From Elusimicrobium sp. (GTDB taxonomy: Bacteria; Elusimicrobiota; Elusimicrobia; Elusimicrobiales; Elusimicrobiaceae), in assembly GCA_015062115.1 (NCBI GenBank), contig SUVG01000001.1, forward strand, positions 186,001 to 250,000: a stretch of 64,000 nt of DNA, written 5' to 3'. Of the stretch, positions 1 through 64,000 are shown one piece after another. How positions within the stretch are numbered: position 1 is the stretch's first letter; each line of letters starts with the position of its first letter. The notes beneath the pieces were generated by a model. It was not told the origin of the DNA and searched no databases. It worked only from the letters and a program-made list of their open reading frames with translations. The translations under genes were made by a program, and so were the position numbers.

Positions 1-444
1 GCCTGTATGTTCAAACCCCTTCCGGAAGTTCCGGTATTGGGTGATGTAGAATTGCCTGTTGTCGCCGAAGAAGAAGTCATTTGGAAATCGGCCGATTACA
101 AAGGCAAACCCATGATTATGGTTTTTATGGGGTCTTGGTGTCCTTATTGCAAAAAGAGCATGCCCGCCGTTCAAGCCGCCGCCGAAGCCTATGGCGATAA
201 AGCGGAAATTGTAGCCGTGTTTGTAGACCAAGATGCCAAAACCGTGCAAGAAGTAGCCCAAGAACACGAATTTACCGTAAAATCTTTGTATGCCGGCGGT
301 GCCGCTGCCCAAGCGTTGGGTGTATCGGGCTTGCCCCATGCTATTTTGTTTGATAAAAAACATCAAATTGTAAAAACATGGGAAGGTTTCAGCCCCTCTT
401 TGGAAACGGAATTCAAAGAACAATTGGAAAAACGCACCAAATAA
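1..444 (+). CDS. TlpA/thioredoxin-fold protein, 5' end outside window
   Basis: A compact thioredoxin fold with a CPYC redox motif in the context GSWCPYCKKSMP, a downstream GLPHAILF cis-Pro loop, and a C-terminal helix. This is typical of TlpA/ResA-like thiol-disulfide proteins that act outside the cytoplasm. An ATG lies at base 7, but the frame is open back to base 1 and reads Ala-Cys just before that Met. No signal peptide is present from the Met at base 7, so I infer the true start lies upstream and that this Cys could be the lipidated residue of a lipoprotein. A clear rho-independent terminator follows. The substrate is unknown. Confidence 0.8.
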   Translation, partial: ACMFKPLPEVPVLGDVELPVVAEEEVIWKSADYKGKPMIMVFMGSWCPYCKKSMPAVQAAAEAYGDKAEIVAVFVDQDAKTVQEVAQEHEFTVKSLYAGGAAAQALGVSGLPHAILFDKKHQIVKTWEGFSPSLETEFKEQLEKRTK

Positions 445-454
445 ACTTTTTCTT

Positions 455-486
455 ATCCCCCGTCCAAAAACGGGGGATTATTTTAT
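455..486 (+). terminator. Rho-independent terminator after the thioredoxin-fold gene
   Basis: Perfect 8-bp stem ATCCCCCG/CGGGGGAT (455-462 with 471-478) followed by a T-rich tail. It lies 11 bases after the stop codon. Confidence 0.85.
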
Positions 487-516
487 ATTTAGAAAACGAA
501 ATAAAAAAATAAAAGT

Positions 517-544
517 TTGCTTTTGCGTGTAAATTTGTTATAAT
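517..544 (+). promoter_or_regulatory. Sigma70-type promoter of tRNA-Leu
   Basis: TTGCTT (517-522), a 16-base spacer, then a perfect TATAAT (539-544). The -10 ends 18 bases before the tRNA 5' end. Confidence 0.7.
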
Positions 545-562
545 AAATGTACACGATTTCAT

Positions 563-646
563 GCCGGGGTGCTGGAATTGGTATACAGGATAGTCTCAAA
601 AACTATTGCCCGCACGGGCTTAAGGGTTCAAGTCCCTTCCCCGGTA
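563..646 (+). tRNA. tRNA-Leu (anticodon CAA)
   Basis: Acceptor stem GCCGGGG/CCCCGGT, discriminator A, T-loop GGTTCAAGTCC, and a long variable arm as in class II tRNAs. The anticodon loop CTCAAAA places CAA at 597-599. The 3' CCA is not encoded. The last six bases of the gene overlap a 40-bp sequence that recurs at 2313-2352, so this gene is the probable integration target of the adjacent insert. Confidence 0.95.
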
Positions 647-680
647 AAATTTAGAAAACCACCTGAAAAGGTGGTTTTTT
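641..680 (+). repeat. 40-bp direct repeat, tRNA-side copy (attL-like)
   Basis: Identical over 40 bases to 2313-2352. It contains the last six bases of tRNA-Leu and a hairpin terminator with stem AACCACCT/AGGTGGTT and T run (657-680), which serves tRNA-Leu. The copies diverge immediately outside these bounds (C versus G upstream, A versus T downstream). Confidence 0.9.
657..680 (+). terminator. Terminator of tRNA-Leu
   Basis: Stem AACCACCT/AGGTGGTT with a short GAAA loop followed by six T residues. It is duplicated at the far end of the insert. Confidence 0.85.
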
Positions 681-859
681 ATTTTGCCGCAGAGAGCGCA
701 TAAACTGCTATATGCGCGTAAGGACTTGAAAGGCGCAACGATGTTTTTGTTTGAGCGGAGAAACTCCGTGAAAGGCAAAAACCGCGAGCCCGGCCTGCAG
801 GCATTTTGACGCAATAGATAGATTTATTCAGTTATGTAGAAATTAACGCCAATCAAATT
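681..859. other. Non-coding stretch inside the island
   Basis: About 180 bases with no supported gene. Its first part (about 686-810) is GC-richer than the nuclease gene beside it. I see no recognisable RNA or coding signal here. A reverse-strand open frame crosses it only because it reads through the tRNA end. Confidence 0.5.
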
Positions 860-1972
860 TTAACGATAAAGTCTGTCTTCCCCTTTCATGTCTTTAATAT
901 TTTCAATATGCTTGGTTTTGATGAAATCATTTCTTCCATACTCTACGGCTTGAGATAGTCTTTTTTTGATATTTATATCATAAAACACGGATCTATCTTC
1001 TGCCAAAATTCTATCTAGGACATTAGAAATTTGTCTTGGTTTAGCAATATAAGTGTCTTTTGGAATAAAACTTATATCTTTTAATTCAGAGTTTCCATAG
1101 AAAACAATTACTGAAAAACAAGGAATAGATTTACCAATATAATTTTTTAAATTGGATATATGTTTTTCATTCTGCTTGATTGGATTGTAGAATCTGTGTT
1201 TTTCCTTTCCATAATTTAGCACTTGAGTCCATTGATTATGATTGCCTTTACCAAAAATCCAACCACTATAATCTTTTACCTCAAAGACAATAATACCCAC
1301 AGATGTCAAAAGCAGTAAATCTATTTGAGAAAAATTCCCATTTTTTAATGGTATGTACAGGTTGTGATAGATGTCTTCGGCAGAATATCCAAGATTTCTT
1401 AACATCAAAATTAAGCGTTCTTCAGATTTTTCACCTATTCCTATTTCTGTTATTTCTTCCAAAGTTTTACGGTCTTGTATCCAATTAAATATATAGCAAC
1501 AGAAAAAACCTAAAAGAGCCAAAAGTATTATTAGCCACCAAACACCTAGCCACCAAACACCGCTAAAATCGTCATGGTTGGTATATTCAGTATATCGGTT
1601 TATTTTAGCTTGAGAGACCTGTCTTTTAATTTTAGGCCATATTACTTTGATGTTTTCCAGTTCCACATCCTGTGTTTTTGTTTTAACTTTTATTTCTTTT
1701 GTTTTGCCTTTTTCCAATTCCATAGTTAAAAGAAGAACTAAATTTTCTCTTTTATCTAATTCGATATTGGATATAACTAAAGTTTTTCCGGCAAATGCCT
1801 TGGTTTTAAATTTCTTGTTTGCAATTTTATATCTTTCTCCTTTGGAAATTGTATCTGCAAACTTGATTTTCTTTCCAATAAAGCCTTTATAATTAGAAAT
1901 AGTTATCTCTCCTGCTAATGAACACAGGCTAACCAAACAAAAACAACACAAAAAAATTATTTTTCTAATCAT
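860..1972 (-). CDS. Membrane-anchored NERD-domain nuclease-like protein
   Basis: The start at 1972 gives a signal-like N-terminus (MIRKIIFLCCFCLVSLCSLA). A Lys-rich extracytoplasmic region of about 120 residues follows, then one transmembrane segment (about 139-164), then a cytoplasmic NERD (nuclease-related) domain (about 182-300). The putative nuclease residues are present: Asp218 in FSQIDLL and the E-V-K of FEVKDYSG (231-233). NERD domains are predicted restriction-fold nucleases, so the protein may process or cut nucleic acid at the membrane; its target is unknown. Its low GC against the neighbours and its position between direct repeats argue for acquisition. A TATAAT-like element precedes the start. 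Confidence 0.75.
   Translation of the reverse strand: MIRKIIFLCCFCLVSLCSLAGEITISNYKGFIGKKIKFADTISKGERYKIANKKFKTKAFAGKTLVISNIELDKRENLVLLLTMELEKGKTKEIKVKTKTQDVELENIKVIWPKIKRQVSQAKINRYTEYTNHDDFSGVWWLGVWWLIILLALLGFFCCYIFNWIQDRKTLEEITEIGIGEKSEERLILMLRNLGYSAEDIYHNLYIPLKNGNFSQIDLLLLTSVGIIVFEVKDYSGWIFGKGNHNQWTQVLNYGKEKHRFYNPIKQNEKHISNLKNYIGKSIPCFSVIVFYGNSELKDISFIPKDTYIAKPRQISNVLDRILAEDRSVFYDINIKKRLSQAVEYGRNDFIKTKHIENIKDMKGEDRLYR
1532..1561 (-). repeat. In-frame 15-bp tandem duplication in the NERD gene
   Basis: Two perfect 15-bp units (1532-1546 and 1547-1561) duplicate the pentapeptide GVWWL at the start of the transmembrane segment, giving GVWWLGVWWL. Confidence 0.85.
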
Positions 1973-2156
1973 ACACCTATTATAACATTTATTTTTAGAC
2001 GAGAAATGCAATACCAAAAAGCATTTTGTATAGGGGAGATGATGTAATTTTTAAGTTCACTTACACAACACTTAATATATTTTAACTAAATCAGAAAGAA
2101 CACAATCATATACATAAAACAATCCATCAACCTTACTTGTTTTAAGTTAGCTCCAT

Positions 2157-2300
2157 TTAAAAAGTTAGAATTCCTGTTTTTACGTAAACAAAATCAGAAT
2201 TCTCCATACGTTTCTGAATTTCTTTTGCTTCTTCCAAGTGCTGACGAAGTATCCGTATCTCTTTGGCACGCTCTATAAACGAATCCAAAAGAGGCCTCAT
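2157..2300 (-). CDS. 47-aa coiled-coil ORF at the island edge, possible gene remnant
   Basis: ATG at 2300 opens a 47-codon frame ending TAA at 2157-2159. It encodes a charged helix containing SFIERAKEIRILRQHLEEAK, followed by a short non-helical tail. The composition looks like real coding sequence, but no good Shine-Dalgarno site is present. The same frame stays open upstream through the repeat/terminator, so this may be the 3' end of a gene cut off at the recombination junction rather than an independent small gene. I do not recognise the family. Confidence 0.35.
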   Translation of the reverse strand: MRPLLDSFIERAKEIRILRQHLEEAKEIQKRMENSDFVYVKTGILTF

Positions 2301-2312
2301 TTCACTTCTATG

Positions 2313-2352
2313 CCGGTAAAATTTAGAAAACCACCTGAAAAGGTGGTTTTTT
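2313..2352 (-). repeat. 40-bp direct repeat, distal copy (attR-like) acting as antiporter terminator
   Basis: Identical to 641-680. Read on the minus strand its hairpin (AACCACCT/AGGTGGTT) lies immediately after the stop codon of the antiporter gene, so it can terminate that gene. Base 2352 is shared with the stop codon. This suggests that tRNA-Leu and the antiporter once shared a single bidirectional terminator. Confidence 0.9.
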
Positions 2353-3629
2353 TATGGTTGGTTTTCTGGTTGGGGAAGCGACGGAGCATGCGTATTTTCC
2401 AAAGAAATATGACGGTGGAAAAAAATTCTCCCCACCCATTTCAATCCGCCTTTTTCGATTCGGTAAGACATTAAATTAGAAAATAACACACTAAAGAAAA
2501 TGACCGCATAAATAACATCTTGTATCACGGCACCGCTCTCGGGAAGTTGAACGGCAATCATAGCCGCGAGAACCGCACTGACAAGCCCGTTGGGACACAT
2601 AGCCAAGATAACGGAGCAGTCTTGCCGCGGGATTTGACGCGAAATACAATAATTGACCGGAAGCGTGCGAAACAGAAACTTGGCAAATACCAAAAAAAGC
2701 CCCAACAAAAGTAAATCTTCCCGCCCCAAGCGCATACAAATACCCATATACACGAAAAAGAGCGTCTTAAAAATAAACTCCACTTCATCAAAGAAACTTT
2801 TTTCCCCTTTATTTAAGGACAAAAGGCGCCGGATATCCAACCGGTGCAAAAACGCCCGTCGAATCAGGCGCATATTGCCCGCTGTGATACCAAAAAACAA
2901 GGTGGCAATTGCTCCGTCCGCCCCGATAAGCCCGCTGATACTATACACCAGTAACACAAAAGCAAAAGTAAGGGAAACAGCATTTTCTAACCGGCGAACA
3001 TGGTTCAAAATACCCATCCAAAAAATCCCGGCCAATACCGCAAAAACGGAGCCGATGCCGAAAGATTTGGCCACGTCCCATGCAATTTTCTGCGCGGAGA
3101 CGGCTTCCCCGTGAAGCGCTGCCGACAGAAAGGCCAAGGCTAAAATAATCGTATAAACACCCGTTAAATTTGCCTCTAAAAACAAAATGGTTTTGGTCGT
3201 TTTGGTAATACGCAATTTAGCCAGCATCGGCACGATTACCGCAGGGGAATTCCCGGCTATAATGGCCCCGATTACAAAGGCATAAGTTTGGGGAATATCC
3301 AACATAAAATATGCCAAAAAAGCCGTGGTGCACATCACCAAAGCAAAGCAAACCGTGGTAAGAAAAAAACCCTGCCCCACCGCACCGCGAAGCGATAACA
3401 ACCGAAAATTAAGCCCGCTTTTGAATAAAACCAAAATAAGTGCCAAGGTAGTAAAAATATGGCCCGCCTCGCCAAAATCGCTTGGTTCCACCAAGTGAAA
3501 AACAGGGCCCAACAAAATGCCCAAAAACATCAGCGGCAACACATCGGGCAGGCGGGTTTTTTCGAACAAAGAAGAAAAAACATGCCCTAAAAAAAGCAAA
3601 AGGCCAATAAATAAAATGGTATAAGTCAT
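2352..3629 (-). CDS. CPA1-like cation:proton antiporter family membrane protein
   Basis: 425 residues with 11-13 hydrophobic segments and no long cytoplasmic tail, matching the Na+/H+ exchanger domain. Landmarks are LFKSGLNF (the TM3-4 region), IIAGNSPAVIVPML where CPA1 proteins usually have a T/N-D-P motif, and a late MCPNGLVSAVL segment. The Asp residues usual in the transport core (TDP, ND) are not apparent: the aligned positions read NSP and ANLTG. Ion specificity, or even proton coupling, is therefore uncertain. It acts in the inner membrane in pH or cation homeostasis. It is convergent with tRNA-Leu and divergent from the receiver gene at 3691. Confidence 0.75.
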   Translation of the reverse strand: MTYTILFIGLLLFLGHVFSSLFEKTRLPDVLPLMFLGILLGPVFHLVEPSDFGEAGHIFTTLALILVLFKSGLNFRLLSLRGAVGQGFFLTTVCFALVMCTTAFLAYFMLDIPQTYAFVIGAIIAGNSPAVIVPMLAKLRITKTTKTILFLEANLTGVYTIILALAFLSAALHGEAVSAQKIAWDVAKSFGIGSVFAVLAGIFWMGILNHVRRLENAVSLTFAFVLLVYSISGLIGADGAIATLFFGITAGNMRLIRRAFLHRLDIRRLLSLNKGEKSFFDEVEFIFKTLFFVYMGICMRLGREDLLLLGLFLVFAKFLFRTLPVNYCISRQIPRQDCSVILAMCPNGLVSAVLAAMIAVQLPESGAVIQDVIYAVIFFSVLFSNLMSYRIEKGGLKWVGRIFFHRHISLENTHAPSLPQPENQP

Positions 3630-3690
3630 ATCGTTTATTATACGAAAAGGAACCCTTGCCAGGCATAGAAATATTTATTTTAATATCCTT

Positions 3691-4623
3691 ATGGAACACA
3701 ATGCAAAAATTCTTTTAGCCGATGATTCGCACGCAATTCGCTTTTTGGTATCCGAAATACTCACTTCTGCCGGGTTTACCGTTGTGGAAGCAGAAGACGG
3801 ACAGGAAGCCATTGAAAAAACTTATAAAGAAAACCCGGATTTGCTTATCTTGGACTACGAAATGCCGAGAAAAACAGGGTTTGAGGTTGTGCAGGAAGTG
3901 CGCAGCCGCACCGGGTATTTACACACGCCTATTATTATCTTTACCGCTGTAACCGATAAATCTACCAAGTTGGAAGGCTTGGGGTTGGATATCGACGACT
4001 ACCTAACCAAACCGGCCGACGAAGACGAAATTGTAGCGCGCGTAAAATTACTCTTAAAACGCAATAAACAAAAAATGGACTGCAACCCGCTTACCCGCCT
4101 GCCGGGCAACCCGTCTATCCAAGCACGGGTGGAAAACCAAATTGCCGCCGGGCAACCGTTTGCCGTGTTGTATTGCGACTTAAACAACTTCAAGTCTTTT
4201 AACGATAAATACGGGTTTGAAGCCGGAGACCGCGTGCTTAAAACGGAATCCGAAATTATTGTAGCCGCCGCCACACAAGACCCCAATTCTTTTGTAGGAC
4301 ATATCGGCGGAGATGATTTTATTGTTGTCTGCGCGTTCGATAAAGCCGAAGCCATCGCGCAGGAAATTGCCTCCAAAACCGATCAAATCGCTCCTTCTTT
4401 TTATAATGAAGAAGACCGCAAAAACGGTTACATGGTATCCACTAACCGCCGGGGAGAAACGGAAAAATTCAAATTTCTTTCCATCGGTATCGGCGTGGTA
4501 CACAATACCAAAAAACCGCTCACCTCGTTTGCCATGGTCAGCAACATCGGCAGTGAATTAAAATGTTTAGCCAAAAAACACGAGGGCGGCAGTTACTATG
4601 TGTTAGACCGCCGAGCCTCTTAA
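3691..4623 (+). CDS. Response regulator with GGDEF output domain (probable diguanylate cyclase)
   Basis: Residues 1-125 form a canonical receiver: acidic pair Asp11-Asp12, phospho-acceptor Asp55 (LILDYEMP), Thr85 and Lys107 (TKP). The GGDEF domain follows from about 135, with DLNNFKSFNDKYG for Mg/GTP binding and the signature as GGDDF. The Glu-to-Asp change is conservative, so cyclase activity is plausible but not certain. It would make c-di-GMP in response to phosphorylation; no partner kinase is adjacent. The start has no clear Shine-Dalgarno site. An AT-rich -10-like element ends about four bases upstream, so a leaderless mRNA is possible. A bidirectional terminator separates it from pgm. 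Confidence 0.85.
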   Translation: MEHNAKILLADDSHAIRFLVSEILTSAGFTVVEAEDGQEAIEKTYKENPDLLILDYEMPRKTGFEVVQEVRSRTGYLHTPIIIFTAVTDKSTKLEGLGLDIDDYLTKPADEDEIVARVKLLLKRNKQKMDCNPLTRLPGNPSIQARVENQIAAGQPFAVLYCDLNNFKSFNDKYGFEAGDRVLKTESEIIVAAATQDPNSFVGHIGGDDFIVVCAFDKAEAIAQEIASKTDQIAPSFYNEEDRKNGYMVSTNRRGETEKFKFLSIGIGVVHNTKKPLTSFAMVSNIGSELKCLAKKHEGGSYYVLDRRAS

Positions 4624-4641
4624 TTTATCAGTCTAAAAAAA

Positions 4642-4672
4642 GGGAGAAACCAAATCGGTTTCTCCCCTTTTT
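4642..4672. terminator. Bidirectional terminator between convergent genes
   Basis: 10-bp stem GGGAGAAACC/GGTTTCTCCC (4642-4651 with 4657-4666), flanked by A-rich and T-rich arms. It can serve both the receiver gene and pgm. Confidence 0.85.
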
Positions 4673-4690
4673 ATCTCAAAGATTCCCGTT

Positions 4691-6235
4691 CTATTTCAAC
4701 AAACCTTTGGCTTCTTCTATCAGGTTTTCCAAATGCTTTTGGCTGACAAAAGTTTCGGCATAGATTTTCAAAATATTTTCCGTGCCGGACGGGCGCACCA
4801 AAAACCAAGAAGATTGCAGATAAACTTTGATACCGTCCGTATCCCGCACGCGAGTTACGCGTTCCCCGGCAACCTGGTACACTTCCGCAAAATCTTTAGC
4901 ACGCAAGGCTTTTACACGCGCTTTGGTTTCATCATCGGTGGGCACATCTACCCGCACATAGTACGGAGTGCCGTGTTTCTCGGTAATTTTGGCATACAAG
5001 TCGGCGATATCGCCTTCCGCCGCCATAATTTCCATCAGCAAACAAACAGCCAAAATGCCATCTTTTTCCGGAGTCCAACCGCTGACGGACATACCCGCAC
5101 TTTCTTCACCGGCGAGTACATATCTGCGGCGAACGATGCCTTCCACAAAATACTTAAAACCTACATTTACTTCATCAAGTCTCATGCCATGTTCGTCGGC
5201 GATACGATCCAACAACGAAGTCGTGCCCAAGGTGCGTCCCAGGGAGTGTGCATCGCGAATACGGAAGTGACGAATTAAGTAATCAGCCATTACACAAAGC
5301 GCATGGTTCGGCGAGATTAAACCGCCTTTTTGGGTGGCACAGCCGAAGCGGTCGGCGTCCGGGTCGCTGGCACCGGCAAAATCGTATTTACCGCTTTTCA
5401 CATAATCAATCAGCGGGCTCATGGGATATTTGGACGAGGGATCCATGCGGATTTTCCCGTCGTGGTCTATCGGAATAAAATGGAAAGTCGGGTCTTGGGT
5501 TTCGTCCACGATATCCAAATTTTCCAAATGATATTTTTCTTTAATCGCTTTATAAAAAGCCAAACTGCTGCCACCCAACGGATGCACGGCAAATTTCAAC
5601 GGAGAAGAAGCAATTTTTTCAAAGTTTACAAAGCGAGAAAGTGCTTCCACATAAGGGGTTACCAAATCGGCTTGGCGGATAAGCCCCCATTTGCGGGCAT
5701 CTTCCAGGGAAATGCTTTTGATTTCTTCGGGTTTGGCCATGTATTCATTGGCGTATTTTTCAATAAGAGAGGTCAAGGAAGAATCGGCCGGGCCGCCGTT
5801 GGAAGGGTTGTATTTAAGCCCCATGTCTTGCGGAGGATTATGGCTGGCAGTTCCGTTTAAGGAAGCGCAAGCGCGGCCACTGATAATTTCATACGAAAAA
5901 ACGGGAGTCGGAAGCGGCATATCCGGCAAAATAACGGGAAGACCGTTCCCCGTCAGCACTTCGGCACAGATAAGGGCCGTATCGTGCGACATAAGGCGCG
6001 TATCTCCTCCTACCAAAATGGGGCCCATGATGCTGTTTTCCAAATGGATACGGGCAACGGCTTGAGCAATAGCACGCGCGTGAGCCGCACAAAAACCGGC
6101 ACCGAGTACTCCGCGATGACCGGAGGTACCGAATTTTACAGGAACAGGTGTTGTGGAAGGTTCATAAAATTCTTTACGCAATAAATCTACATCAATTTTT
6201 TGTTTCGTTAATGTTCCTGCAAGTTCACTGACCAT
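4691..6235 (-). CDS. pgm: Phosphoglucomutase (alpha-D-phosphohexomutase family)
   Basis: 514 residues with all family landmarks in order: KFGTSGHRG near 34-42; the phosphoserine loop TASHNPP (Ser131) followed by GLKYNPSNGGPA, as in the E. coli Pgm type; the metal loop DPDADRFG; and the C-terminal phosphate-binding RPSGTEN. It interconverts glucose-1-phosphate and glucose-6-phosphate for glycogen and cell-wall sugar metabolism in the cytoplasm. The start at 6235 has a strong AAGGAG site. It appears to be a single-gene unit transcribed toward the bidirectional terminator at 4642. Confidence 0.93.
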   Translation of the reverse strand: MVSELAGTLTKQKIDVDLLRKEFYEPSTTPVPVKFGTSGHRGVLGAGFCAAHARAIAQAVARIHLENSIMGPILVGGDTRLMSHDTALICAEVLTGNGLPVILPDMPLPTPVFSYEIISGRACASLNGTASHNPPQDMGLKYNPSNGGPADSSLTSLIEKYANEYMAKPEEIKSISLEDARKWGLIRQADLVTPYVEALSRFVNFEKIASSPLKFAVHPLGGSSLAFYKAIKEKYHLENLDIVDETQDPTFHFIPIDHDGKIRMDPSSKYPMSPLIDYVKSGKYDFAGASDPDADRFGCATQKGGLISPNHALCVMADYLIRHFRIRDAHSLGRTLGTTSLLDRIADEHGMRLDEVNVGFKYFVEGIVRRRYVLAGEESAGMSVSGWTPEKDGILAVCLLMEIMAAEGDIADLYAKITEKHGTPYYVRVDVPTDDETKARVKALRAKDFAEVYQVAGERVTRVRDTDGIKVYLQSSWFLVRPSGTENILKIYAETFVSQKHLENLIEEAKGLLK

Positions 6236-6345
6236 ACATTTTCTCCTTTATAAAAACAAACAAAACTTTTCATTAGGTGGGTTGCACGAGCGCCCCGCTT
6301 TTTCTATCATATTATATATCTTTCAAATCCGCAACAGGAGGACTC

Positions 6346-7029
6346 ATGAAAAAATTGTTGTTAGCCGTACTTTTTGCTTTTGCCGCAACGCCGCTTTTTG
6401 CAGGTATGAACAGTGACTTTTCAGGTAGTTTTAATACTAGTGGTTTTGCCGATTACAACCGCGACATTTCCACCTTGATAGGACAAGCCGATTTTCATAC
6501 CGGGAAGGGGGTCTCTTTCCCCGGATTTGATGTAGGGGCTTCGGTATCAACTGTTAAAACCTCGGACGGTTCTTTTTCCGGGGACGATTATCAGTATCTT
6601 CCCTTTATTACAGCCGAAACCCAAATCCCGATTTTGGGCATGGGAGTAGCCTTACGCGGAACATCTTATGATGACTTCCAATCTATCGGCGGCGGGCTGA
6701 AATGGCACGGTTCTTTGGCGTTAATCAACCTCTCCGCCTCGGCTTTTTACGACCGCTATAAAACCGATTACTATGACGGGAACCACTATTCCGCCTCTGC
6801 CTCGGCTTCCGTAAATGTATTGTTCCTTACGCCTTATGTAGGTATTGGGTACGACTACAGCGAAATGGAAACTAAAAACTATCTCGCCGGATATAAAACG
6901 GACGACGGTGTTGTGCGCTATACCGCCGGGGTCAATTTCCACCCGTTACCGCTTGTATATGTATATGGAGCATACACTTACACCAAATACAACCACGGTT
7001 TTCAAGGCGGGGTGGGTATTAACTTCTAG
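6346..7029 (+). CDS. Outer-membrane beta-barrel protein, unknown function
   Basis: The start at 6346 follows an AGGAGG site and gives a clean signal peptide (MKKLLLAVLFAFAATPLFA). The mature part of about 208 residues alternates polar and aromatic residues, is rich in Gly, Ser and Tyr, and ends in a C-terminal Phe (GGVGINF), as outer-membrane barrels do. About 8-10 strands can be guessed. No family is recognised. Eight bases separate it from murB, so the two may be co-transcribed, although a functional link is not obvious. Confidence 0.75.
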   Translation: MKKLLLAVLFAFAATPLFAGMNSDFSGSFNTSGFADYNRDISTLIGQADFHTGKGVSFPGFDVGASVSTVKTSDGSFSGDDYQYLPFITAETQIPILGMGVALRGTSYDDFQSIGGGLKWHGSLALINLSASAFYDRYKTDYYDGNHYSASASASVNVLFLTPYVGIGYDYSEMETKNYLAGYKTDDGVVRYTAGVNFHPLPLVYVYGAYTYTKYNHGFQGGVGINF

Positions 7030-7037
7030 GATTTCTT

Positions 7038-7937
7038 ATGGATTACAAACAAGAACTCAAAAATTTCTTCGCTGATCGTTGCCTGCTGGACGAACCCATG
7101 GCCCGCCACACTACCTATCGGGTAGGCGGCCCGGCCGAAGTATATGTTTACCCCCAAACGCGCGAAGAATGGAGTTTTGTTCTAAAACTGGCCCAAACGG
7201 AGAATATCCCTCTGCGCATCATCGGGTTCGGTTCCAATATTTTAGTAAGCGGCAAGGGGTTGGGCGGAATCGTCTGCTCCACCAAGCAAATGAATCGTGT
7301 TTTTTGCGAAGGAGAAAACATCAAAGCCGAAGCAGGCGCCGCTTTGGATAAAGTTTGTGAATTAGCCTGCGAAGCGGGTCTGGGCGGCATGGAAAAATTA
7401 TCGGGCATTCCCGGAAGTGTCGGCGGAGCCGTTTACATGAACGCCGGCGCATTTGGACAAGAAACCTTTGATTGTCTGGAATACTTCGATGTAATTGATT
7501 TTGAAGGTCGCCCCGCCACTTTATTAAAAGAAGACCTTAAATATGCCTACCGCAAAGTGGAAGGTATCGAGAACTATATTGTTCTTTCCGCTTCTTTTAA
7601 GTTGCAAAAAGGCGATTTTACACAACTGATTGCCGCCCGCAACACCGTGCTTCATAAACGCATAGAAAAGCAACCGCTCGATTTGCCTTCCGCCGGGAGT
7701 GTGTTTAAGCGTCCGGTGGGTGATTATGCTTCGCGGCTGATAGATGATACCGGCTTAAGGGGATTATCTATCGGCGGGGCCAAAGTGAGCGAAAAACATG
7801 CCGGTTTTATTGTCAATTTCAATCATGCCACGCCTGAAGACATCAAAACTCTCATGGACGAAGTGCGCAAAAAAGTGCAGGAAAAACATGGCATAGAACT
7901 GGAACCTGAACAAATTTTATGGGGTGAGTTTAATTAA
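7038..7937 (+). CDS. murB: UDP-N-acetylenolpyruvoylglucosamine reductase (MurB)
   Basis: 299 residues. The FAD-binding regions are visible as RHTTYRVGGPA, GFGSNILVSGKGLGG and GIPGSVGGAVYMNAGAFG. The catalytic Ser motif reads SAGSVFKRP, and the C-terminal domain contains GGAKVSEKHAGFIVN. The SAGSVFK form and overall length fit the shorter (type II) MurB class. It reduces UDP-GlcNAc-enolpyruvate to UDP-MurNAc with NADPH in peptidoglycan synthesis. The start has AGGA eight bases upstream. It follows the barrel gene closely and is followed by tRNA-Asp. Confidence 0.95.
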   Translation: MDYKQELKNFFADRCLLDEPMARHTTYRVGGPAEVYVYPQTREEWSFVLKLAQTENIPLRIIGFGSNILVSGKGLGGIVCSTKQMNRVFCEGENIKAEAGAALDKVCELACEAGLGGMEKLSGIPGSVGGAVYMNAGAFGQETFDCLEYFDVIDFEGRPATLLKEDLKYAYRKVEGIENYIVLSASFKLQKGDFTQLIAARNTVLHKRIEKQPLDLPSAGSVFKRPVGDYASRLIDDTGLRGLSIGGAKVSEKHAGFIVNFNHATPEDIKTLMDEVRKKVQEKHGIELEPEQILWGEFN

Positions 7938-7974
7938 CTCCTCCGTCGAAAAATTTATTTTCTTAAAAATTTGT

Positions 7975-8004
7975 TTGACGATGTGCCCTGTTTTAAGTTA
8001 CAAT
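7975..8004 (+). promoter_or_regulatory. Promoter of tRNA-Asp
   Basis: TTGACG (7975-7980), an 18-base spacer, then TACAAT (7999-8004), about 30 bases before the tRNA. Confidence 0.65.
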
Positions 8005-8033
8005 ATATGTACGAAAGAATTTGAGAAGTAAAT

Positions 8034-8108
8034 GGAGCCGTGGTGTAGCCTGGTTAACACGCTGCCCTGTCAAGGCAGAGACCGCGAGTTCGAATCTCGT
8101 CGGCTCCG
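8034..8108 (+). tRNA. tRNA-Asp (anticodon GTC)
   Basis: Acceptor stem GGAGCCG/CGGCTCC, discriminator G, anticodon loop CTGTCAA with GTC at 8069-8071, and T-arm GAGTTCGAATCTC. CCA is not encoded. Confidence 0.97.
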
Positions 8109-8135
8109 TATTTTAGTTTTGAGTTTATAGCATAA

Positions 8136-8173
8136 ATCCCCGTTAGAGTTTGGCTCCGACGGGGATTTTTTTG
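8136..8173 (+). terminator. Terminator of tRNA-Asp
   Basis: 8-bp stem ATCCCCGT/ACGGGGAT (8136-8143 with 8159-8166) followed by T residues. Confidence 0.85.
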
Positions 8174-8340
8174 TGCGCCACTTTCAGCATGTGGTTTTTT
8201 GCGTGTTTGTGAAATTTTCGGCAAAAATTCTCTTTTTATGCCGACCGAGGCCGCTAGAAAGAGAGACAAGGCTTCATCATTACACACCTCTTCATACCTA
8301 TAACTCCTTATCGGTAAAGCTATAATTCATCATTTTGATG

Positions 8341-8346
8341 TATAAT
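8341..8346 (+). promoter_or_regulatory. -10 element directly before the DUF2238 gene
   Basis: A perfect TATAAT sits nine bases before the ATG at 8356. No Shine-Dalgarno site fits between them, which suggests a leaderless or near-leaderless mRNA. The -35 is not obvious. Confidence 0.45.
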
Positions 8347-8355
8347 ATCAGTACT

Positions 8356-8961
8356 ATGATAAAAAACAAAAAATTTCTATTTTCCCTTCTATTCATTTTA
8401 TTTGCAGAGACTATTTGGTCTGCCTGTTCTCCCTATGACATACAAGTATGGTGGACTGAATTTTTGACCGCCCTATTCTTAGTCCTTCTTTTTGTATGTA
8501 CTTATAAAAAATTTCAATTTTCCAATTTAGCCTATTTCTTGATGTTCTTATTTTGTTTTCTGCAAATTATAGGAGCCCATTATACCTTTGAGCGGGTACC
8601 TTTTGACTATATAACCCAACTCTTTGGATTTGAGCGTAACCACTACGACCGAGTGGCCCATTTTACCATTGGTCTAAGCGGATTTTTAGTCAGCGAATTT
8701 CTGTGGCGCAAAAAAATTATCACGTCCTTTAAGTGGGCAGCCTTCTTTGGCGTTGTGTTTATTATGGCAGTTGCAAACTTTTGGGAACTGGTGGAATGGA
8801 CATATGCTGAAATTGACGGCGGCTCAGCCGGGCTGGCTTTCTTGGGCTCGCAAGGTGATATTTGGGATGCCCAAAAAGATATGCTGATGGATACGCTGGG
8901 CTCTATAGTTTCCTGTGTATTGTTTTGTTTTTATTTTAATTGGGGCAAAAGCAAAAAATAA
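8356..8961 (+). CDS. DUF2238 (YjdF-like) integral membrane protein
   Basis: About 201 residues with 6 hydrophobic helices. The family signature is visible: HYTFERVPFDYI, then FGFERNHYDRVAHF, and the acidic WELVEW followed by FLGSQGDIWDAQKDM. These match the conserved His/Asp/Glu pattern of the DUF2238/YjdF inner-membrane family, whose function is unestablished. I chose the second Met because the upstream in-frame ATG at 8335 precedes the TATAAT and has no ribosome-binding site. It is a single-gene unit ending at a strong terminator. Confidence 0.8.
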   Translation: MIKNKKFLFSLLFILFAETIWSACSPYDIQVWWTEFLTALFLVLLFVCTYKKFQFSNLAYFLMFLFCFLQIIGAHYTFERVPFDYITQLFGFERNHYDRVAHFTIGLSGFLVSEFLWRKKIITSFKWAAFFGVVFIMAVANFWELVEWTYAEIDGGSAGLAFLGSQGDIWDAQKDMLMDTLGSIVSCVLFCFYFNWGKSKK

Positions 8962-8980
8962 CCCCCTTTCTACTTACAAA

Positions 8981-9011
8981 AATACCCCAGCTTTCCGCTG
9001 GGGTATTTTAA
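8981..9011. terminator. Bidirectional terminator (DUF2238 gene / lipid operon)
   Basis: 11-bp stem AATACCCCAGC/GCTGGGGTATT (8981-8991 with 8997-9007) with A-rich and T-rich flanks, placed between convergent genes. Confidence 0.85.
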
Positions 9012-9023
9012 TATATAACACTC

Positions 9024-11531
9024 TTATTTTACGATTTCCACAATTCCCTTGCTCCCATTTACACGTACTTTTTGACCATTTTTAAGCGTCTTAAGCACAT
9101 TGCGTACCGACATAACTGCCGGCAACTTCATCTCACGCGCCGTAACAGCCCCGTGCGATAAGGGCCCGCCACTTTCTGTGATCAGAGCGCACGCATTATA
9201 AAAAAGCGGTGTCCATGCCGGATTGGTGGTTCGGGCTACCAATACCGCATTTTTAGGGAATTTGGCAAAATCTTCGGTGGAGTGCACGATAAATACCTTT
9301 CCTTCGGCCACACCGGGACTACCGGCCAACCCCGTCATTTGCGAAGAATTAGATGAATTTTGGGTGGCTTCTTCAGCTTGTAAATCCCATACGGGGGTAC
9401 GTTCCTTGTTTTTCAAATAGGAGGTTTTTTCCGTGGAAATTACTTCTTTTAATTGCGCTTTTGTTAATTTCCCCTCTACAAATTGTTGCAAACTATCCAT
9501 ATGACAGAAAAACACATCATACGGGTCTTTAACAATTCCAGCTTTTTTTAGCAGTTTCCCCATTGCCAAAGTTCCTTTCCGGATAGGTAAGGTAAGCCGC
9601 GTCGTTTGATAATGCTCAATATCATCTAGCGAAGTATACGCTCGCACCAAACGCAATATTTCATAGTAAAAGAAATGTAAATCTTGTGGCAATTTACTAA
9701 ATAATTGAGCTTGTGCTGCCTGATTGGCTATTTTGATTTCATATTCCTTTTCCAAAGGTGTTTTCGTTTGCGGAGTAGTGATAATAAGTTTCAAATTATC
9801 CAACACCACCCAAGGCGCTTCCACCCAAGTAGGAACGTAATAATCAAAATCTGTTTCCCGATGCCCGTGCATGCTTAAAAAATTGCTAAATGCTTTGTCA
9901 AAAGCCGGGAATTTCTTTAGACTTTGTTTTTGGATAATATCCCGGGAAGGTGTTTTGGAAAGCAACGTTAAAAGAGCTTTATCTTTTTTGGCAAGTTGTG
10001 CTAGCCCATACAGTTCGGTATTTACCAAATTTGTTTTTGTTTCAGTAGTAGCAATCAACAAGGGAAATAAGTGTTTGGCTTCAGTTTCCCCCACCGCCAA
10101 TGTAATGAAATACAAAAACATCTTATACAAAAGCGCTTGTGTAATGGAAATAGCAATATTCGGACGGAAATAATTTGTTCCCAAATCCGCCACCCGCAGC
10201 AGATAGTCCCACACTTGTGAAACATTTTTCTTAGACAAATCTTCTGACATCAAGGCCCCAATACCGAGCAAATAGGTGTCCAAATTACGCGTCCACTTAA
10301 CAGGCAATTCTTGGACGTAGGAAAAACGGTCCTTTAAAAAACCAATTTTACTTCGTAAGTCATCCAAATTGGCAATTTGTACAGGTGTTTGCCCCATATA
10401 GAGCCACACGGCATTTTGGTTACCGTAAATATAATTATCGAACATGGCAAACCATTTTCCTTCAAAAGGAGGAAGCCCCATCAAACGGAAAGAGTGATTA
10501 AGTGAAATATGAAATGCTTTTTCCACAAAATCCCAAGTAAAAGGAGTAATAACACTTGGATAACGTTCTGCAGATTCATCCCGCGTCCAACGGGCTGGCA
10601 AGGTAGTAATGGGACGAGCTTGAAGTAAAAATAATTGACGTCCTTGGAAGGCCCATTCAATATCTTGCGGAAAACCATAGTGTTTTTCCACTTTTGCGTT
10701 TAAAGCAGCAACTTGTTTAATTTGACTATCGGTTAGGCAGGGTTTTAAGGCTTCCTTACCGCTTAATTTTACTGTTTTTGTACCGCGAGCAAGTGAAACA
10801 ATTTTTTCTTCTTTTTCAGCCACAGAGCTCTGCAGAATACGGCTATCTTTTTTGGATACAATAAACTGATCTACAGTACTTTCTCCGCTCACAACAGATT
10901 CGCCTAATCCGTAGTTGGCATTGATTAAAATTTCATGCACATTTCCGTTTACCGGATTGATAGAAAAACCGACTCCGGCCGTGTCCGCCTGGATCATCCG
11001 CTGCACTACTACCGCCATGGTAGTATCGTGCTGGTTAAACCCTTGTTTATGGCGGTAAGCAACGGCACGGTCATGCCACAAAGAGAGGAAACATTGCTTG
11101 ATTTTATCTTCAATTTCTTTTTCTCCGACGCAATTTAAGAAAGTATCGTGCTGTCCGGCAAAGGCCGCTCCCGATAAATCTTCCATCGTAGAAGAAGAAC
11201 GTACGGAAAACGCTTTGATATTCTTAAATTTGCCCAATGCCTGATGAATTTCTTTACGCAAAGAAAGCGGCAAAGCCAAGCCGGCTAATTTCTTTTTCAG
11301 GGCTTCTGTTTGTTTAACTAATTTTTGAGGATGAGTATAATCAAAGCGTGCGATTTCTTTATCCAGAAAATCTGCTTGCGCAATAAAATGGCTATACGCC
11401 TGTGCCGTTACAATAAATCCTTGCGGTACCGGAAATCCGGCACGCGTCATTTTAGATAGATTAGCTCCTTTTCCGCCGCTAAAAGCAATGTTTTGGGCTT
11501 GTTCATCCGTGAATAACAAAATATCTTTCAT
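9024..11531 (-). CDS. PEP-synthase / rifampicin-phosphotransferase-like dikinase
   Basis: 835 residues. The N-terminal ATP-grasp half (about 1-320) has FSGGKGANLSKM, FSVRSSSTMEDL and DIEWAFQ...LLQARPI. The middle (about 320-730) is a large helical region with no recognised motif. The C-terminal swivelling domain (about 760-835) carries the phospho-His in GGPLSHGAVTARE (His793). The domain order and length resemble rifampicin phosphotransferase and PEP synthase, which move phosphate from ATP through the His to an acceptor. The acceptor is unknown. As the last gene of a lipid operon it might act on a lipid-related substrate; that is inference. The PAP2 stop lies one base before its ATG, and GGGAGA is the ribosome site. 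Confidence 0.75.
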   Translation of the reverse strand: MKDILLFTDEQAQNIAFSGGKGANLSKMTRAGFPVPQGFIVTAQAYSHFIAQADFLDKEIARFDYTHPQKLVKQTEALKKKLAGLALPLSLRKEIHQALGKFKNIKAFSVRSSSTMEDLSGAAFAGQHDTFLNCVGEKEIEDKIKQCFLSLWHDRAVAYRHKQGFNQHDTTMAVVVQRMIQADTAGVGFSINPVNGNVHEILINANYGLGESVVSGESTVDQFIVSKKDSRILQSSVAEKEEKIVSLARGTKTVKLSGKEALKPCLTDSQIKQVAALNAKVEKHYGFPQDIEWAFQGRQLFLLQARPITTLPARWTRDESAERYPSVITPFTWDFVEKAFHISLNHSFRLMGLPPFEGKWFAMFDNYIYGNQNAVWLYMGQTPVQIANLDDLRSKIGFLKDRFSYVQELPVKWTRNLDTYLLGIGALMSEDLSKKNVSQVWDYLLRVADLGTNYFRPNIAISITQALLYKMFLYFITLAVGETEAKHLFPLLIATTETKTNLVNTELYGLAQLAKKDKALLTLLSKTPSRDIIQKQSLKKFPAFDKAFSNFLSMHGHRETDFDYYVPTWVEAPWVVLDNLKLIITTPQTKTPLEKEYEIKIANQAAQAQLFSKLPQDLHFFYYEILRLVRAYTSLDDIEHYQTTRLTLPIRKGTLAMGKLLKKAGIVKDPYDVFFCHMDSLQQFVEGKLTKAQLKEVISTEKTSYLKNKERTPVWDLQAEEATQNSSNSSQMTGLAGSPGVAEGKVFIVHSTEDFAKFPKNAVLVARTTNPAWTPLFYNACALITESGGPLSHGAVTAREMKLPAVMSVRNVLKTLKNGQKVRVNGSKGIVEIVK

Positions 11532-11532
11532 A

Positions 11533-12372
11533 TCAATTTTTCTCCCAATGTTTCATATAGTACTCAGCAAATAAGAACATGGTAATTGCTAATACAAATC
11601 CGACCAAACAATCTACCGTATAATGATACCGCAGATACACCGTAGAAATCCATAACCCAACACAAGGCACCAAATATCCCCAAAACCGCAACTTATGATA
11701 TTTGGAATCAAAAAGTAAAATAAACAAAGAAACCGCACAATGTAAACTTGGGAAAACGTCCGTATAGTTTGTCCCCTTAGGGTACATATAATGCAAAAAA
11801 TCCATTACGGGTCCTGCCTGTATAGGTCCGCCAAAAACATCTGACATAGCCAAATAAGGACCCACTGCCGGAACGAGTAAATATCCCATAAAGCCAAAAG
11901 CATACAAACTAAACAACCCCACGTAAAAACCTTTTGCTGTTTTAAGCGGCTGAAACAAATAATAAATACATGCTACGGGTAGTTGTATCATAAACAGCAT
12001 ATAACAGGCCGCTAAAATTTCCGTCATCCACGTGCGCATATAGGGCGTTAACCATACGGATAAATTACCGCCAATAAGCAAATTATCCCAATGCTGTAAA
12101 AGGGTATCCATTTTACCTTGCGGATTGATAAGCGGAGAAATTGTTCCCAAACTGCCAAAGACTAAATTCATTACTACAAAATAAATTACCAGTCGCCATT
12201 TCCATTGATTGCGAAATACATAGCCATACCAAGCTAACACCAAGGGGAGTAACGTATATAATACGCTATTAACAGAAAATCCAGTCATCCACCACAACCG
12301 AAGAGCCGTAATGAATAAAAACAAATTAAATAATAGTTCGTGAGGTAAAATTTTAGTGAATAATTTTTTCAT
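11533..12372 (-). CDS. PAP2/Aur1-like membrane phosphatase or phosphotransferase
   Basis: About 279 residues with 7-8 membrane helices. The PAP2 active-site motifs are present: VPAVGPYL region, FPSLHCAVS (the catalytic-loop His), and STVYLRYHYTVDCLVG (Arg, nucleophile His, Asp). This combination is closest to the PAP2_3/inositol-phosphoceramide-synthase-like branch, so it may dephosphorylate a lipid phosphate or transfer a head group. The start at 12372 is preferred; an in-frame ATG at 12393 is possible. Either overlaps the preceding acyltransferase gene. It is part of the MarR-headed lipid operon. Confidence 0.75.
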   Translation of the reverse strand: MKKLFTKILPHELLFNLFLFITALRLWWMTGFSVNSVLYTLLPLVLAWYGYVFRNQWKWRLVIYFVVMNLVFGSLGTISPLINPQGKMDTLLQHWDNLLIGGNLSVWLTPYMRTWMTEILAACYMLFMIQLPVACIYYLFQPLKTAKGFYVGLFSLYAFGFMGYLLVPAVGPYLAMSDVFGGPIQAGPVMDFLHYMYPKGTNYTDVFPSLHCAVSLFILLFDSKYHKLRFWGYLVPCVGLWISTVYLRYHYTVDCLVGFVLAITMFLFAEYYMKHWEKN

Positions 12373-13513
12373 ACAAATTCTTACGCAACTCATTAAATTT
12401 TTTCATACCTTTTGGACAACGCAGCCAGTTGTATAAACTAATCGTATGCTTTTTCCAGGCGCCGTAAACAATAAAGCCCAGTAAAGAAACAGCCAACGAC
12501 AGTATGGTTAATTTGGGGAACAACACAAGTTCTAAAACCGTTAGTAATAACCATAACGTGAAAGAGGGAATAATTTTCCACAGAGAAATCACGTTGTTAT
12601 CATCAGCAAATTTTTTAGAGCAAAAATATCCCGCTAATACCGGAAGTAGATTCCAACAAAAAGCATATAATACAAAAGGCACCGTAATACACCACGTCCA
12701 TACGCTATTTATCACTGAACGCGGGAAAATCGGCACTCCTTTATATAATTTGAGTCCCGCATGATTTAATTGAGCTAATATATCAGCTGATTGTCTATAT
12801 AATTCCTTATCCTCGTAAATTTTGCGCAGGAAAATGTGATAGGGGACATCCCCATATAAAGACAACAACACCGCAGCCTGTTGTATTGTGCGCTGTTCTT
12901 CTTCATCTGCATAATCTATACCCATTCTTTCCAGTGCTTCTGTAAATAAACGGTGAATTTCTTTACGGTCTACCGGTTGAGTAAAAACGATGGGTTTTCC
13001 TGCCACCACTTCTGCCCTGCCGCCTAAATGTGTTGGGTCATCATAAAATACACCGCAAGGTATCACCGTTAATGATTTCCCCTTTTCAAAATTGAAACGG
13101 GAAGCCAAAATAGCCGCCCCTTCCTTAAAAGGCAAATGACGGGGGCCCAAAGTGCTTGTACCTTCCGGAAAAACGAATAAACGGCCGTTTTCTTCCAAAA
13201 ATGAAATACACTTTTTCAGTGCAGCGATATTACTACGTACGCCTTTATCTTTGTCGCGTGTAACTTCTATCCCGTCAAAAAACAGACGGACAACCGGGTT
13301 ACGCCGCAGTTGCGCTGCCAACATAAATACCACCGGGGTTAATGCCCGATGATATACAAAACCATCTACCGCACCGTTTTTATGCAGGCCGATAAAAAGA
13401 ACAGAACCTTCAGCCGGTATATTTTCTTTTCCATAAAAAGAAATCTTACGAAAATATACAAGCGTGATAAGTGTAATAAAACTTGAATACCAACATCTCT
13501 TAAACAGATTCAT
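12353..13513 (-). CDS. PlsC-family glycerolipid acyltransferase with C-terminal membrane domain
   Basis: 386 residues. An N-terminal PlsC domain (about 20-230) carries the acyltransferase box as HKNGAVD and VFPEGTSTLGPRHLPFKEG. The His-to-Asp spacing is one residue longer than the usual HX4D, as in fungal Sct1/Gpt2-type glycerophosphate acyltransferases. The C-terminal part has about four hydrophobic segments. It is expected to acylate glycerol-3-phosphate or a lysolipid at the membrane. It overlaps both neighbours (14 bases with the fused gene upstream), indicating translational coupling. Confidence 0.85.
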   Translation of the reverse strand: MNLFKRCWYSSFITLITLVYFRKISFYGKENIPAEGSVLFIGLHKNGAVDGFVYHRALTPVVFMLAAQLRRNPVVRLFFDGIEVTRDKDKGVRSNIAALKKCISFLEENGRLFVFPEGTSTLGPRHLPFKEGAAILASRFNFEKGKSLTVIPCGVFYDDPTHLGGRAEVVAGKPIVFTQPVDRKEIHRLFTEALERMGIDYADEEEQRTIQQAAVLLSLYGDVPYHIFLRKIYEDKELYRQSADILAQLNHAGLKLYKGVPIFPRSVINSVWTWCITVPFVLYAFCWNLLPVLAGYFCSKKFADDNNVISLWKIIPSFTLWLLLTVLELVLFPKLTILSLAVSLLGFIVYGAWKKHTISLYNWLRCPKGMKKFNELRKNLYEKIIH

Positions 13514-16500
13514 TGGATGTAGCCATTTCTTTAAGTTTTACGTAATCTACCTTCCCGGTTCCCATAAGCGGAATTTCTTCCACTACACGAATCGTTTTGG
13601 GCACGGCCAGTTCGCTAAGGCCTTTCTCTTTGAAAGCGGCAAGCAAGGCTCCGCGTTCAGCGGTAGGTTCTGTGGTAAATAGCACCAGTTGTTCACCTTT
13701 TTTCTCATCGGGAATATTGACTACCGCATGCGTTTTGTCGGGCCACAGCGCATTGATTTCCGTTTCAACAGCGGTTAAAGAAATCATCTCGCCCGCAATT
13801 TTAGCAAAACGTTTGGCACGACCTAGAATAAACACAAAACCGTCTTCATCCACGCGCACAATGTCGCCTGTATCATACCAACCGCCTTGCGGAGGCTCTA
13901 ATACACCGGGGTTGCTATCGCGCAGATACCCAGCCATAATGTTAGCTCCTTTGACAAGCAGTTTTCCTCCCTCTTCCACACCGGGGATTTGTTCCAACTT
14001 ATATTCAATGCCCGGTAACAGACGGCCCACACTGCCCCGCTTAAAGTACATGGGAGTATTAACGGCCATAACAGGGGCCGTTTCGGTGGCTCCGTATCCT
14101 TCCATAATGCGCAAACCGAACTGGTCATAGTAATTGCGGATAGTTTCTTCTTTTAGTTTTTCTGCTCCCACCACCGCTAAACGCACAGAATAGAAATCAT
14201 ACGGGTGAGCCATTTTGGCGTAACCGCTGAAGAAGGTATCCGTTCCAAAAATAATAGTGGCATTTCTATCATAAACCAGCTCTGGCACAATGCGGTAATG
14301 TAACGGAGACGGATAGAAAAATACCGGAACGCCACACAAGATTGGCAACAATGTGCCTACCGTTAAACCGAAGGAATGGAAAATAGGCATTGCATTAAAC
14401 ACACGGTCTTTAAGCCCAAAATCTAGCACACTTTGCAGTTGCAAACGATTGGCTTGAATATTCTCGTGTGAGAGCACGACTCCTTTGGGGGTTCCTTCAC
14501 TTCCGGAGGTAAAAAGTACCACTGCTGGATCTTTGGGGCTTACATTGCCACGCACTTTTTTGTAGTACCGCCTTGGGAAGTAAGATGCCATTAAACCAAT
14601 TATTTTATCCCAAACAGAAATCTCCTTTTTCAAATCTTCCAAGTACACCAGTTGAAAACCCGCCCGTTTTAAAGCATCCGCTGTTTCCATCAGTCCACCT
14701 TGCCGCAGGAATAATTTGGAAGTAAAGATGGTTGTGATTTTTGCGGCTTTACAGCAGGCAAGCATGTTTTTCACACCCGTAGAAAAGTTAAGCATACAAG
14801 GCGTAATGTTAAAAGCACGCATACCAAAGAACGCCACCACACTGGACGTCATATTGGGGAGTAAAAAACCCGCCATTTCGCCTGGTTTTTGATGTTTAGC
14901 AATTTTCTTCCCTAGTATAAATACAGCGGTTAAAAATTGCCCAAAATTAAGCGGCTTGCGCGTAGCATCATTGATAATACGTTTTTTACGGCCCACTAAC
15001 TTGTACGCATCTATCAAAGAATCAAACAAGGTTTCTTGTGCATTACCGGCTTCGTACTTCATATTGACCATGATATCGTAAAGTCCACGGGCAGCTGCCA
15101 AACGGCGGGCCTTCCCTTTTACGCTTTCGTCAAGTTTCAAGGTTTTAGGCGATTGAATGGTAATGGTAATTTTGCTCTGCGGGCGCGTTTTTAATTGCGT
15201 ACCAAAGCGCGAAAATAACGAGTATTGGCTCCCCTCCAAACAGACGGGCAACAACTGGGCGTCGCTTTTGTCGGCGATCATGGCCGGGCCGGGATAGATT
15301 TTCATAAGGCCGCCTGTGGTGGTAATACGCCCTTCGGGGAAAATAGCCACCCGTTTACCGGCTTTTACTTCTTCAATAATGGACTTTACCGCCATCGGGT
15401 TGGTGGGGTCAATCGGGAAGTATTTTACCAAGTGCAAAAAGGGTTTTACCCACCATTTTTGGCTGACATAAGTGTCAATGGCAAAATACAAATTTCCCGG
15501 CAGATACACCCACAACAAAACAGCATCTAAAAAGGAAGTGTGGTTGGCAATAATTAGAGCGTTGCCTTGCAGGTTTTTCCAATGTTCAATCCCGTTTACC
15601 TTCACACCGTACACAAAGTTTAATACCCGCGTCATAATCATACGGATAATATGATGCGGCAATAGACCACAAATGTAAATGGCAGCTAACGCGTTAGCAA
15701 ACGCAATCACACCGAAAACGGCAGGAATGGTAAATTTCATAGCCAACAACCCCGCGCACAAACCGCTACCCAATACCATAAAAAGGGAGTTAATGATATT
15801 GTTTGTAGCAATCACGCGCGAGCGGGTATTCTCCGTAGCCAAAAACTGGAGCATCGCATTAAGCGGCACAATATAGAGCCCGCCACACACCGCAAAGCCG
15901 AGTAAATCCAAGGTAATACGCTTGCCGGCAAAAGTCATTAAGAAGGCTTTGTAATCCAGGGCCGTTTCCGCCGGAATATAGCCGGCAGTGGCACAAGCCA
16001 AATCAGCCAAAAATACCGTCATCAAAAGGGCACTTATCGGCACATATTTACTGGTAATTTCCCCCTTTACCAAAAATTGGCAAAGCAAAGAGCCCAACCC
16101 GATTCCACAGGAAAAAAGAGTTAAAAGGAAGGTAAACAAACCGGGCGTACCGTTTAAGATGTCATGTGCCAAGGAAGGCATTTGGGCAATCAACGCCGTG
16201 CCCAACATCCAAAACCAGGAAATCCCCAAAATACAAAGGAAAATATCGTGGTTCTGCTTAGCAAACGCCATATTCTTCCATGTACTGCGGATGAAATTTT
16301 TATCTATCTTCAAATCCGCATTGGCCGGTTTTTGAGCCGGGATGAACAAACTGGCAAGCAACCCTAATATAGCTACCCCTAAAATAATGCCAGGCAACCA
16401 CAATTCATTAGCGGCAATGATAATCCCGCCAAAAATAGTGCCTTGCAAAATAGAGCCGTACGTACCCGCTTCAATAATACCATTACCGGCAATCAGTTGT

Positions 16501-16919
16501 TTTTCACCTAAAATATCAGGCAAGATACTGTATTTGACCGGGCCAAAGAAGGCGGATTGCGTACCCATTAAAAATAATACACCCAGCAAAAGCGGTACGT
16601 TGGTCGTTAAAAACCCAACTCCGGCTAAAAGAACGATAACAACTTCCAACCCTTTAGTGGCTTTAATAAGGATATCTTTGCGAAACTTATCCGCCAGTTC
16701 ACCGGCTAGTGCCGAGAACAAGAAAAACGGCAACATAAATAATGCAACTGCCAAAGAAACTATTACTGATTTGCTCCCTGCCGATATACTAGTTACCTTA
16801 TAGGTAATGAATGTGGCCATAGCAGTACGAAAAAAATTGTCATTAAACGCACCCAAATACTGAGTGCAAAACAAAGCTAAAAACGGACGATTAAAGAAAG
16901 TTTTAAGAAGTGCAAACAT
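13500..16919 (-). CDS. Fused LplT-like MFS transporter / PlsC acyltransferase / acyl-CoA or acyl-ACP synthetase
   Basis: 1139 residues with three modules. Residues 1-425 are a 12-helix MFS transporter of LplT type (QYLGAFNDNFFR, FFGPVKYSILPD). Residues 440-640 are PlsC, with NHTSFLD (His460, Asp465) and FPEGR (527-531). Residues 650-1130 are an AMP-binding synthetase, with LFTSGSEGTPKGVVLSH, EGYGATET and YDTGDIVRVDEDGFV. E. coli encodes LplT and Aas as two proteins that import and re-acylate lysophospholipids; here they are one chain, an arrangement known in other bacteria. It follows marR by two bases and overlaps the next acyltransferase gene. Confidence 0.92.
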   Translation of the reverse strand: MFALLKTFFNRPFLALFCTQYLGAFNDNFFRTAMATFITYKVTSISAGSKSVIVSLAVALFMLPFFLFSALAGELADKFRKDILIKATKGLEVVIVLLAGVGFLTTNVPLLLGVLFLMGTQSAFFGPVKYSILPDILGEKQLIAGNGIIEAGTYGSILQGTIFGGIIIAANELWLPGIILGVAILGLLASLFIPAQKPANADLKIDKNFIRSTWKNMAFAKQNHDIFLCILGISWFWMLGTALIAQMPSLAHDILNGTPGLFTFLLTLFSCGIGLGSLLCQFLVKGEITSKYVPISALLMTVFLADLACATAGYIPAETALDYKAFLMTFAGKRITLDLLGFAVCGGLYIVPLNAMLQFLATENTRSRVIATNNIINSLFMVLGSGLCAGLLAMKFTIPAVFGVIAFANALAAIYICGLLPHHIIRMIMTRVLNFVYGVKVNGIEHWKNLQGNALIIANHTSFLDAVLLWVYLPGNLYFAIDTYVSQKWWVKPFLHLVKYFPIDPTNPMAVKSIIEEVKAGKRVAIFPEGRITTTGGLMKIYPGPAMIADKSDAQLLPVCLEGSQYSLFSRFGTQLKTRPQSKITITIQSPKTLKLDESVKGKARRLAAARGLYDIMVNMKYEAGNAQETLFDSLIDAYKLVGRKKRIINDATRKPLNFGQFLTAVFILGKKIAKHQKPGEMAGFLLPNMTSSVVAFFGMRAFNITPCMLNFSTGVKNMLACCKAAKITTIFTSKLFLRQGGLMETADALKRAGFQLVYLEDLKKEISVWDKIIGLMASYFPRRYYKKVRGNVSPKDPAVVLFTSGSEGTPKGVVLSHENIQANRLQLQSVLDFGLKDRVFNAMPIFHSFGLTVGTLLPILCGVPVFFYPSPLHYRIVPELVYDRNATIIFGTDTFFSGYAKMAHPYDFYSVRLAVVGAEKLKEETIRNYYDQFGLRIMEGYGATETAPVMAVNTPMYFKRGSVGRLLPGIEYKLEQIPGVEEGGKLLVKGANIMAGYLRDSNPGVLEPPQGGWYDTGDIVRVDEDGFVFILGRAKRFAKIAGEMISLTAVETEINALWPDKTHAVVNIPDEKKGEQLVLFTTEPTAERGALLAAFKEKGLSELAVPKTIRVVEEIPLMGTGKVDYVKLKEMATSNESV

Positions 16920-16921
16920 AA

Positions 16922-17410
16922 TTATTTATCCTCTTGTAAAGTTACGAACCAATTACATAAAATGGTTTCAAATTGGGCTCGATTGGCAGACGGAATCCTC
17001 TCCGTCAATTCCCTTACTAGTGTATCATATTCCGGCCATACCTCATCAATCAAATTTTGCCCTTTTTGCGTAATACAAATAATATTTTCGCGACGGCTTT
17101 GCGGATTTGTTTGGCGTGTAAGCCAACCGGCATGAACTGATTTTTCCACTAGTTTAGTAATATTGCTGGCCGAGGCAATGAGGCGTTTGGATAGCTCCAC
17201 TTGGCTAAGTCCTTTGCCATTATTTTGATAAGCGGCAAGCATCAGCAAATTAAACTGCACAGCCGACAAACCATGCGGAAGCAGGAATTTTTCCACGCGC
17301 GTTTGCAACAGGTTATAAACCAGCGCCAACACATACGTAATATTTTCATACACACGTCCTTTTTCCGGATTGATACCGTAAGGACGTAAGTTCGGTTTAT
17401 TTGTTTTCAT
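16922..17410 (-). CDS. MarR-family transcriptional regulator
   Basis: 162 residues with a winged helix: QVELSKRLIASASNITKLVEKSVHAGWLTRQTNPQSRREN contains the recognition helix and the wing with its D/N-x-R-x-R pattern, and dimerisation helices lie at both ends. It heads the lipid operon and starts at 17410 with only a weak ribosome site. A 37-bp dyad-symmetric sequence begins three bases upstream of its ATG and could be its own operator, which would make the operon autoregulated, perhaps in response to a fatty acid or lysolipid. Confidence 0.9.
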   Translation of the reverse strand: MKTNKPNLRPYGINPEKGRVYENITYVLALVYNLLQTRVEKFLLPHGLSAVQFNLLMLAAYQNNGKGLSQVELSKRLIASASNITKLVEKSVHAGWLTRQTNPQSRRENIICITQKGQNLIDEVWPEYDTLVRELTERIPSANRAQFETILCNWFVTLQEDK

Positions 17411-17413
17411 ATA

Positions 17414-17450
17414 AATACTTTACTAATAAATTATTTATTTTTCAAGTATT
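17414..17450. promoter_or_regulatory. Nested palindromic operator candidate for the MarR regulator
   Basis: A perfect 15-bp palindrome (17425-17439, arms AATAAAT/ATTTATT around a central T) is nested inside a perfect 7-bp outer inverted repeat AATACTT/AAGTATT (17414-17420 and 17444-17450). Both share the same centre, 17432. A TATAAT for the minus strand lies just upstream. This fits a MarR dimer or dimer-of-dimers site that blocks the operon promoter; the AT-richness lowers its specificity. Confidence 0.6.
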
Positions 17451-17519
17451 ATTATAAATATTTTCTTAACATCCTCACTTATTTAATGGCATAATAATGG
17501 CACATAGGAGCGCCAATAT

Positions 17520-17818
17520 ATGCCAATAACATTTCATCCCAATTACCAAATTACCCAATCTATCCTTGAAAAGCTCTATAAAATAGACCAAATCAAAGAG
17601 CAAGTAAAGGATATGCCATTAACGCGCTAGATGCAAGACAAAAACAAGCACTCATCTTGTTTGAAAAGAAAGAGTTTATCACGTCTAAAGATATAGAAGA
17701 ACTGTTCCACTTTGCCGGCAGAACGGCTAGGCAGTTACTGCAAAAGTGGGTAAAGCAAGGTTTTGTGGTGGTAGCAGAACCCTCCAAAAAAGCCCGTAAA
17801 TACAAGTTAAACAAATAA
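17520..17818 (+). pseudogene. Fic-family protein gene with internal deletion
   Basis: ATG at 17520 with a good AGGAG site (17506-17510) begins MPITFHPNYQITQSILEKLY, which resembles the N-terminal segment of Fic/DUF4172-type proteins. That frame stops at 17628. The C-terminal winged-helix tail of a Fic protein continues in another frame from about 17624 (ALDARQKQALILFEKKEF to KARKYKLNK, stop 17816-17818). The whole Fic catalytic core (HPFxxGNGR) is missing. I infer a large internal deletion that also shifted the frame, leaving about 100 codons of an AMP-transferase gene. Confidence 0.7.
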
Positions 17819-17981
17819 ATTCCTTGCTTGTTCCCTGTTTTGGGTTGTAGGGAATTGGAGGAATTTATACTGGGTGCTAGCAAGAAAAATCTTTAAAATT
17901 TAAAATAAATCCCTTACTTTTCCCTGTATTTACCCTGTTTTACAGGGAAAATAGTATTTCTCGCCTGTTTATTGCCTGTTT
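17817..17981. repeat. Cluster of CCTGTTT repeats and inverted repeats
   Basis: Five CCTGTTT/CCTGTAT units lie at 17835, 17923, 17934, 17964 and 17975; the last four form two pairs with exactly 11-bp pitch. A perfect 11-bp inverted repeat TTTTCCCTGTA/TACAGGGAAAA spans 17918-17951, and a nested one (TTCCCT/AGGGAA within TTCCT/AGGAA) spans about 17821-17864. No coding frame is convincing. It could be an iteron or operator array, a small structured RNA, or debris from the element that carried the fic gene. Confidence 0.5.
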
Positions 17982-18033
17982 GAAAAATCAGCATAGTGCT
18001 AGGGAAACTAGAAGCACCGCCATTTACAATAAT

Positions 18034-18058
18034 ACCCGCCTAATGGCGGGTTTTTTTA
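18034..18058 (+). terminator. Rho-independent terminator
   Basis: Stem ACCCGCC/GGCGGGT with TAAT loop and a run of seven T residues. It is the only plus-strand terminator after the fic remnant and repeat cluster, so something upstream may still be transcribed. Confidence 0.85.
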
Positions 18059-18143
18059 TGTATGATAATATATAGCCAAAAGGACATTCCTAACCTTTTG
18101 CGGAAAAGGCCTATATTAAAACTACAGAGAAAAGGAACTTATT

Positions 18144-18476
18144 ATGAAAAATTACGGACACTGTTTGTTATATTCCCTGATACCGACGGGCGTCACATTT
18201 ATACCGGCCGTCTTTTGTTGGTTAATCACTTTAATGGGAATTGCGATCGGACATGAAAATTCCTATATAGATTGGCTTTCCCTGCTCAGCTTACTGGCCG
18301 CTCCGTTTACTGCAAGTATTATTTATCTGGGAACCTTTGTGGCATTCTGTATTGTAGGGACAAAAAAACCGTTGGTTTTTCGGGTTTGCGTTATTTCCTC
18401 TATTGTCGCTTGGGTTCTATATGCCTTAATTCTTTTTTCACTGCTATCCGAAAATTTCGGCTCAGGCTGGGTTTAA
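18144..18476 (+). CDS. Small membrane protein, unknown function
   Basis: 110 residues with three hydrophobic segments (about 8-34, 44-72 and 79-101), after an AAAGGAAC ribosome site. No family motif is recognised. It is a single-gene unit with its own terminator. Confidence 0.65.
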   Translation: MKNYGHCLLYSLIPTGVTFIPAVFCWLITLMGIAIGHENSYIDWLSLLSLLAAPFTASIIYLGTFVAFCIVGTKKPLVFRVCVISSIVAWVLYALILFSLLSENFGSGWV

Positions 18477-18510
18477 GCCGAAGGGACTTCCTTTCTAAAA
18501 TAGTACAATT

Positions 18511-18537
18511 AAACCCTCCCCCGCGGGAGGGTTTTGT
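18511..18537 (+). terminator. Rho-independent terminator
   Basis: Stem AAACCCTCCC/GGGAGGGTTT (18511-18520 with 18525-18534), ending in T residues. Confidence 0.85.
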
Positions 18538-18539
18538 TA

Positions 18540-18545
18540 TATACT
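18540..18545 (+). promoter_or_regulatory. -10 element before the Omp85-like gene
   Basis: TATACT lies ten bases before the ATG at 18556. There is no good Shine-Dalgarno site in the short gap, so this is another possible near-leaderless start. Confidence 0.4.
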
Positions 18546-18555
18546 TTAGAAAGAT

Positions 18556-19866
18556 ATGAAAAAAGTATCTCTTTTAATTATTTTTCTGTTGGGTTTACCC
18601 GTCTTTTGTTTAGCCCAACAGCTCACCGTAGGCAAGATAACGGCCAGTACCACCCGTATGAGTCCGCAGACGCTCACGCGTCATTTTCCCTTGAGACCGG
18701 GAGACAATTTTGATGCGGAACTTTTTGATAAAGCACAAGACGATCTGCACCGCTTGCGCGTGTTTAAGAAACTATCTTTCTCCACCTCCCCTTCCGCGGA
18801 AAATAAAGTAGATATCCATATAGATGCCGAGGACGGCTCCTACATTTTTCCCATGGCTTTCTTATCGGGCGGGAGCAAAAATGCCGCCGGGGTTTCATTG
18901 GCTGCCGGAAATTTATTTAAGCAAGGGGAAAGTTCCTTCTTCTTTGTCGGGGGAAGTACGGACGGTTTTTCCGCCGCGGCTGGGGCCGTTTTGGCAGACA
19001 ACTCTCTTTCTATCCATTATTCCAAACTGAATTTTGACCAACGGTTTTATTCCCATTATTGGAGTAACACTTACGGTGTCTTTTCCACTACCGATGACGA
19101 AAAAGAATATGCTTCAGCCCTTCTTGGTTCCGTACATACCAAAAAAGAAAGCGTTTCCCTTATCTACACCCGCCGTTTTAACCGCATTTTGCGCGCATTT
19201 GTGAAACCCCAATATATTTATTATTCCTATGGAAAAGAAGGGTTTGACGGCGGATTGCACAATCAAATCCAGGCAGGGCTCCGTTGGACGGACGATATCC
19301 GCCCCGGGGCCAATATGGGGGCGCTCTCCGGTTATGGGCTGACAGATAAAACCAAAAGCCTGCAGGACTTACCCCGCGCACGCAGCGGATATATGGCAGA
19401 AGTGGCTTACAGCGCAGGCGGAAGTTGGACGGGGAGCGACTATACCCTATCCAAATTACAAGCCGAAGCGGCCTGGATTTTGGAAACAAAAAGCCGCCAT
19501 TTATTTGTTTTGGAAGCCAAAGCCGCCGATGCTTTTAAGGCTTCGTTTAGTGACGAAATTTTTTCAACCGATTTGTTAAGCGGTGCCGGCCGTTACGACC
19601 GCCATATCCGCGGTTCTCGCGGGGCAGGCACGGCTGCGACCTGGATTTATTATATTTTGCGAAACAAAACAGGCCTTTTATCTCTCGCTCCTTTTTATGA
19701 AATTGCCTATGTGTATACTGACGGGGCTTACCGTCCACATAGCGGAGCCGGAGCCACTTTAACTTACAAACTGTGGCGGTTTCCGCTACCCATTGGAATT
19801 AACTATACCCACAACTTACAAGACGGCAGCAACCAAATAGGCTTTGTAGTAGGTGGGACTTTTTAA
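18556..19866 (+). CDS. Omp85-superfamily outer-membrane protein with one POTRA domain
   Basis: 436 residues: a signal peptide (MKKVSLLIIFLLGLPVFCLA), then one POTRA-like module (about 22-95, containing RPGDNFDAELFDKAQDDLHRL), then a barrel of about 330 residues ending in GGTF. Near the end a loop reads HIRGSRG, which fits the (V/I)RG(F/Y) loop-6 signature of Omp85 proteins with the aromatic residue replaced by Ser. It is much shorter than BamA or TamA, which have several POTRA domains. It may insert or secrete a specific client across the outer membrane, but no client is encoded next to it. Confidence 0.65.
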   Translation: MKKVSLLIIFLLGLPVFCLAQQLTVGKITASTTRMSPQTLTRHFPLRPGDNFDAELFDKAQDDLHRLRVFKKLSFSTSPSAENKVDIHIDAEDGSYIFPMAFLSGGSKNAAGVSLAAGNLFKQGESSFFFVGGSTDGFSAAAGAVLADNSLSIHYSKLNFDQRFYSHYWSNTYGVFSTTDDEKEYASALLGSVHTKKESVSLIYTRRFNRILRAFVKPQYIYYSYGKEGFDGGLHNQIQAGLRWTDDIRPGANMGALSGYGLTDKTKSLQDLPRARSGYMAEVAYSAGGSWTGSDYTLSKLQAEAAWILETKSRHLFVLEAKAADAFKASFSDEIFSTDLLSGAGRYDRHIRGSRGAGTAATWIYYILRNKTGLLSLAPFYEIAYVYTDGAYRPHSGAGATLTYKLWRFPLPIGINYTHNLQDGSNQIGFVVGGTF

Positions 19867-19885
19867 TCTTTTCTTTTATTACCTG

Positions 19886-19911
19886 CAGGGGCTGGAAAGC
19901 CCCTGTTTTTT
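19886..19911 (+). terminator. Rho-independent terminator
   Basis: Stem CAGGGGCT/AGCCCCTG (19886-19893 with 19898-19905) and T run. Confidence 0.85.
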
Positions 19912-20017
19912 CTAACCCTTTTTTTCGGCTTGCGACAAACAAACCAATTTATATACTCAAGGTATGCACCGGGCCCGATATAAGCCCGGAAGCAGTTTGA
20001 AATTAGGGGGTAGTATT

Positions 20018-20542
20018 ATGGGAATGAAAGGACGCGAAATTGTAGAAAGAGCCGGAGTGCATGTAGAGGAGTTAATTCAACTGCTCAATAAAGCCTACAG
20101 CGATGAGTGGCTGGCTTATTATCAATACTGGGTAGGGGCTCAAGTAGCCACGGGGCCCATGGCCGCCGATTTGATACCGGAATTGGAAGAACACGCGCAA
20201 GAGGAACTGGATCACGCCAAAAAATTAGCCAAACGCATTTTAGAATTGGGAGGCACGCCTGTACTCAGTCCGGAAGGGTGGTACGAAGAAAGCACCTGCG
20301 GATACTTAGTACCGGAAAACCCGGACGCGGTAAAACTTCTTAAACAAAATTTACAGGGCGAACGCTGTGCTATTGAAGTTTATAACAAAATTCTAAATTT
20401 TGTGAAGGGAAAAGATATGATTACGGGAAATATGATCCGTAAAATTTTGGAAGAAGAAGTAGAACATGAACAAGATTTGGAAAACCTGGGGTTTGACTTT
20501 CTGGGAGAATCTTTCCCCAGTTGTTCCTGCGGTTGCCGCTAA
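20018..20542 (+). CDS. Ferritin-like DPS-like (thioferritin-type) protein
   Basis: 174 residues from the ATG at 20018, chosen because AGGGGGT precedes it. Four-helix ferritin core with diiron-type residues in SDEWLAYYQY (Glu30), EEHAQEELDHAKK (58-68), GERCAIEVYNK (Glu115) and EEEVEHEQD. Two Cys (94 and 117) sit around the third helix as in archaeal/bacterial DPS-like 'thioferritins', which use H2O2 to oxidise and store iron. The C-terminus ends in an extra Cys-rich tail (SCSCGCR). A role in peroxide and iron detoxification fits an anaerobe. It is a single gene between two terminators. Confidence 0.75.
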   Translation: MGMKGREIVERAGVHVEELIQLLNKAYSDEWLAYYQYWVGAQVATGPMAADLIPELEEHAQEELDHAKKLAKRILELGGTPVLSPEGWYEESTCGYLVPENPDAVKLLKQNLQGERCAIEVYNKILNFVKGKDMITGNMIRKILEEEVEHEQDLENLGFDFLGESFPSCSCGCR

Positions 20543-20548
20543 ATTAAA

Positions 20549-20574
20549 AGCCCTCCGCAAGGAGGGCTTTTTTA
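20549..20574. terminator. Terminator between convergent genes
   Basis: Stem AGCCCTCC/GGAGGGCT with GCAA loop and flanking A and T tracts (20549-20556 with 20561-20568). Confidence 0.85.
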
Positions 20575-20581
20575 GGTATTT

Positions 20582-21796
20582 TTAAGGAATTACGGGGTGA
20601 GGCTCAAACAGAACTCCGTCCACCATTACTTTATCTCCCACCTTGCGCTCGGGGTGTTTGAAGGCTTTTTCCATTTCGGCCTCCCGCACAAAAGGTACGG
20701 CGAAAAAAATAGTCTTGCTTGAAAATTTGTTAAGCCAATCGGTTAATAAAGCGGGGGTTTCCCCTGCCAAAAATTTATCGGCCACCAACGGCGTATATTG
20801 TCCGTTTTGATTCAAAATCACCAGTGATGCCGTATGATAACGCCACTTAAGCGCAGGGGTTCCGTCCGCCTGCATAAAGTTCCCATCCGGCGCGGAGGAC
20901 TTCAAAAATTCTTCGTTTTCCGCCTTGGCAATTATCTTGTACACCCGTAACGCTCCCCACTGGGTACTGGGGACAGATACCGTCTCACATACTTGTTTGC
21001 CGAACAAATAACTGCAATATGTACACTCCTCAATAGCATAGCGGTAGGTTTTTAAGGTGCGGGAAGTACGCGGAGTAATCCCTCCGTTATCCACATCTTC
21101 GGGGCGCATTTGCGGTGTTTGGTAGGTGATTACTTTACCTTTCCCGTTAAAAATCGCACGGCGCAACATATCTTTTACAAATTTTACATCTCTATCGGAC
21201 ACGCTGGCATGCAGGCGGTTGTTGACGGGCAAACGGTAACTGGGTTTCCCTCCCAAAAGCGGAGCCTTGGACAATAAACGCATAAAGGCCAATTCCCGCG
21301 CATCGTTTGCTTCGTTTTTACCATGATAGGTGGGAAAAAACGGGTGGGAAGCAAACATTTCCTGCAGATATTTTTTAATTGAGTCCTTATGTTGCAAATA
21401 AAATTTTTCGGCATTGCGGACATCAAAACTATGAATAAGAGAAAGCCTGTCCAATGCGCCCAAATACTCTAAGGTTAATTGGGTTGGGGCATATTCCCCA
21501 TAGGCCGAGGCCGACACATACATATTGAACAAATAAAAAGCCACCGCTCTTTCCTGTTCTTCTGCAGAAGGAGAAAAAAGTTTTTGCCAAAATCCGGGCT
21601 CTTCGTAAATTGTATTATGAGGAAAATAAAAACGCATATACATCAGCCGTCCCCAGGCGGGGTTTTGCTGTATCAAATGCGAGGCCTGAATCTTTGCTTG
21701 TAAAACGGAAGAAAATTTGGCAAGCGGCACCCCCGGTTGCCCCCAGGCAACCGATACACATACACACATAAGTAAACAAGCCAATATTTTTCTCAT
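20582..21796 (-). CDS. Secreted protein with protein-glutaminase-like C-terminal domain
   Basis: 404 residues from the Met at 21796, giving a signal peptide (MRKILACLLMCVCVSVAWG). The N-terminal 240 residues are helical and unrecognised. The C-terminal part has a Cys cluster (ECTYC and VC; Cys258, 261, 270), then WRYHTASLVI (His321) and LVADKFL (Asp340), with LLTDWLNKF after it. This C...WxYHxA...D order resembles papain-fold protein glutaminases/deamidases (Gln_deamidase type). If right, it would deamidate glutamines in proteins or peptides outside the cytoplasm. A TATACT lies seven bases before the start and no Shine-Dalgarno site is seen. Confidence 0.5.
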   Translation of the reverse strand: MRKILACLLMCVCVSVAWGQPGVPLAKFSSVLQAKIQASHLIQQNPAWGRLMYMRFYFPHNTIYEEPGFWQKLFSPSAEEQERAVAFYLFNMYVSASAYGEYAPTQLTLEYLGALDRLSLIHSFDVRNAEKFYLQHKDSIKKYLQEMFASHPFFPTYHGKNEANDARELAFMRLLSKAPLLGGKPSYRLPVNNRLHASVSDRDVKFVKDMLRRAIFNGKGKVITYQTPQMRPEDVDNGGITPRTSRTLKTYRYAIEECTYCSYLFGKQVCETVSVPSTQWGALRVYKIIAKAENEEFLKSSAPDGNFMQADGTPALKWRYHTASLVILNQNGQYTPLVADKFLAGETPALLTDWLNKFSSKTIFFAVPFVREAEMEKAFKHPERKVGDKVMVDGVLFEPHPVIP

Positions 21797-21901
21797 ACGA
21801 TATAGTATAGAAAAACTGGTTTTTCCCCACAAGGGCCATAAGTCCTATATTCTTCTTACGAACAAGTCCAGATTCCCCCTTCCTTTTTGGAAGTATTTTA
21901 T

Positions 21902-21907
21902 TATAAT
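21902..21907 (+). promoter_or_regulatory. -10 element of the pyrophosphatase gene
   Basis: TATAAT 39 bases before the start codon, with an AAAGGAGAT ribosome site in between. Confidence 0.5.
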
Positions 21908-21946
21908 ATAGGGGAAGTTTTACCAATACTAAAAAGGAGATAACTT

Positions 21947-24310
21947 ATGTGGTACGGAATCAGTGCCCTAAGACCTTTTGAACAGTATGCGCTTTTTGGC
22001 GTATTGTTTATTGCGGTTTTGGGGCTTTTATATGCCTTATTTCTACGCAAGCAAGTAATTAACGAAGATTGCGGCACCCCGGCAATGCAAAAAGTTTGGG
22101 GAGCTATACGCGAAGGGGCCAATGCTTACTTAAAAAGACAACTCAAAACCATTTTGCCCCTTATCGGTTTATTGACCGTATGTTTGTTCCTCTCGGTTTA
22201 TATTGTTCCGGTATCGCAAGACTCCATGGAACGCTTCGCCGGTCTTTCTCCCGAAAAGGTGAAATTGATTGCCGCTTTCGGGCGCGCAGGCGCGTTTATT
22301 TTGGGGGCGGTATTCTCGCTGCTCGTGGGGCAACTCGGTATGCGTATTGCGGTAGATGCCAACGTACGCGTGGCGGCCGCATCTAAACGCAGTTTCGGTG
22401 ATGCCTTGCGCATTGCCTACCGTGCGGGTACTGTTACCGGTATGTTAACGGACGGCTTGGGCCTTTTTGGCGGAACGATTATTTTTATCATTTTCGGTAT
22501 TGCCGCGCCGGACGCCTTGCTCGGTTTCGGTTTCGGCGGAACGCTTTTGGCTCTTTTCATGCGTGTAGGAGGCGGTATTTACACCAAAGCCGCCGATGTG
22601 GGCGCCGATCTGGTAGGTAAAGTGGAAGCGGGTATCCCCGAAGACGACCCGCGCAACCCCGCCGTTGTGGCTGACTTGGTGGGCGACAATGTGGGCGATT
22701 GTGCCGGTATGGCCGCGGATATTTTTGAATCGTATGAAGTAACCATTGTATCCGGCCTTATTTTAGGGATTGCTTTGTGGCGCATTACGGGCCACCACGA
22801 GTGGATTGTTTATCCGCTTTTGGTACGCGGGATTGGGGTGTTATGCTCCATTATCGGTACTTATGCGGTAAAAGATTCCAAACGCAATGCAGGTAACGCC
22901 ATGAAAGCCATTTTCAAAGGCTATTCTATTTCCGCCGCGATTTCGGTGGCTATTTTCGGCGTACTTGCTTATTTCTATATGAACACCGTTCCCGGCGGGT
23001 GGTGGCGTCCGTTTGCGGCTACCACTATCGGTATTATTTTGGCCATCGGCATTGACCGCCTGACTGAATATTTTACGGGTACGGAAAATAAACCGGTACA
23101 AGAAATCAAAAAATCTACCGCTACCGGTTCGGCTACCACCATTCTTTCCGGTATTGCCGTAGGTTTTGAATCGGCCGTATGGACTACTTTGGTTATTGCG
23201 GCTTCTATTTTCTGCTCGGTGGTTATTTTCGGCACAATTGACGGACTTTCCCCGACGGAAAAATTCAACTTTATCCTCTACGGTGTAGCCATGACGGGTA
23301 TCGGTATGCTTACCCTTACCGGTAATAACGTAGCCATGGACTCCTTCGGCCCCATTGCCGACAACGCCAACGGTATCGGCGAAATGGCCTGGCACGGACA
23401 AGAAGACGAAGAAACTAAAAAAGCGCGCCAAATCATGGCGGACTTAGACGGTGTGGGAAACACCACTAAAGCCATTACCAAAGGGGTGGCTATCGGCTCG
23501 GCCGTTATTGCGGCGGTATCGTTGTTTGCTTCCTACATGGTAGATGTCAGCAATGTGCAACGGTTGCTTAATGATGCTTGGGCCGCTGCCGGGGAAGACA
23601 AAGTTCTTCCGCTTCTTTCTCAAGTAGGGATTGTGGTTTCCAACCCCGTTGTGTTTGTAGGTATGCTGATTGGCGGAGCACTCCCGTGGTTGTTCTCGTC
23701 TTTTGCTATCAATGCGGTCAGCCGTGCTGCGGCACTTATTGTGCAGGAAGTCCGCCGTCAATTCAAAGGCGGGGTATTGGACGGATCTGCTCAACCCGAT
23801 TATACACGCGCGGTAGGAATTTCCACCGTGGCGGCCCAAAAGGAACTGATTATCCTGGCTCTCTTGGGCATTATCTCTCCCATTGTGGTAGGGTTAGCCT
23901 TCGGGGTAGAAGCCTTGGGCGGTTTCTTAGCGGGTATCATCATTTCGGGCCAATTGTTGGCGGTGTTTATGTCCAACGCCGGCGGCAGTTGGGATAACGC
24001 CAAAAAAGTGGTGGAAGACGAACCTTCCAGCATTGAAAATAACACGGGTAAAGGTTCCGAACGCCACAAAGCCAGTGTGGTGGGCGATACCGTGGGCGAT
24101 CCCTTAAAAGATACGGCCGGCCCCGCCGTGAACCCCTTGATTAAAGTGGTAAACATGGTGGCCGTAATCGTAGCGCCGATTGTGGTGAACTACCATAACG
24201 ATTTTACCCCCCTCGGAAAAATCGGCTGGGTGGTAGTGATTGCGTTATTGGCGGTATTAAGTTGGGCGATTTTATCCAGCAAAAAAACCGCTGAAGACTT
24301 AAACAAATAA
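21947..24310 (+). CDS. hppA: Membrane-bound ion-translocating pyrophosphatase, K+-independent H+ type
   Basis: 787 residues with about 16 membrane helices. Substrate and metal motifs are intact: DVGADLVGKVEAGIPEDD, DNVGDCAGMAADIFES, and near the end GDTVGDPLKDTAGPA. The motif GNTTKA carries Lys where K+-dependent enzymes have Ala, followed by ITKG, which is the K+-independent, proton-pumping signature. It uses PPi hydrolysis to energise the inner membrane, useful in a fermenter with low ATP yield. It has a strong AAAGGAG site, is a single gene, and is divergent from the glutaminase-like gene. Confidence 0.95.
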   Translation: MWYGISALRPFEQYALFGVLFIAVLGLLYALFLRKQVINEDCGTPAMQKVWGAIREGANAYLKRQLKTILPLIGLLTVCLFLSVYIVPVSQDSMERFAGLSPEKVKLIAAFGRAGAFILGAVFSLLVGQLGMRIAVDANVRVAAASKRSFGDALRIAYRAGTVTGMLTDGLGLFGGTIIFIIFGIAAPDALLGFGFGGTLLALFMRVGGGIYTKAADVGADLVGKVEAGIPEDDPRNPAVVADLVGDNVGDCAGMAADIFESYEVTIVSGLILGIALWRITGHHEWIVYPLLVRGIGVLCSIIGTYAVKDSKRNAGNAMKAIFKGYSISAAISVAIFGVLAYFYMNTVPGGWWRPFAATTIGIILAIGIDRLTEYFTGTENKPVQEIKKSTATGSATTILSGIAVGFESAVWTTLVIAASIFCSVVIFGTIDGLSPTEKFNFILYGVAMTGIGMLTLTGNNVAMDSFGPIADNANGIGEMAWHGQEDEETKKARQIMADLDGVGNTTKAITKGVAIGSAVIAAVSLFASYMVDVSNVQRLLNDAWAAAGEDKVLPLLSQVGIVVSNPVVFVGMLIGGALPWLFSSFAINAVSRAAALIVQEVRRQFKGGVLDGSAQPDYTRAVGISTVAAQKELIILALLGIISPIVVGLAFGVEALGGFLAGIIISGQLLAVFMSNAGGSWDNAKKVVEDEPSSIENNTGKGSERHKASVVGDTVGDPLKDTAGPAVNPLIKVVNMVAVIVAPIVVNYHNDFTPLGKIGWVVVIALLAVLSWAILSSKKTAEDLNK

Positions 24311-24323
24311 GTTTAGTAAAAAA

Positions 24324-24356
24324 AACCCCCGCTCGTTTGAGTGGGGGTTTTTTTAT
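24324..24356 (+). terminator. Rho-independent terminator of hppA
   Basis: Stem AACCCCCGCTC/GAGTGGGGGTT with one G-T pair, then T7. The same style of hairpin follows other genes here (43328 and 57856). Confidence 0.85.
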
Positions 24357-24366
24357 TTTTCTCTTA

Positions 24367-24906
24367 TCAATTAAAACAGTAGGCATAAAATCCGTTGGGA
24401 GAATAGCACCCGCCGGTGGTGGACTTACCCGTTAAACTTTTACAAATACGGCTCATAATCCCATACCCTCCTTCGTGGTGGTTCATCCATGCCCCGCACA
24501 CCAATTTTCCCGGAGTATAGGGCCAATGGTTATTATCCTTTCCGCTTACATTATCATAAATATAATGAACCCTTCCGTAAGGGCGGCCGTTATCTCCGCC
24601 CCGTTGGGCAGCAACCATTACTTTACTTATTGATATTTTAAATCCTTTTTTATCCGTATATTGCGTTTTGGCATCATTAAGCGTTCCGGAATATTCATAA
24701 CCCAAATCTTCAAAATTTGTGGCATATTCCCCATTGGCCAAATAATATACCTCTTGCGCATCTTTAATGGCACGAAGTGTCGGCAAATAAGAACTGAAGC
24801 GCGTTTTCCATACCGCTATTTCATATTGCGGAAGGGCCACCGCCGCCAATATGCCGATGATTAACACTACAACCAAAAGTTCTATCAAAGTAAAACCTTG
24901 TTTCAT
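24367..24906 (-). CDS. Type IV pilin-like protein
   Basis: 179 residues. The prepilin leader is MKQG, cleaved before Phe, followed by [20 protein letters not shown] with Glu5, then [15 protein letters not shown]. The globular part has an early amphipathic helix ([20 protein letters not shown]) and four Cys in the C-terminal third, probably disulfide-bonded. It would be processed by a prepilin peptidase and enter a type IV pilus or pseudopilus. It is transcribed alone. Its N-terminus is nearly the same as in other pilins of this window while the C-terminus is unique. Confidence 0.9.
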
Positions 24907-24978
24907 AAAAAACCTCTTGTAAATAGATTTACGGTAAGCAGAAAACCATGCGATTTTTCCTGTTTCCCGCTTATAATT

Positions 24979-25006
24979 ATTATAAGGGAAAAAACAAACG
25001 ATTCAA
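24979..25006 (-). promoter_or_regulatory. Promoter of the pilin gene at 24367
   Basis: Minus strand: TTGAAT (25001-25006), a 16-base spacer, TATAAT (24979-24984). The leader before the ATG ends in CAAGAGG, similar to the leaders of the other pilin genes. Confidence 0.6.
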
Positions 25007-25090
25007 GAACTTGAACTTTGATACTCAAAAAACCTATAAAACAAAAAAGGCACAGAAAAATTCTGTACCTTTTTATTCAAAAAATAATTT

Positions 25091-26305
25091 CTACAAATAA
25101 AGTTCCAATGTATCCAATAACTTGCCTTTATCGCTATGCACTTTAAGTGTTAATTTCCTATCCACAATTTTGCCCGAAGCATAGTGGCGAGCCGACACAA
25201 AACGCGCCGTAGAGGGGTGTGGGTTTTCGCGCTTACCCGGTTTGGGGGCCGCGGTACCCAAGGTTACATAGGTTACGCCGTGCGGAGCCACTTCGCCGCG
25301 ATACATGGGAAAAGTTCTTTCGTAATCGGCATCGCCGCCTTGCAATACCAATTTTACACGGTAATCTTCAAAAATTTTTACCCAATTATGGAACACTTCG
25401 TTGTTGGTTCCTTTTACGCCGGAAGAATATGCCGGGGCATTCATCACCACAATTTTCCATTTTTCGCCAGCCCCGGCCAAAGTGGTTTTAAGCCATTTGG
25501 TTTGGGCAGATTTTTCACCGATTTCCGGCGCCCATACAGCTCCCTCGGCCACATTGGTATCTAAAAAGATAAAGCGTGCATTGGCCGTATCAAACGAATA
25601 ATACTTGGGAGTGGCGGTGCTCCAACTCATATTATGAAAACGGGAATAATTCGCCCGCAGAAAAGATTTGCTGTCGCGCGATTCGCGGTTGGGGCCGTAT
25701 TCGTTGGGGCCCAAAGCCACAAAAAGCGGGGTTTTTAATAATACATCTTTGAAGGGGTCAAAAAACTCGCGGTTGGTATCTTCGTTTAAGCCGCTGGCGG
25801 TCAGGTTACCGGTGTGAATCAAAAAGTCGGCTTTTTCCTCACTCATTAACGCGGCCACATTGGCACGCGCGATAGCCGCATCGTCCGTAACGGGCAAGAA
25901 GTCGTCCGCAGGCGCTGCGGGCTCTGCACCGGTAGCCCCCATGGCTAAAAAATTAACGATTTTGCGTTCCGGCGAAAAAAGCGTGCGGAAAGAACCTTCC
26001 ACCGGATTTTGCGTGCCGTCTTTGGCGTGGTTGTACACATGCACACGGTAGCAAAAATCTTGATTAGGCACCAAGCCGTACAAAACGGCTTTGTGCGAAG
26101 TCCCTTCCGGGGTCACGGTCATAATCTGGTTACAGCGAGGGGTGGGGCCGTATTCCAACCAGGCAGGGGTGGGCTCGTCCGTTTCCCAACGCAGAATCAT
26201 AGTGGTTTGGGTAGGGTCTTCGATATACGGGCCGCGCAAAATCTGCGCTCCGTATCCACCGGAACAAATAAATAAAAAAGCAAATAAAAAGGTTAATTTT
26301 CTCAT
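25091..26305 (-). CDS. Secreted purple-acid-phosphatase-like pseudoenzyme
   Basis: 404 residues: signal peptide (1-19), fibronectin-III-like N-domain (about 20-108, LRGPYIEDPTQTTMILRW), then a metallophosphatase-like domain. The scaffold of purple acid phosphatases is clear, yet each metal-ligand motif is altered. GDxG reads GATG (123-126), GD reads GN (166-167), GNHE reads GPNE (199-202), the HxPxYSS His is lost (MNAPAYSS, 288-295), and GHxHxYER reads GGDADYER (323-330). I infer no two-metal hydrolase activity. It might bind a ligand or act as a structural protein outside the cell. Confidence 0.75.
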   Translation of the reverse strand: MRKLTFLFAFLFICSGGYGAQILRGPYIEDPTQTTMILRWETDEPTPAWLEYGPTPRCNQIMTVTPEGTSHKAVLYGLVPNQDFCYRVHVYNHAKDGTQNPVEGSFRTLFSPERKIVNFLAMGATGAEPAAPADDFLPVTDDAAIARANVAALMSEEKADFLIHTGNLTASGLNEDTNREFFDPFKDVLLKTPLFVALGPNEYGPNRESRDSKSFLRANYSRFHNMSWSTATPKYYSFDTANARFIFLDTNVAEGAVWAPEIGEKSAQTKWLKTTLAGAGEKWKIVVMNAPAYSSGVKGTNNEVFHNWVKIFEDYRVKLVLQGGDADYERTFPMYRGEVAPHGVTYVTLGTAAPKPGKRENPHPSTARFVSARHYASGKIVDRKLTLKVHSDKGKLLDTLELYL

Positions 26306-26389
26306 CTCTTTTATTCTACAAAATATCTTTTTATTACAAAATAAAACCCTATAGCCAAAAATGCTTAAAATTTGGTTAAATGGGAATAT

Positions 26390-27265
26390 ATGAAAAAATT
26401 ACTTTTATCTATTTTATCCGTTTGTATCCTCTCCGCCGCCGCGCAAGCGCGCACGGTGGACGTAACCGCCGCCTACACGGGGGCTTCCCACTTTACCAAG
26501 GCAGATGCCGGGGCCACGGTGGCTTTATCGTTAAACACATTGGCCGGTATCCAAGCCCGTTATGTCAACGATGATGTATTCAAAGATCCTATCTACTCCG
26601 TCTATCTTCCGATTCACATGGACTTTGATTATTTGAAATTTAACTTTACGCCTTTTTATTATTTCAAAAACAAAAGCGATGATGCCCGATATCAAGACGC
26701 GTCCGCGTTCGGCTTGAACTCCCGCCTGATTATTACCATGCAGGACGATGAAGTAAACGATTTATACACCCATGCCTTTATCGGGGCCTCGTTTGCGCGT
26801 CAAAAAGGCACGCTTACCTTGGAAGGGGCCGACTCCAACCAATACTACTCCGAAGCCGCCTACACCTTGGGTTTACACAAAGATTTTTACCGTGCGTTCG
26901 GTTTTGAACTCATCGGAACCGTTTTTCAATATCCCGACGGCATAACCGGTGTCGAAAGTTTCCGCGGCATTATGGACCAGCAAGACTTGGCCTCCACCCA
27001 AACCTTGGACATCGTGCGCGAATTGCCCAAATATGCCGTGGGTACCCGCTTAACCCGTATGTGGGCGGACGACGGGTCTTCCATTTATCTCAGTTACCGC
27101 TTTGGGGAATACCACACAACCGATTCCCAACACTCGTTTGTAGTGGGTAACTCGTTTATTGTAGGGAATTTAGTATCCGCCGACATGGCTTACAACCATG
27201 TGCGTTCCGTACATAATAAAGACAAACGCGATATTTTCTATATCCGTTTAGGTATGTCTTTCTAA
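26390..27265 (+). CDS. Outer-membrane beta-barrel protein, unknown function
   Basis: 291 residues from the Met at 26390. Signal peptide MKKLLLSILSVCILSAAAQA, then alternating amphipathic strands rich in Tyr, Phe and Ala, ending in the terminal Phe of IRLGMSF typical of barrels. No family is recognised. It ends 12 bases before the histidine kinase gene and probably starts that four-gene unit, but whether kinase and barrel are functionally linked is unknown. Confidence 0.7.
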   Translation: MKKLLLSILSVCILSAAAQARTVDVTAAYTGASHFTKADAGATVALSLNTLAGIQARYVNDDVFKDPIYSVYLPIHMDFDYLKFNFTPFYYFKNKSDDARYQDASAFGLNSRLIITMQDDEVNDLYTHAFIGASFARQKGTLTLEGADSNQYYSEAAYTLGLHKDFYRAFGFELIGTVFQYPDGITGVESFRGIMDQQDLASTQTLDIVRELPKYAVGTRLTRMWADDGSSIYLSYRFGEYHTTDSQHSFVVGNSFIVGNLVSADMAYNHVRSVHNKDKRDIFYIRLGMSF

Positions 27266-27277
27266 AAGAGGCCAACT

Positions 27278-28030
27278 ATGAGCGAAGAAAAGAACGAAAT
27301 TATCAGCTCGCGTGCCCTTACGCTGATTTCTCACAAACTCAAAACCCCGCTTTCCATTATCAACGGATATTCCGAGGCGATTTTATCTCAAGCCGGGAAA
27401 GAAAAATTCTCCCCTTTCACCTCTAAGGCTTTAGAAGAAATTCACAAGCAAGGCGGCAAAATGTCGCGCTTAGTAAACAAGTTGTTTGATTTTAATAAAG
27501 TTACTTCCGCCAAAGCGGAAGACTTAGAACGGGAAGATGTTGCCTTAAAACCGCTTATTAAAGATTGCGCCAGTTGTGCCGTGGCACGCGAAGAAGTGCC
27601 TGCCGTTCCCGTAACGGTAAAGGAAGATTCTTCCGTCAAGCGCGGAACTTTTGTGGAAATAGATTGCCCGGAGCGCTTGAACCTTTTTGCCAATGCGGAA
27701 ATGTTGCGTTTATGCATACAGGAACTTTTATCTAATGCCATTAAGTTTAACAACAAAATGGAAAAAGTGATTAAAGTTCAATGCGCCAACCACGGCGACA
27801 GTATTTCTATCTCCGTGCGCGATTACGGGGCCGGTATCCGTCCGCAAGATGTAAACCTTATCTTTGAACCCTTCTACCAGGTGGACGATTATTTCACGGG
27901 GCAAATCAACGGTTGGGGATTGGGGTTACCCATGATTAAACGCATTTTAGATTTACACGGCGGTTCCATTAGTGTAGTGTCCGACAGGGGCCTCGGCTCT
28001 ATTTTCACCATTAACTTTCCCGTCTTATGA
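27278..28030 (+). CDS. Soluble sensor histidine kinase (HisKA-HATPase only)
   Basis: 250 residues without membrane segments or an obvious sensor domain. HisKA H-box: LISHKLKTPLSIINGYSEAI. ATPase motifs: N-box QELLSNAIKFNN, G1 VRDYGAGI, F-box IFEPFYQVDD and G2 NGWGLGLPMIKRI. It should autophosphorylate on the H-box His. No response regulator lies next to it; its cue may come from a partner protein, for example the coiled-coil product of the next gene, which overlaps it by four bases. Confidence 0.92.
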   Translation: MSEEKNEIISSRALTLISHKLKTPLSIINGYSEAILSQAGKEKFSPFTSKALEEIHKQGGKMSRLVNKLFDFNKVTSAKAEDLEREDVALKPLIKDCASCAVAREEVPAVPVTVKEDSSVKRGTFVEIDCPERLNLFANAEMLRLCIQELLSNAIKFNNKMEKVIKVQCANHGDSISISVRDYGAGIRPQDVNLIFEPFYQVDDYFTGQINGWGLGLPMIKRILDLHGGSISVVSDRGLGSIFTINFPVL

Positions 28031-28551
28031 ACACAGAAACTTTGTTAGATACCATTAACACCCAATGCGATGCCTTGCGTGCCCGGCTGCACGCGGCAGC
28101 CCTGTCGGTAAGCGATTTTAACAAACGCTTGGAAGCCATTTTGCAACAACTGCATAAAAATATAGAAGTGCGCGATACGACCTTTGCGGCAGATTTTAAC
28201 CTTTTTTGTGCAGACCTTCGCACCCAGGTAAACGATACGGAAGCCTTTTGGCTCCAAGCCCGGGCTGATGTGCGTGCCTGTAAAGCCGCCGATTGGACGG
28301 AAGACCTGGCCTTGCCTGCCAAAGGGCTCAACAGCCGCGCCCGCTCCCTTTCGCGCGCCGCTGACGAGTTTACCACCGCTTACGACCGATTCTGCCGCAA
28401 CTACAAAAGTTTTACGGCGGCCAAACTTAATGTGTGGTTGTTAACTTCCTGCCAAAGCGATTTGGATAACCTGACGGGAAAGATTTTATTTTTGGCCAGA
28501 GAAATTGCAAAACAAACCGAAAGAAACAGAGGATCCCATGCAAACGGATAA
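28027..28551 (+). CDS. Helical coiled-coil protein, unknown function
   Basis: 174 residues, no signal peptide or membrane segment, almost entirely predicted helix (for example LDTINTQCDALRARLHAAAL). It overlaps the histidine kinase by ATGA and the following permease gene by 14 bases, so translation of the three is probably coupled. A role as an accessory or signalling partner of the kinase is a guess from context. No family is recognised. Confidence 0.65.
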   Translation: MNTETLLDTINTQCDALRARLHAAALSVSDFNKRLEAILQQLHKNIEVRDTTFAADFNLFCADLRTQVNDTEAFWLQARADVRACKAADWTEDLALPAKGLNSRARSLSRAADEFTTAYDRFCRNYKSFTAAKLNVWLLTSCQSDLDNLTGKILFLAREIAKQTERNRGSHANG

Positions 28552-29557
28552 AAACACTTACTATTACTTAAAAACAAGTGCCATTTGCCTGACGGTAATT
28601 GCCGCAGGCGTGTTGACGGCTTTTTTGGTTTACACCAAAGCCTTGCTGATTCCGCTGATTATTTCCATTTTTATTTACACCATTTTGGCACAAATGACTT
28701 TGGCTCTTAAAAACCGTTTTTCCTTTCCGTCTTGGCTTGCGCTTACGGTGTCTATTTTGGTTTCGATTGCCTTATTTGCCGGTATTATTATATTTACGGT
28801 AAACTCGGTGGGAGAATTTTTGAAAGGAGCGGAAGTGTATCGCCAAAACTTAATTGATACCGTGTCCAACTTGGCTACCCGCTTGCAGGAATACGGCATC
28901 ACATTGGATCAAAACTTCATTGAAAGTTATTTGCGCGAACTCCCTGTTTTTAATTGGGTAAAGAATTTCGGCGGCAAAGTATTCAATATCTTTTCCAATG
29001 TCATGTTGATTATTCTGTTTATGACCTTTTTTCTCTTCGGCACCAAAAAAGCCGCCGCTATTACCAACCCTGCCATTAAAGAAATGCTTGCCAATGTATC
29101 CATTTATCTGTCGGTAAAGTTAATGGCTTCTATCGCCACAGGGCTTGTGGCCGCCGTTATTTTATTGGCATTTAAGGTTAAGTTGGCTGTCTTGTTTGCG
29201 TTGTTTGTGTTCTTACTTAACTTTATTCCCAGCGTGGGCTCTATTGTGGCAGTATTATTACCGATTCCGGTACTTTTCTTGCAATTCGGCTTTGGGCCGA
29301 ATTTCTTTGTTGTATTGGGGCTTTTGACTGCCACCGAATTTACCATCGGAAATATCCTTGAGCCGCGCTTTTTGGGAGAAGGTATGGATTTGCACCCCGT
29401 AACGGTAGTGGCTTCGTTAATCTTCTGGTCGCTTATTTGGGGCGTACCGGGCGCTTTCTTATCCGTGCCGATTACGGCTTCCGTAAAAATTGTCCTTAGC
29501 AAAATGAAACATACCCGTCCGGTAGCGGAACTGTTAGCCGGCAGGCTACCCCATTGA
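28538..29557 (+). CDS. AI-2E (PerM/YdiK) family transporter
   Basis: 339 residues from the Met at 28538, chosen because AGAGGA lies just upstream. About 8 membrane helices with the family's domain between them (GAEVYRQNLIDTVSNLATRLQEYG). The conserved late segment contains FIPSVGSIVAVLLP, then GNILEPRFLGEGMDLHPVTV and WGVPGAFLSVPIT. This superfamily exports varied small solutes; substrates are rarely known. It is the last gene of the barrel-kinase unit and is followed by a strong terminator. Confidence 0.9.
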   Translation: MQTDKNTYYYLKTSAICLTVIAAGVLTAFLVYTKALLIPLIISIFIYTILAQMTLALKNRFSFPSWLALTVSILVSIALFAGIIIFTVNSVGEFLKGAEVYRQNLIDTVSNLATRLQEYGITLDQNFIESYLRELPVFNWVKNFGGKVFNIFSNVMLIILFMTFFLFGTKKAAAITNPAIKEMLANVSIYLSVKLMASIATGLVAAVILLAFKVKLAVLFALFVFLLNFIPSVGSIVAVLLPIPVLFLQFGFGPNFFVVLGLLTATEFTIGNILEPRFLGEGMDLHPVTVVASLIFWSLIWGVPGAFLSVPITASVKIVLSKMKHTRPVAELLAGRLPH

Positions 29558-29580
29558 TATCAAGATGCTTTTAACAAAAA

Positions 29581-29608
29581 AGCCCAAGGATAACCTTGGG
29601 CTTTTTTA
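29581..29608. terminator. Bidirectional terminator
   Basis: 9-bp stem AGCCCAAGG/CCTTGGGCT (29581-29589 with 29594-29602), A-rich before and T-rich after, between convergent genes. Confidence 0.88.
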
Positions 29609-29622
29609 TCAATTATAATACA

Positions 29623-30174
29623 CTATGGCAGTTCGTAAAAACGAACTCCGTTTTGCGTGATAGGAGTTCCTTCGCAGGACATGACATCTTTGCAGAAATC
29701 CCCCGCTTTTATTACTTTGGATACAATTTCCCCACAGTACATTTTCTTCTGCAAAGTTCCTTTTCCTTCCCTATGCACAAACATAATACCGCTTCCTTTG
29801 TAGCGTCCTTCTATAAAAAAGCCGGACGAAAAAGAAAACGAACCTTCGGAGTCTCCGCGAATATTGATAACTAATTCAAACAAATTTTTATAGCGCACCG
29901 CATCCGTACCGGGAGTTGTTAACCCTACACTACTCTGCCCCACAGATTCCAAGTTATTAAAATCATAACTTAAACCCCGGAAGGTTTTGGCATAACGCCC
30001 CGTTTTTAAGAAAAAATTTTCTTGTGCGTTTGCCAGGCTTCTTACACTAACAAACAATTGACTTGCACGAGCCTCCCAAACAGCTTTTTCATAGTGGGGC
30101 ATGGCCATAGCCGCCAAAATTCCAATAATCAAAACCACAACCAGCAACTCTACCAAAGTAAAACCTTGTTTCAT
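29623..30174 (-). CDS. Type IV pilin-like protein
   Basis: 183 residues. Leader MKQG then [20 protein letters not shown] with Glu5, followed by MPHYEKAVWEARASQLFVS. The globular domain is unlike that of the other pilins and ends in a Cys pair region (KMYCGEIVSKVIKAGDFCKDVMSC). It has an AAGAGGAT ribosome site and a TATAAT upstream, but not the long conserved leader found at the 43.8, 58.4 and 61.7 kb pilins. It is transcribed alone. Confidence 0.9.
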   Translation of the reverse strand: MKQGFTLVELLVVVLIIGILAAMAMPHYEKAVWEARASQLFVSVRSLANAQENFFLKTGRYAKTFRGLSYDFNNLESVGQSSVGLTTPGTDAVRYKNLFELVINIRGDSEGSFSFSSGFFIEGRYKGSGIMFVHREGKGTLQKKMYCGEIVSKVIKAGDFCKDVMSCEGTPITQNGVRFYELP

Positions 30175-30261
30175 AAAACTATCCTCTTAAGAAAATTATA
30201 AATAATTTGTTACATATCTCACAATACAGGGGTTTCCTTTTAGTATTACTCTGCAAGAAAA

Positions 30262-30287
30262 AACCCGGCTATGCAAAGAGCCGGGTT
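30262..30287 (-). terminator. Terminator of the envelope operon
   Basis: 9-bp stem AACCCGGCT/AGCCGGGTT (30262-30270 with 30279-30287). On the minus strand it is followed by T residues, just after the stop at 30306. Confidence 0.85.
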
Positions 30288-30305
30288 AATCATAAAGATT
30301 TTTCT

Positions 30306-30794
30306 TTAGTTGGCCGAAGTAAGCGGCATTTCGTTACGAACCTTGTTAAACAAGTTAGTGGTCGTGGCGCGTTGCAGGAAGGACTCCCACTCTTGCTGGG
30401 TCAGTTCGAAATCGTCCATAACGATAGAAGAAATCTCTTTGGCGGTATCTTTACCCACCGCATTGTTTTTGGCGTATTCGTTTTCCAACTCCACATAGCG
30501 GCTGGCAATGGCATAATCGATATCTTCCTGAGAGTAGGTAGGAGCCTCTTGCTGGGCATTTAAGGTGTTGGTATCATAAATGCCTTGCGGTGCGGTAGAG
30601 GGAAGCGGTGTATCCCCTTGCGGTACCAACAATTCGCCACGGCTTTGGTTATATTCCGTTCTCACGGGTTCTTTACCGTTGGGGTTGGTTACTCTGCCCA
30701 GCATTAAATTGGAACAGGCAGACGGGTGAACAATAAAATATACACTTAAAATAATAAAAACTAAAATAACGGACTTAAGTAAAATTTTCAGCAC
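30306..30794 (-). CDS. Membrane-anchored protein, unknown function (GTG start)
   Basis: 162 residues. The start codon is GTG at 30794, supported by an AGGAGG site seven bases upstream. An N-terminal hydrophobic segment (about 3-22, KILLKSVILVFIILSVYFIV) is followed by a Pro/Asn-rich linker and a helical acidic C-terminal half with LTQQEWESFLQRA. No family is recognised. It is the last gene of the LpoB-COG3014-LPP20-FKBP unit (46-base gap), so an envelope role is likely. Confidence 0.65.
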   Translation of the reverse strand: MLKILLKSVILVFIILSVYFIVHPSACSNLMLGRVTNPNGKEPVRTEYNQSRGELLVPQGDTPLPSTAPQGIYDTNTLNAQQEAPTYSQEDIDYAIASRYVELENEYAKNNAVGKDTAKEISSIVMDDFELTQQEWESFLQRATTTNLFNKVRNEMPLTSAN

Positions 30795-30839
30795 GGGTGG
30801 CCTCCTATATATCCTATAGGATACAATATTTTTCCGTTT

Positions 30840-31421
30840 TTATTCATCTTTTTTTGGGGCTTGCGGAGCATTTTGGGTAGCACCTTGTAACTGCTCGATA
30901 CTTTTAACAAACTGAGGATTGGTAAAAATTTGTTGAACAGTTTTGGCAAAGTCCGGGTTTTGCATATGCTTACTGACGACCCCGGCGATTTCCGGGTTTT
31001 GTTGCATCACTTGGGCCAAGTTCCCCCCGCTTAAGCCGGCTATATCCAATGCTTCCCCTTTGGAAGCGGCGGCCAGTTCCTTATTAAAGGCTTGCAGTTT
31101 TTCATCATCGGCAAAATCGGCCAAAATGGAGTGTATAGTGTCCACGGCTTGCTTTTCGGCTTGTTCTTGGGTAAGAGGTTTTTCTTCTATAAAATAGTCC
31201 GCTTTTGTTCCTTGGAACAGCACCGGAGCCGACACGGGTTCCGCACGCGGAGCAGCCAAAGAAACGGGAACATTTTGAAAGGTAAAGGCGCCTTCGGTTT
31301 CTTGGCGTTCCTGTTCCCATTGGGCCACTTTTTGCTGATAGAACTGATAGCCGCGGGCCGCGCCCATGAAAAGAAGCGCGGCCACCATAAGGGCTATCAA
31401 AGCGTAACTTGTTTTGGACAT
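30840..31421 (-). CDS. Single-pass membrane protein with STI1-like NP repeats
   Basis: 193 residues. One N-terminal membrane segment (about 5-22), a linker, and a C-terminal helical part. There the pattern QQNPEIAGVVSKHMQNPDFA then FTNPQFVKSIEQLQ repeats 'NP' followed by a hydrophobic, much like STI1/ubiquilin-type chaperone-binding repeats. The similarity is by eye only. Its start overlaps the FKBP stop (TAATG), so the two are translationally coupled. A periplasmic folding or client-binding role beside the prolyl isomerase is plausible. Confidence 0.6.
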   Translation of the reverse strand: MSKTSYALIALMVAALLFMGAARGYQFYQQKVAQWEQERQETEGAFTFQNVPVSLAAPRAEPVSAPVLFQGTKADYFIEEKPLTQEQAEKQAVDTIHSILADFADDEKLQAFNKELAAASKGEALDIAGLSGGNLAQVMQQNPEIAGVVSKHMQNPDFAKTVQQIFTNPQFVKSIEQLQGATQNAPQAPKKDE

Positions 31422-32107
31422 TATTGCCCCAATTCTAATAGTTCCACATCAAAAATCAAGGTGGAATTAGGCGGGATATTCCCCACCGGGCGATTTCCGT
31501 AAGCAGTATCGGCCGGACACACTACCGTGGCGCGGGCACCGGGTTTCATTTGCTGAACGGCTTTCGTCCAACACGGAATTACATCGGTCAGTTTAGTTTG
31601 GAAGGCCTCGCCGCGGTCGCGGGAACTGTCGAACTTAGTCCCATCGATTAAAGTGCCGGTATAGTGCACTTTTACCGTACTGTCCGCTTTCGGGTTTTTG
31701 CCTTTCCCGGCGCGGGAAAGTTTAATCATCGCCCCGTTATCCAAGGTTTTTACACCTTTTTCTTTTTGGAAATCAGCCAGGTATTTTTTTTGTTCGGCTT
31801 CGTATTTGGCGGAAATCGTTTTGGCATCATCTTTGTATTTTTGGATAATTTGCGGTTTGTATTTTTCCACATCGGTTTGCGGTTTTTTATGCAACAGACT
31901 ATCGCGCATACCTTGGGAAAGGGCTTTATAATCGTCTTCGTTATCCAATACTAACTGATTTTTAAGATTATTGCCCAGCAAAAAACCCAACGAATACAAC
32001 ATTTTGTTGCGTTCGGCAGAGGCCTCCGCCGTAGTAGCCGAGGGCGTTTCTTGCGCAAACCCCATAAGCGGGGTTATCAACATAACAAGTAACAATAATT
32101 TTTTCAT
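31421..32107 (-). CDS. Periplasmic FKBP-type peptidyl-prolyl isomerase
   Basis: 228 residues: signal peptide (MKKLLLLVMLITPLMGFA), an N-terminal helical dimerisation domain (about 25-120, LGFLLGNNLKNQLV), and a C-terminal FKBP domain (about 130-228) with VKVHYTGTLIDGTKFDSS, DVIPCWTKAVQQMKPG and VCPADTAYGNR...IPPNSTLIFDVELLEL. This is the FkpA/Mip architecture. It catalyses proline isomerisation and chaperones periplasmic proteins. It lies inside the lipoprotein operon, so its clients may include the lipoproteins encoded just upstream. Confidence 0.93.
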   Translation of the reverse strand: MKKLLLLVMLITPLMGFAQETPSATTAEASAERNKMLYSLGFLLGNNLKNQLVLDNEDDYKALSQGMRDSLLHKKPQTDVEKYKPQIIQKYKDDAKTISAKYEAEQKKYLADFQKEKGVKTLDNGAMIKLSRAGKGKNPKADSTVKVHYTGTLIDGTKFDSSRDRGEAFQTKLTDVIPCWTKAVQQMKPGARATVVCPADTAYGNRPVGNIPPNSTLIFDVELLELGQ

Positions 32108-32117
32108 TTTTTAACTC

Positions 32118-33053
32118 CTATCTGTTTTTCAAATATGCTTCCATACGGCGTACAATCTGCTCGGCAGATTGTTCCCCCACGCTTTGCATGCTTCTGCGCA
32201 AAGAATCTTCCGCACGGGAAGTACCGGCCCGTTCGTACACATTAAAACGGGCGAAAGTTACCCCTTTTTGCGCTTCCTGCAAACTGACCGCCGCACTGCT
32301 GGAAACCCAAATTAAGCCTTCCACTTTTTTAGAGTGATATCCGTCCACTTCGGTTTGAATTTTAACCACTAAAAGTTTATCCGGGTCGGTTTCGTCCACC
32401 ACGCCCAGTCCCATTTGGTTTAACGCGTCCACCACATAAGTAACCATTACTTCGCTGGCCATACCTTCCACTTCTACCGCTACCAATACGGCAGCCATTT
32501 TTTCTTTTAACACATCTTTATAAGGCAGGAAGGTTTCCGGGCTGAAAGGTTGACGGGTAGCCGACAGGAATTGGTAGGCTTCGTCCACAGCCAAACGGCG
32601 CGCCACCAGCGGTTGCATACGGTAAGCGATTTTCAAATCGGCCATCGGGTCGGCAGGATTGGTAAATTGAGCAGCCAAACCGGCAAGCATGCCGTCCAAC
32701 TGTTTCAAAACGGGTTCTAAAACGCGTTGGGCTTTTTCGCGAGAAAGAACGGCCAGAGCATAGTAGTGCTTGGAACCGGAGTCCTTATCCCGCCATACTT
32801 TATCCACTTCGGCATTGGCCATTAAATCGGTCAATACTCCTTGCGCTTCGGCGTCCGGAGCGTTTTGCATAATTTCCCGGCGCATATTATCCAGCGCGTT
32901 TTGGGAGGCTTCCGTTTCCGTCATACCTTCCCCGGCCACTACATAATATTTGGCAGAATTATACTGATTGGTTTTGTAACTAACCGTATTTTTATTCATA
33001 CCTGCGCAGGCACATAACCCCAAAGCGCAGACAAGTAAAAATATTTTCTTCAT
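32118..33053 (-). CDS. LPP20-like lipoprotein
   Basis: 311 residues with a lipobox (ALGLCACAG), then a domain typical of LPP20-type lipoproteins: YYVVAGEGMTETEASQNALDNMRREI followed by HYYALAVLSREKA. The C-terminal half predicts mixed alpha/beta with VTYVVDALNQMGL. It sits between the COG3014 lipoprotein and FKBP in the same operon. LPP20-COG3014-LpoB neighbourhoods recur in other phyla, pointing to one envelope machine connected with peptidoglycan synthase control; its exact role is unknown. Confidence 0.8.
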   Translation of the reverse strand: MKKIFLLVCALGLCACAGMNKNTVSYKTNQYNSAKYYVVAGEGMTETEASQNALDNMRREIMQNAPDAEAQGVLTDLMANAEVDKVWRDKDSGSKHYYALAVLSREKAQRVLEPVLKQLDGMLAGLAAQFTNPADPMADLKIAYRMQPLVARRLAVDEAYQFLSATRQPFSPETFLPYKDVLKEKMAAVLVAVEVEGMASEVMVTYVVDALNQMGLGVVDETDPDKLLVVKIQTEVDGYHSKKVEGLIWVSSSAAVSLQEAQKGVTFARFNVYERAGTSRAEDSLRRSMQSVGEQSAEQIVRRMEAYLKNR

Positions 33054-33062
33054 TTTCCCCTC

Positions 33063-34373
33063 CTAATAAGCCGTCCGGTGGTGCAAAAATACGCGGCCGC
33101 CTTTCGGCACAAACACATTTTCAAAGGTGTGTTCTCCTATTATATTACCATATCCGTCGCTAAACAACAGGCGGATATTTTGATTACCCGGAGCCACAAA
33201 AATACGGGTCATGCGTACTTCGGCAGGTAAAGTAAACCATTGGCGGGTGTCCGCTTTTTCGGTAACGGCACCAAAGATGTTTACCAACAAACGCGCCAAC
33301 TCCCCGATACCTTCGTCTCCTGTGGCCTCCGTCATAGCGCGCCCGGCTTGTACCGAGGCCACTTGTTTTACCACCGCACGGGTGGCACTTCTAAACAAAA
33401 TGCCGGGTCTTTTTTCTTGCAGATCTAAATGAGCGGCCGCTGCAAAATCGGCTACTTTTTGAGTGTAATACCGCTGGCCGTTTGCCTCCGCCCACGAAGT
33501 ACTTACCTGATAGGGGGTTTGCTCCAAAATGGGGGCGGAAATGCCCGCGGAACGGCCTACCATAGCGGTTAAAATGGCGTTGTGTACTTCGGGAGCTACC
33601 ACTCCGTGCCCTTCTTCCGGATATGAAGCATAACTGACCAACTCGTTCCAACTGAGCATAAAAGTAGCCGTCTTTTTTAATGGGAGAAGTCCGTTATAGT
33701 GAAATAAAATAATTTCCCCCCAGTCCTGGGCATCTTGCGGAACATAAAATTCGGGGGCGGAGACTTTCAAATCTTTTCCCAAGCGTTCGTAGGCTTTCAA
33801 AGAATTGGTACGGGCAATGCGTGCAGAGGACAAGTTCCCTTCCGATTCAAAAATCAAACTGGCAAAATACTGCACAAAGGGGTCGTCGTTATAGCCGGAA
33901 GATTTACTGCCGCGCAAATGATCCAAGAAAAAAACCGCTTTGCGCGCTTCTACCGCGGCAGAAGATATTTTGTTTTGTTCCAAAAAGTTCATCGCCCGAA
34001 AGAAAAAAGTAAGGGCTTGCTCGTAAGAGGCAACCGTATAGGGAGCGGTTAAATCGTTAATCAAAAGCGTCCCGGCCGTGCCGGAAATGCTTTTGGCGGT
34101 ATTTTCGTTAATATGTTGCTGGGCGGAAGAAAACAGGATATCGCTTTCATAAGGTTGGTGAGAATCGTGCAAAACTAGGGCTTTATCCAAATAAAACAGG
34201 GAAGCGTCCCTCTCGGAATAGTGTTTTTCTTTGGCTTGTTCCACACGGGCTTGGGCTTCCTCCATTTTTTGGGAAGCCAACATACTTTGTACTTCTTTTT
34301 TGTAACGCAAAGAAGGCGCCGTACACGCGGAGCATAACAACACTAACCCCAACAAATATACGCGCGCCTTCAT
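33063..34373 (-). CDS. COG3014-type lipoprotein
   Basis: 436 residues: a lipobox (LLCSACT), a TPR-like helical N-terminal half (YEQALTFFFRAMNFLEQNKISSAAVEARKA, then AIRTNSLKAYERLG-type repeats), and a C-terminal beta-rich domain ending EHTFENVFVPKGGRVFLHHRT. This matches the COG3014 conserved lipoprotein family found next to LpoB. Function is not established; the TPR portion suggests a scaffold on the periplasmic side of the outer membrane. It is ten bases after lpoB. Confidence 0.82.
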   Translation of the reverse strand: MKARVYLLGLVLLCSACTAPSLRYKKEVQSMLASQKMEEAQARVEQAKEKHYSERDASLFYLDKALVLHDSHQPYESDILFSSAQQHINENTAKSISGTAGTLLINDLTAPYTVASYEQALTFFFRAMNFLEQNKISSAAVEARKAVFFLDHLRGSKSSGYNDDPFVQYFASLIFESEGNLSSARIARTNSLKAYERLGKDLKVSAPEFYVPQDAQDWGEIILFHYNGLLPLKKTATFMLSWNELVSYASYPEEGHGVVAPEVHNAILTAMVGRSAGISAPILEQTPYQVSTSWAEANGQRYYTQKVADFAAAAHLDLQEKRPGILFRSATRAVVKQVASVQAGRAMTEATGDEGIGELARLLVNIFGAVTEKADTRQWFTLPAEVRMTRIFVAPGNQNIRLLFSDGYGNIIGEHTFENVFVPKGGRVFLHHRTAY

Positions 34374-34382
34374 AAAGTGTTC

Positions 34383-34973
34383 CTACCAGGTTACTTTACT
34401 GTGTTTTACATATTTTTTGATTTGTTTTTGACCGTTCCAAACGATTTGGTTGGTTTCAATATCAATTAGTTTCAAGTTGGTTTGATAGAATACCAGGGCT
34501 TTGCTGCCGGATTTATCCACCACGGAGTTCAGCACACCGCTGAGCATATAATCGGCTCCTACTTCTTTGCCGAAGGCTTTGCGGGTGGCTTCGCTGGCAA
34601 ATTCATCTTGTTCCAAGCGTTCGGTGCGAAGATCACCGCGTTCTTCCGAAGAGGCAACAAAGTTCACTTTGCCCGAATTGATAAGAGCGCGTTGCACTTC
34701 TTCTATAAACACGGAAGTATTGATGTGTTCCATGGTTTTATTATTAACCGTGCCGACAATAACGGTGGGTTCTTTGCCGTAACGGGTGGTAAACTTGTTA
34801 TACCAACCGCTGGCTAAACAATCGGTAATCATTTCTTGGGCAACCATTTGGGCATCGGTATCGTTCCAACCGCCGCTCACATCTTTTATTAAATTAGTTT
34901 CTACGCGTTCTACACTGGTACTGCACGCGAAAAAAAGCGGAGCAACCAGCAAAACAACTAAAAGTTTTTTCAT
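34383..34973 (-). CDS. lpoB: LpoB-like outer-membrane lipoprotein, activator of a penicillin-binding protein
   Basis: 196 residues with lipobox LFFACS. The LpoB/YcfM fold is shown by KDVSGGWNDTDAQMVAQEMI, PTVIVGTVNNKTMEHINTSVF, GADYMLSGVLNSVVDK and TNLKLIDIETNQIVWNGQKQIKK. In E. coli, LpoB reaches from the outer membrane to stimulate PBP1b. Here it is the first gene of a six-gene envelope operon and has a strong AAGGAG ribosome site. No PBP is encoded nearby. Confidence 0.88.
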   Translation of the reverse strand: MKKLLVVLLVAPLFFACSTSVERVETNLIKDVSGGWNDTDAQMVAQEMITDCLASGWYNKFTTRYGKEPTVIVGTVNNKTMEHINTSVFIEEVQRALINSGKVNFVASSEERGDLRTERLEQDEFASEATRKAFGKEVGADYMLSGVLNSVVDKSGSKALVFYQTNLKLIDIETNQIVWNGQKQIKKYVKHSKVTW

Positions 34974-35018
34974 TGTTTTTTCTCCTTATAAACAGATACT
35001 CTTATCCTAGCATATTTC

Positions 35019-35453
35019 CTACAACAATTCAGGCATTTTGTCAGGACGGCACAAACGGCTTTCCTGCACTATCTTTTCGGCATAAGAGCAGTCCACCCAG
35101 CCTTCCTCAATGTGTACTTCAAACCAACTGGGGCGCACCCGGTGGCGCACCTTCAAAATATTTTGCTCCATTTCATAAATATACTCATCGCAAGACAAAG
35201 CCCCGCTGCCTTCCACAGGTTGGCAGGTAAAACCGATATCCAGGCGGGATAAGTCGGGCATATACATACCGTAGCGGGCTTTGAAAGATTCTTGCAAATA
35301 AGCAATTTCCTTTCCGCGCTCTAACGCTTTTTTAGCCAATTGAATAGTTCGGCTTTTTTGATATCTGGGCCACCCCAGTGCAATGGAAAGAGCAAAAGAT
35401 ACAAGAAGTGACAAAACTACCCACTTCACAAAACCGTCTTCCTGTAAAAACAT
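35019..35453 (-). CDS. Atypical pseudopilin-like protein without Glu5
   Basis: 144 residues after an AAGGAG site. The N-terminus MFLQEDGFVKWVVLSLLVSF has a Gly-Phe junction followed by a hydrophobic helix, and then RYQKSRTIQLAKKALERGKEIAYLQESFKARYGMYMPDLSRL, which is the usual pilin alpha-1 tail and 'G-Y-x-P' turn. The position corresponding to Glu5 is not acidic, as in tip pseudopilins of GspK type. Four Cys lie in the C-terminal half. I infer a minor pilin/pseudopilin; the link is by pattern only. It lies upstream of lpoB in the same direction. Confidence 0.55.
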   Translation of the reverse strand: MFLQEDGFVKWVVLSLLVSFALSIALGWPRYQKSRTIQLAKKALERGKEIAYLQESFKARYGMYMPDLSRLDIGFTCQPVEGSGALSCDEYIYEMEQNILKVRHRVRPSWFEVHIEEGWVDCSYAEKIVQESRLCRPDKMPELL

Positions 35454-35530
35454 AAGGGCTCCTTTTTATTCTTTTTTATTATTCTACCGTTTTTAGAGCC
35501 GGAAAAAAGCCTCTTTTTTTACCTTTTATA

Positions 35531-35558
35531 TTTCCGGTGCGGCAGAAAATGTTATACT
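35531..35558 (+). promoter_or_regulatory. Candidate promoter of the structured RNA
   Basis: TTTCCG (35531-35536), a 16-base spacer and TATACT (35553-35558), putting a start site near 35565. Confidence 0.45.
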
Positions 35559-35564
35559 ATTATA

Positions 35565-35727
35565 AAATTTAGGGATTTTTGCCTCCATGCCGTGAAGAAC
35601 GGACATTCTCCCCCGTGAGATAGCGCCAACTGGAGGCAGAAAGTCCGCGTTCTTCCGCGCCTTCGGGCGCGGAGGGGGCGGCTTCTTTTAGGATGGTTGG
35701 CGCTATCTATTAGAAGTCCGCCCCTTT
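35565..35727 (+). ncRNA. Unclassified structured RNA, about 160 nt, with rod fold and possible pseudoknot
   Basis: Nested stems: CGGAC.TTCT/AGAAGTCCG (35600-35609 with 35712-35720, one bulge); a perfect 13-bp stem AGATAGCGCCAAC/GTTGGCGCTATCT (35618-35630 with 35696-35708); AAG.CCGC/GCGGCTT (35641-35648 with 35678-35684); and an apical CCGCGCC-TTCG-GGCGCGG. The 5' leader TGCCTCCA (35580-35587) is complementary over 8 bases to the internal-loop strand TGGAGGCA (35631-35638). A T run follows the outer stem. It shows no recognisable tmRNA, RNase P, SRP or riboswitch signature. The long bulged rod is 6S-like in outline only. It could alternatively be a leader/attenuator for the small ORF at 35755. 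Confidence 0.65.
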
Positions 35728-35754
35728 TTTACTATGGGCGGCCGGAAATAATAT

Positions 35755-35988
35755 ATGCCCCAACCCTACCACAAACTATTATCGCTATTCCAACAAATAG
35801 AGGCGGATTATTGCCGATTGGAAAGAAAAATCGGCCAGTTAAAAAATGCACTCCCTTTTTATTCGACCCTGCCGGAAATATTGATTAAAAGTGTTAAACG
35901 GCAACAACTATTATTAGATACATTAAAGCAAGAATCCCTATCTCCCGATTCCTTACCCGATCATACGCTCTGCGAGAAGCAAAAATAA
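35755..35988 (+). CDS. Small helical protein, unknown function
   Basis: 77 residues with a predicted coiled coil over FQQIEADYCRLERKIGQLKNAL and a second helix (EILIKSVKRQQLLLDTLKQE). A GCCGGAAAT segment upstream may be a weak ribosome site. It starts 28 bases after the terminator of the structured RNA, so expression could depend on read-through. Real but unrecognised, moderate confidence. Confidence 0.5.
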   Translation: MPQPYHKLLSLFQQIEADYCRLERKIGQLKNALPFYSTLPEILIKSVKRQQLLLDTLKQESLSPDSLPDHTLCEKQK

Positions 35989-35992
35989 ATCC

Positions 35993-36028
35993 ATAAAATT
36001 CCCCGCGGCCGACAAAGCACGCGGGGAA
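35993..36028 (-). terminator. Terminator of the hydrogenase operon
   Basis: 9-bp stem TTCCCCGCG/CGCGGGGAA (35999-36007 with 36020-36028); on the minus strand it is followed by a T-rich stretch. Confidence 0.75.
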
Positions 36029-36047
36029 GTAAAAGAACGGTTCCGGT

Positions 36048-37781
36048 TTATTTGCCGGTGCGGTCTTTTTTATCGCGATAATGCGTATGTAACAGTTTGT
36101 GCGCCACCGGGCCGCCGATTTTATCTAAAATCTTCCCGTAGAGCGCTTGTACACCGCTGTTATCTTGCGATTTGTAGGCCAGTTCCGTATCTTCCTGATA
36201 CAGACCTTCCGCGCGTACTTTGCGGGGAGCCCAACCGTCAAACTGAGGCTGACCGGCCCCGGCCACACAACCGCCTTGGCAGGACATCACTTCGATGAAA
36301 TCGTAGTGGTTCTTGCCGGCTTTGATATCGTCCAAGAGTTTGCGCGCATTTTTAAGGCCGCTGACGACCGCCGTACGAATTTGGATATCGCCGATGGTAA
36401 GCGTTTTTTCCTTAAATACTTTGCTTTCGCGCAAGCTGGTAAATTTCACGCTACGAGCCCCGGCCGGATCCAATTCGGCAAGCGCATAGCGAAGGGCGGC
36501 TTCCATTACACCGCCGGAAGCACCGAAGATAACCCCGGCACCCGTTTTATAGCCAAACGGCATATCAAACCATTCGTTTTCCAAGTTGGCAAAGTCGATA
36601 CCGGCTTCTTTAATCATGCGGGCCAGACCAACCGTGGTCACTACATAGTCCGTATCCGGGTTACCGTTTACATAAAATTCACCGCGTTTGGCTTCCGATT
36701 TTTTAGCGGAACACGGCATGACGGCTACCACCACCAAATCTTCGCGTTTGCCGCCTTTTTCTTCAAAGTCGGCTTTCAAGATGGGGCCCATCATTTGCAT
36801 CGGGGAGCGTGCCGTGGAAAGGTTGGGGATAAACTCCGGAGCGAATTTTTCCACATAGTTGACCCACGCAGGGCAGCAACTGGTAAATTGCGGCAAGTTG
36901 GTTCCTTTTTTGAAGCGTTCCAAAAATTCAGTGGCTTCTTCCAAAATGGTCAAGTCTGCGGTGAAGGCGGTGTCGTACACATAGTCAAATCCTAACATGC
37001 GTAACGCGGTAGCGATTTTACCGTCCACATTTTTGCCCTGGGGCAAACCGAACATTTCACCCAAGCCCACACGCACGGCAGGAGCAATATGCACGGCCAC
37101 TTTTTTCTTCGGGTCGTTAATGGCTTTGAAAACTTCTTCGATTTCCGAAGAATTGGGCATCAACGCACCGGTCGGGCATACGCGGGCGCATTGTCCGCAG
37201 GATACACATTCATGGCTTTGGCCGAGTTCTTTGTTAAAAGCGGTGGCAATTTTGGAGCGGAAACCGCGGAAGGCAAAATCAATCGCGCCGATGCCTTGCA
37301 CTTCGTTACAAATACGCACGCAGTTACCGCACAAAATACATTTGCTGTGGTCGCGCACCAAGGCCGGGGAGGTTTCGTCTTTATGGCTATCCAATTTTTT
37401 GGACTTAAAGCGAATTTCCGTTACATCCATATCTTTGGCCAACTTCTGCAATTTGCAGTTGTTAGATTTACTGCAGAGGGTGCAGTCGTGATTGCCGGAG
37501 GAGAGCAAAAGTTCCAGGTTGATGCGGCGTAATTTGCGGATTTCGTCGCTGTTTACGCGCACTTTCATACCGGGTTTAGGGGCAACTGTACAGGAAGCCA
37601 CAATCCCCATACCTTCCACTTCCACCAAGCACAAACGGCAAGCCCCATAGGCTGCCAGTTCGGGGTGATAGCAGAAAGTTACGATGTTAAAATTAGCCTT
37701 ACGCACTAATTCTAACAGATTTTTTTCGCCTTCGATGGCAACTCTTTTTCCTTCAATAGTTACAAAATTTTCGTTTTCCAT
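36048..37781 (-). CDS. hydA: [FeFe] hydrogenase catalytic subunit, bifurcating type
   Basis: 577 residues. From the N-terminus: a [2Fe-2S] domain (CYHPELAAYGACRLC...SC), a His-Cys3 [4Fe-4S] site (HDCTLCSKSNNC), two ferredoxin-type [4Fe-4S] clusters (CILCGNCVRIC and CVSCGQCARVCP), and the H-cluster domain. Its three motifs read FTSCCPAWVNY, MPCSAKKSEA and EVMSCQGGCVAGAGQP. The third has Ala where Gly is usual. With the two upstream genes it forms the HydABC/HndACD complex, which oxidises NADH and reduced ferredoxin together to make H2 in the cytoplasm. It lies 15 bases after hydB. Confidence 0.95.
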   Translation of the reverse strand: MENENFVTIEGKRVAIEGEKNLLELVRKANFNIVTFCYHPELAAYGACRLCLVEVEGMGIVASCTVAPKPGMKVRVNSDEIRKLRRINLELLLSSGNHDCTLCSKSNNCKLQKLAKDMDVTEIRFKSKKLDSHKDETSPALVRDHSKCILCGNCVRICNEVQGIGAIDFAFRGFRSKIATAFNKELGQSHECVSCGQCARVCPTGALMPNSSEIEEVFKAINDPKKKVAVHIAPAVRVGLGEMFGLPQGKNVDGKIATALRMLGFDYVYDTAFTADLTILEEATEFLERFKKGTNLPQFTSCCPAWVNYVEKFAPEFIPNLSTARSPMQMMGPILKADFEEKGGKREDLVVVAVMPCSAKKSEAKRGEFYVNGNPDTDYVVTTVGLARMIKEAGIDFANLENEWFDMPFGYKTGAGVIFGASGGVMEAALRYALAELDPAGARSVKFTSLRESKVFKEKTLTIGDIQIRTAVVSGLKNARKLLDDIKAGKNHYDFIEVMSCQGGCVAGAGQPQFDGWAPRKVRAEGLYQEDTELAYKSQDNSGVQALYGKILDKIGGPVAHKLLHTHYRDKKDRTGK

Positions 37782-37796
37782 AATATGCTCCCGTGG

Positions 37797-39680
37797 TTAT
37801 GCGCCCGTTACAACCGCGCCGAATTTACAAGTGGATTTACAGCCGCCGCATTTGATACATTTTTTGGCATCAATCACATGCGGCTTGCCGACTTCACCCG
37901 TAATGGCTTGCACCGGGCAAGCGCGTTTACACATACCACAGCCTTTACATTTTTCCGGCACGATTTCGAACCGGGCCAGGGCTTTACATACACCCGCCGG
38001 GCAGCGTTTTTCCACTACGTGAGCGAGGTATTCTTCTCTAAAATGTTTCAAGGTAGAAAGCACCGGGTTGGGGGCCGTTTTACCTAACGCACACAAGGAC
38101 GCTTTTTGAACGGCTTTGGCCAAATCTTCCAAGTTTTCAAGCGTTTTTAAGGTAGCGCGGCCTTCTACAATGTCGTTTAACATGGTAAGCATTTGTTCGG
38201 TACCTTCGCGGCAGGGAACACATTTCCCGCAAGACTCGCGTTGGGTAAATTCCAAGAAGAAGCGGGCCACGTTTACCATACAGGTTTTCTCGTTCATAAC
38301 CACGAGCCCACCGGAGCCCACCATGGCACCCGCGGAGCGCAAGGAATCGAAATCGAGCGGTAAGTCCAAATGTTCTTTGGTCAAGCAACCGCCGGAAGGC
38401 CCGCCGATTTGGGCCGCTTTGAAGGAGTCTTTATTAACAGTGCCGTCATCGTTGGTGGTTCCGCCGGCTACTTCGTCAATCACTTGGCGAAGAGTCGTAC
38501 CCATGGGCACTTCCACGAGGCCGGTGTTGGCAATGTGCCCCGTAACGGCGAAGGTTTTGGTGCCGGGGCTGCCCAAGGTACCGATTTTGCGGAATTCTTC
38601 GGCCCCCATTTCCAAAATTTTGGCTACGGTAGCCAAAGTTTCCACGTTGTTGATGACGGTGGGTTTACCAAAAAGACCGTTTTGGCTGGGGAAAGGCGGT
38701 TTGATTTTCGGCATACCGCGTTTTCCTTCCACGGAAGCGATAAGGGCGGTTTCTTCACCGCACACGAAGGCTCCCGCGCCTTCCATTACATTGATTTTGA
38801 AATCTTTGCCGGAACCGAAGATATTTTTGCCCAAAAGGCCCAATTCTTCGGCTTGTTTAATAGCGGTGCGCACGCGTTCAATGGCAAGCGGATATTCCAT
38901 GCGCACATAGATATACCCTTCGTCCGCACCGATGGCACGCGCCGCAATCATCATACCTTCCAACACCGCGTTGGGGTTCCCTTCCATGACGCTGCGATCC
39001 ATAAAAGCACCCGGGTCACCTTCGTCGGCGTTACAAATTACATATTTTTTCGGGCCGGGTTCAATGCGGGTTAAATCCCATTTTTTACCGGTAGGGAAAC
39101 CGCCGCCGCCACGACCGCGCAAGCCGGACGCTATCATTTCTTTGCAGACTTCTTCGTCCGTCATTTCGGTATAAGCACGTTTAGCCTGGGCATAACCGCC
39201 GTGAGCAATATATTCGTTGATATCTTCGGGGTTGATGCGGCCGCAATCGCCCAACAAAATGCGTTTTTGTTTGGAGTAGAAAGGAATTTCGGCTACCGTT
39301 TCCGCTTTTTGGTCGTTAGCGGGATTGTGATAGAGCAAGCGGTCAATTACTTCGCCTTTCAAAAGTGTTTTTTCTACGATTTCAGCCACATCTTCGGGTT
39401 TTACTTTGGTATAGAAAATATCACCCACGCTCACCAATGGCCCTTGCGCGCAGAAACCGCGGCAACCGCTTAAACTTAAATAATTTTCGTGGCAATCTTT
39501 TGTGATTTGCAAGCAAAAGCCGATTTTGCGTTTTTCCATTTCTTGTTGGAAAGCTTCATATACTTTCATGGAACCGCCGGCAATACAACCCGTACCGCCG
39601 CAAATAACCACACGACCCGTAATTTTTTTATACGCCTCGTTATAATCTTTGGCGATTTGTTCGATATTTTTACTTGCCAT
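37797..39680 (-). CDS. hydB: Bifurcating hydrogenase flavin subunit (NuoF-like)
   Basis: 627 residues from the Met at 39680, chosen for its GGAGG site. An N-terminal thioredoxin-like [2Fe-2S] domain (GGTGCIAGG...SGCRGFC) is followed by the FMN/NADH core with GRGGGGFPTGKKW and CNADEGDPGAFMDR, a [4Fe-4S] site SCGKCVPCREGTEQ, and two C-terminal ferredoxin clusters (CKGCGMCKRACP and CIKCGGCKSTC). This is the subunit that binds NAD(H) and splits electrons. The start overlaps the hydC stop by 11 bases. Confidence 0.95.
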   Translation of the reverse strand: MASKNIEQIAKDYNEAYKKITGRVVICGGTGCIAGGSMKVYEAFQQEMEKRKIGFCLQITKDCHENYLSLSGCRGFCAQGPLVSVGDIFYTKVKPEDVAEIVEKTLLKGEVIDRLLYHNPANDQKAETVAEIPFYSKQKRILLGDCGRINPEDINEYIAHGGYAQAKRAYTEMTDEEVCKEMIASGLRGRGGGGFPTGKKWDLTRIEPGPKKYVICNADEGDPGAFMDRSVMEGNPNAVLEGMMIAARAIGADEGYIYVRMEYPLAIERVRTAIKQAEELGLLGKNIFGSGKDFKINVMEGAGAFVCGEETALIASVEGKRGMPKIKPPFPSQNGLFGKPTVINNVETLATVAKILEMGAEEFRKIGTLGSPGTKTFAVTGHIANTGLVEVPMGTTLRQVIDEVAGGTTNDDGTVNKDSFKAAQIGGPSGGCLTKEHLDLPLDFDSLRSAGAMVGSGGLVVMNEKTCMVNVARFFLEFTQRESCGKCVPCREGTEQMLTMLNDIVEGRATLKTLENLEDLAKAVQKASLCALGKTAPNPVLSTLKHFREEYLAHVVEKRCPAGVCKALARFEIVPEKCKGCGMCKRACPVQAITGEVGKPHVIDAKKCIKCGGCKSTCKFGAVVTGA

Positions 39681-40155
39681 TGTTAGCCTCCGAAGCGATA
39701 ACCGCATCAATTAGTTCCACTGCTTTTGCCGGGGTAATTTGCCCATGCACCACATCATCAAGAACGAGTACCGGCGCCAAGCCGCACGCACCCAAACAAG
39801 ATACGCATTCCAACGTAAACATCATATCTTCGGTCGTGTCTTGGCCGTCTTTCAATTTTAATTTATCTTTTACGGTATTGATGACAAAAGAAGAACCTTT
39901 TACGTGGCAGGCAGTTCCGTTACATACTTTAATAATATGTTTCCCTTTCGGGGTAATGGCGAAGTGCGCAAAGAAAGTGGCTACTCCAAAAACCTTAGCG
40001 GGAGAAATTTCCAATTCGTTGGCAATAAAGCGCATAATATCCTCGGGTAAAAAGCGATAAGCATCTTGCACTTTTTGGAGGATGGGGATTAGTTTGGAAC
40101 TATCGTAGTCGTGGTCTTTTAAGATCTGCACGGCAGGTTTGAATCTGTCTGTCAT
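39670..40155 (-). CDS. hydC: Bifurcating hydrogenase [2Fe-2S] subunit (NuoE-like)
   Basis: 161 residues from the Met at 40155 (AGGAGAA upstream). A helical N-terminal part is followed by the thioredoxin-like [2Fe-2S] ligands CNGTACHVKG and CVSCLGACGLAP, as in NuoE/HndA. It passes electrons between the flavin and iron-sulfur chain of the trimeric hydrogenase. It is the first gene of hydC-hydB-hydA. The 150-base upstream gap presumably holds the operon promoter; I could not pick a clear one. Confidence 0.94.
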   Translation of the reverse strand: MTDRFKPAVQILKDHDYDSSKLIPILQKVQDAYRFLPEDIMRFIANELEISPAKVFGVATFFAHFAITPKGKHIIKVCNGTACHVKGSSFVINTVKDKLKLKDGQDTTEDMMFTLECVSCLGACGLAPVLVLDDVVHGQITPAKAVELIDAVIASEANNGK

Positions 40156-40243
40156 AAGTTCTCCTATATATGTGGTAAAACGCACAGCATAACAAACTGC
40201 GTACGGCAAAACAACAACACAAAACTTTATTTGATTATGAAAC

Positions 40244-40261
40244 AAAAAACGGGAACCGTTT
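40244..40261 (-). terminator. Short terminator after the exported receiver-like gene
   Basis: Minus strand: stem AAACGG/CCGTTT with a three-base loop and a run of T residues. Confidence 0.55.
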
Positions 40262-40308
40262 CTTCCATTTTATCTTCTTCTAAAAACGGTGTCAAGGCAG
40301 GGAAAAAA

Positions 40309-41463
40309 CTAACGCATCCAACCGTTTGTGTGGCGATAATAAAAATAGTTACGCAAACCTTGGTTCAGGCGGTCATACCAATGAGGGTTCAACTCAAAAA
40401 TTTCGGGGATAGCAAACATACCGTCAAAACCTCGCTTATACAACGCCTGCGCCATGTATGTTAATTCGGGATAGGCCGAGGCCGCTATAATAACGCCTTT
40501 GTATCCCCGAGCACGCAAGGTCTGCACCACATGATATCCGCCTCCTCCGGGAACATGCAAGTCGGACAAGATAACATCAAAGGTTTCTCTCCCCACGCGC
40601 ATATCGTCAAGCAAGTTGGCGGCATGGGCATATGTTTTTACATAATGTCCCTTAAATAATAGTTTTTCTTGGTAAGATTCTTCTATCGCCCATAAAAAAC
40701 TTTGGCGGTCGTTTAATACCGCAATTTTGAGCCCTTTGGGAACCAGTTGGGTCGGGTTTTCTTTTTTGAAAAAATTACGCCAAAGCTCAAAACGGTTAGC
40801 GGTGGGGTCATGCAAATAAAATTCCTCCACTTTCAAAACGCGGTCTGTGCGGGAATCGGTAGGGAACAAATCTAAAAAGGCCCCTTCCATTTCCGGAGCC
40901 ACTACGGACAGGGCATATCGTAAATATTTTTTTATCCGCATAAATACCGGATCTGTTTCTTCAACAGACAGAGACAAAATATTTAATTCGCGGCTCAGTG
41001 CGGAAATTTTCTCCAACCAATACTGTTTTTCCTGTACGGAAAGTTCTCTTCGTTCCGAAGGGCGAGATTGATAATACAAAAGGCCGTCTATCTCCGCCTT
41101 AAAAGCGCGGGTCTTTTCGGCCAAGTCGGCATATTTGGTAAAAATAATTTCTTTTTGTTTGGCAGTGGGAGCAACGATACCCAACTTCATATTTTCCAAG
41201 CGGGGTACCGGAAGAGCGGCAAACACATTATGTTCCAATTCATGGCGTTCCAAGGCAACAAAGCCGCCGCTTAAAGCAGGGTTTTTGCCGGAAAGCAAAA
41301 TTTTCCCTTGCACCACACGCAACTGCTGTGCGCTGGCTTGCTTGAGGGCTTGTTCCAATACCCCTTGGCCGGCCAAGGCTTTGGCCGCATGTTTTGCGGG
41401 AAGACTTTGGGCCAAACAAGGAAGGGCAAAGCAAATTAAAGAAATATACAAAACGGAACGCAT
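40309..41463 (-). CDS. Exported protein with C-terminal receiver-like (REC) domain
   Basis: 384 residues. A signal peptide (MRSVLYISLICFALPCLAQS) and a helical middle (about 100-185) precede a receiver-like domain (about 245-355). That domain has LKIAVLND (Asp252), VILSDLHVPGGGGYHV (Asp301 at the phospho-acceptor position), IIAASAY (Ser329) and a final strand GMFAIPE where the invariant Lys is absent. Receiver domains are normally cytoplasmic; here the protein appears exported, where no ATP-dependent kinase is expected. I infer a pseudo-receiver used for binding. The ribosome site GGAG supports this start and hence the signal peptide. Confidence 0.65.
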   Translation of the reverse strand: MRSVLYISLICFALPCLAQSLPAKHAAKALAGQGVLEQALKQASAQQLRVVQGKILLSGKNPALSGGFVALERHELEHNVFAALPVPRLENMKLGIVAPTAKQKEIIFTKYADLAEKTRAFKAEIDGLLYYQSRPSERRELSVQEKQYWLEKISALSRELNILSLSVEETDPVFMRIKKYLRYALSVVAPEMEGAFLDLFPTDSRTDRVLKVEEFYLHDPTANRFELWRNFFKKENPTQLVPKGLKIAVLNDRQSFLWAIEESYQEKLLFKGHYVKTYAHAANLLDDMRVGRETFDVILSDLHVPGGGGYHVVQTLRARGYKGVIIAASAYPELTYMAQALYKRGFDGMFAIPEIFELNPHWYDRLNQGLRNYFYYRHTNGWMR

Positions 41464-41555
41464 TTTTGCTCCAATATTTTAAGTTCTTATTTTAGGATAC
41501 AAAAGCAAGAAAACGGGAACAAGGGCCAAAAGACCTATAAAATTTTAGGAAGGGC

Positions 41556-42623
41556 CTAGAGGAAGATTAAAAGAAGAATAAAATAACCACCCATGAGCAC
41601 AAGCCCCGTCGGCACGGCAACAGCCGCCCACTCACGGCTTTTGATTCCCAATTTTTCGGCGGCCACAATGTTGGGCAGGTTCCCTTGTACCAACATACTT
41701 CCAAATGCGGCAAGGCCGATAACCATATAAATCAAATCGCTCGTGGAAATGGTGGGAACAATTTCAATAGCGGCCAAGGTGGCATTATCAATGATAACGG
41801 AAACGGCATTGGCCAAAAAAAGTACTTTCCCGCCCAAATGGGTAATGGTGCTCTGTGCCAAAGGACGCAACCCTGCGCTAATCAAATTAAGCGCGGCCAC
41901 GAACATATAAATGTGCCAGGTGCGGCGCAAAACGGAAGCGTAAGTTTCTTTATCTTCGCGAATATGCATACGCAAGGTAGTCCCTGCGTTGCGGGCATAA
42001 TAACCGGCGGCTACGGACAGGAGCAAAATGGCCGGGGAAATCCACCAAAAGAAATGGCGAAGCAGGAAAAAGAAATCAGCATTGTGCGGCGGGCCGGAAA
42101 GAGCTTTGCTGATAGTTAAACCCATGGGTTCCGCCAACGGAGTCAGCACAGCACCCAAACCGATGGCATAACAGGCAAAAACGGTAATACGAATCGTGGC
42201 GTTTCGCTCTAAGTTTACTACTTTCAACACTTCGGCCAGCACCAAGGCAGAAACCGTTACGCTGACAAGAGAAGAACTCATGCCCAACAGGAAAATAAGC
42301 GCCGCAAAACTGTACCGCGGTTCCAAACGCCTAAAGAAAGCGAACAAGACTCTAAAAATATAACGGGAATAATTATTGAAGATAACGCTGACAACCAATA
42401 CAATAAAAGCCACATTTACGGGGAATTGGAGCGTTTCATAAATCAAATCTACACTCCACCCGCCGCTAACGGTTACAGCCGCCGCGCCGATACCCAATAA
42501 AAAAAGTTCCAGGTGGCTTTCCACCCAACGCGAAACAAGCGGCCAAACAAGTAAGTTTAGGGCCACTATTCCTAATAAAATATTCACCCACAACGGGGTT
42601 TGGGTAGCTAGGGTCGTTTCCAC
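41556..42623 (-). CDS. DUF1646 family membrane transporter
   Basis: 355 residues with about 10 hydrophobic helices and two inverted-repeat-like halves. Conserved family stretches include GGWSVDLIYETLQFPVNVAF, MSSSLVSVTVSALVLAE, GLGAVLTPLAEP, VSVIIDNATLAAIEI and MLVQGNLPNIVAAEKL. These resemble Na+/H+ antiporter or ion-transporter superfamily motifs (NhaD/ArsB-like), so ion or organic-anion transport is likely, with unknown substrate. It is a single gene, divergent from the Lys/Ala-rich protein. Confidence 0.82.
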   Translation of the reverse strand: METTLATQTPLWVNILLGIVALNLLVWPLVSRWVESHLELFLLGIGAAAVTVSGGWSVDLIYETLQFPVNVAFIVLVVSVIFNNYSRYIFRVLFAFFRRLEPRYSFAALIFLLGMSSSLVSVTVSALVLAEVLKVVNLERNATIRITVFACYAIGLGAVLTPLAEPMGLTISKALSGPPHNADFFFLLRHFFWWISPAILLLSVAAGYYARNAGTTLRMHIREDKETYASVLRRTWHIYMFVAALNLISAGLRPLAQSTITHLGGKVLFLANAVSVIIDNATLAAIEIVPTISTSDLIYMVIGLAAFGSMLVQGNLPNIVAAEKLGIKSREWAAVAVPTGLVLMGGYFILLLIFL

Positions 42624-42748
42624 TGCCTATATTGTAGCAAAATAGAATTTCTAAAATAAATTTTATTTATTCAAAATCACTTTCTGTTTAGGGGTGGAAA
42701 TATAGTAAAATAAAAATATCAAGTTGTTATATTAAAGGAGAGTAAAGC

Positions 42749-43312
42749 ATGAAAAAAATTATCGTATTTGCTTTTGCGTTGGCTTTTGCCGCGTTGCCCG
42801 CTGCCGCCGCCAATGATTCCTGCGGTTGCACCGCCGGAGATGTTACCTGCATCAACAACTGCACTTTGTCCAAAGTCAGCGCGTTGAGAAAAAACATTCA
42901 AGAATACAAAGAAGCCGCCGTGGCCAAAGTGAAAGCCGCCAAAGCCGAAGCCGAAGCCAAAAAAGCCGAAACGGACGCTACCAAAGAAGCCAAAGAAAAA
43001 GTAGCCGCCGCTAAAGCCGAAGCCAAAGCCAAAAAAGAAGAAGCTAAAGCCAAAGCAAAACAAGCTAAAGAAGACGCTAAAAAAGCCAAAGAAGAAGCCA
43101 AAGCGAAAGCCAAAGCCGCTAAAGAAGCTGCCAAAGCCAAAGCCGAAGAACAAAAAGCCGCTTTGAAACAAGCCAAAGCCGATGCCAAGGCCAAAGAAAA
43201 AGCCGCCAAAGAAGCCGCCGAAGCCAAAAAAGCCGAAGCCAAAAAGGCCGCTAAAGATGCCGAAGCCGCTTTGAAAGCCGAAAAAGAAGCCTGGAAAAAC
43301 TTAGCCAAATAA
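42749..43312 (+). CDS. Secreted Lys/Ala/Glu-rich coiled-coil protein
   Basis: 187 residues with a strong AAAGGAG site. A signal peptide (MKKIIVFAFALAFAALPAAAA) is followed by a small Cys cluster, CGCTAGDVTCINNC, and then about 140 residues composed almost only of Lys, Ala and Glu. These should form one long, highly charged helix, in the manner of TolA domain II or lysine-rich repeats. It could span the periplasm or bind anionic polymers. The low-complexity DNA produces a long antisense open frame that is not a gene. A strong terminator follows. Confidence 0.75.
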   Translation: MKKIIVFAFALAFAALPAAAANDSCGCTAGDVTCINNCTLSKVSALRKNIQEYKEAAVAKVKAAKAEAEAKKAETDATKEAKEKVAAAKAEAKAKKEEAKAKAKQAKEDAKKAKEEAKAKAKAAKEAAKAKAEEQKAALKQAKADAKAKEKAAKEAAEAKKAEAKKAAKDAEAALKAEKEAWKNLAK

Positions 43313-43327
43313 GTTTTGCATAATAAA

Positions 43328-43356
43328 AACCCCCGCTTTTGGCGGGGGTTTTTATT
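43328..43356. terminator. Bidirectional terminator
   Basis: 9-bp stem AACCCCCGC/GCGGGGGTT (43328-43336 with 43342-43350) with A-rich and T-rich flanks. Confidence 0.88.
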
Positions 43357-43357
43357 T

Positions 43358-43843
43358 TCATTTGGGAACTTGATAAATTGTCGCTCCGGTCCCCTGGGGG
43401 GAGGGATTCACCCCACCGATACTTTTGCATAAGTATTCAGCCAAAACTTTTTTATTTGAATTGGTAACAATACACTGGTTAGAATTCACCCAAAACAGGG
43501 TCTGAAAAACAATAGGCAATTTTGCTGATTGAGCATGGAGCCGCGCTCCACCCTCCGGGCCTTCCAATCTGTAACGTAAATCTCCTACATAGAAAAAATT
43601 ATCGGCCCCTTTGGTCGCACCGGCCGGAAGGCTGATATCTAAATCCTCAAAATTGTAACTATAGTCCCCATTTGCCATAAAATAAAGTCTTTCGGCATTT
43701 TCCACTGCGCGGGATACCACCAAAATTTCCGACAATCGGGCGCGGGCCACAGCCCGCTCATATTGCGGAAGTGCCACCGCAGATAAGATACCGATGATTA
43801 ACACTACGACTAAAAGTTCTATCAAAGCAAAACCCTTTTTCAT
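43358..43843 (-). CDS. Type IV pilin-like protein (cassette family copy A)
   Basis: 161 residues. Leader MKKG, then [20 protein letters not shown] with Glu5 and Thr2 replaced by Ala, then LPQYERAVARARLSEILVVS. The globular part is unique and ends in a two-Cys region (NQCIVTN and EYLCKSIGG). The start codon, leader and promoter region share a long near-identical block with the pilins at 57880 and 61197, whereas the 3' halves are unrelated. It is transcribed alone and convergent with the Lys/Ala-rich gene. Confidence 0.9.
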   Translation of the reverse strand: MKKGFALIELLVVVLIIGILSAVALPQYERAVARARLSEILVVSRAVENAERLYFMANGDYSYNFEDLDISLPAGATKGADNFFYVGDLRYRLEGPEGGARLHAQSAKLPIVFQTLFWVNSNQCIVTNSNKKVLAEYLCKSIGGVNPSPQGTGATIYQVPK

Positions 43844-43940
43844 ACAAAACCTCTTATAAACTGGTTTTCGGCAAGCAAACAACATTTTAATTCTTCCTGC
43901 CTGCTGATTAGGTACATTGTAAGAAAAAAAAACGGGTCAA
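43844..43940 (-). promoter_or_regulatory. Conserved pilin promoter/leader, copy A
   Basis: Minus strand: TTGACC (43935-43940), a spacer of only 13 bases containing nine T residues, then TACAAT (43916-43921), then a leader of about 70 bases ending in AAGAGGTTTTGT before ATG. The 13-base spacer is too short for good sigma70 activity, unlike the 16 bases in copies B and C. The leader hairpin carries one mismatch here. Confidence 0.6.
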
Positions 43941-44045
43941 GCCTTGGGCGAGAAACCCTCTTTTTTTACGGCTCCAAAAAAACAAAAAATCAGTCGCCCC
44001 AAGGCGCGTTTTATAAATTGGGTAATGGTGGGTTTAACGGCACAA

Positions 44046-44080
44046 AAAAAGGGGCGGAAAATTCCGCCCCTTTTTTCTTA
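44046..44080 (-). terminator. Terminator after the two MntP-like genes
   Basis: Nearly perfect hairpin AAAAGGGGCGGAA/TTCCGCCCCTTTT around 44047-44074 with T-rich flanks on both strands. Confidence 0.88.
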
Positions 44081-44089
44081 TAAAATTTT

Positions 44090-44647
44090 CTAAATAATGA
44101 TCTGCTGAATCGCCATCACAATTAAAATCAGCCCGGCCACTAACTCCACCCGTTTGCTGACAATAGTTTTGGAAGTCTTTTTGCCCAAATGAAAACCCAA
44201 CATAGTCAACGCAAAGGTAATCAGCATCAGGAAGATTATTTGCGGAAAGCAAGATTTGTCCATCGTTTCCACGGCATATCCTACCAGGAAAGCATTGAGC
44301 CCAAAGATTGAAGAAACTTTTACCATTTTGCGGTTATCATCGGCGTCCAAATCGCTGAAACTCGGCGATTTTTCAATAGATTCCATCATAAATTTAATTC
44401 CCAACAAAAGAAGGAACGCAAACGCTACCCAGTTGTGGGCGAAGTGTACCCAATCGCGAAAGAAAATAATACTGACTAAATAGCCCAGCGCAAAAAATAA
44501 CCCGTTAAAACCGGAAAAGAAAAGCGCCATTTTAATGGAAAATACGTTCTTTTTTTCCAGGGTCATTTTCATAGAGGACATATTGGCACTTACCATATTG
44601 TCCACACAGATACACAAGAAAATAATTATTACCGCAATCATGCCCAT
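44090..44647 (-). CDS. Divergent MntP/DUF204-family membrane protein
   Basis: 185 residues from the Met at 44647 (GCGAGG site). Six hydrophobic helices in two similar halves. The first half keeps the intramembrane Asp (CICVDNMVSANMSSM), but the second-half equivalent reads GLNAFLVGYAVETM and lacks the matching Asp of MntP. It lies 32 bases downstream of a canonical mntP-like gene, so the two may work as a pair or as separate pumps for different ions. Mn2+ efflux is only inferred. Confidence 0.7.
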   Translation of the reverse strand: MGMIAVIIIFLCICVDNMVSANMSSMKMTLEKKNVFSIKMALFFSGFNGLFFALGYLVSIIFFRDWVHFAHNWVAFAFLLLLGIKFMMESIEKSPSFSDLDADDNRKMVKVSSIFGLNAFLVGYAVETMDKSCFPQIIFLMLITFALTMLGFHLGKKTSKTIVSKRVELVAGLILIVMAIQQIII

Positions 44648-44679
44648 AAACGGACCTCGCTTTATAAGATACCTGAATT

Positions 44680-45243
44680 CTAGCAAATGCCAAAGCCTTC
44701 AAGCAACAACTTAACACCAATTCCAATCAGTATCACGCCACCGAAGGTTTCCACTACTTTACCAAATTTTCGCCCCAACCAGGCTCCTAAATAGAAACCC
44801 GTCCAACTGGTAACAAAAACACTGGCTACCAAAGCCCCAATCGTCAGCCAAAAGGAAAAAGCACTAAACGCAAGCCCCATACCGACGAGGAGTGCGTCCA
44901 CGCTTGTGGCAAAAGCAAGCACACACAAAGTTTTGAAAGAGTGCAACACACATTTTTCTTCTTCCTCTTTGGAAAAGGCTTCTTTTATCATTTTACAGCC
45001 GATAAACAATAAAATACCGAAAGCCAACCAGTGATCCAGCGTGCGGAGATATTTTCCCGCCTCCGTACCTAATAACCAGCCGAGCGAAAACATAACAAAG
45101 TGTGCAAAAGAAAACAAACAACTCACTTTTACGACATAAGAAGTGGGAATTTTTTTTCGGTAGCAACAGCCGGTAGCAATCGTGACGGCAAAATTATCCA
45201 TGGAAAGCCCCAACGCTACCAACAGGGAAGATAGTATATTCAT
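44680..45243 (-). CDS. mntP: MntP-like manganese efflux pump
   Basis: 187 residues with six helices and the two Asp-containing motifs of MntP: LGLSMDNFAVTIATG in helix 1 and FATSVDALLVGMGLAF in helix 4. It is the DUF204/MntP family, which exports Mn2+ through the inner membrane. No Mn riboswitch (yybP-ykoY) could fit in the 39-base gap to the divergent sdaA gene. It probably forms a two-gene unit with the diverged paralogue downstream. Confidence 0.88.
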   Translation of the reverse strand: MNILSSLLVALGLSMDNFAVTIATGCCYRKKIPTSYVVKVSCLFSFAHFVMFSLGWLLGTEAGKYLRTLDHWLAFGILLFIGCKMIKEAFSKEEEEKCVLHSFKTLCVLAFATSVDALLVGMGLAFSAFSFWLTIGALVASVFVTSWTGFYLGAWLGRKFGKVVETFGGVILIGIGVKLLLEGFGIC

Positions 45244-45282
45244 ATAAATTATGATAACATTTTTATAGAGAGGAATTCATTT

Positions 45283-46515
45283 ATGGAATCTTTAAGAGAG
45301 TTATACAAAATAGGTAACGGCCCTTCCAGCAGCCACACCATGGGGCCGCGCAAAGCCGCCGACGAATTTAATAAACAATTTCCGCAAGCCGCGTCGTTCA
45401 AGGTAACCCTTTACGGTTCTTTGGCCGCCACCGGCAAAGGCCACTTGACCGATTTTACTATCAAAGAAGCCTTCTACCCCAAACCTATTGAAATTTTGTG
45501 GAACCACTCCACCCTCATGCCCAAGCACCCCAACGCCTTGCGCCTGCAGGCCTTGGATAAAGCCGGGCATATTATCGGCGAGCAAGTGGTTTACAGTGTA
45601 GGCGGCGGTGCTATCCGCACGGACGAAACAATCGGGCAAAACATCAGCCCCGTTTATCCGCACCACTCCATGAACGAAATTTTGGAATACACCTCTCAAA
45701 AGAAAATGTTGTTGTGGGAATATGTTGAAGAATTTGAAGGCCCCGAAATTTGGGACTATCTAACCACCGTTTGGAATACCATGCAAGAAACCATGAAACG
45801 CGGGTTACAAAAACGAGGGGTATTGCCGGGATCGCTCAACTTGGAACGAAAGGCCCAACGCTATCTATACAAAGCCGAAAACTCCCCCCGCTATTTAAGA
45901 CGCATGAACAACTTGTTTTCCTATGCGCTTGCCTGCGCCGAAGAAAATGCCAGCGGCGGCGTAGTGGTCACCGCGCCCACCTGCGGTTCTTGCGGAGTTG
46001 TACCTGCCGTGTGTCGCTTGATTAAAGAAATTTGCGAATTTGAAGACATCACCATTATCCATGCTTTGGCCACTGCCAGTTTGTTCGGGAATATGGCTAA
46101 AAGAAATGCTTCTATTTCCGGTGCAGAAGTAGGTTGCCAAGGCGAAATCGGCGTAGCCTGCGCCATGGCGGCCGCCGCCACCTGCCAACTGGAGGGAGGC
46201 GATAACCGCCGTATCGCCTATGCCGCGGAAATGGGTTTGGAACATCACTTGGGCTTAACTTGCGATCCGGTGGACGGGCTGGTGCAAATTCCGTGCATCG
46301 AACGCAATGCCTTGGCCGCCTCGCGCGCGTTAGACTGTGCCACTTATGCCTTAATGTCCGACGGAGAACACCGTATCTCTTACGATGATGTGCTCGCTAC
46401 TATGATGCAAACGGGGTTGGATATGAACAACGACTACCGCGAAACTTCCCGCGGAGGTTTGGCCCGTTTTTTCAAAGAGAAATTGCTGCGACTTAAAAAG
46501 GGAGATAAAAAATGA
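45283..46515 (+). CDS. sdaA: L-serine dehydratase (iron-sulfur type, single chain)
   Basis: 410 residues. N-terminal beta domain with GNGPSSSHTMGPRKAA; C-terminal alpha domain with the [4Fe-4S] cysteines in TAPTCGSCGVVPAV and CDPVDGLVQIPCIERN, plus GAEVGCQGEIGVACAMAAA. It converts serine to pyruvate and ammonia in the cytoplasm, providing pyruvate for fermentation. GAGAGGA is its ribosome site. It overlaps the nitroreductase gene by four bases (ATGA). Confidence 0.94.
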   Translation: MESLRELYKIGNGPSSSHTMGPRKAADEFNKQFPQAASFKVTLYGSLAATGKGHLTDFTIKEAFYPKPIEILWNHSTLMPKHPNALRLQALDKAGHIIGEQVVYSVGGGAIRTDETIGQNISPVYPHHSMNEILEYTSQKKMLLWEYVEEFEGPEIWDYLTTVWNTMQETMKRGLQKRGVLPGSLNLERKAQRYLYKAENSPRYLRRMNNLFSYALACAEENASGGVVVTAPTCGSCGVVPAVCRLIKEICEFEDITIIHALATASLFGNMAKRNASISGAEVGCQGEIGVACAMAAAATCQLEGGDNRRIAYAAEMGLEHHLGLTCDPVDGLVQIPCIERNALAASRALDCATYALMSDGEHRISYDDVLATMMQTGLDMNNDYRETSRGGLARFFKEKLLRLKKGDKK

Positions 46516-47021
46516 ACACATTGGAAGCCATTTACAAACGCAGAAGTATCCGCAAATTCAAAAATCAATCTATCGCCGAGCAAGATTTGAACACGCTTCT
46601 CAAGGCCGCCATGATGGCCCCTACCGCGCGCAACTGCCAAGAGTGGGAATTTATTCTTATTAAGAAACGCGAAACCTTGGAAAAAATCATGCAGGCACAC
46701 CCGCACGCTCAAATGCTTTCTACGGCAGATTGTGCGTTAATCGTTTGTGCAGACACCAAACGCGAATATATGCCCGGTTATTGGACGGGTGATTGCGGCG
46801 CGGCCACGCAGAATATTTTGCTTGCCGCCACTGAACTAGGAATCGGCAGCGTGTGGTTGGGCGTTTACCCAAATGAAGAACGCATGAACGCGATTTCAAA
46901 AGTGGTAAATTTGCCCGAACATGTACTTCCGCTCAATGTAATTGCCCTGGGATACCCGGACGAAGAAAAAGACGAAGTAAACCGTTTTGACCCGAAAAAA
47001 GTTCACTTGGAAACTTGGTAA
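46512..47021 (+). CDS. Nitroreductase-family flavoprotein
   Basis: 169 residues: IYKRRSIRKFKNQSI binds FMN phosphate, AAMMAPTARNCQEWEF follows, then DCGAATQNILLAATELGIGSVWLGVYP and a final IALGYPDEEK. It is the short nitroreductase class found in anaerobes; substrates may be quinones or nitro compounds with NAD(P)H. Coupling to sdaA by an ATGA overlap suggests a co-regulated unit without an obvious pathway link. Confidence 0.9.
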   Translation: MNTLEAIYKRRSIRKFKNQSIAEQDLNTLLKAAMMAPTARNCQEWEFILIKKRETLEKIMQAHPHAQMLSTADCALIVCADTKREYMPGYWTGDCGAATQNILLAATELGIGSVWLGVYPNEERMNAISKVVNLPEHVLPLNVIALGYPDEEKDEVNRFDPKKVHLETW

Positions 47022-47057
47022 AAACGACGAAAAACTTCCTTTTTTGCGCAGATGCCT

Positions 47058-47086
47058 TTGCGTGAACGAACAGAAATTGATATAAT
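47058..47086 (+). promoter_or_regulatory. Promoter of tRNA-His
   Basis: TTGCGT (47058-47063), 17 bases, TATAAT (47081-47086), 15 bases before the tRNA. Confidence 0.75.
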
Positions 47087-47101
47087 ATAGTATCGATTTA
47101 C

Positions 47102-47179
47102 GGTGGATGTAGCTCAGTTGGTTAGAGCGCCGGTCTGTGGAACCGGAGGTCGGGGGTTCGAGTCCCCTCATCCACCCCA
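47102..47179 (+). tRNA. tRNA-His (anticodon GTG)
   Basis: The extra 5' G (47102) pairs with C73 (47176). The acceptor stem is GTGGATG/CATCCAC. The anticodon loop CTGTGGA has GTG at 47137-47139, and the T-arm has GGTTCGAGTCC. The 3' CCA (47177-47179) is encoded, unlike in tRNA-Leu and tRNA-Asp here. Confidence 0.97.
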
Positions 47180-47194
47180 TACTACACTATTAGG

Positions 47195-47225
47195 CCCTTC
47201 CAGTAATAACTGGAAGGGTTTTTTG
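47195..47225 (+). terminator. Terminator of tRNA-His
   Basis: 10-bp stem CCCTTCCAGT/ACTGGAAGGG (47195-47204 with 47209-47218) then a T run. Confidence 0.88.
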
Positions 47226-47259
47226 TAATTTTGTTAAAATTATGAGGGGAGGTTTCAAT

Positions 47260-48000
47260 ATGACTTTTCAAGCCCAAAAAGTAAAACAAGATTTGATTCA
47301 TTGGTTACAAGATATCTTCGCCAACAACGGCCCCACTTGCAAAGCGGTATTGGGGATTTCCGGGGGGAAGGACAGCACTATCGCCGCCGCTTTATGTGTG
47401 GAAGCACTAGGCAAAGAACGGGTGTTCGGGGTGTTAATGCCCAACGGCGTACAGCGCGACATCGAAGATGCACGCGCAGTTGTGAACCACTTGGATATCC
47501 CCCACTGTGAAATCAACATACAAAGTCCTTATCAGGATATTTTGCAAAACATATCCTCTCATACCTTGGTTTCGGAGCAAGCCAAAATCAACCTGTCCCC
47601 CCGCCTACGCATGGCCACGCTGTATGCGGTATCGCAATCTGTCAATGGACGAGTCATCAACACATCAAACCTCTCCGAAATATGGGTGGGTTATTCCACC
47701 CGATATGGAGACAGCGCAGGGGATTTCGCCCCTTTATCTCAATTAACCGTAACTGAATTAAAACAATTGGGGCATCTGTTAGATCTGCCGGCTTTTTTGG
47801 TAGACAAAACCCCGGAAGACGGTTTAAGCGGAAAAACCGACGAAGAAAAAATGGGTTTCTCCTACCAAGTACTGGATCAATATATCCGCACGGGCCGTTG
47901 CGATGACCCCCTACTGAAACAACTTATTGATAAACGCCACAACGACAATGCGTTCAAAAGAAAGCCCATGCCCTTTTTCCCTTATGACCCCAAGGCTTAA
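47260..48000 (+). CDS. nadE: NH3-dependent NAD+ synthetase
   Basis: 246 residues from the ATG at 47260, because the upstream in-frame ATG at 47242 lies within the AGGGGAGG ribosome site. ATP-PP loop SGGKDSTIAAALC; the substrate motifs NTSNLSEIWVGYSTRYGD and LPAFLVDKTPEDGLSGKTDEEKMG are characteristic. There is no glutaminase domain, so ammonia is the nitrogen donor. It completes NAD synthesis in the cytoplasm. Single gene. Confidence 0.94.
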   Translation: MTFQAQKVKQDLIHWLQDIFANNGPTCKAVLGISGGKDSTIAAALCVEALGKERVFGVLMPNGVQRDIEDARAVVNHLDIPHCEINIQSPYQDILQNISSHTLVSEQAKINLSPRLRMATLYAVSQSVNGRVINTSNLSEIWVGYSTRYGDSAGDFAPLSQLTVTELKQLGHLLDLPAFLVDKTPEDGLSGKTDEEKMGFSYQVLDQYIRTGRCDDPLLKQLIDKRHNDNAFKRKPMPFFPYDPKA

Positions 48001-48120
48001 GTAGGGGATATTTTGACAAGATATCCCTTTTCTGCCACATCAGGATTCGCCGTTTTTTACTTTGAAAAGGGGTAAGCAGGTTCATCTTGATTTTTTATCT
48101 TCCTCTGCTAAACTATAAAT

Positions 48121-49638
48121 ATGAGAAAGAGTATCGGCCCTTTCATTTTTTTCTATTTATTACCCGCTTTTTTGTGCGGAATCCTTTTTTTCGCACCCGC
48201 GGATGTTTGTGCCTCTAGCTGGGGTTTATTAAGAGATTTAGAAAAGAAAGAAACCCAAACAAATACCCCCATTTATAAGTTCTATGCAATGAACTTCTAC
48301 CTTACAAATCGCCCTATAACTTATGCTTTTTCAATAGATTATGGGGAAAAAACTCCGCCCGATACCCTCACAAAAGAATTACACCGTGCCACCCTTATGA
48401 AAAAAGTTGAAAAAAACTTTCAGCAGTGGCTCACCGAAACGGAAAAAATGATCCGCACAACACACAGAGAAGCAGATTTCGCCGATGTGTTGAAAATACT
48501 TGCTACCCACAAATTGAAATTAAAACCGGTAAAACAAGGCAAGCCGGACATTACTTTCCTCTTTTCCATATATCCGGGAGGCGGACTTTATAATAAGGAT
48601 ACCGATTATGGAATACGTATTCCCAATCCCTTTTATTCTGAAGAGCCGGAATATCAAAAAACGGATTATCTTCTTACGCATGAATTTGGGCATTTTTGGG
48701 GTCTGTCGGACCGATATTTTGAAGGGGCAAACAATTCTTCCGTAGAATATTCCACCTCGGGGGATATCAATTCCAAGGCCATCATGTCCGACGGGAAAGA
48801 TTTCACTTGTGATGACATAGACGGGTTCATCAATGTGATGGATTGGCACATCGCTCAAATAAAAGGACAATTCCCCAAAAGAGCGCAACAAGGTTGGAAA
48901 GGTTTTTGCGAAAACAGATATTACAAAAACGCCCGCGAAATTAACCGCAAGGAACACTTCCTTGGACTCAAAACCATTTCGTTTAACAGCGATGGTTCCG
49001 TTAAGGAATCAAAAGAGGCCTCTTTGCCGAATTTTCTTTTTGGGGATTCAAAACTATTGTCCGTAGATTTGGAAGGAGTGCAACGCGTGCCGCTTGCCAA
49101 ATCCGGCTATGTTGAGGTGGATTTCACGCAATTGCGCAATAATTACCGTGTAAAAATAAAAGGCGGAACGGCGGATTTTGTTGCATTGGAAAGCACCGCC
49201 CAATATGACGGAAACGCTTGGGCAGTGGACACTTCTCACTTCACTTGGGGAAGCGCCTATCAAGAAATTCTTCAAATAGAAAACAATCGTTGCGTGTACC
49301 GCAAATTAAACGGGGTATTTCAAAATTCCCAAATTATTTTTTCGGATTCTTATACACAGGTAAAGGCCGAAGGCGATTTTACGCTCAGAAAAGCCCCGAA
49401 CGATCCTTTCCACCTCACATGGTCAGAAAATAAAAAGACAAATGAGCACGAAATCGGCGTTCGCAACAGCCGGGTTGACTATCGTTTTACCAATACGCAG
49501 GATATTCTTAATCATGAAGGTCTATCCCGATACCAACCGCTTTCTATCCATCAACGGGTATCTTCCCTGCAAACAGAAATTTCCCGCGCCGAGCAAACCT
49601 GCCGTTTCTTTGAAAGGTTACAATATTCCCTGCTGTAG
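48121..49638 (+). CDS. Secreted zincin-like metallopeptidase, family unassigned
   Basis: 505 residues with a hydrophobic N-terminus (about 8-31) as signal peptide. A zinc motif HEFGHFWGLSDRYF (HExxHxxGxxD type) is followed by KAIMSDGKDFTCDDIDGF, where IM could be the Met-turn. The C-terminal 300 residues are beta-rich and unrecognised. It shares the HExGH...IM...TCDDxDG layout with the convergent gene at 49812. Likely a secreted or periplasmic protease or a peptidase-like binding protein. Confidence 0.7.
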   Translation: MRKSIGPFIFFYLLPAFLCGILFFAPADVCASSWGLLRDLEKKETQTNTPIYKFYAMNFYLTNRPITYAFSIDYGEKTPPDTLTKELHRATLMKKVEKNFQQWLTETEKMIRTTHREADFADVLKILATHKLKLKPVKQGKPDITFLFSIYPGGGLYNKDTDYGIRIPNPFYSEEPEYQKTDYLLTHEFGHFWGLSDRYFEGANNSSVEYSTSGDINSKAIMSDGKDFTCDDIDGFINVMDWHIAQIKGQFPKRAQQGWKGFCENRYYKNAREINRKEHFLGLKTISFNSDGSVKESKEASLPNFLFGDSKLLSVDLEGVQRVPLAKSGYVEVDFTQLRNNYRVKIKGGTADFVALESTAQYDGNAWAVDTSHFTWGSAYQEILQIENNRCVYRKLNGVFQNSQIIFSDSYTQVKAEGDFTLRKAPNDPFHLTWSENKKTNEHEIGVRNSRVDYRFTNTQDILNHEGLSRYQPLSIHQRVSSLQTEISRAEQTCRFFERLQYSLL

Positions 49639-49747
49639 TAAATCAAGCGAGGGCTCAATGCTCCCTCCCTACATAAGAGAAATCAGTTTAAGTTTGTTAC
49701 GGAAAGTTTGTTGATGTACCTAACTGTGATTAGTGAAGATTTGTTTG

Positions 49748-49770
49748 CCCCCGGATATTTCGGGGGAGAT
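49748..49770. terminator. Weak terminator-like hairpin between the two zincin genes
   Basis: CCCCCG/CGGGGG stem (49748-49753 with 49761-49766) without a clear T run on either side. Confidence 0.4.
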
Positions 49771-49811
49771 TGATAAATGCAGAAAAACCTTAAAGGCCGT
49801 GACCGCTTTTC

Positions 49812-51353
49812 CTAAGACCTCAGCCCTCTTAATAACTCTTTTCGTTGGGTAGCAAGGTGTGTGCCAAAAAACTCCCCTACTGTTTTTTGCCAATTTTGCG
49901 CCCGTTGCCAAGCTTCTTGCGGCTCCGAGGCCCACCCTCCTTCGGGAAAAACTAATTTCAAATTATATTTTTTGGCAAGGGCCAGGCGGTTCTTCTCTGC
50001 CAAAACTTGCCACGCCGAACACTCCTCTTGCCGGTGGGCACAAAGGGCTTTATTATCCTCATCATAATCGCCGGTTAAGACGTAGGAATTTTCTATTCCG
50101 TCATGGGAATAAATAAAAATATGGCTGGCCCCGTTACAACGGCCATACATACACCTTTCCGTTCCGGTTTTTGCACCTATGGAAAACGGATATTCATATA
50201 CCCAGCGGGTACCGTTTCCAACATCGGCAGACATTAAAACAACTTGGCTGTCCTTGTCTAAAATATAGAACAAGTAAGGGGCGCCATCTCTAACATGAAC
50301 AAATAAGTCCATTCCGCTACTACCCTTTAATAAAGGTTTATAAAAAATCTTCTCGTTTAAGTTGTCTTGTTTTAATAAATGGGGATAAAGTTGCCTATCT
50401 TGTCCGGATATTTCGCGGAAATTTTCCTGAGGGATTAAATGCGCGACACACCGCTTATCCCCAATAACTTTAAATATATTTTGGGGGTTATTCAGGCGCA
50501 CTTCCAATTGAGGTTTAACAGGGTTTCCTTTACAGTTGGCATATATCACACGCGCACCGCCCCTGTGTTGGTAGTAATCTTCCTGCTCGGCCATATAGCC
50601 GCCTTCGAAGGAACGGTTTTCCGTGCAAAAAGAGGGCATGTTAATATCCTCCTGCTGAGGGTCTGTTCCCCGGGTACGAAGCAACGCCACCATCAAACCG
50701 TCGGCATCATCGCAAGTCAATTCCGTACTTACATTCATAATAGAATCCTGCAAGCCGGATCCCACGGTTTTTTTCTTCAAAAACCGAAGCGAGTACATAT
50801 CATCAAGGGCAAATGCATGACCGATTTCATGTATGATGGTTCTTCGTTGGCCATACGGGGGGCGGAGTTCTTCGGGATAGGCGGCCCATATGGTTTTAGA
50901 TTTTAGTTTATAACAACCGCCGGCCCCGCCGCCACACTCTTTGCTAATTGTATCGGGCACGGTATAGTAAATTTTAATATCGGCCTCGGAAGGGGTATCT
51001 GTATATTGATAATTGGCAGGATTTGCCCCAAAACGAATCGCGCTCATAAAGGGGCGCAAATACTCTGCTTGTGCGGGGTTTTTTTCTAAAAGAGAAAGGA
51101 CATTTTCAAACCACGCGGTAAAAGCCGTTTGGGTGTATAACACCAAATCAGATGAGATATGGCCCGCCCGATAGGCGTTATTTCCACGGTTGTGCCGTGC
51201 ATCTGCTATGTAAACTTTTACGGGTTGTAATTGAATCAGTTTTCCCAACAAAGGGCCCTCATACTTCTCCAACATAACAAATGGAGCAGTAAAAGCGAAA
51301 TTACTAAACAGAAAAAAGAAAAGAAATAAACTGATTTTTTTTACACTAATCAT
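49812..51353 (-). CDS. Secreted zincin-like metallopeptidase, paralogue of 48121
   Basis: 513 residues after an AAGGA site. Signal peptide ISLFLFFFLFSNFAFTA, a propeptide-like region, then HEIGHAFALDDMY as zinc motif and QDSIMNVSTELTCDDADGL with the Met-turn and the same TCDDxDG as its neighbour. Several Cys in the C-terminal half suggest disulfides outside the cytoplasm. It points toward the other zincin gene with 173 bases between them; the pair probably arose by an old duplication with inversion. Substrates unknown. Confidence 0.7.
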   Translation of the reverse strand: MISVKKISLFLFFFLFSNFAFTAPFVMLEKYEGPLLGKLIQLQPVKVYIADARHNRGNNAYRAGHISSDLVLYTQTAFTAWFENVLSLLEKNPAQAEYLRPFMSAIRFGANPANYQYTDTPSEADIKIYYTVPDTISKECGGGAGGCYKLKSKTIWAAYPEELRPPYGQRRTIIHEIGHAFALDDMYSLRFLKKKTVGSGLQDSIMNVSTELTCDDADGLMVALLRTRGTDPQQEDINMPSFCTENRSFEGGYMAEQEDYYQHRGGARVIYANCKGNPVKPQLEVRLNNPQNIFKVIGDKRCVAHLIPQENFREISGQDRQLYPHLLKQDNLNEKIFYKPLLKGSSGMDLFVHVRDGAPYLFYILDKDSQVVLMSADVGNGTRWVYEYPFSIGAKTGTERCMYGRCNGASHIFIYSHDGIENSYVLTGDYDEDNKALCAHRQEECSAWQVLAEKNRLALAKKYNLKLVFPEGGWASEPQEAWQRAQNWQKTVGEFFGTHLATQRKELLRGLRS

Positions 51354-51387
51354 ACGCTATCCTTCTTTTCTAATGCAAAACAGACGG

Positions 51388-53607
51388 TTAAGGGTTCAAT
51401 CGTTTTAACACCGCTTCAAATTCTTCCGCAGGCAGCGGGCGGGCAAAGAAATAGCCTTGTGCCAAATCGCACCCGGTTTTGCGTAAAAAGTCGGCCTGTT
51501 GCTGGGTTTCCACCCCTTCCGCAATCACCTTTACTCCCAATGATTTAATCATAGAAACGGTGCCCTCAATCACTTTTTGCGCATGAAGATTTTGGGAAAA
51601 CCCATTTAAAAATTCTTTATCCAGTTTAATACTGTCAAACTGCAAATTTTTAAGCACATTAAGTGAAGAATAACCCGAACCGAAATCGTCCATCGCCACG
51701 GAAAAACCTTCCCGGTGAAGTTCGCGAATTACACTTTGGGCGCGATCCAAGTTATTAAAAATCACGCTTTCGGTCAGTTCCACCTCAATCAGTTCGCTGG
51801 GCACACCGTGCTTGCTTACCAAACGGCGCATTTGGGAAATATAGCGGGAATCGTTTAAGTGAAGGCGCGAAAAGTTAACCGCCACCGGCACTTGAGGCAA
51901 CCCCTGTTCCTTCCAAGAAGCCAGCATTTTTACAGCCTGTTCCAAAATAAACATATCCAAGCGCAAGATAAAACCGTTCTTTTCAAAAACAGGGATGAAA
52001 TCGTCCGGACGCACAATTCCTTCTTCGGGGCGTTTCCAACGCACCAAGGCTTCGGCACCCATCATTTTTCCGGTAGAAAATTCACACTTCGGTTGGAAAT
52101 AGATAGCAAAATCCCCACGTTGGAGGGCCTGTTCCATATTGCTTTCGATTTGTTGTTCACTCACCAAGCGTTGGCGATCCGAATCTTCATAAAAACGGCA
52201 CTTATCTACCGATTGTGCTTTGGCAAAATCCAAGGCCAGGTGGGCGCGGTCGAGCATGATATAGAACGGGATTTGCTCTTTGATTTCATATACACCGAAC
52301 GCCACATCAATCATCAGGCAGGAATCTTCCACCGTACAATCACGGCGGATTTCCGTAGCCAAATTGTTTAGGCGCGTGCGGAACTTGCGGCGGTCTTCGT
52401 ATTTAAGAAGCAAAATAAAATTATCCGCTACCGAACGGCAAAAACACTCTCCTTCCTGCATATTTTGACGCAAAATACACGCCACGCGTTTTAATACCTG
52501 ATTACCGCGTTCGTAACCGTGCAAATCGTTGATAACCTTAAATTTATTGATATCAAAAATAAGCAGTGCCGCCTGGCCATCTATAGCAGCTAATTTATCG
52601 GAAAAAATTTCGCACATACGGTTAAAATTATCTGCCCCGGTCAACTGATCCACAAAAGCAGTGGTAAATAACTGGCGGTTACTATAGGCGCGCATATGCA
52701 AAATGTAAAACAGAAGCGCACAAAAGACTACAAAAATAGACACCACCAACAGGAAGGATAGCCCCATAAGTTGATGTGCTTGGTGTTCCACAAATTCCGT
52801 AGGCAACACAGAAAGCATATACCAACCGTTGGCTTCCAGCGGAATAAAGTGTAAAAAGCGGTGCGCCCCGTTTAAGCGGTAACTGACCAAGGAGTGTTCC
52901 CCTTTTTGCATAGCCTGGCGCAGTAAATCTACTGAGTAGCCTTTTTCGAATTGGGCATAGGATAGTAAATCAAAGATATTGGCAAATTGCGGTTTTTTGC
53001 GGCCCAAAATGGGAGTACCGTCCTGCAAGGTAATATAGGAGTAACCTTCGTTCCCCATAGCCGCTAAGGACAAAAGCGGGCGGTAACGTTCCGTTTCCTG
53101 CAGGGCAAACAACACCCCTACCATATTGCCGTGTTGATGCAGCGGCACAGCCTGAATCAGCACGTCGGCACCGTCGGCGGGGTCGGTTTGGCGGATAGAT
53201 AAATAGCGGTCGGTTCGGCGGGTATTAGCCAGCAATCCCGTGATAAAAGACGGAGCAAACGCACGCGGAGCAGACAAGTACAATTCCCCTTTCTCCGTGG
53301 CTACACCCAACATTTTGAAAGAATTATAGTGGGTTTGGCGGCGCAGGAAATCTTGCAAGCGGTCGGGGTTTGCCCAAGGGTAAGTATCCTCTGCCGTTAC
53401 GGCCAAAGATTCCAAAACCTGACGGTCGGTATCCAGCAAACGGTTAAAATCGGCGGCGGCCTCTTCCCCGGCGGAAGCCACATGCGTGCGCACATCTCTT
53501 TCCAGCACTTGGCCCACTTGTTGCCAATAAAGGGCCACCCCGCCGGCAATTATAATTCCCGCCAACAGGAAGAGTACAAAAAAGACTCTAAAGGAAATGC
53601 GTTGCAC
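51388..53607 (-). CDS. Membrane c-di-GMP phosphodiesterase: CACHE sensor, degenerate GGDEF, EAL
   Basis: 739 residues: membrane helix (about 8-28), a periplasmic double-CACHE-like sensor (about 30-270), a second helix (about 277-300), GGDEF (about 315-470), EAL (about 485-735). The GGDEF signature is lost (RSVADNFILL). The EAL domain is intact: GAEALVRWKRP, VNFSRLHLND, MDDFGSGYSSLNVL, FDSIKLDKEF and VIAEGVETQQQ. It should hydrolyse c-di-GMP in response to an outside ligand, opposing cyclases such as the one at 3691. It lies just upstream of the minus-strand zincin gene. Confidence 0.9.
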   Translation of the reverse strand: MQRISFRVFFVLFLLAGIIIAGGVALYWQQVGQVLERDVRTHVASAGEEAAADFNRLLDTDRQVLESLAVTAEDTYPWANPDRLQDFLRRQTHYNSFKMLGVATEKGELYLSAPRAFAPSFITGLLANTRRTDRYLSIRQTDPADGADVLIQAVPLHQHGNMVGVLFALQETERYRPLLSLAAMGNEGYSYITLQDGTPILGRKKPQFANIFDLLSYAQFEKGYSVDLLRQAMQKGEHSLVSYRLNGAHRFLHFIPLEANGWYMLSVLPTEFVEHQAHQLMGLSFLLVVSIFVVFCALLFYILHMRAYSNRQLFTTAFVDQLTGADNFNRMCEIFSDKLAAIDGQAALLIFDINKFKVINDLHGYERGNQVLKRVACILRQNMQEGECFCRSVADNFILLLKYEDRRKFRTRLNNLATEIRRDCTVEDSCLMIDVAFGVYEIKEQIPFYIMLDRAHLALDFAKAQSVDKCRFYEDSDRQRLVSEQQIESNMEQALQRGDFAIYFQPKCEFSTGKMMGAEALVRWKRPEEGIVRPDDFIPVFEKNGFILRLDMFILEQAVKMLASWKEQGLPQVPVAVNFSRLHLNDSRYISQMRRLVSKHGVPSELIEVELTESVIFNNLDRAQSVIRELHREGFSVAMDDFGSGYSSLNVLKNLQFDSIKLDKEFLNGFSQNLHAQKVIEGTVSMIKSLGVKVIAEGVETQQQADFLRKTGCDLAQGYFFARPLPAEEFEAVLKRLNP

Positions 53608-53680
53608 AAGCCCCCCTCGCGCGCGCCCGTACGGTAGCGCCCACTTTATTATATAACATTATGGGAAAAAATAGCATTTT

Positions 53681-53713
53681 TAAACCCCCTATCATTAAGG
53701 ATAGGGGGTTTAA
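53681..53713 (-). terminator. Terminator of the cysteine-rich pilin gene
   Basis: 12-bp stem TAAACCCCCTAT/ATAGGGGGTTTA (53681-53692 with 53701-53712) with A/T-rich flanks. Confidence 0.85.
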
Positions 53714-53725
53714 AAACTTTATTTT

Positions 53726-54931
53726 CTATTCACACACAATATTACGATACCTATAGGTGGCTCTCTTTTCACAAGTTAATTTTACCATTTCTTGTTTACA
53801 TTCGATAAAAGACACCGCAGTAGAAGTCTTATACCATTTTCCGTTCATCATGCTTGCTCCCATTCCGCAATCTACACTTGGTAATGAAGGCATCTGGTGA
53901 CAAATATATCCCGTTTTACCGGAAGATTCACATTTCGCTTCAGCATCTGACTGACGGAGGCCGGTTTTGTTGCAAGAGGCAGAAGCTCCGCTTATCCCTG
54001 TCCTACTCCAATCTATTGTATTGGACCAACCGCTATTTGTGGAACAACTATAATAAACTGTTTTACCGGTTACCCAACTCCCGGTTGTTCTTTTATCTAT
54101 ACAAGTATGATAATTTCCCGTAATAGAATTACAAGAAAATTTTTCCCCTGTTCCATTACAGGTATCACTCGTTTCCGTTGTGCTCGATACAGACTCACTC
54201 ATAGAAGAAGATTGAAATTCATATTGGGTACACGATACTGTGGAATCAGCAGAGCAACTTCTCTCCTGATGGTAAAGCCACACACTATAGGGCGCATTCG
54301 TTACAGTCACCCACTCCCCTGCCGTACAGCCAGCAGGTTCTTCTGCTGTACAAGTATTGGAAACCTCATATTCGCAATCGGAATTAACTGTATAAGAAAT
54401 TTTTCCTGTTTGACCGGCAGGGCAATCTTCTTCGTAAGGTTGTTTGGTACAGGTCGGTTCTTGAAGTTCTTCCCCCGCACAAGCCGTTCCCTCGTCATAA
54501 TCTGCCTTGGCAATCAGTTCACTGCATAACGGATAGTCTTTATTTAATTTCAAACACTCCGACTCCGTTCTGTTTTCACAGCAAATGCGGCCGTCCGCAT
54601 AAGACGGCATTTGTAATTCGTAAGCGTATTTGCCTTTGCTCGCGGCTTTTATGCCTGTCGAAGTTAATGAATAAGAAAAATTTTTACTTTCCGTAGAAGG
54701 CAGAATATCCCTTAGTTTGGAAGAGTCCAACAAATAGTCTTTATCTAGCGCACAGCGTTTTTCCTGCTCCGTACGCACCGCCGCCATCAGTTCTTCCGCT
54801 TCCGTCGTTTTACGGGTTTCCACAATTTTGTTAAACTTGGGAAGCACCACGGCAGACAATACCCCGATGATAATTACTACTACCAAGAGTTCCGTTAATG
54901 TAAATGCTTTTTTCTTTTTATTCGTTCTCAT
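53726..54931 (-). CDS. Large pilin-like protein with cysteine-rich C-terminal domain
   Basis: 401 residues. Class III leader MRTNKKKKA before FTLTELLVVVIIIGVLSAVV; Glu5 is present, and Ala replaces the usual Gly at the cleavage site, followed by LPKFNKIVETRKTTEAEEL. Beyond residue 130 the chain carries more than 20 Cys in Ser/Thr/Gly-rich sequence with spaced CTAxE/CTxGE units, probably heavily disulfide-bonded. It is over twice the length of the other pilins, so it may be a tip adhesin. It is transcribed alone, divergent from the glycosyltransferase gene. Confidence 0.85.
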   Translation of the reverse strand: MRTNKKKKAFTLTELLVVVIIIGVLSAVVLPKFNKIVETRKTTEAEELMAAVRTEQEKRCALDKDYLLDSSKLRDILPSTESKNFSYSLTSTGIKAASKGKYAYELQMPSYADGRICCENRTESECLKLNKDYPLCSELIAKADYDEGTACAGEELQEPTCTKQPYEEDCPAGQTGKISYTVNSDCEYEVSNTCTAEEPAGCTAGEWVTVTNAPYSVWLYHQERSCSADSTVSCTQYEFQSSSMSESVSSTTETSDTCNGTGEKFSCNSITGNYHTCIDKRTTGSWVTGKTVYYSCSTNSGWSNTIDWSRTGISGASASCNKTGLRQSDAEAKCESSGKTGYICHQMPSLPSVDCGMGASMMNGKWYKTSTAVSFIECKQEMVKLTCEKRATYRYRNIVCE

Positions 54932-54986
54932 AATTATTTTCCCTCACAAAAAATCGTTAAAAAACACCTACTCAAATAAATTATAC

Positions 54987-54992
54987 TATAAT
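54987..54992 (+). promoter_or_regulatory. -10 element abutting the glycosyltransferase start
   Basis: TATAAT six bases before the ATG at 54999, overlapped by TATACT at 54982-54987. No Shine-Dalgarno site is present, suggesting a leaderless transcript. Confidence 0.45.
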
Positions 54993-54998
54993 AACTTT

Positions 54999-55934
54999 AT
55001 GAAGAAGATTTCCCTTTTAGTTCCGCTTTATAACGAGCAAGAAACGCTCCCCATTTTTTGGCAAAAAACACAACAAGTGCTAGCCACTCTGCAAGGGAGT
55101 TGTTTTGAATATGTGTTTATAGACGACGGAAGCCAAGACAACACCCCCCGTCTGCTACAAGAATTGGCAGAAAAAAATTCTTTTGTAAAAGTGATTACGC
55201 TTTCGCGCAATTTCGGCAAGGAAGCCGCTTTAACGGCCGGCCTTGAGCAAGCCGCCACGCAAGATGCGGTAATTGTATTGGACGCCGACTTGCAAGACCC
55301 GCCGGAACTAATTGCGGCGTTTGTGGAAAAATTTAACGAAGGGTACGACACCGTCTATGCCGCGCGGCAGGATCGCTCCCGAGACTCCTTCTTCAAGCGC
55401 GTAACCGCCAAATCTTTCTACAAGGTTTACAATTTTTTAGCCGAACGCCCTATCCCCGAAAACGCGGGAGACTGCCGCTTGATTTCCCGACGGGTTGTGC
55501 AAGCGGTACTGCAACTGCCGGAACGGGAACGCTTTTTGAAAGGACTTTTCAGTTGGGTGGGATTTAACACCACCTCCGTGCCTTATTCCCGCCCGGAACG
55601 CGCCGCCGGTAAAACCAAATGGAATTACTGGAAACTTTGGAATTTTGCCTTAAGCGGTATTACGGCTTCGGGTTCTTTGCCGCTTAAATTATGGACGTAC
55701 TTTGGCTTTCTCGTTTCTCTTTTTGCCTTTGCGTACGCCCTTGTGGTAGCCGCTAAAAAAATACTATGGGGCAACCCCGTCAGCGGGTACTCCTCGTTAA
55801 TGGTAACCATTTTATTTTTCAGCGGAGTACAGTTGATTTCGCTGGGTGTAATCGGCGAGTATTTAAGCCGAATTTTCGTGGAAACAAAAGCCCGCCCGGC
55901 TTACATCATAAAAGAAAAAATAAATTGCGATTAA
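54999..55934 (+). CDS. Polyprenyl-phosphate glycosyltransferase (GT2, GtrB/ArnC-like)
   Basis: 311 residues from the ATG at 54999. GT2 domain: VPLYNEQETLPIFW, FIDDGSQDNT, LSRNFGKEAALTAGLEQA and the metal site VLDADLQDPPELI, then GDCRLISRRVV. Two C-terminal membrane helices (about 220-245 and 255-290) anchor it, as in GtrB/DPM-type enzymes. It should load a sugar onto undecaprenyl phosphate for later transfer, for example to surface glycans or pilins. Single gene with a strong terminator. Confidence 0.92.
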   Translation: MKKISLLVPLYNEQETLPIFWQKTQQVLATLQGSCFEYVFIDDGSQDNTPRLLQELAEKNSFVKVITLSRNFGKEAALTAGLEQAATQDAVIVLDADLQDPPELIAAFVEKFNEGYDTVYAARQDRSRDSFFKRVTAKSFYKVYNFLAERPIPENAGDCRLISRRVVQAVLQLPERERFLKGLFSWVGFNTTSVPYSRPERAAGKTKWNYWKLWNFALSGITASGSLPLKLWTYFGFLVSLFAFAYALVVAAKKILWGNPVSGYSSLMVTILFFSGVQLISLGVIGEYLSRIFVETKARPAYIIKEKINCD

Positions 55935-55950
55935 GTTTTTTCATCAAAAA

Positions 55951-55979
55951 AAGCCGCCCTGATCGGGGCGGCTTTTTGA
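55951..55979. terminator. Bidirectional terminator
   Basis: 9-bp stem AAGCCGCCC/GGGCGGCTT (55951-55959 with 55966-55974) with A and T flanks. Confidence 0.88.
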
Positions 55980-55992
55980 TTGAAACTTTTGT

Positions 55993-56520
55993 TTAAGCAC
56001 GGGCTTCGCCGGTAGTGGCTTGAGATTCCTGCGCGCGGAAAAACCCAATCGTTTGTTGAGAATAAGCAAAGAACGGATAAAAGGCATTTTCCGGGTTGCG
56101 TGCGTCAGCCTCTTTGATTTCCGTATGAAAGAGTTTTTCTTTTGACACCGCAAACAACCGCACATATTCGGGCCCTGTGGGCGCGGGGAGTTCCGTACCT
56201 ACAGGCTCGGCCGTCATATTTCCTGTCAGTTTGCTGGCGTGCGCCAACATATGCGCGGCCGCCGTTTGCAAGGCTTCGTGTCCGTGGCCGCCGATTACAC
56301 CGCCCAACCCGCTTTTGCTGTTGTTTTCGAAATACAAACTGCTATCCCCCAGCGAGTTTGTAGCCAAAAACAAATGCTTTTTATCGGGGCCGTCCAAAAA
56401 TACCATTTCTATCCCGGCTACGCAAATTTTATCCGGGCCGATTTCAATAATTCCTTTGCGGTTTTCCAAATTTTTTACATCTAACCAAAAATCTCGCATA
56501 TTCTTATATGCCTGTTTCAT
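55993..56520 (-). CDS. Soluble protein of unknown function
   Basis: 175 residues from the Met at 56520, supported by a GGGGGTG site. No signal peptide. Mixed alpha/beta pattern: GIIEIGPDKICVAGIEMVFL, a Gly/His-rich loop SGLGGVIGGHGHEALQTAA, and a final FFAYSQQTIGFFRAQ. The Gly-His loop might bind a metal or nucleotide, but I do not recognise the family. Single gene between glycosyltransferase and deoB. Confidence 0.6.
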   Translation of the reverse strand: MKQAYKNMRDFWLDVKNLENRKGIIEIGPDKICVAGIEMVFLDGPDKKHLFLATNSLGDSSLYFENNSKSGLGGVIGGHGHEALQTAAAHMLAHASKLTGNMTAEPVGTELPAPTGPEYVRLFAVSKEKLFHTEIKEADARNPENAFYPFFAYSQQTIGFFRAQESQATTGEARA

Positions 56521-56606
56521 AAAGCACCCCCTATAAAGGTTATATTAATATTTTATCTAATCTTTTCTAACCCGTAAAAGGGGTTAGACGGAAAAGTTTA
56601 TTTGGG

Positions 56607-56614
56607 GTATAATA
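56607..56614 (+). promoter_or_regulatory. -10 element of deoB
   Basis: TATAATAA about 25 bases before the ATG at 56639, with GGAGGGG as ribosome site between. Confidence 0.5.
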
Positions 56615-56638
56615 AAAGAAAGGTTTTTGGAGGGGTAT

Positions 56639-57847
56639 ATGACGAAAAAAGGACGCGTAGTAATTTTGATGATGGATTCCTTCGGTATCGGCGGGGCGGA
56701 AGACGCCCAACGCTTTGGAGACGAAGGAGCCAACACGTTAGGACACATCGCCCAAGCCCGCGGGCAATTAAATATCCCTAATTTATCTTATCTGGGCTTA
56801 TTGCGCGCGGCGGAAGCCTCCTGTGGCACAGCACCCCTGGTGGGAGAACAGGAAATACCGTCCATTATGATTCCTTCCAAATACGGGTATATGAAAGAAG
56901 TAAGTCGCGGGAAAGATACTTCGTCGGGCCATTGGGAAATGGCCGGCAGCCCCGTAGAATTTGAGTGGGGTTATTTCAAGCCCGATTATCCTTCCTTTCC
57001 GCAAGAACTTATCCAAAAAATCTGTGACGAAGCCGGCATCCCCGGTATTTTGGGAAACAAAGCCGCCAGCGGAACTCAAATTATTGAAGAACTCGGCGAA
57101 GAACACATTAAAACGGGCAAACCCATTTGCTACACTTCGGCCGACAGCGTGTTCCAAATTGCGGCGCACGAAAAACATTTTGGACTTGAAAAACTCTATA
57201 AACTTTGTGAAATTGCCTTTAAGCATGTGGCACCTTACAATATTGCCCGCGTGATTGCCCGTCCGTTTGAGGGAGAAACCGCCCAAGACTTTAAGCGCAC
57301 CAAAAACCGCCACGACTATTCCGTAAAACCGCCCACTCAAACGGTGCTTGATGAAGTGAAAGAAGCAGGCGGAGAAGTAATTTCCGTCGGTAAAATTTCG
57401 GACATTTTTGCCAAACAAGGCATTACTAAAGCGGTAAAAGCCTCCGGCCTGGAAGAACTGTGGGACGCCACCTTGCAAGAAGCCAAAAACGCGCCCGATT
57501 TTAGCATTGTGTTTACCAACTTTGTTGATTTCGACATGACTTGGGGCCACCGCCGCGACATTGAAGGCTACGCCAAAGGCTTGGAATATTTTGACACTCG
57601 CTTGCCCGATTTAATTGCGCAGATGAAGGAAGGCGATTTGGCCTTTATCACCGCAGACCACGGTTGCGACCCTGCCTATAAAGGCACCGACCACACACGC
57701 GAAAATGTGCCGGTGTTAATGTTCGGCCCCGGGGTTCGGCCGGAGTTCATCGGCGGACGCAAAACCTATGCCGATTTAGGCCAAACCATTGCCGATTATT
57801 TCAAATTACCACCGCTCAAATGCGGCACGAGTTTTTTGGATAAGTAA
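56639..57847 (+). CDS. deoB: Phosphopentomutase
   Basis: 402 residues from the ATG at 56639, preceded by GGAGGGG. Alkaline-phosphatase-superfamily metal sites are intact: [35 protein letters not shown] with the catalytic Thr, [14 protein letters not shown], and [17 protein letters not shown] near the end. It interconverts ribose-1-phosphate (or deoxyribose-1-phosphate) and the 5-phosphate in nucleoside salvage. Single gene with a strong terminator. Confidence 0.95.
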
Positions 57848-57855
57848 AGAAAAAC

Positions 57856-57881
57856 CCCCGCTTCTGGCGGGGGTTTTTATT
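57856..57881. terminator. Bidirectional terminator
   Basis: Stem AACCCCCGC/GCGGGGGTT with A-rich and T-rich flanks, as at 43328, between convergent deoB and pilin genes. Its 3' end touches the pilin stop. Confidence 0.85.
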
Positions 57882-58359
57882 ACAACTCACCGGCTATGTA
57901 TTCAAATCCTTCTCTCTCTAAATCTTTACAAATTTTTTTACCAATTTCTGTATTACAGTCATAGCACAAATTTGTCCATTTATCATCATTTTTTTCTTTG
58001 AATATATAGAAAGCATAATCATCTCCTGGCTCTCTATGTATTTCAATATAACAGGATCTATTTGAGCAACCAGCACCTTGATATTCAAAATTCTTTGTTA
58101 CCCAAGACCCCTCATATTCTCCAGGAGTACCTTTTAATTCTACATCTGCGAAATCATTATAATAAATGTTGGAAGAAGGATATCCATTCGCCATAATATA
58201 CAACTCCATCTGTTTTTTCATGGTACTTACATTGCTTAACACTTCACTAACTCGTGCCTTTTCCACTGCTTTGGTATATTGCGGAAGTGCCACGGCAGAC
58301 AATATACCAATGATTAACACCACGACCAAAAGTTCTATCAAAGTAAAACCCTTTTTCAT
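57880..58359 (-). CDS. Type IV pilin-like protein (cassette family copy B)
   Basis: 159 residues. Leader MKKG then [20 protein letters not shown] with Glu5, followed by LPQYTKAVEKARVSEVLSNV. A unique acidic globular domain follows, with two Cys pairs (GCSNRSC and NLCYDCNTEIGKKIC). The start codon through residue 40 and about 150 bases upstream are nearly the same as in copies A and C. The ribosome site is AAGAGG. I start at the class III leader rather than the longer in-frame extension, which covers the untranslated leader. Confidence 0.9.
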   Translation of the reverse strand: MKKGFTLIELLVVVLIIGILSAVALPQYTKAVEKARVSEVLSNVSTMKKQMELYIMANGYPSSNIYYNDFADVELKGTPGEYEGSWVTKNFEYQGAGCSNRSCYIEIHREPGDDYAFYIFKEKNDDKWTNLCYDCNTEIGKKICKDLEREGFEYIAGEL

Positions 58360-58459
58360 ACAAAACCTCTTATAAACTGGTTTTCGGCAAGCAAACAAGA
58401 TTTTATTTCTTCCTGCCTGCCGATTAGGTACATTGTAAGAAAAAAAAAACACGGGTCAA
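58360..58459 (-). promoter_or_regulatory. Conserved pilin promoter/leader, copy B
   Basis: Minus strand: TTGACC (58454-58459), a 16-base spacer with ten T residues, TACAAT (58432-58437), then a leader with a hairpin of arms CGGCAGGCA/TGCTTGCCG (58414-58422 with 58385-58393) before AAGAGG and the ATG. Of the three copies, B and C keep the hairpin intact. Confidence 0.65.
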
Positions 58460-58503
58460 GCCTTGGGCGAGAAACACCTTCTTTTACGGCCCCTAAAAAC
58501 AAA

Positions 58504-58536
58504 AAACGGACAAGATATGCTCGTCCGTTTTTTATT
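58504..58536 (-). terminator. Terminator of the gatC-gatA-nudix unit
   Basis: 8-bp stem AAACGGAC/GTCCGTTT (58504-58511 with 58523-58530) with T-rich ends on both strands, placed just after the Nudix gene stop. Confidence 0.85.
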
Positions 58537-58549
58537 AGTTCTAATTTTT

Positions 58550-59002
58550 TTATTCTTCGGTGGTTTCCGTTTCAGGAGATTCCGTCGGCTCTATGTTCAT
58601 GGTGGCCAGTAGCATATCCACCAGGCGGATATCACTGGGGTACTGCACCAATTCGCGCGCCTTTAACAAAGACACCCAGCGAATAGATAAAATTTCCGAA
58701 GCGTCGTGTTTACCGATGCGGCCCAGTTTCTTCATCAAATACCACTGAACCATTTTTTTCACATAGTTTCCTTGGAAGGTAAATGCGTATTTCACCCGAA
58801 TCATCGGGCGCACGATAACGGCTTTATAGCCTGTTTCTTCCAGCACTTCGCGCAAAGCAGCTTGGCGGGGCGTTTCCCCGGCTTCAATATGCCCTTTGGG
58901 AAATGTCCAAATTTTTTTACCTTTCATATTTTTGACTTGAACGAGAAGCACCTTTCTCCCGTCCAAAATCACGCCGCCGCACGAAAATTCCGAAACTATC
59001 AT
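58550..59002 (-). CDS. Nudix hydrolase
   Basis: 150 residues from the Met at 59002, overlapping the gatA stop by ATGA. The Nudix box is perfect: GHIEAGETPRQAALREVLEETG. Preceding GGVILDGRKVLLVQVKNMKGKKIWTFPKG and following YKAVIVRPMIRVKYAF suggest the Ap4A-hydrolase/MutT-like group. The acidic tail (ESPETETTEE) is unusual. It probably hydrolyses nucleoside diphosphate derivatives; co-translation with gatA may be for housekeeping reasons only. Confidence 0.9.
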   Translation of the reverse strand: MIVSEFSCGGVILDGRKVLLVQVKNMKGKKIWTFPKGHIEAGETPRQAALREVLEETGYKAVIVRPMIRVKYAFTFQGNYVKKMVQWYLMKKLGRIGKHDASEILSIRWVSLLKARELVQYPSDIRLVDMLLATMNIEPTESPETETTEE

Positions 59003-60414
59003 ATGCTTTTTTCTAATTGATACGCCGCATTTAAGATTTTTTCTTCCTGCAAAATAGGGCCATAGAATTGCACCCCAATCGGCAGGCCGTCCACATCTTT
59101 CCCAAACGGCACGCTGATACCCGCCAAACCGCCGATATTGCCTTGGCAAGTGTATAAGTCCGCCAGGTAAAGGGCTAAGGGGTCTTCGTCGTGTTCGCCC
59201 AACTTAAAGGCCGTGGTGGGAGAAGTGGGCGTTAAAAGAACATCAACTTTTTCAAACGCTTTTTTGAAGTCTTCGCGAATCAGTTCGCGCACTTTCATGG
59301 CTTTTAAGAAACACTCTTCGTAACGGCCCGAGGTAAGTGCAAAGGTGCCGATAAGCAAGCGTTTTTTAACTTCCAAGCCGAAAGGCGCGCGGGAATTTTG
59401 ATAATAAGAGGTTAAGTCGGCCGCGTCTTTATCGGCATATCCGTAACGGATACCGTCGTAACGGCCCAAGTTGGAACTGGCCTCCGCGCTGGTAATAATG
59501 TAATAGCAGGGGGCCGCATATTTAGCATGGGGAATATCCACTTCCACCAACTGTGCGCCTAATTCTTCCAAGCGTTTGGCGGCTTGTTCCATTTTTTCTT
59601 TGATGCAAGGGGTAAGGCCGTCCAAAAATCCTTTGGGAAGGCCCACTTTTACACCTTTCATATCTTGCGTAAAAAGTTGGCTGTAGGCGGGCACTTCCGC
59701 TTCTAAAGAAGTAGAATCGTGCACATCTTTGCCGGAAAGGACTTCCAACACATCTGCCACATCTTTCACGGTTGCCGCCAACACGCCCACTTGGTCGGCG
59801 CTGGAGGCAAAGGCCATTACCCCGTAGCGGGAGATGCGCCCGTAACCGGGCTTAATGCCCACTACACCGCAGAAACCGGCCGGTTGACGAACCGAGCCGC
59901 CCGTATCCGTCCCCAAGGCTACCGGAACCATACCGGCGGCAACCGCCGCCGCGCTTCCGCCCGAAGAACCGCCCGGAACACGGGTCAAATCTACCGGATT
60001 TTTAACGGGCCCGTAAGCAGAGGTTTGGTTGGTGCTGCCCATGGCAAATTCGTCCATATTGGTGCGCCCGATAATAACGGCATCGGCCGCCAAGAGTTTT
60101 TCCACCACCGTAGAAGTGTAGGAAGCCACATAGTTTTCCAACATTTTGGAACAACAGGTTGCTTTGTGCCCTTTGTAGAGGATATTGTCTTTAATGGCAA
60201 CGGGAACACCCGCTAACGCGCCTAACTTTTCGCCGCGGGCTTTTTTGGCATCGATTTCTTTGGCTTGGGCCAAAGCATCTTGCTCAAAAACTTCCACAAA
60301 AGCATTGACGGAAGGATTCTTTTCGGCGATAACGGCCAAGGCCTCTTGCGTGATAGCCAGCGCAGTTTTCTCACCGGACAAAACGGCTTTTACAATTTGT
60401 TCTACAGTCATCAT
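58999..60414 (-). CDS. gatA: Aspartyl/glutamyl-tRNA amidotransferase subunit A
   Basis: 471 residues of the amidase-signature family. The catalytic Lys region is VPVAIKDNILYKGHKATCCS, and the Gly/Ser-rich signature is RVPGGSSGGSAAAVAAGMVPVALGTDTGGSVRQPA with both catalytic Ser. It hydrolyses Gln and feeds ammonia to GatB for conversion of mischarged Glu-tRNAGln (or Asp-tRNAAsn). gatC overlaps its start; gatB is not in the window. Confidence 0.95.
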   Translation of the reverse strand: MMTVEQIVKAVLSGEKTALAITQEALAVIAEKNPSVNAFVEVFEQDALAQAKEIDAKKARGEKLGALAGVPVAIKDNILYKGHKATCCSKMLENYVASYTSTVVEKLLAADAVIIGRTNMDEFAMGSTNQTSAYGPVKNPVDLTRVPGGSSGGSAAAVAAGMVPVALGTDTGGSVRQPAGFCGVVGIKPGYGRISRYGVMAFASSADQVGVLAATVKDVADVLEVLSGKDVHDSTSLEAEVPAYSQLFTQDMKGVKVGLPKGFLDGLTPCIKEKMEQAAKRLEELGAQLVEVDIPHAKYAAPCYYIITSAEASSNLGRYDGIRYGYADKDAADLTSYYQNSRAPFGLEVKKRLLIGTFALTSGRYEECFLKAMKVRELIREDFKKAFEKVDVLLTPTSPTTAFKLGEHDEDPLALYLADLYTCQGNIGGLAGISVPFGKDVDGLPIGVQFYGPILQEEKILNAAYQLEKSI

Positions 60415-60692
60415 TAAAGCACCTTCTTCACTTTGGCACTATCTGCTTCCTGCGCGCCAAAAGCCTGGCGGAGTTCGGCAGACAAAGTTTCGTTTGTAAC
60501 CGGAATATCCCGGCGGATATGGGCAAAATTTACATTGGTCAGTTCTACCCCGTCCGTATTCACTTCGGCGAGTTCCGCCACCCATTTGAAAAGTCCTTCC
60601 AGTTGGGCTTCATAGACGGAGGTTTCTTGTTCGTTTACTTGCATATTGGCAAGTTTGGCCGTTTGGGCCACATCTTTTTTAGTTATTTCCAT
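60414..60692 (-). CDS. gatC: Aspartyl/glutamyl-tRNA amidotransferase subunit C
   Basis: 92 residues from the Met at 60692 (GGGAG site). Typical GatC: KKDVAQTAKLANMQVNEQE, then QLEGLFKWVAELAEVNTDGVEL and a final RQAFGAQEADSAKVKKVL. It is the small belt subunit that stabilises GatA-GatB. Its stop shares one base with the gatA start (TAATG). Confidence 0.92.
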   Translation of the reverse strand: MEITKKDVAQTAKLANMQVNEQETSVYEAQLEGLFKWVAELAEVNTDGVELTNVNFAHIRRDIPVTNETLSAELRQAFGAQEADSAKVKKVL

Positions 60693-60791
60693 AGAAATAG
60701 GCTCCCTTTGAAAGTATATTTTATATAATAATGGAGCCCTTTGGCTAGGCTTAAATATAAGCCCTAAAATGCCGGGGGACAAGGGGGTAGT

Positions 60792-61145
60792 ATGACAGAG
60801 AAAAATGCGTGCTCCGTTACGGAGCGCACCAAAGATGATTGCCGTTGCGGTACCAACGGAGAAAACTGCGTAAACAGCCACTTTACTTTAGCGGTAGTGG
60901 CGGTGATATTATCGTGCTTTAGCGGGTTTTGGACGATTCCGCTGGCCCTGGCGGCGCTTATTTTATCCTTGCGCGCGCAAGACTTGGCACACGATAACCG
61001 CACCGAAGAAGCACGCCGTACGGCTTGGTGGGTAGGCCTATTTGGCTGGGTAACCGTGGGGGTAGCGCTTCTGCCGGTTATTGCCGTACTTGTTTTCGGC
61101 AGTACGATTATGGCATTTCTAACTGCCATATTGGCAAGCGCCTAA
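60792..61145 (+). CDS. CD225/dispanin-like small membrane protein
   Basis: 117 residues preceded by GGGGGT. A polar, Cys-containing N-terminus (CSVTERTKDDCRCGTNGENC) precedes two membrane segments. SHFTLAVVAVILSCFSGFWTIPLALAALILS is followed by a loop RAQDLAHDNRTEEARRTAWW, in the manner of CD225/dispanin proteins. In bacteria these have no settled function. The four-Cys N-terminus could bind a metal. Single gene with a strong terminator. Confidence 0.7.
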   Translation: MTEKNACSVTERTKDDCRCGTNGENCVNSHFTLAVVAVILSCFSGFWTIPLALAALILSLRAQDLAHDNRTEEARRTAWWVGLFGWVTVGVALLPVIAVLVFGSTIMAFLTAILASA

Positions 61146-61163
61146 AAACTTAAGTACAAAAAG

Positions 61164-61196
61164 AAACTCCCCGGGTTTTAGCCCGGGGAGTTTTTG
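61164..61196. terminator. Bidirectional terminator
   Basis: 12-bp stem AAACTCCCCGGG/CCCGGGGAGTTT (61164-61175 with 61182-61193). Confidence 0.9.
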
Positions 61197-61694
61197 TTAT
61201 TGAAAAATCCAATATCCGTCTTTTTTAATCGCCCCAACTTGTGAACAGACTTCAGCAGTATCATCTCCCGCTTCACAAAGGAACAATCCTTGTGTCGGCA
61301 CATTAGTTTGATAGTTGGGGCCTTCTAATTTAACACTATATTTACCGTCTGGCAATCTCTCCGCCACTAAAACAGCCGAAGTACCGGGTGAACATCCCCC
61401 GGAATTTCCACAAGCAAATTCATCAATATAGTAGCGAAAGTTTTTTGTGGTAATGTAACGATCTTCTAAGGTCCCGGAGATACTAATATCCAAATCATCT
61501 ATTTGTAAAGAATCCGGGCCACCTGCTAGCCCACGCAAAATTATGGCATCCATCATAGATTTTAAGTTTACCTTTGCTTCGCTTACCCGACTTTTTTCCA
61601 CAGCCTTCGTATATTGCGGAAGAGCCACCGCAGACAAGATACCAATGATTAACACTACAACTAAAAGTTCTATCAAAGTAAAACCCTTTTTCAT
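61197..61694 (-). CDS. Type IV pilin-like protein (cassette family copy C)
   Basis: 165 residues. Leader MKKG then [20 protein letters not shown] with Glu5, followed by LPQYTKAVEKSRVSEAKVNL. The globular part is unique, with CGNSGGC and the pair LFLCEAGDDTAEVC near the end. The N-terminus and upstream block match copies A and B. Start chosen at the class III leader. Convergent with the CD225-like gene. Confidence 0.9.
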   Translation of the reverse strand: MKKGFTLIELLVVVLIIGILSAVALPQYTKAVEKSRVSEAKVNLKSMMDAIILRGLAGGPDSLQIDDLDISISGTLEDRYITTKNFRYYIDEFACGNSGGCSPGTSAVLVAERLPDGKYSVKLEGPNYQTNVPTQGLFLCEAGDDTAEVCSQVGAIKKDGYWIFQ

Positions 61695-61794
61695 ACAAAA
61701 CCTCTTATAAATAAGTTTTCGGCAAGCAAACAACACTACAATTCCTCCTGCCTGCCGATTAGGCATATTGTAAGAAAAAAAAAAAACGGGTCAA
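61695..61794 (-). promoter_or_regulatory. Conserved pilin promoter/leader, copy C
   Basis: Minus strand: TTGACC (61789-61794), a 16-base spacer with twelve T residues, an ATTGTA complement (TACAAT, 61767-61772), then the leader with hairpin arms CGGCAGGCA/TGCTTGCCG and AAGAGGTTTTGT before ATG. Conservation with A and B stops just upstream of the -35. Confidence 0.65.
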
Positions 61795-61814
61795 GCTCTT
61801 TCTGATTTTCTGGT

Positions 61815-61847
61815 TAAAAAAGCGGATAAAGATTTTCTTTATCCGCT
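61815..61847 (-). terminator. Terminator of purB-purA
   Basis: 12-bp perfect stem AGCGGATAAAGA/TCTTTATCCGCT (61821-61832 with 61836-61847) followed on the minus strand by T residues. Confidence 0.9.
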
Positions 61848-61871
61848 CAAAAAACAATCAATAAAATAATC

Positions 61872-62891
61872 CTACTTCAACACCAAAGTATCTTCCATAT
61901 CCGGCCCGGTGGAAATAAGGGCGATTTGCGGATGCGGGTAAACTTCTTTGCTTAACGCACGCAGACGCGCCAAAAAGGCCTGGGCTTCGGGCGTAAAGTC
62001 CGCCTCGTTTTTCACATGGTCGTTCCCGGGGAACATATCCATGTGCGTAATGGCAATTTTGGTACAGTTGTTAATCATAATGGCGCGAGAGGCGGAACGC
62101 ATTTCAAACTCGCCGATACGGCGCAAACGCTTGGAAACACTGCCGATTTCGTGCCCTTTGGTGTGGTAAATTTCCAGTTCTTTCTCGTCCGTAATTTCTT
62201 TTTCGAGCGGCCCGGGGCCCACGCGGGTAATGTAGGGCTTGAACACTACATACACATCGCGCACGCTTTTGGGGCCAAGGCCTGCCTCGCCCAAAAAAGT
62301 GCTGGCGGTAGTGTCGCGCGAAGTAACAAACGGATATTCTCCGTGCAAGAGCGAAAGTTTAATCCCTTGTGTGCCTTCCAACAAAATTTGCCCGCCGTTA
62401 TCCAACGATTTATTTAAGAGTTCGGGTACATCTTGGATATAATCTTTCAGCAAAGGTTCGTCTTTGGCATATTTAATATCACGGCGTTCGATGCGTTCCC
62501 GCACGGCCTGACCTAGCCCCGTGCCCACACTGCCGATATGTTTCATAAAGTGGGCGGCATTGCGCTCGGCGGCCGTTTGTTCTTCCGAAATAAGTACAGC
62601 ATACGGATCAATAATCAAGCGGTCTGCCGTGCCGGTAAACTTTACTTCGTCCAGCAACCACTCCGTTTTGGTGTAAGCACCCGCACCCAAAACAAGTTTT
62701 GTTTTCGGATTTAAGAAACCCGACGGAATATTTTTTAAGGTGTAAGATTTGCCGTCTTTTACCACGGTATGCCCGGCATTGGGGCCACCTACGCGCACAC
62801 AATAATCGTAATCTCCTTTGTAAGAGAGGTACGCGGAAATTTTACCTTTTCCTTCATCTCCGGCTTGACCGCCACAAACAATATCTATCAT
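61872..62891 (-). CDS. purA: Adenylosuccinate synthetase, short archaeal-type
   Basis: 339 residues, about 90 shorter than ordinary bacterial PurA but the usual size for archaeal PurA. GTP/IMP motifs: GGQAGDEGKGK with the catalytic Asp kept, GGPNAGHTVV, SVGTGLGQAVRERI, EGTQGIKLSLLHGEYPFVTSRDTTAS and a terminal region lacking the long bacterial C-domain. It joins IMP and aspartate with GTP in AMP synthesis. Coupling to purB by an ATGA overlap supports PurA rather than the phage PurZ, which shares this short form but changes the catalytic Asp. Likely acquired or ancient archaeal type. Confidence 0.9.
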   Translation of the reverse strand: MIDIVCGGQAGDEGKGKISAYLSYKGDYDYCVRVGGPNAGHTVVKDGKSYTLKNIPSGFLNPKTKLVLGAGAYTKTEWLLDEVKFTGTADRLIIDPYAVLISEEQTAAERNAAHFMKHIGSVGTGLGQAVRERIERRDIKYAKDEPLLKDYIQDVPELLNKSLDNGGQILLEGTQGIKLSLLHGEYPFVTSRDTTASTFLGEAGLGPKSVRDVYVVFKPYITRVGPGPLEKEITDEKELEIYHTKGHEIGSVSKRLRRIGEFEMRSASRAIMINNCTKIAITHMDMFPGNDHVKNEADFTPEAQAFLARLRALSKEVYPHPQIALISTGPDMEDTLVLK

Positions 62892-64000
62892 CTATCCCCC
62901 CTCGCTTGCTTTGCGGATAAGCCGATGTAATTTTCCGGCAAGAGCGCACGCAAACGTTTTTTGGTTAATTCGTCCGTCTTTAGTTCTTCTATAAAGGCTT
63001 GTAACAAAGAAAGGGTTATTTTTTGCCCGCGGGTAAAATCGCGCAGGGTTTCGTACGGATTGGGATAGCCGACCGCCCGCAACAAGGTCTGCACCGCCTC
63101 GGCCAACACTTCGGGGTGATTATTTAATTCCTCCCGGGCGAATGTGCGATTAAAAGAAATTTTAGAAAGCCCTTTAAGCACTGAAAGATATGCCGTCAGC
63201 GCGTAGCCGAAGGAGACACTCATATTGCGTAAAACCGTAGAGTCCGACAAGTCCCTCTGCAAACGGGAGACGGGTAATTTGCGCGAAAAGAGTTCCAACA
63301 AACTGTTTGCCAACTGTAAATTTCCTTCGGCATTTTCGAAATCAATGGGGTTTACTTTTTGCGGCATGGTGGAAGAGCCGACTTCCCCGCGGACGGTTTT
63401 TTGACGAACAAGCCCTTGGGAAATATAGAACCACATATCTTGGCAAAAATCGAGCAAAATAATGTTGATGCGGCGGATATTATCAAAAATTTCGGCGTAA
63501 GCGTCGCGGTTATCCACCTGTGTAGAAAGCGGCGTTAAGAAAATTTTTATACGGCGGCCTTTATTCAATCGGGCAACAAATTTTTCGGCTATTTTGGGCC
63601 AGTTATGCTTGGGAAAAGCAAAACAATGTGCGTTATAAGCTCCCACCGCACCGCCAAATTTACAGGAAACCTGCTTTGTTTTTAATTCTTTTATTTGGCG
63701 GGACAAACGCTCCGCAAAGACCCGCATTTCCCGCCCGAAAGTAGTAGGAACGGCCGGTTGGCCGTGGGTGCGTGCAAGCAAAACGGAAGAGGCTTCTTGG
63801 CGGGCCAACTTAGTAAGTTCTTTGCAGACTTTATCCAATTCGCTAAGCAGTACTTTTTCCACTCCGTCCGCCAACAACATGGCATAGGCCGCGCTGTTGA
63901 TATCTTCGCTGGTTAAAGCAAAGTGGAACCATTCCAAACGATCGGACAGAGAAGTCTTTTTTAATTTCAGTTTCAAAAAGTATTCCAAAGATTTCACATC
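62888..64000 (-). CDS. purB: Adenylosuccinate lyase, 5' end outside window
   Basis: About 370 residues visible of an expected 450. It begins with DVKSLEYFLK at the window edge, so the N-terminal part and start codon lie beyond 64000. Catalytic features are present: HFALTSEDIN, ARTHGQPAVPTTFG and the flexible signature loop GSSTMPQKVNPIDFENAEGN, with the E. coli-type layout. It releases fumarate from SAICAR and adenylosuccinate. It overlaps purA by four bases, forming a purine AMP-branch operon. Confidence 0.94.
   Translation of the reverse strand, partial: DVKSLEYFLKLKLKKTSLSDRLEWFHFALTSEDINSAAYAMLLADGVEKVLLSELDKVCKELTKLARQEASSVLLARTHGQPAVPTTFGREMRVFAERLSRQIKELKTKQVSCKFGGAVGAYNAHCFAFPKHNWPKIAEKFVARLNKGRRIKIFLTPLSTQVDNRDAYAEIFDNIRRINIILLDFCQDMWFYISQGLVRQKTVRGEVGSSTMPQKVNPIDFENAEGNLQLANSLLELFSRKLPVSRLQRDLSDSTVLRNMSVSFGYALTAYLSVLKGLSKISFNRTFAREELNNHPEVLAEAVQTLLRAVGYPNPYETLRDFTRGQKITLSLLQAFIEELKTDELTKKRLRALLPENYIGLSAKQARGDR

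Follow-up and report, generated by a model that had tools for sequence, protein, structure and literature searches.

We propose that the structured RNA described here, encoded in a 64,000-nucleotide stretch of Elusimicrobium DNA (the window), lies in the 5' leader of the gene downstream of it and works there, in cis, as a transcription attenuator. Folding predictions and comparison with relatives lead us to give this reading a probability of roughly 0.78. Both folds of the RNA, their mutual exclusivity and conservation, the number of copies and the nature of the downstream genes were observed computationally; transcription, termination, antitermination and a kinetic choice between the folds are what we infer to follow in the cell. 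The logic of attenuation is known; to judge from Rfam and from the open literature that we searched, the RNA family, its private helix and its copy number are apparently undescribed.

The window RNA and its relatives

The source genome (1.44 Mb in 8 contigs, 96% complete) belongs to a gut or rumen lineage of the Elusimicrobiaceae. An earlier note, made from the window sequence alone, had described a structured RNA, and the minimum free energy (MFE) of -78.2 kcal/mol, against -56.5 +/- 3.9 in shuffled sequences (z -5.6, 0/200), bears this out. The landmarks named there were recovered at their stated positions (Table 1): the eight-base complementarity between leader and internal strand is exact (helix PK1), AGATAGCGCCAAC and GTTGGCGCTATCT form a perfect 13-bp stem (helix PK2), a UUCG loop caps the apex, and a T6 run at 35725-35730 ends the unit. 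The promoter-like pair survives as an extended -10 element, with no -35 box found upstream by consensus scan, and the proposed outermost closing helix, CGGACATTCT/AGAAGTCCG, is by our reading of the alignment not preserved in relatives. The suggestion that the RNA belongs to no known class agrees with our searches of Rfam 15, in which the window RNA and its family had no match at gathering level, to riboswitch families or any other, and chance matches only at the lax level (E of 1-10); the searched open literature yielded no description of the family.

Table 1. Features of the leader and the gene that follows it, in window coordinates
Feature	Position	Strand	Sequence or motif	Evidence or remark
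Extended -10 promoter element	35550..35558	+	TGTTATACT	Sequence; TGnTATACT invariant in 8 window-type copies
Segment 1, 5' strand of leader helix PK1	35580..35587	+	UGCCUCCA	Pairs with 35631-35638; PK1 in window-type alignment: 9 aligned pairs, double changes in 6, 96.7% of cells paired
Hairpin H1	35590..35602	+	Loop GAAGA	5 aligned pairs, double changes in 4
5' strand of private helix PK2	35618..35630	+	AGATAGCGCCAAC	Cognate complementarity across copies
Segment 2a, 3' strand of PK1	35631..35638	+	UGGAGGCA	Complementary to segment 1; window-type alignment
Segment 2b, antiterminator strand, mimics terminator 3' arm	35641..35648	+	AAGUCCGC	Pairs with GCGGCUU of segment 3 in transcript made before segment 4
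UUCG hairpin H4	35655..35672	+	CCGCGCC/GGCGCGG	9 aligned pairs, double changes in 6, 97.8% of cells paired
Segment 3, terminator 5' arm	35675..35691	+	GGGGCGGCUUCUUUUAG	Partner is segment 4 (full-length MFE) or segment 2b (truncated MFE)
3' strand of PK2, inside terminator loop	35696..35708	+	GUUGGCGCUAUCU	Folding; cognate complementarity
Segment 4, terminator 3' arm, with U6	35709..35730	+	AGAAGUCCGCCCC	AAGUCCGCCC invariant in first 8 window-type copies
Segment 5	35736..35741	+	GGGCGG	Complementary to segment 4 (CCGCCC); present in most window-type copies
Small ORF, 77 aa, putative regulated gene	35755..35988	+		Pfam: no match

BLAST over 199 relatives found the RNA in six further genomes, all of the same genus. 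With a covariance model (R1) trained on eight window-type copies, the set of distinct full-length copies rose to ten, spread over eight or nine genomes including the source genome, and shortened second copies came to light as well. PK1, H1, the UUCG hairpin and the terminator are conserved among these copies, and the H1 loop is GNAGA-like in most of them. Pairing holds in 95.7% of the cells of the model alignment, and 20 of 40 pairs carry double changes, compared with 9.1 +/- 1.9 in shuffles and 2 to 5 in slid controls; the alignment was fitted to the structure, and this covariation figure thus leans towards it. The compensatory changes on which the earlier note had staked its structure are present, with 45 double-changed cells against 12.8 in shuffles.

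The terminator hairpin (3:4) and its U-run lie upstream of a coding gene, as the intrinsic terminator of an attenuator does, and the window ORF starts 25 nt past the U6. Behind each window-type leader, or array of leaders, that we inspected comes an ORF of 60-90 aa; five of these ORFs were scanned against Pfam and gave no significant match. They form a small helical family, with a P-x-Y motif mid-protein in most members, and resemble small ORFs behind two leaders of the sister class described below (G038 and G048). Arrangement varies between genomes: G055 (L010) has two full tandem copies, each with a separate -10 box, while G065 (L009) and G011 (L023/L032/L034/L035) have a full copy, then a shortened copy comprising the terminator part only, then the small ORF. 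The leader in the window also adjoins a divergent 144-aa ORF (35019-35453, minus strand), which by eye is like the body of a pilin-like protein; the GFTLIE motif is absent from it and Pfam gave no match.

Four genomes gave weak R1 matches, and these turned out to belong to a related RNA that lies directly upstream of type IV prepilin genes. Its elements come in the same order, with one additional hairpin, P3a. A second covariance model, R2, was built for this sister class. Building a covariance model from relatives, the check that the earlier note had proposed, thus revealed both further copies and a larger sister class.

Two exclusive folds and the private helix

In the sister class four segments run in the order 1 CUGUUUUUGGA, 2 UCCAAAAACAGUCGU, 3 ACGGCUGUUAUnUUUGGG and 4 CUCAAAnAUAACAGCCGU, followed by the U-run, with the pairings 1:2 and 3:4 conserved. 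Segment 2 is equally complementary to segment 3, and this complementarity takes in three positions beyond 1:2, which read Y, Y and G in nearly all copies (column counts corrected for one insertion column). The counterparts in the window RNA are segment 2 UGGAGGCAGAAAGUCCGC, segment 3 GGGGCGGCUUCUUUUAG and segment 4 AGAAGUCCGCCCC, and AAGUCCGC copies the terminator 3' arm.

Thermodynamic folding, which leaves out the energy of the PK2 pseudoknot in the off state and real co-transcriptional kinetics, gave for 60 full-length sister RNAs an MFE equal to that of the forced off fold (1:2 with 3:4), the on fold (2:3 with PK2) being 7.3 kcal/mol worse. When these transcripts were cut before segment 4, the on fold was favoured in 98%, by a mean of 8.9 kcal/mol. 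Across 86 sister RNAs the antiterminator formed in 98% of truncated transcripts bearing their own PK2, in about 51% of those given the PK2 of another copy, and in 1% at full length. The window RNA behaves likewise: truncated, it forms all 13 PK2 pairs and all six 2:3 pairs, and at full length none of the 13 PK2 pairs and all six terminator pairs. PK2 is formed by nine of ten window-type copies when truncated, and two copies (G041 and G065a) depart partly in the fold predictions.

An alternative pairing that excludes the terminator, the second hallmark of an attenuator, is therefore encoded, with weak covariation of its own. In the window type, segment 2b:3 has 86% of cells paired, against 41-58% when slid, and the sister class keeps nearly all cells of the eight 2:3 pairs. 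The observed 2:3 covariation score of the window type was reached by 83 of 500 shuffles, a weakness that arises because 2:3 is for the most part invariant; support for the predicted pairing comes from the folding predictions and from the complementarity being conserved. Segment 5 could form a read-through hairpin with segment 4, a tentative assignment since, over the sister class as a whole, this complementarity exceeds chance only slightly. A pairing of segment 1 with a segment 6 before the pilin start is visible in some copies and weak overall, and neither 4:5 nor 1:6 is general across the sister class.

These results also change how the fold in the earlier note is understood. Its rod is the minimum of the transcript cut before 35709, the full-length minimum being the leader helix plus the terminator hairpin, and its 8-bp pseudoknot is present as a pairing that belongs to segment 1:2 of the terminated fold and not to the rod. 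Because two mutually exclusive folds are encoded, the rod corresponds to the proposed read-through fold and the pseudoknot to 1:2; assigning the two to different, alternative states fits better than combining them in a single fold.

Helix PK2 combines strict pairing with free sequence. It spans 9-13 bp, is about 99% Watson-Crick and differs in nearly every copy. Complementarity between cognate strands scored 25.4 against 11.9 for non-cognate strands in the ten window-type copies, whose letters are almost wholly changed from copy to copy, and 22.7 against 11.1 across 86 copies of the sister class. Among these 86, the helix is 9-10 bp long in 72, a strand matches its own cognate partner best in 80, and G-U accounts for 12 of 805 pairs, only one of the 12 being internal, compared with 10-14% in most other variable helices. 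Distinct sequences number 82 of 86 overall, 40 of 40 in genome G060 and 20 of 20 in G040. At the level of sequence comparison, this strictness shows exact complementarity to be under selection. The distances between PK2 sequences in G060 match the column-shuffled random expectation, so random drift under strict complementarity would suffice and we rejected the idea that the sequences are actively kept apart. A role as guide to the leader's own gene was likewise rejected: PK2 strands matched their own downstream 300 nt or upstream 250 nt no better than those of other copies, and among the matches listed the window 13-mer had no second site in the genome. We infer that PK2 insulates each leader from its many paralogues.

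We propose the following mechanism. Pairing of segments 1 and 2 would accompany the intrinsic terminator 3:4, releasing an RNA of about 160 nt and leaving the gene off. The 2:3 antiterminator, coaxially extended by PK2, would exclude the terminator and turn the gene on. PK2 is expected to form before segment 4 emerges, favouring the on fold, and segment 4, once made, would render the off fold the more stable. The outcome would then be decided by timing, or by a factor stabilising one of the two pairings, 1:2 or 2:3. A NusG paralogue of the LoaP/RfaH type was rejected as such a trans factor, as 16 of 17 genomes tested have one NusG domain each, carriers and non-carriers alike.

Distribution, genes and movement of the leaders

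The sister class comprises hundreds of copies in the Elusimicrobiaceae. The R2 search, which scored nine candidates per genome, placed it in 82 of 246 genomes; these represent three Elusimicrobiaceae genera and, with a single genome, a second family of the same phylum. A deeper search of seven genomes gave at least 130, 51, 21, 12, 7, 3 and 2 copies, all of these counts being lower bounds; the genome with at least 130 measures 1.7 Mb. The source genome has four sister copies, one of them degenerate, in addition to the window copy. The degenerate copy (C4:50306-50430) retains the PK2 3' strand, the terminator and segment 5, has lost the 5' domain, and precedes a broken outer-membrane-protein gene. 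A pattern scan of 84,980 species genomes returned, among the matches listed, almost exclusively records of Elusimicrobiota; of seven other listed genome records retested with R2, one matched, an 'uncultured bacterium'. A phage origin was rejected, as neither of two viral-contig pattern matches fits the RNA model.

SD-linked ORFs lie downstream of 83 of 90 sister copies, mostly 30-90 nt past the U-run. Prepilins make up 59 of the 83 by strict motif, with several more recognised by eye, and the remaining genes include outer-membrane proteins, lipoproteins, cell-surface biosynthesis genes and small ORFs. A -10-like box precedes 53 of the 90 copies (16 +/- 3.7 in shuffles). Prepilin N-terminal motifs number 80 in the source genome, 113 in G040 and at least 150 in G060; the leader precedes some of these genes but not all. 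The notion that every pilin has this leader fails on the 80 prepilins and four copies of the source genome, and on the 76 prepilins and no copies of G066. The terminal loop of P3a (e.g. in L038 and L102) is a candidate binding site: it reads either CUGAUCCC or CUAAUUACC, and both versions are conserved as far as a second family of the phylum.

The leaders also appear to have moved. At three loci (L048, L050 and L051) the RNAs are 93-98% identical within a common stretch of only about 355-425 bp, comprising the promoter, the RNA and some 35 nt beyond, and the flanks and genes on both sides are unrelated. Leader and gene have by this evidence been reshuffled. Together with L099 and L106, whose 972-bp difference starts right past their shared module and looks like a gene deletion, these loci suggest modular exchange, either of the unit made up of promoter and leader or of its neighbours.

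Alternative readings and known systems

A tentative alternative, mechanistically a subtype of attenuation, is a riboswitch for a metabolite or second messenger, with PK1/H1/H2 or the sister P3a as aptamer and 3:4 versus 2:3 as expression platform. Loop letters conserved across genera (GNAGA in H1, the two P3a versions) and a regulon of surface genes are consistent with this, and GGDEF domains in all nine genomes tested make a cyclic-dinucleotide ligand such as c-di-GMP possible; against it, a metabolite switch repeated 130 times within a single genome would be an extreme case, and no Rfam riboswitch family matches. It is unlikely that the RNA is instead a free-standing, trans-acting sRNA with its own terminator, the ORF having a promoter of its own and the PK2 strands serving as a private address to a target. 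A promoter-like box and a terminator do delimit a unit, and the tandem copies of G055 each have their own box, but the PK2 strands find neither a preferential match nearby nor, among the matches listed, a second genomic site, the mimic segments 2 and 4 would be needless, and most copies sit 30-90 nt ahead of coding starts.

We consider it improbable that the unit acts as DNA, a mobile or recombination element with PK2 as an inverted repeat and an incidental RNA fold. Near-identical modules between unrelated flanks would suit such an element, as would the single internal G-U in 805 PK2 pairs, which DNA complementarity would give; the other helices, however, tolerate 10-14% G-U and covary as RNA, the promoter, U-run and SD context speak against such an element, and an unsystematic search identified neither terminal repeats nor a recombinase. 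The divergent 6S RNA considered in the earlier note is a very improbable identity. The leader resembles 6S RNA (RF00013) in length (about 160-200 nt) and in its rod-like read-through fold, but differs in having no covariance-model match to Rfam 6S even at an E of 10, up to 130 or more copies per genome, a position before coding sequences, an intrinsic terminator at its end, two conserved, exclusive folds, and no conserved central bubble. Two further candidates were rejected: a type III toxin-antitoxin RNA, in which tandem repeats accompany a ToxN-like endoribonuclease, as the neighbour here is a 60-90 aa helical ORF with no Pfam match or a prepilin; and a T-box, as there is no T-box sequence or Rfam match.

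The attenuator reading has implications beyond the single locus. Few Elusimicrobiota have been studied experimentally, and the copy number, remarkable for a leader RNA, is tied to a large expansion of pilins in gut members of the phylum. PK2 amounts to a natural experiment, with about 80 different sequences in the same position and almost no G-U, and thanks to this variety one can test directly how the helix influences which of the two folds is adopted. Should the switches determine the choice of surface pilins that a cell makes, they would provide an RNA-based route to surface variation. These leaders may represent a new RNA family: an unchanging attenuator scaffold that bears a private, near-strictly Watson-Crick 'barcode' helix and has multiplied more than a hundredfold in one genome, furnishing each of many pilin and surface genes with a switch matched to itself, possibly so that surface variants are expressed selectively or one at a time.

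Several known systems share parts of this design. Antisense-controlled plasmid attenuators of the pT181/pIP501 type also place competing hairpins and a rapidly varying specificity element in a leader; the Elusimicrobia leaders differ in being chromosomal and multicopy, and no conserved antisense promoter or transcript was identified for them. In T-box leader riboswitches a variable element pairs with tRNA (PMC7583486). Like these and other leader riboswitches, the Elusimicrobia leaders combine a conserved 5' domain and a terminator/antiterminator platform with a variable element in a conserved scaffold, but here that element pairs internally rather than with tRNA. The logic is that of four-segment transcription attenuators, of which E. 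coli trp is an example. The B. subtilis rplJL leader is another (PMC4538822). Like these, the Elusimicrobia RNAs set 1:2 with the 3:4 terminator against an exclusive 2:3 antiterminator in a 5' leader. Unlike them, they lack a conserved leader peptide, lock the antiterminator with a private, near-strictly Watson-Crick helix, and occur in tens to more than a hundred paralogous copies per genome.
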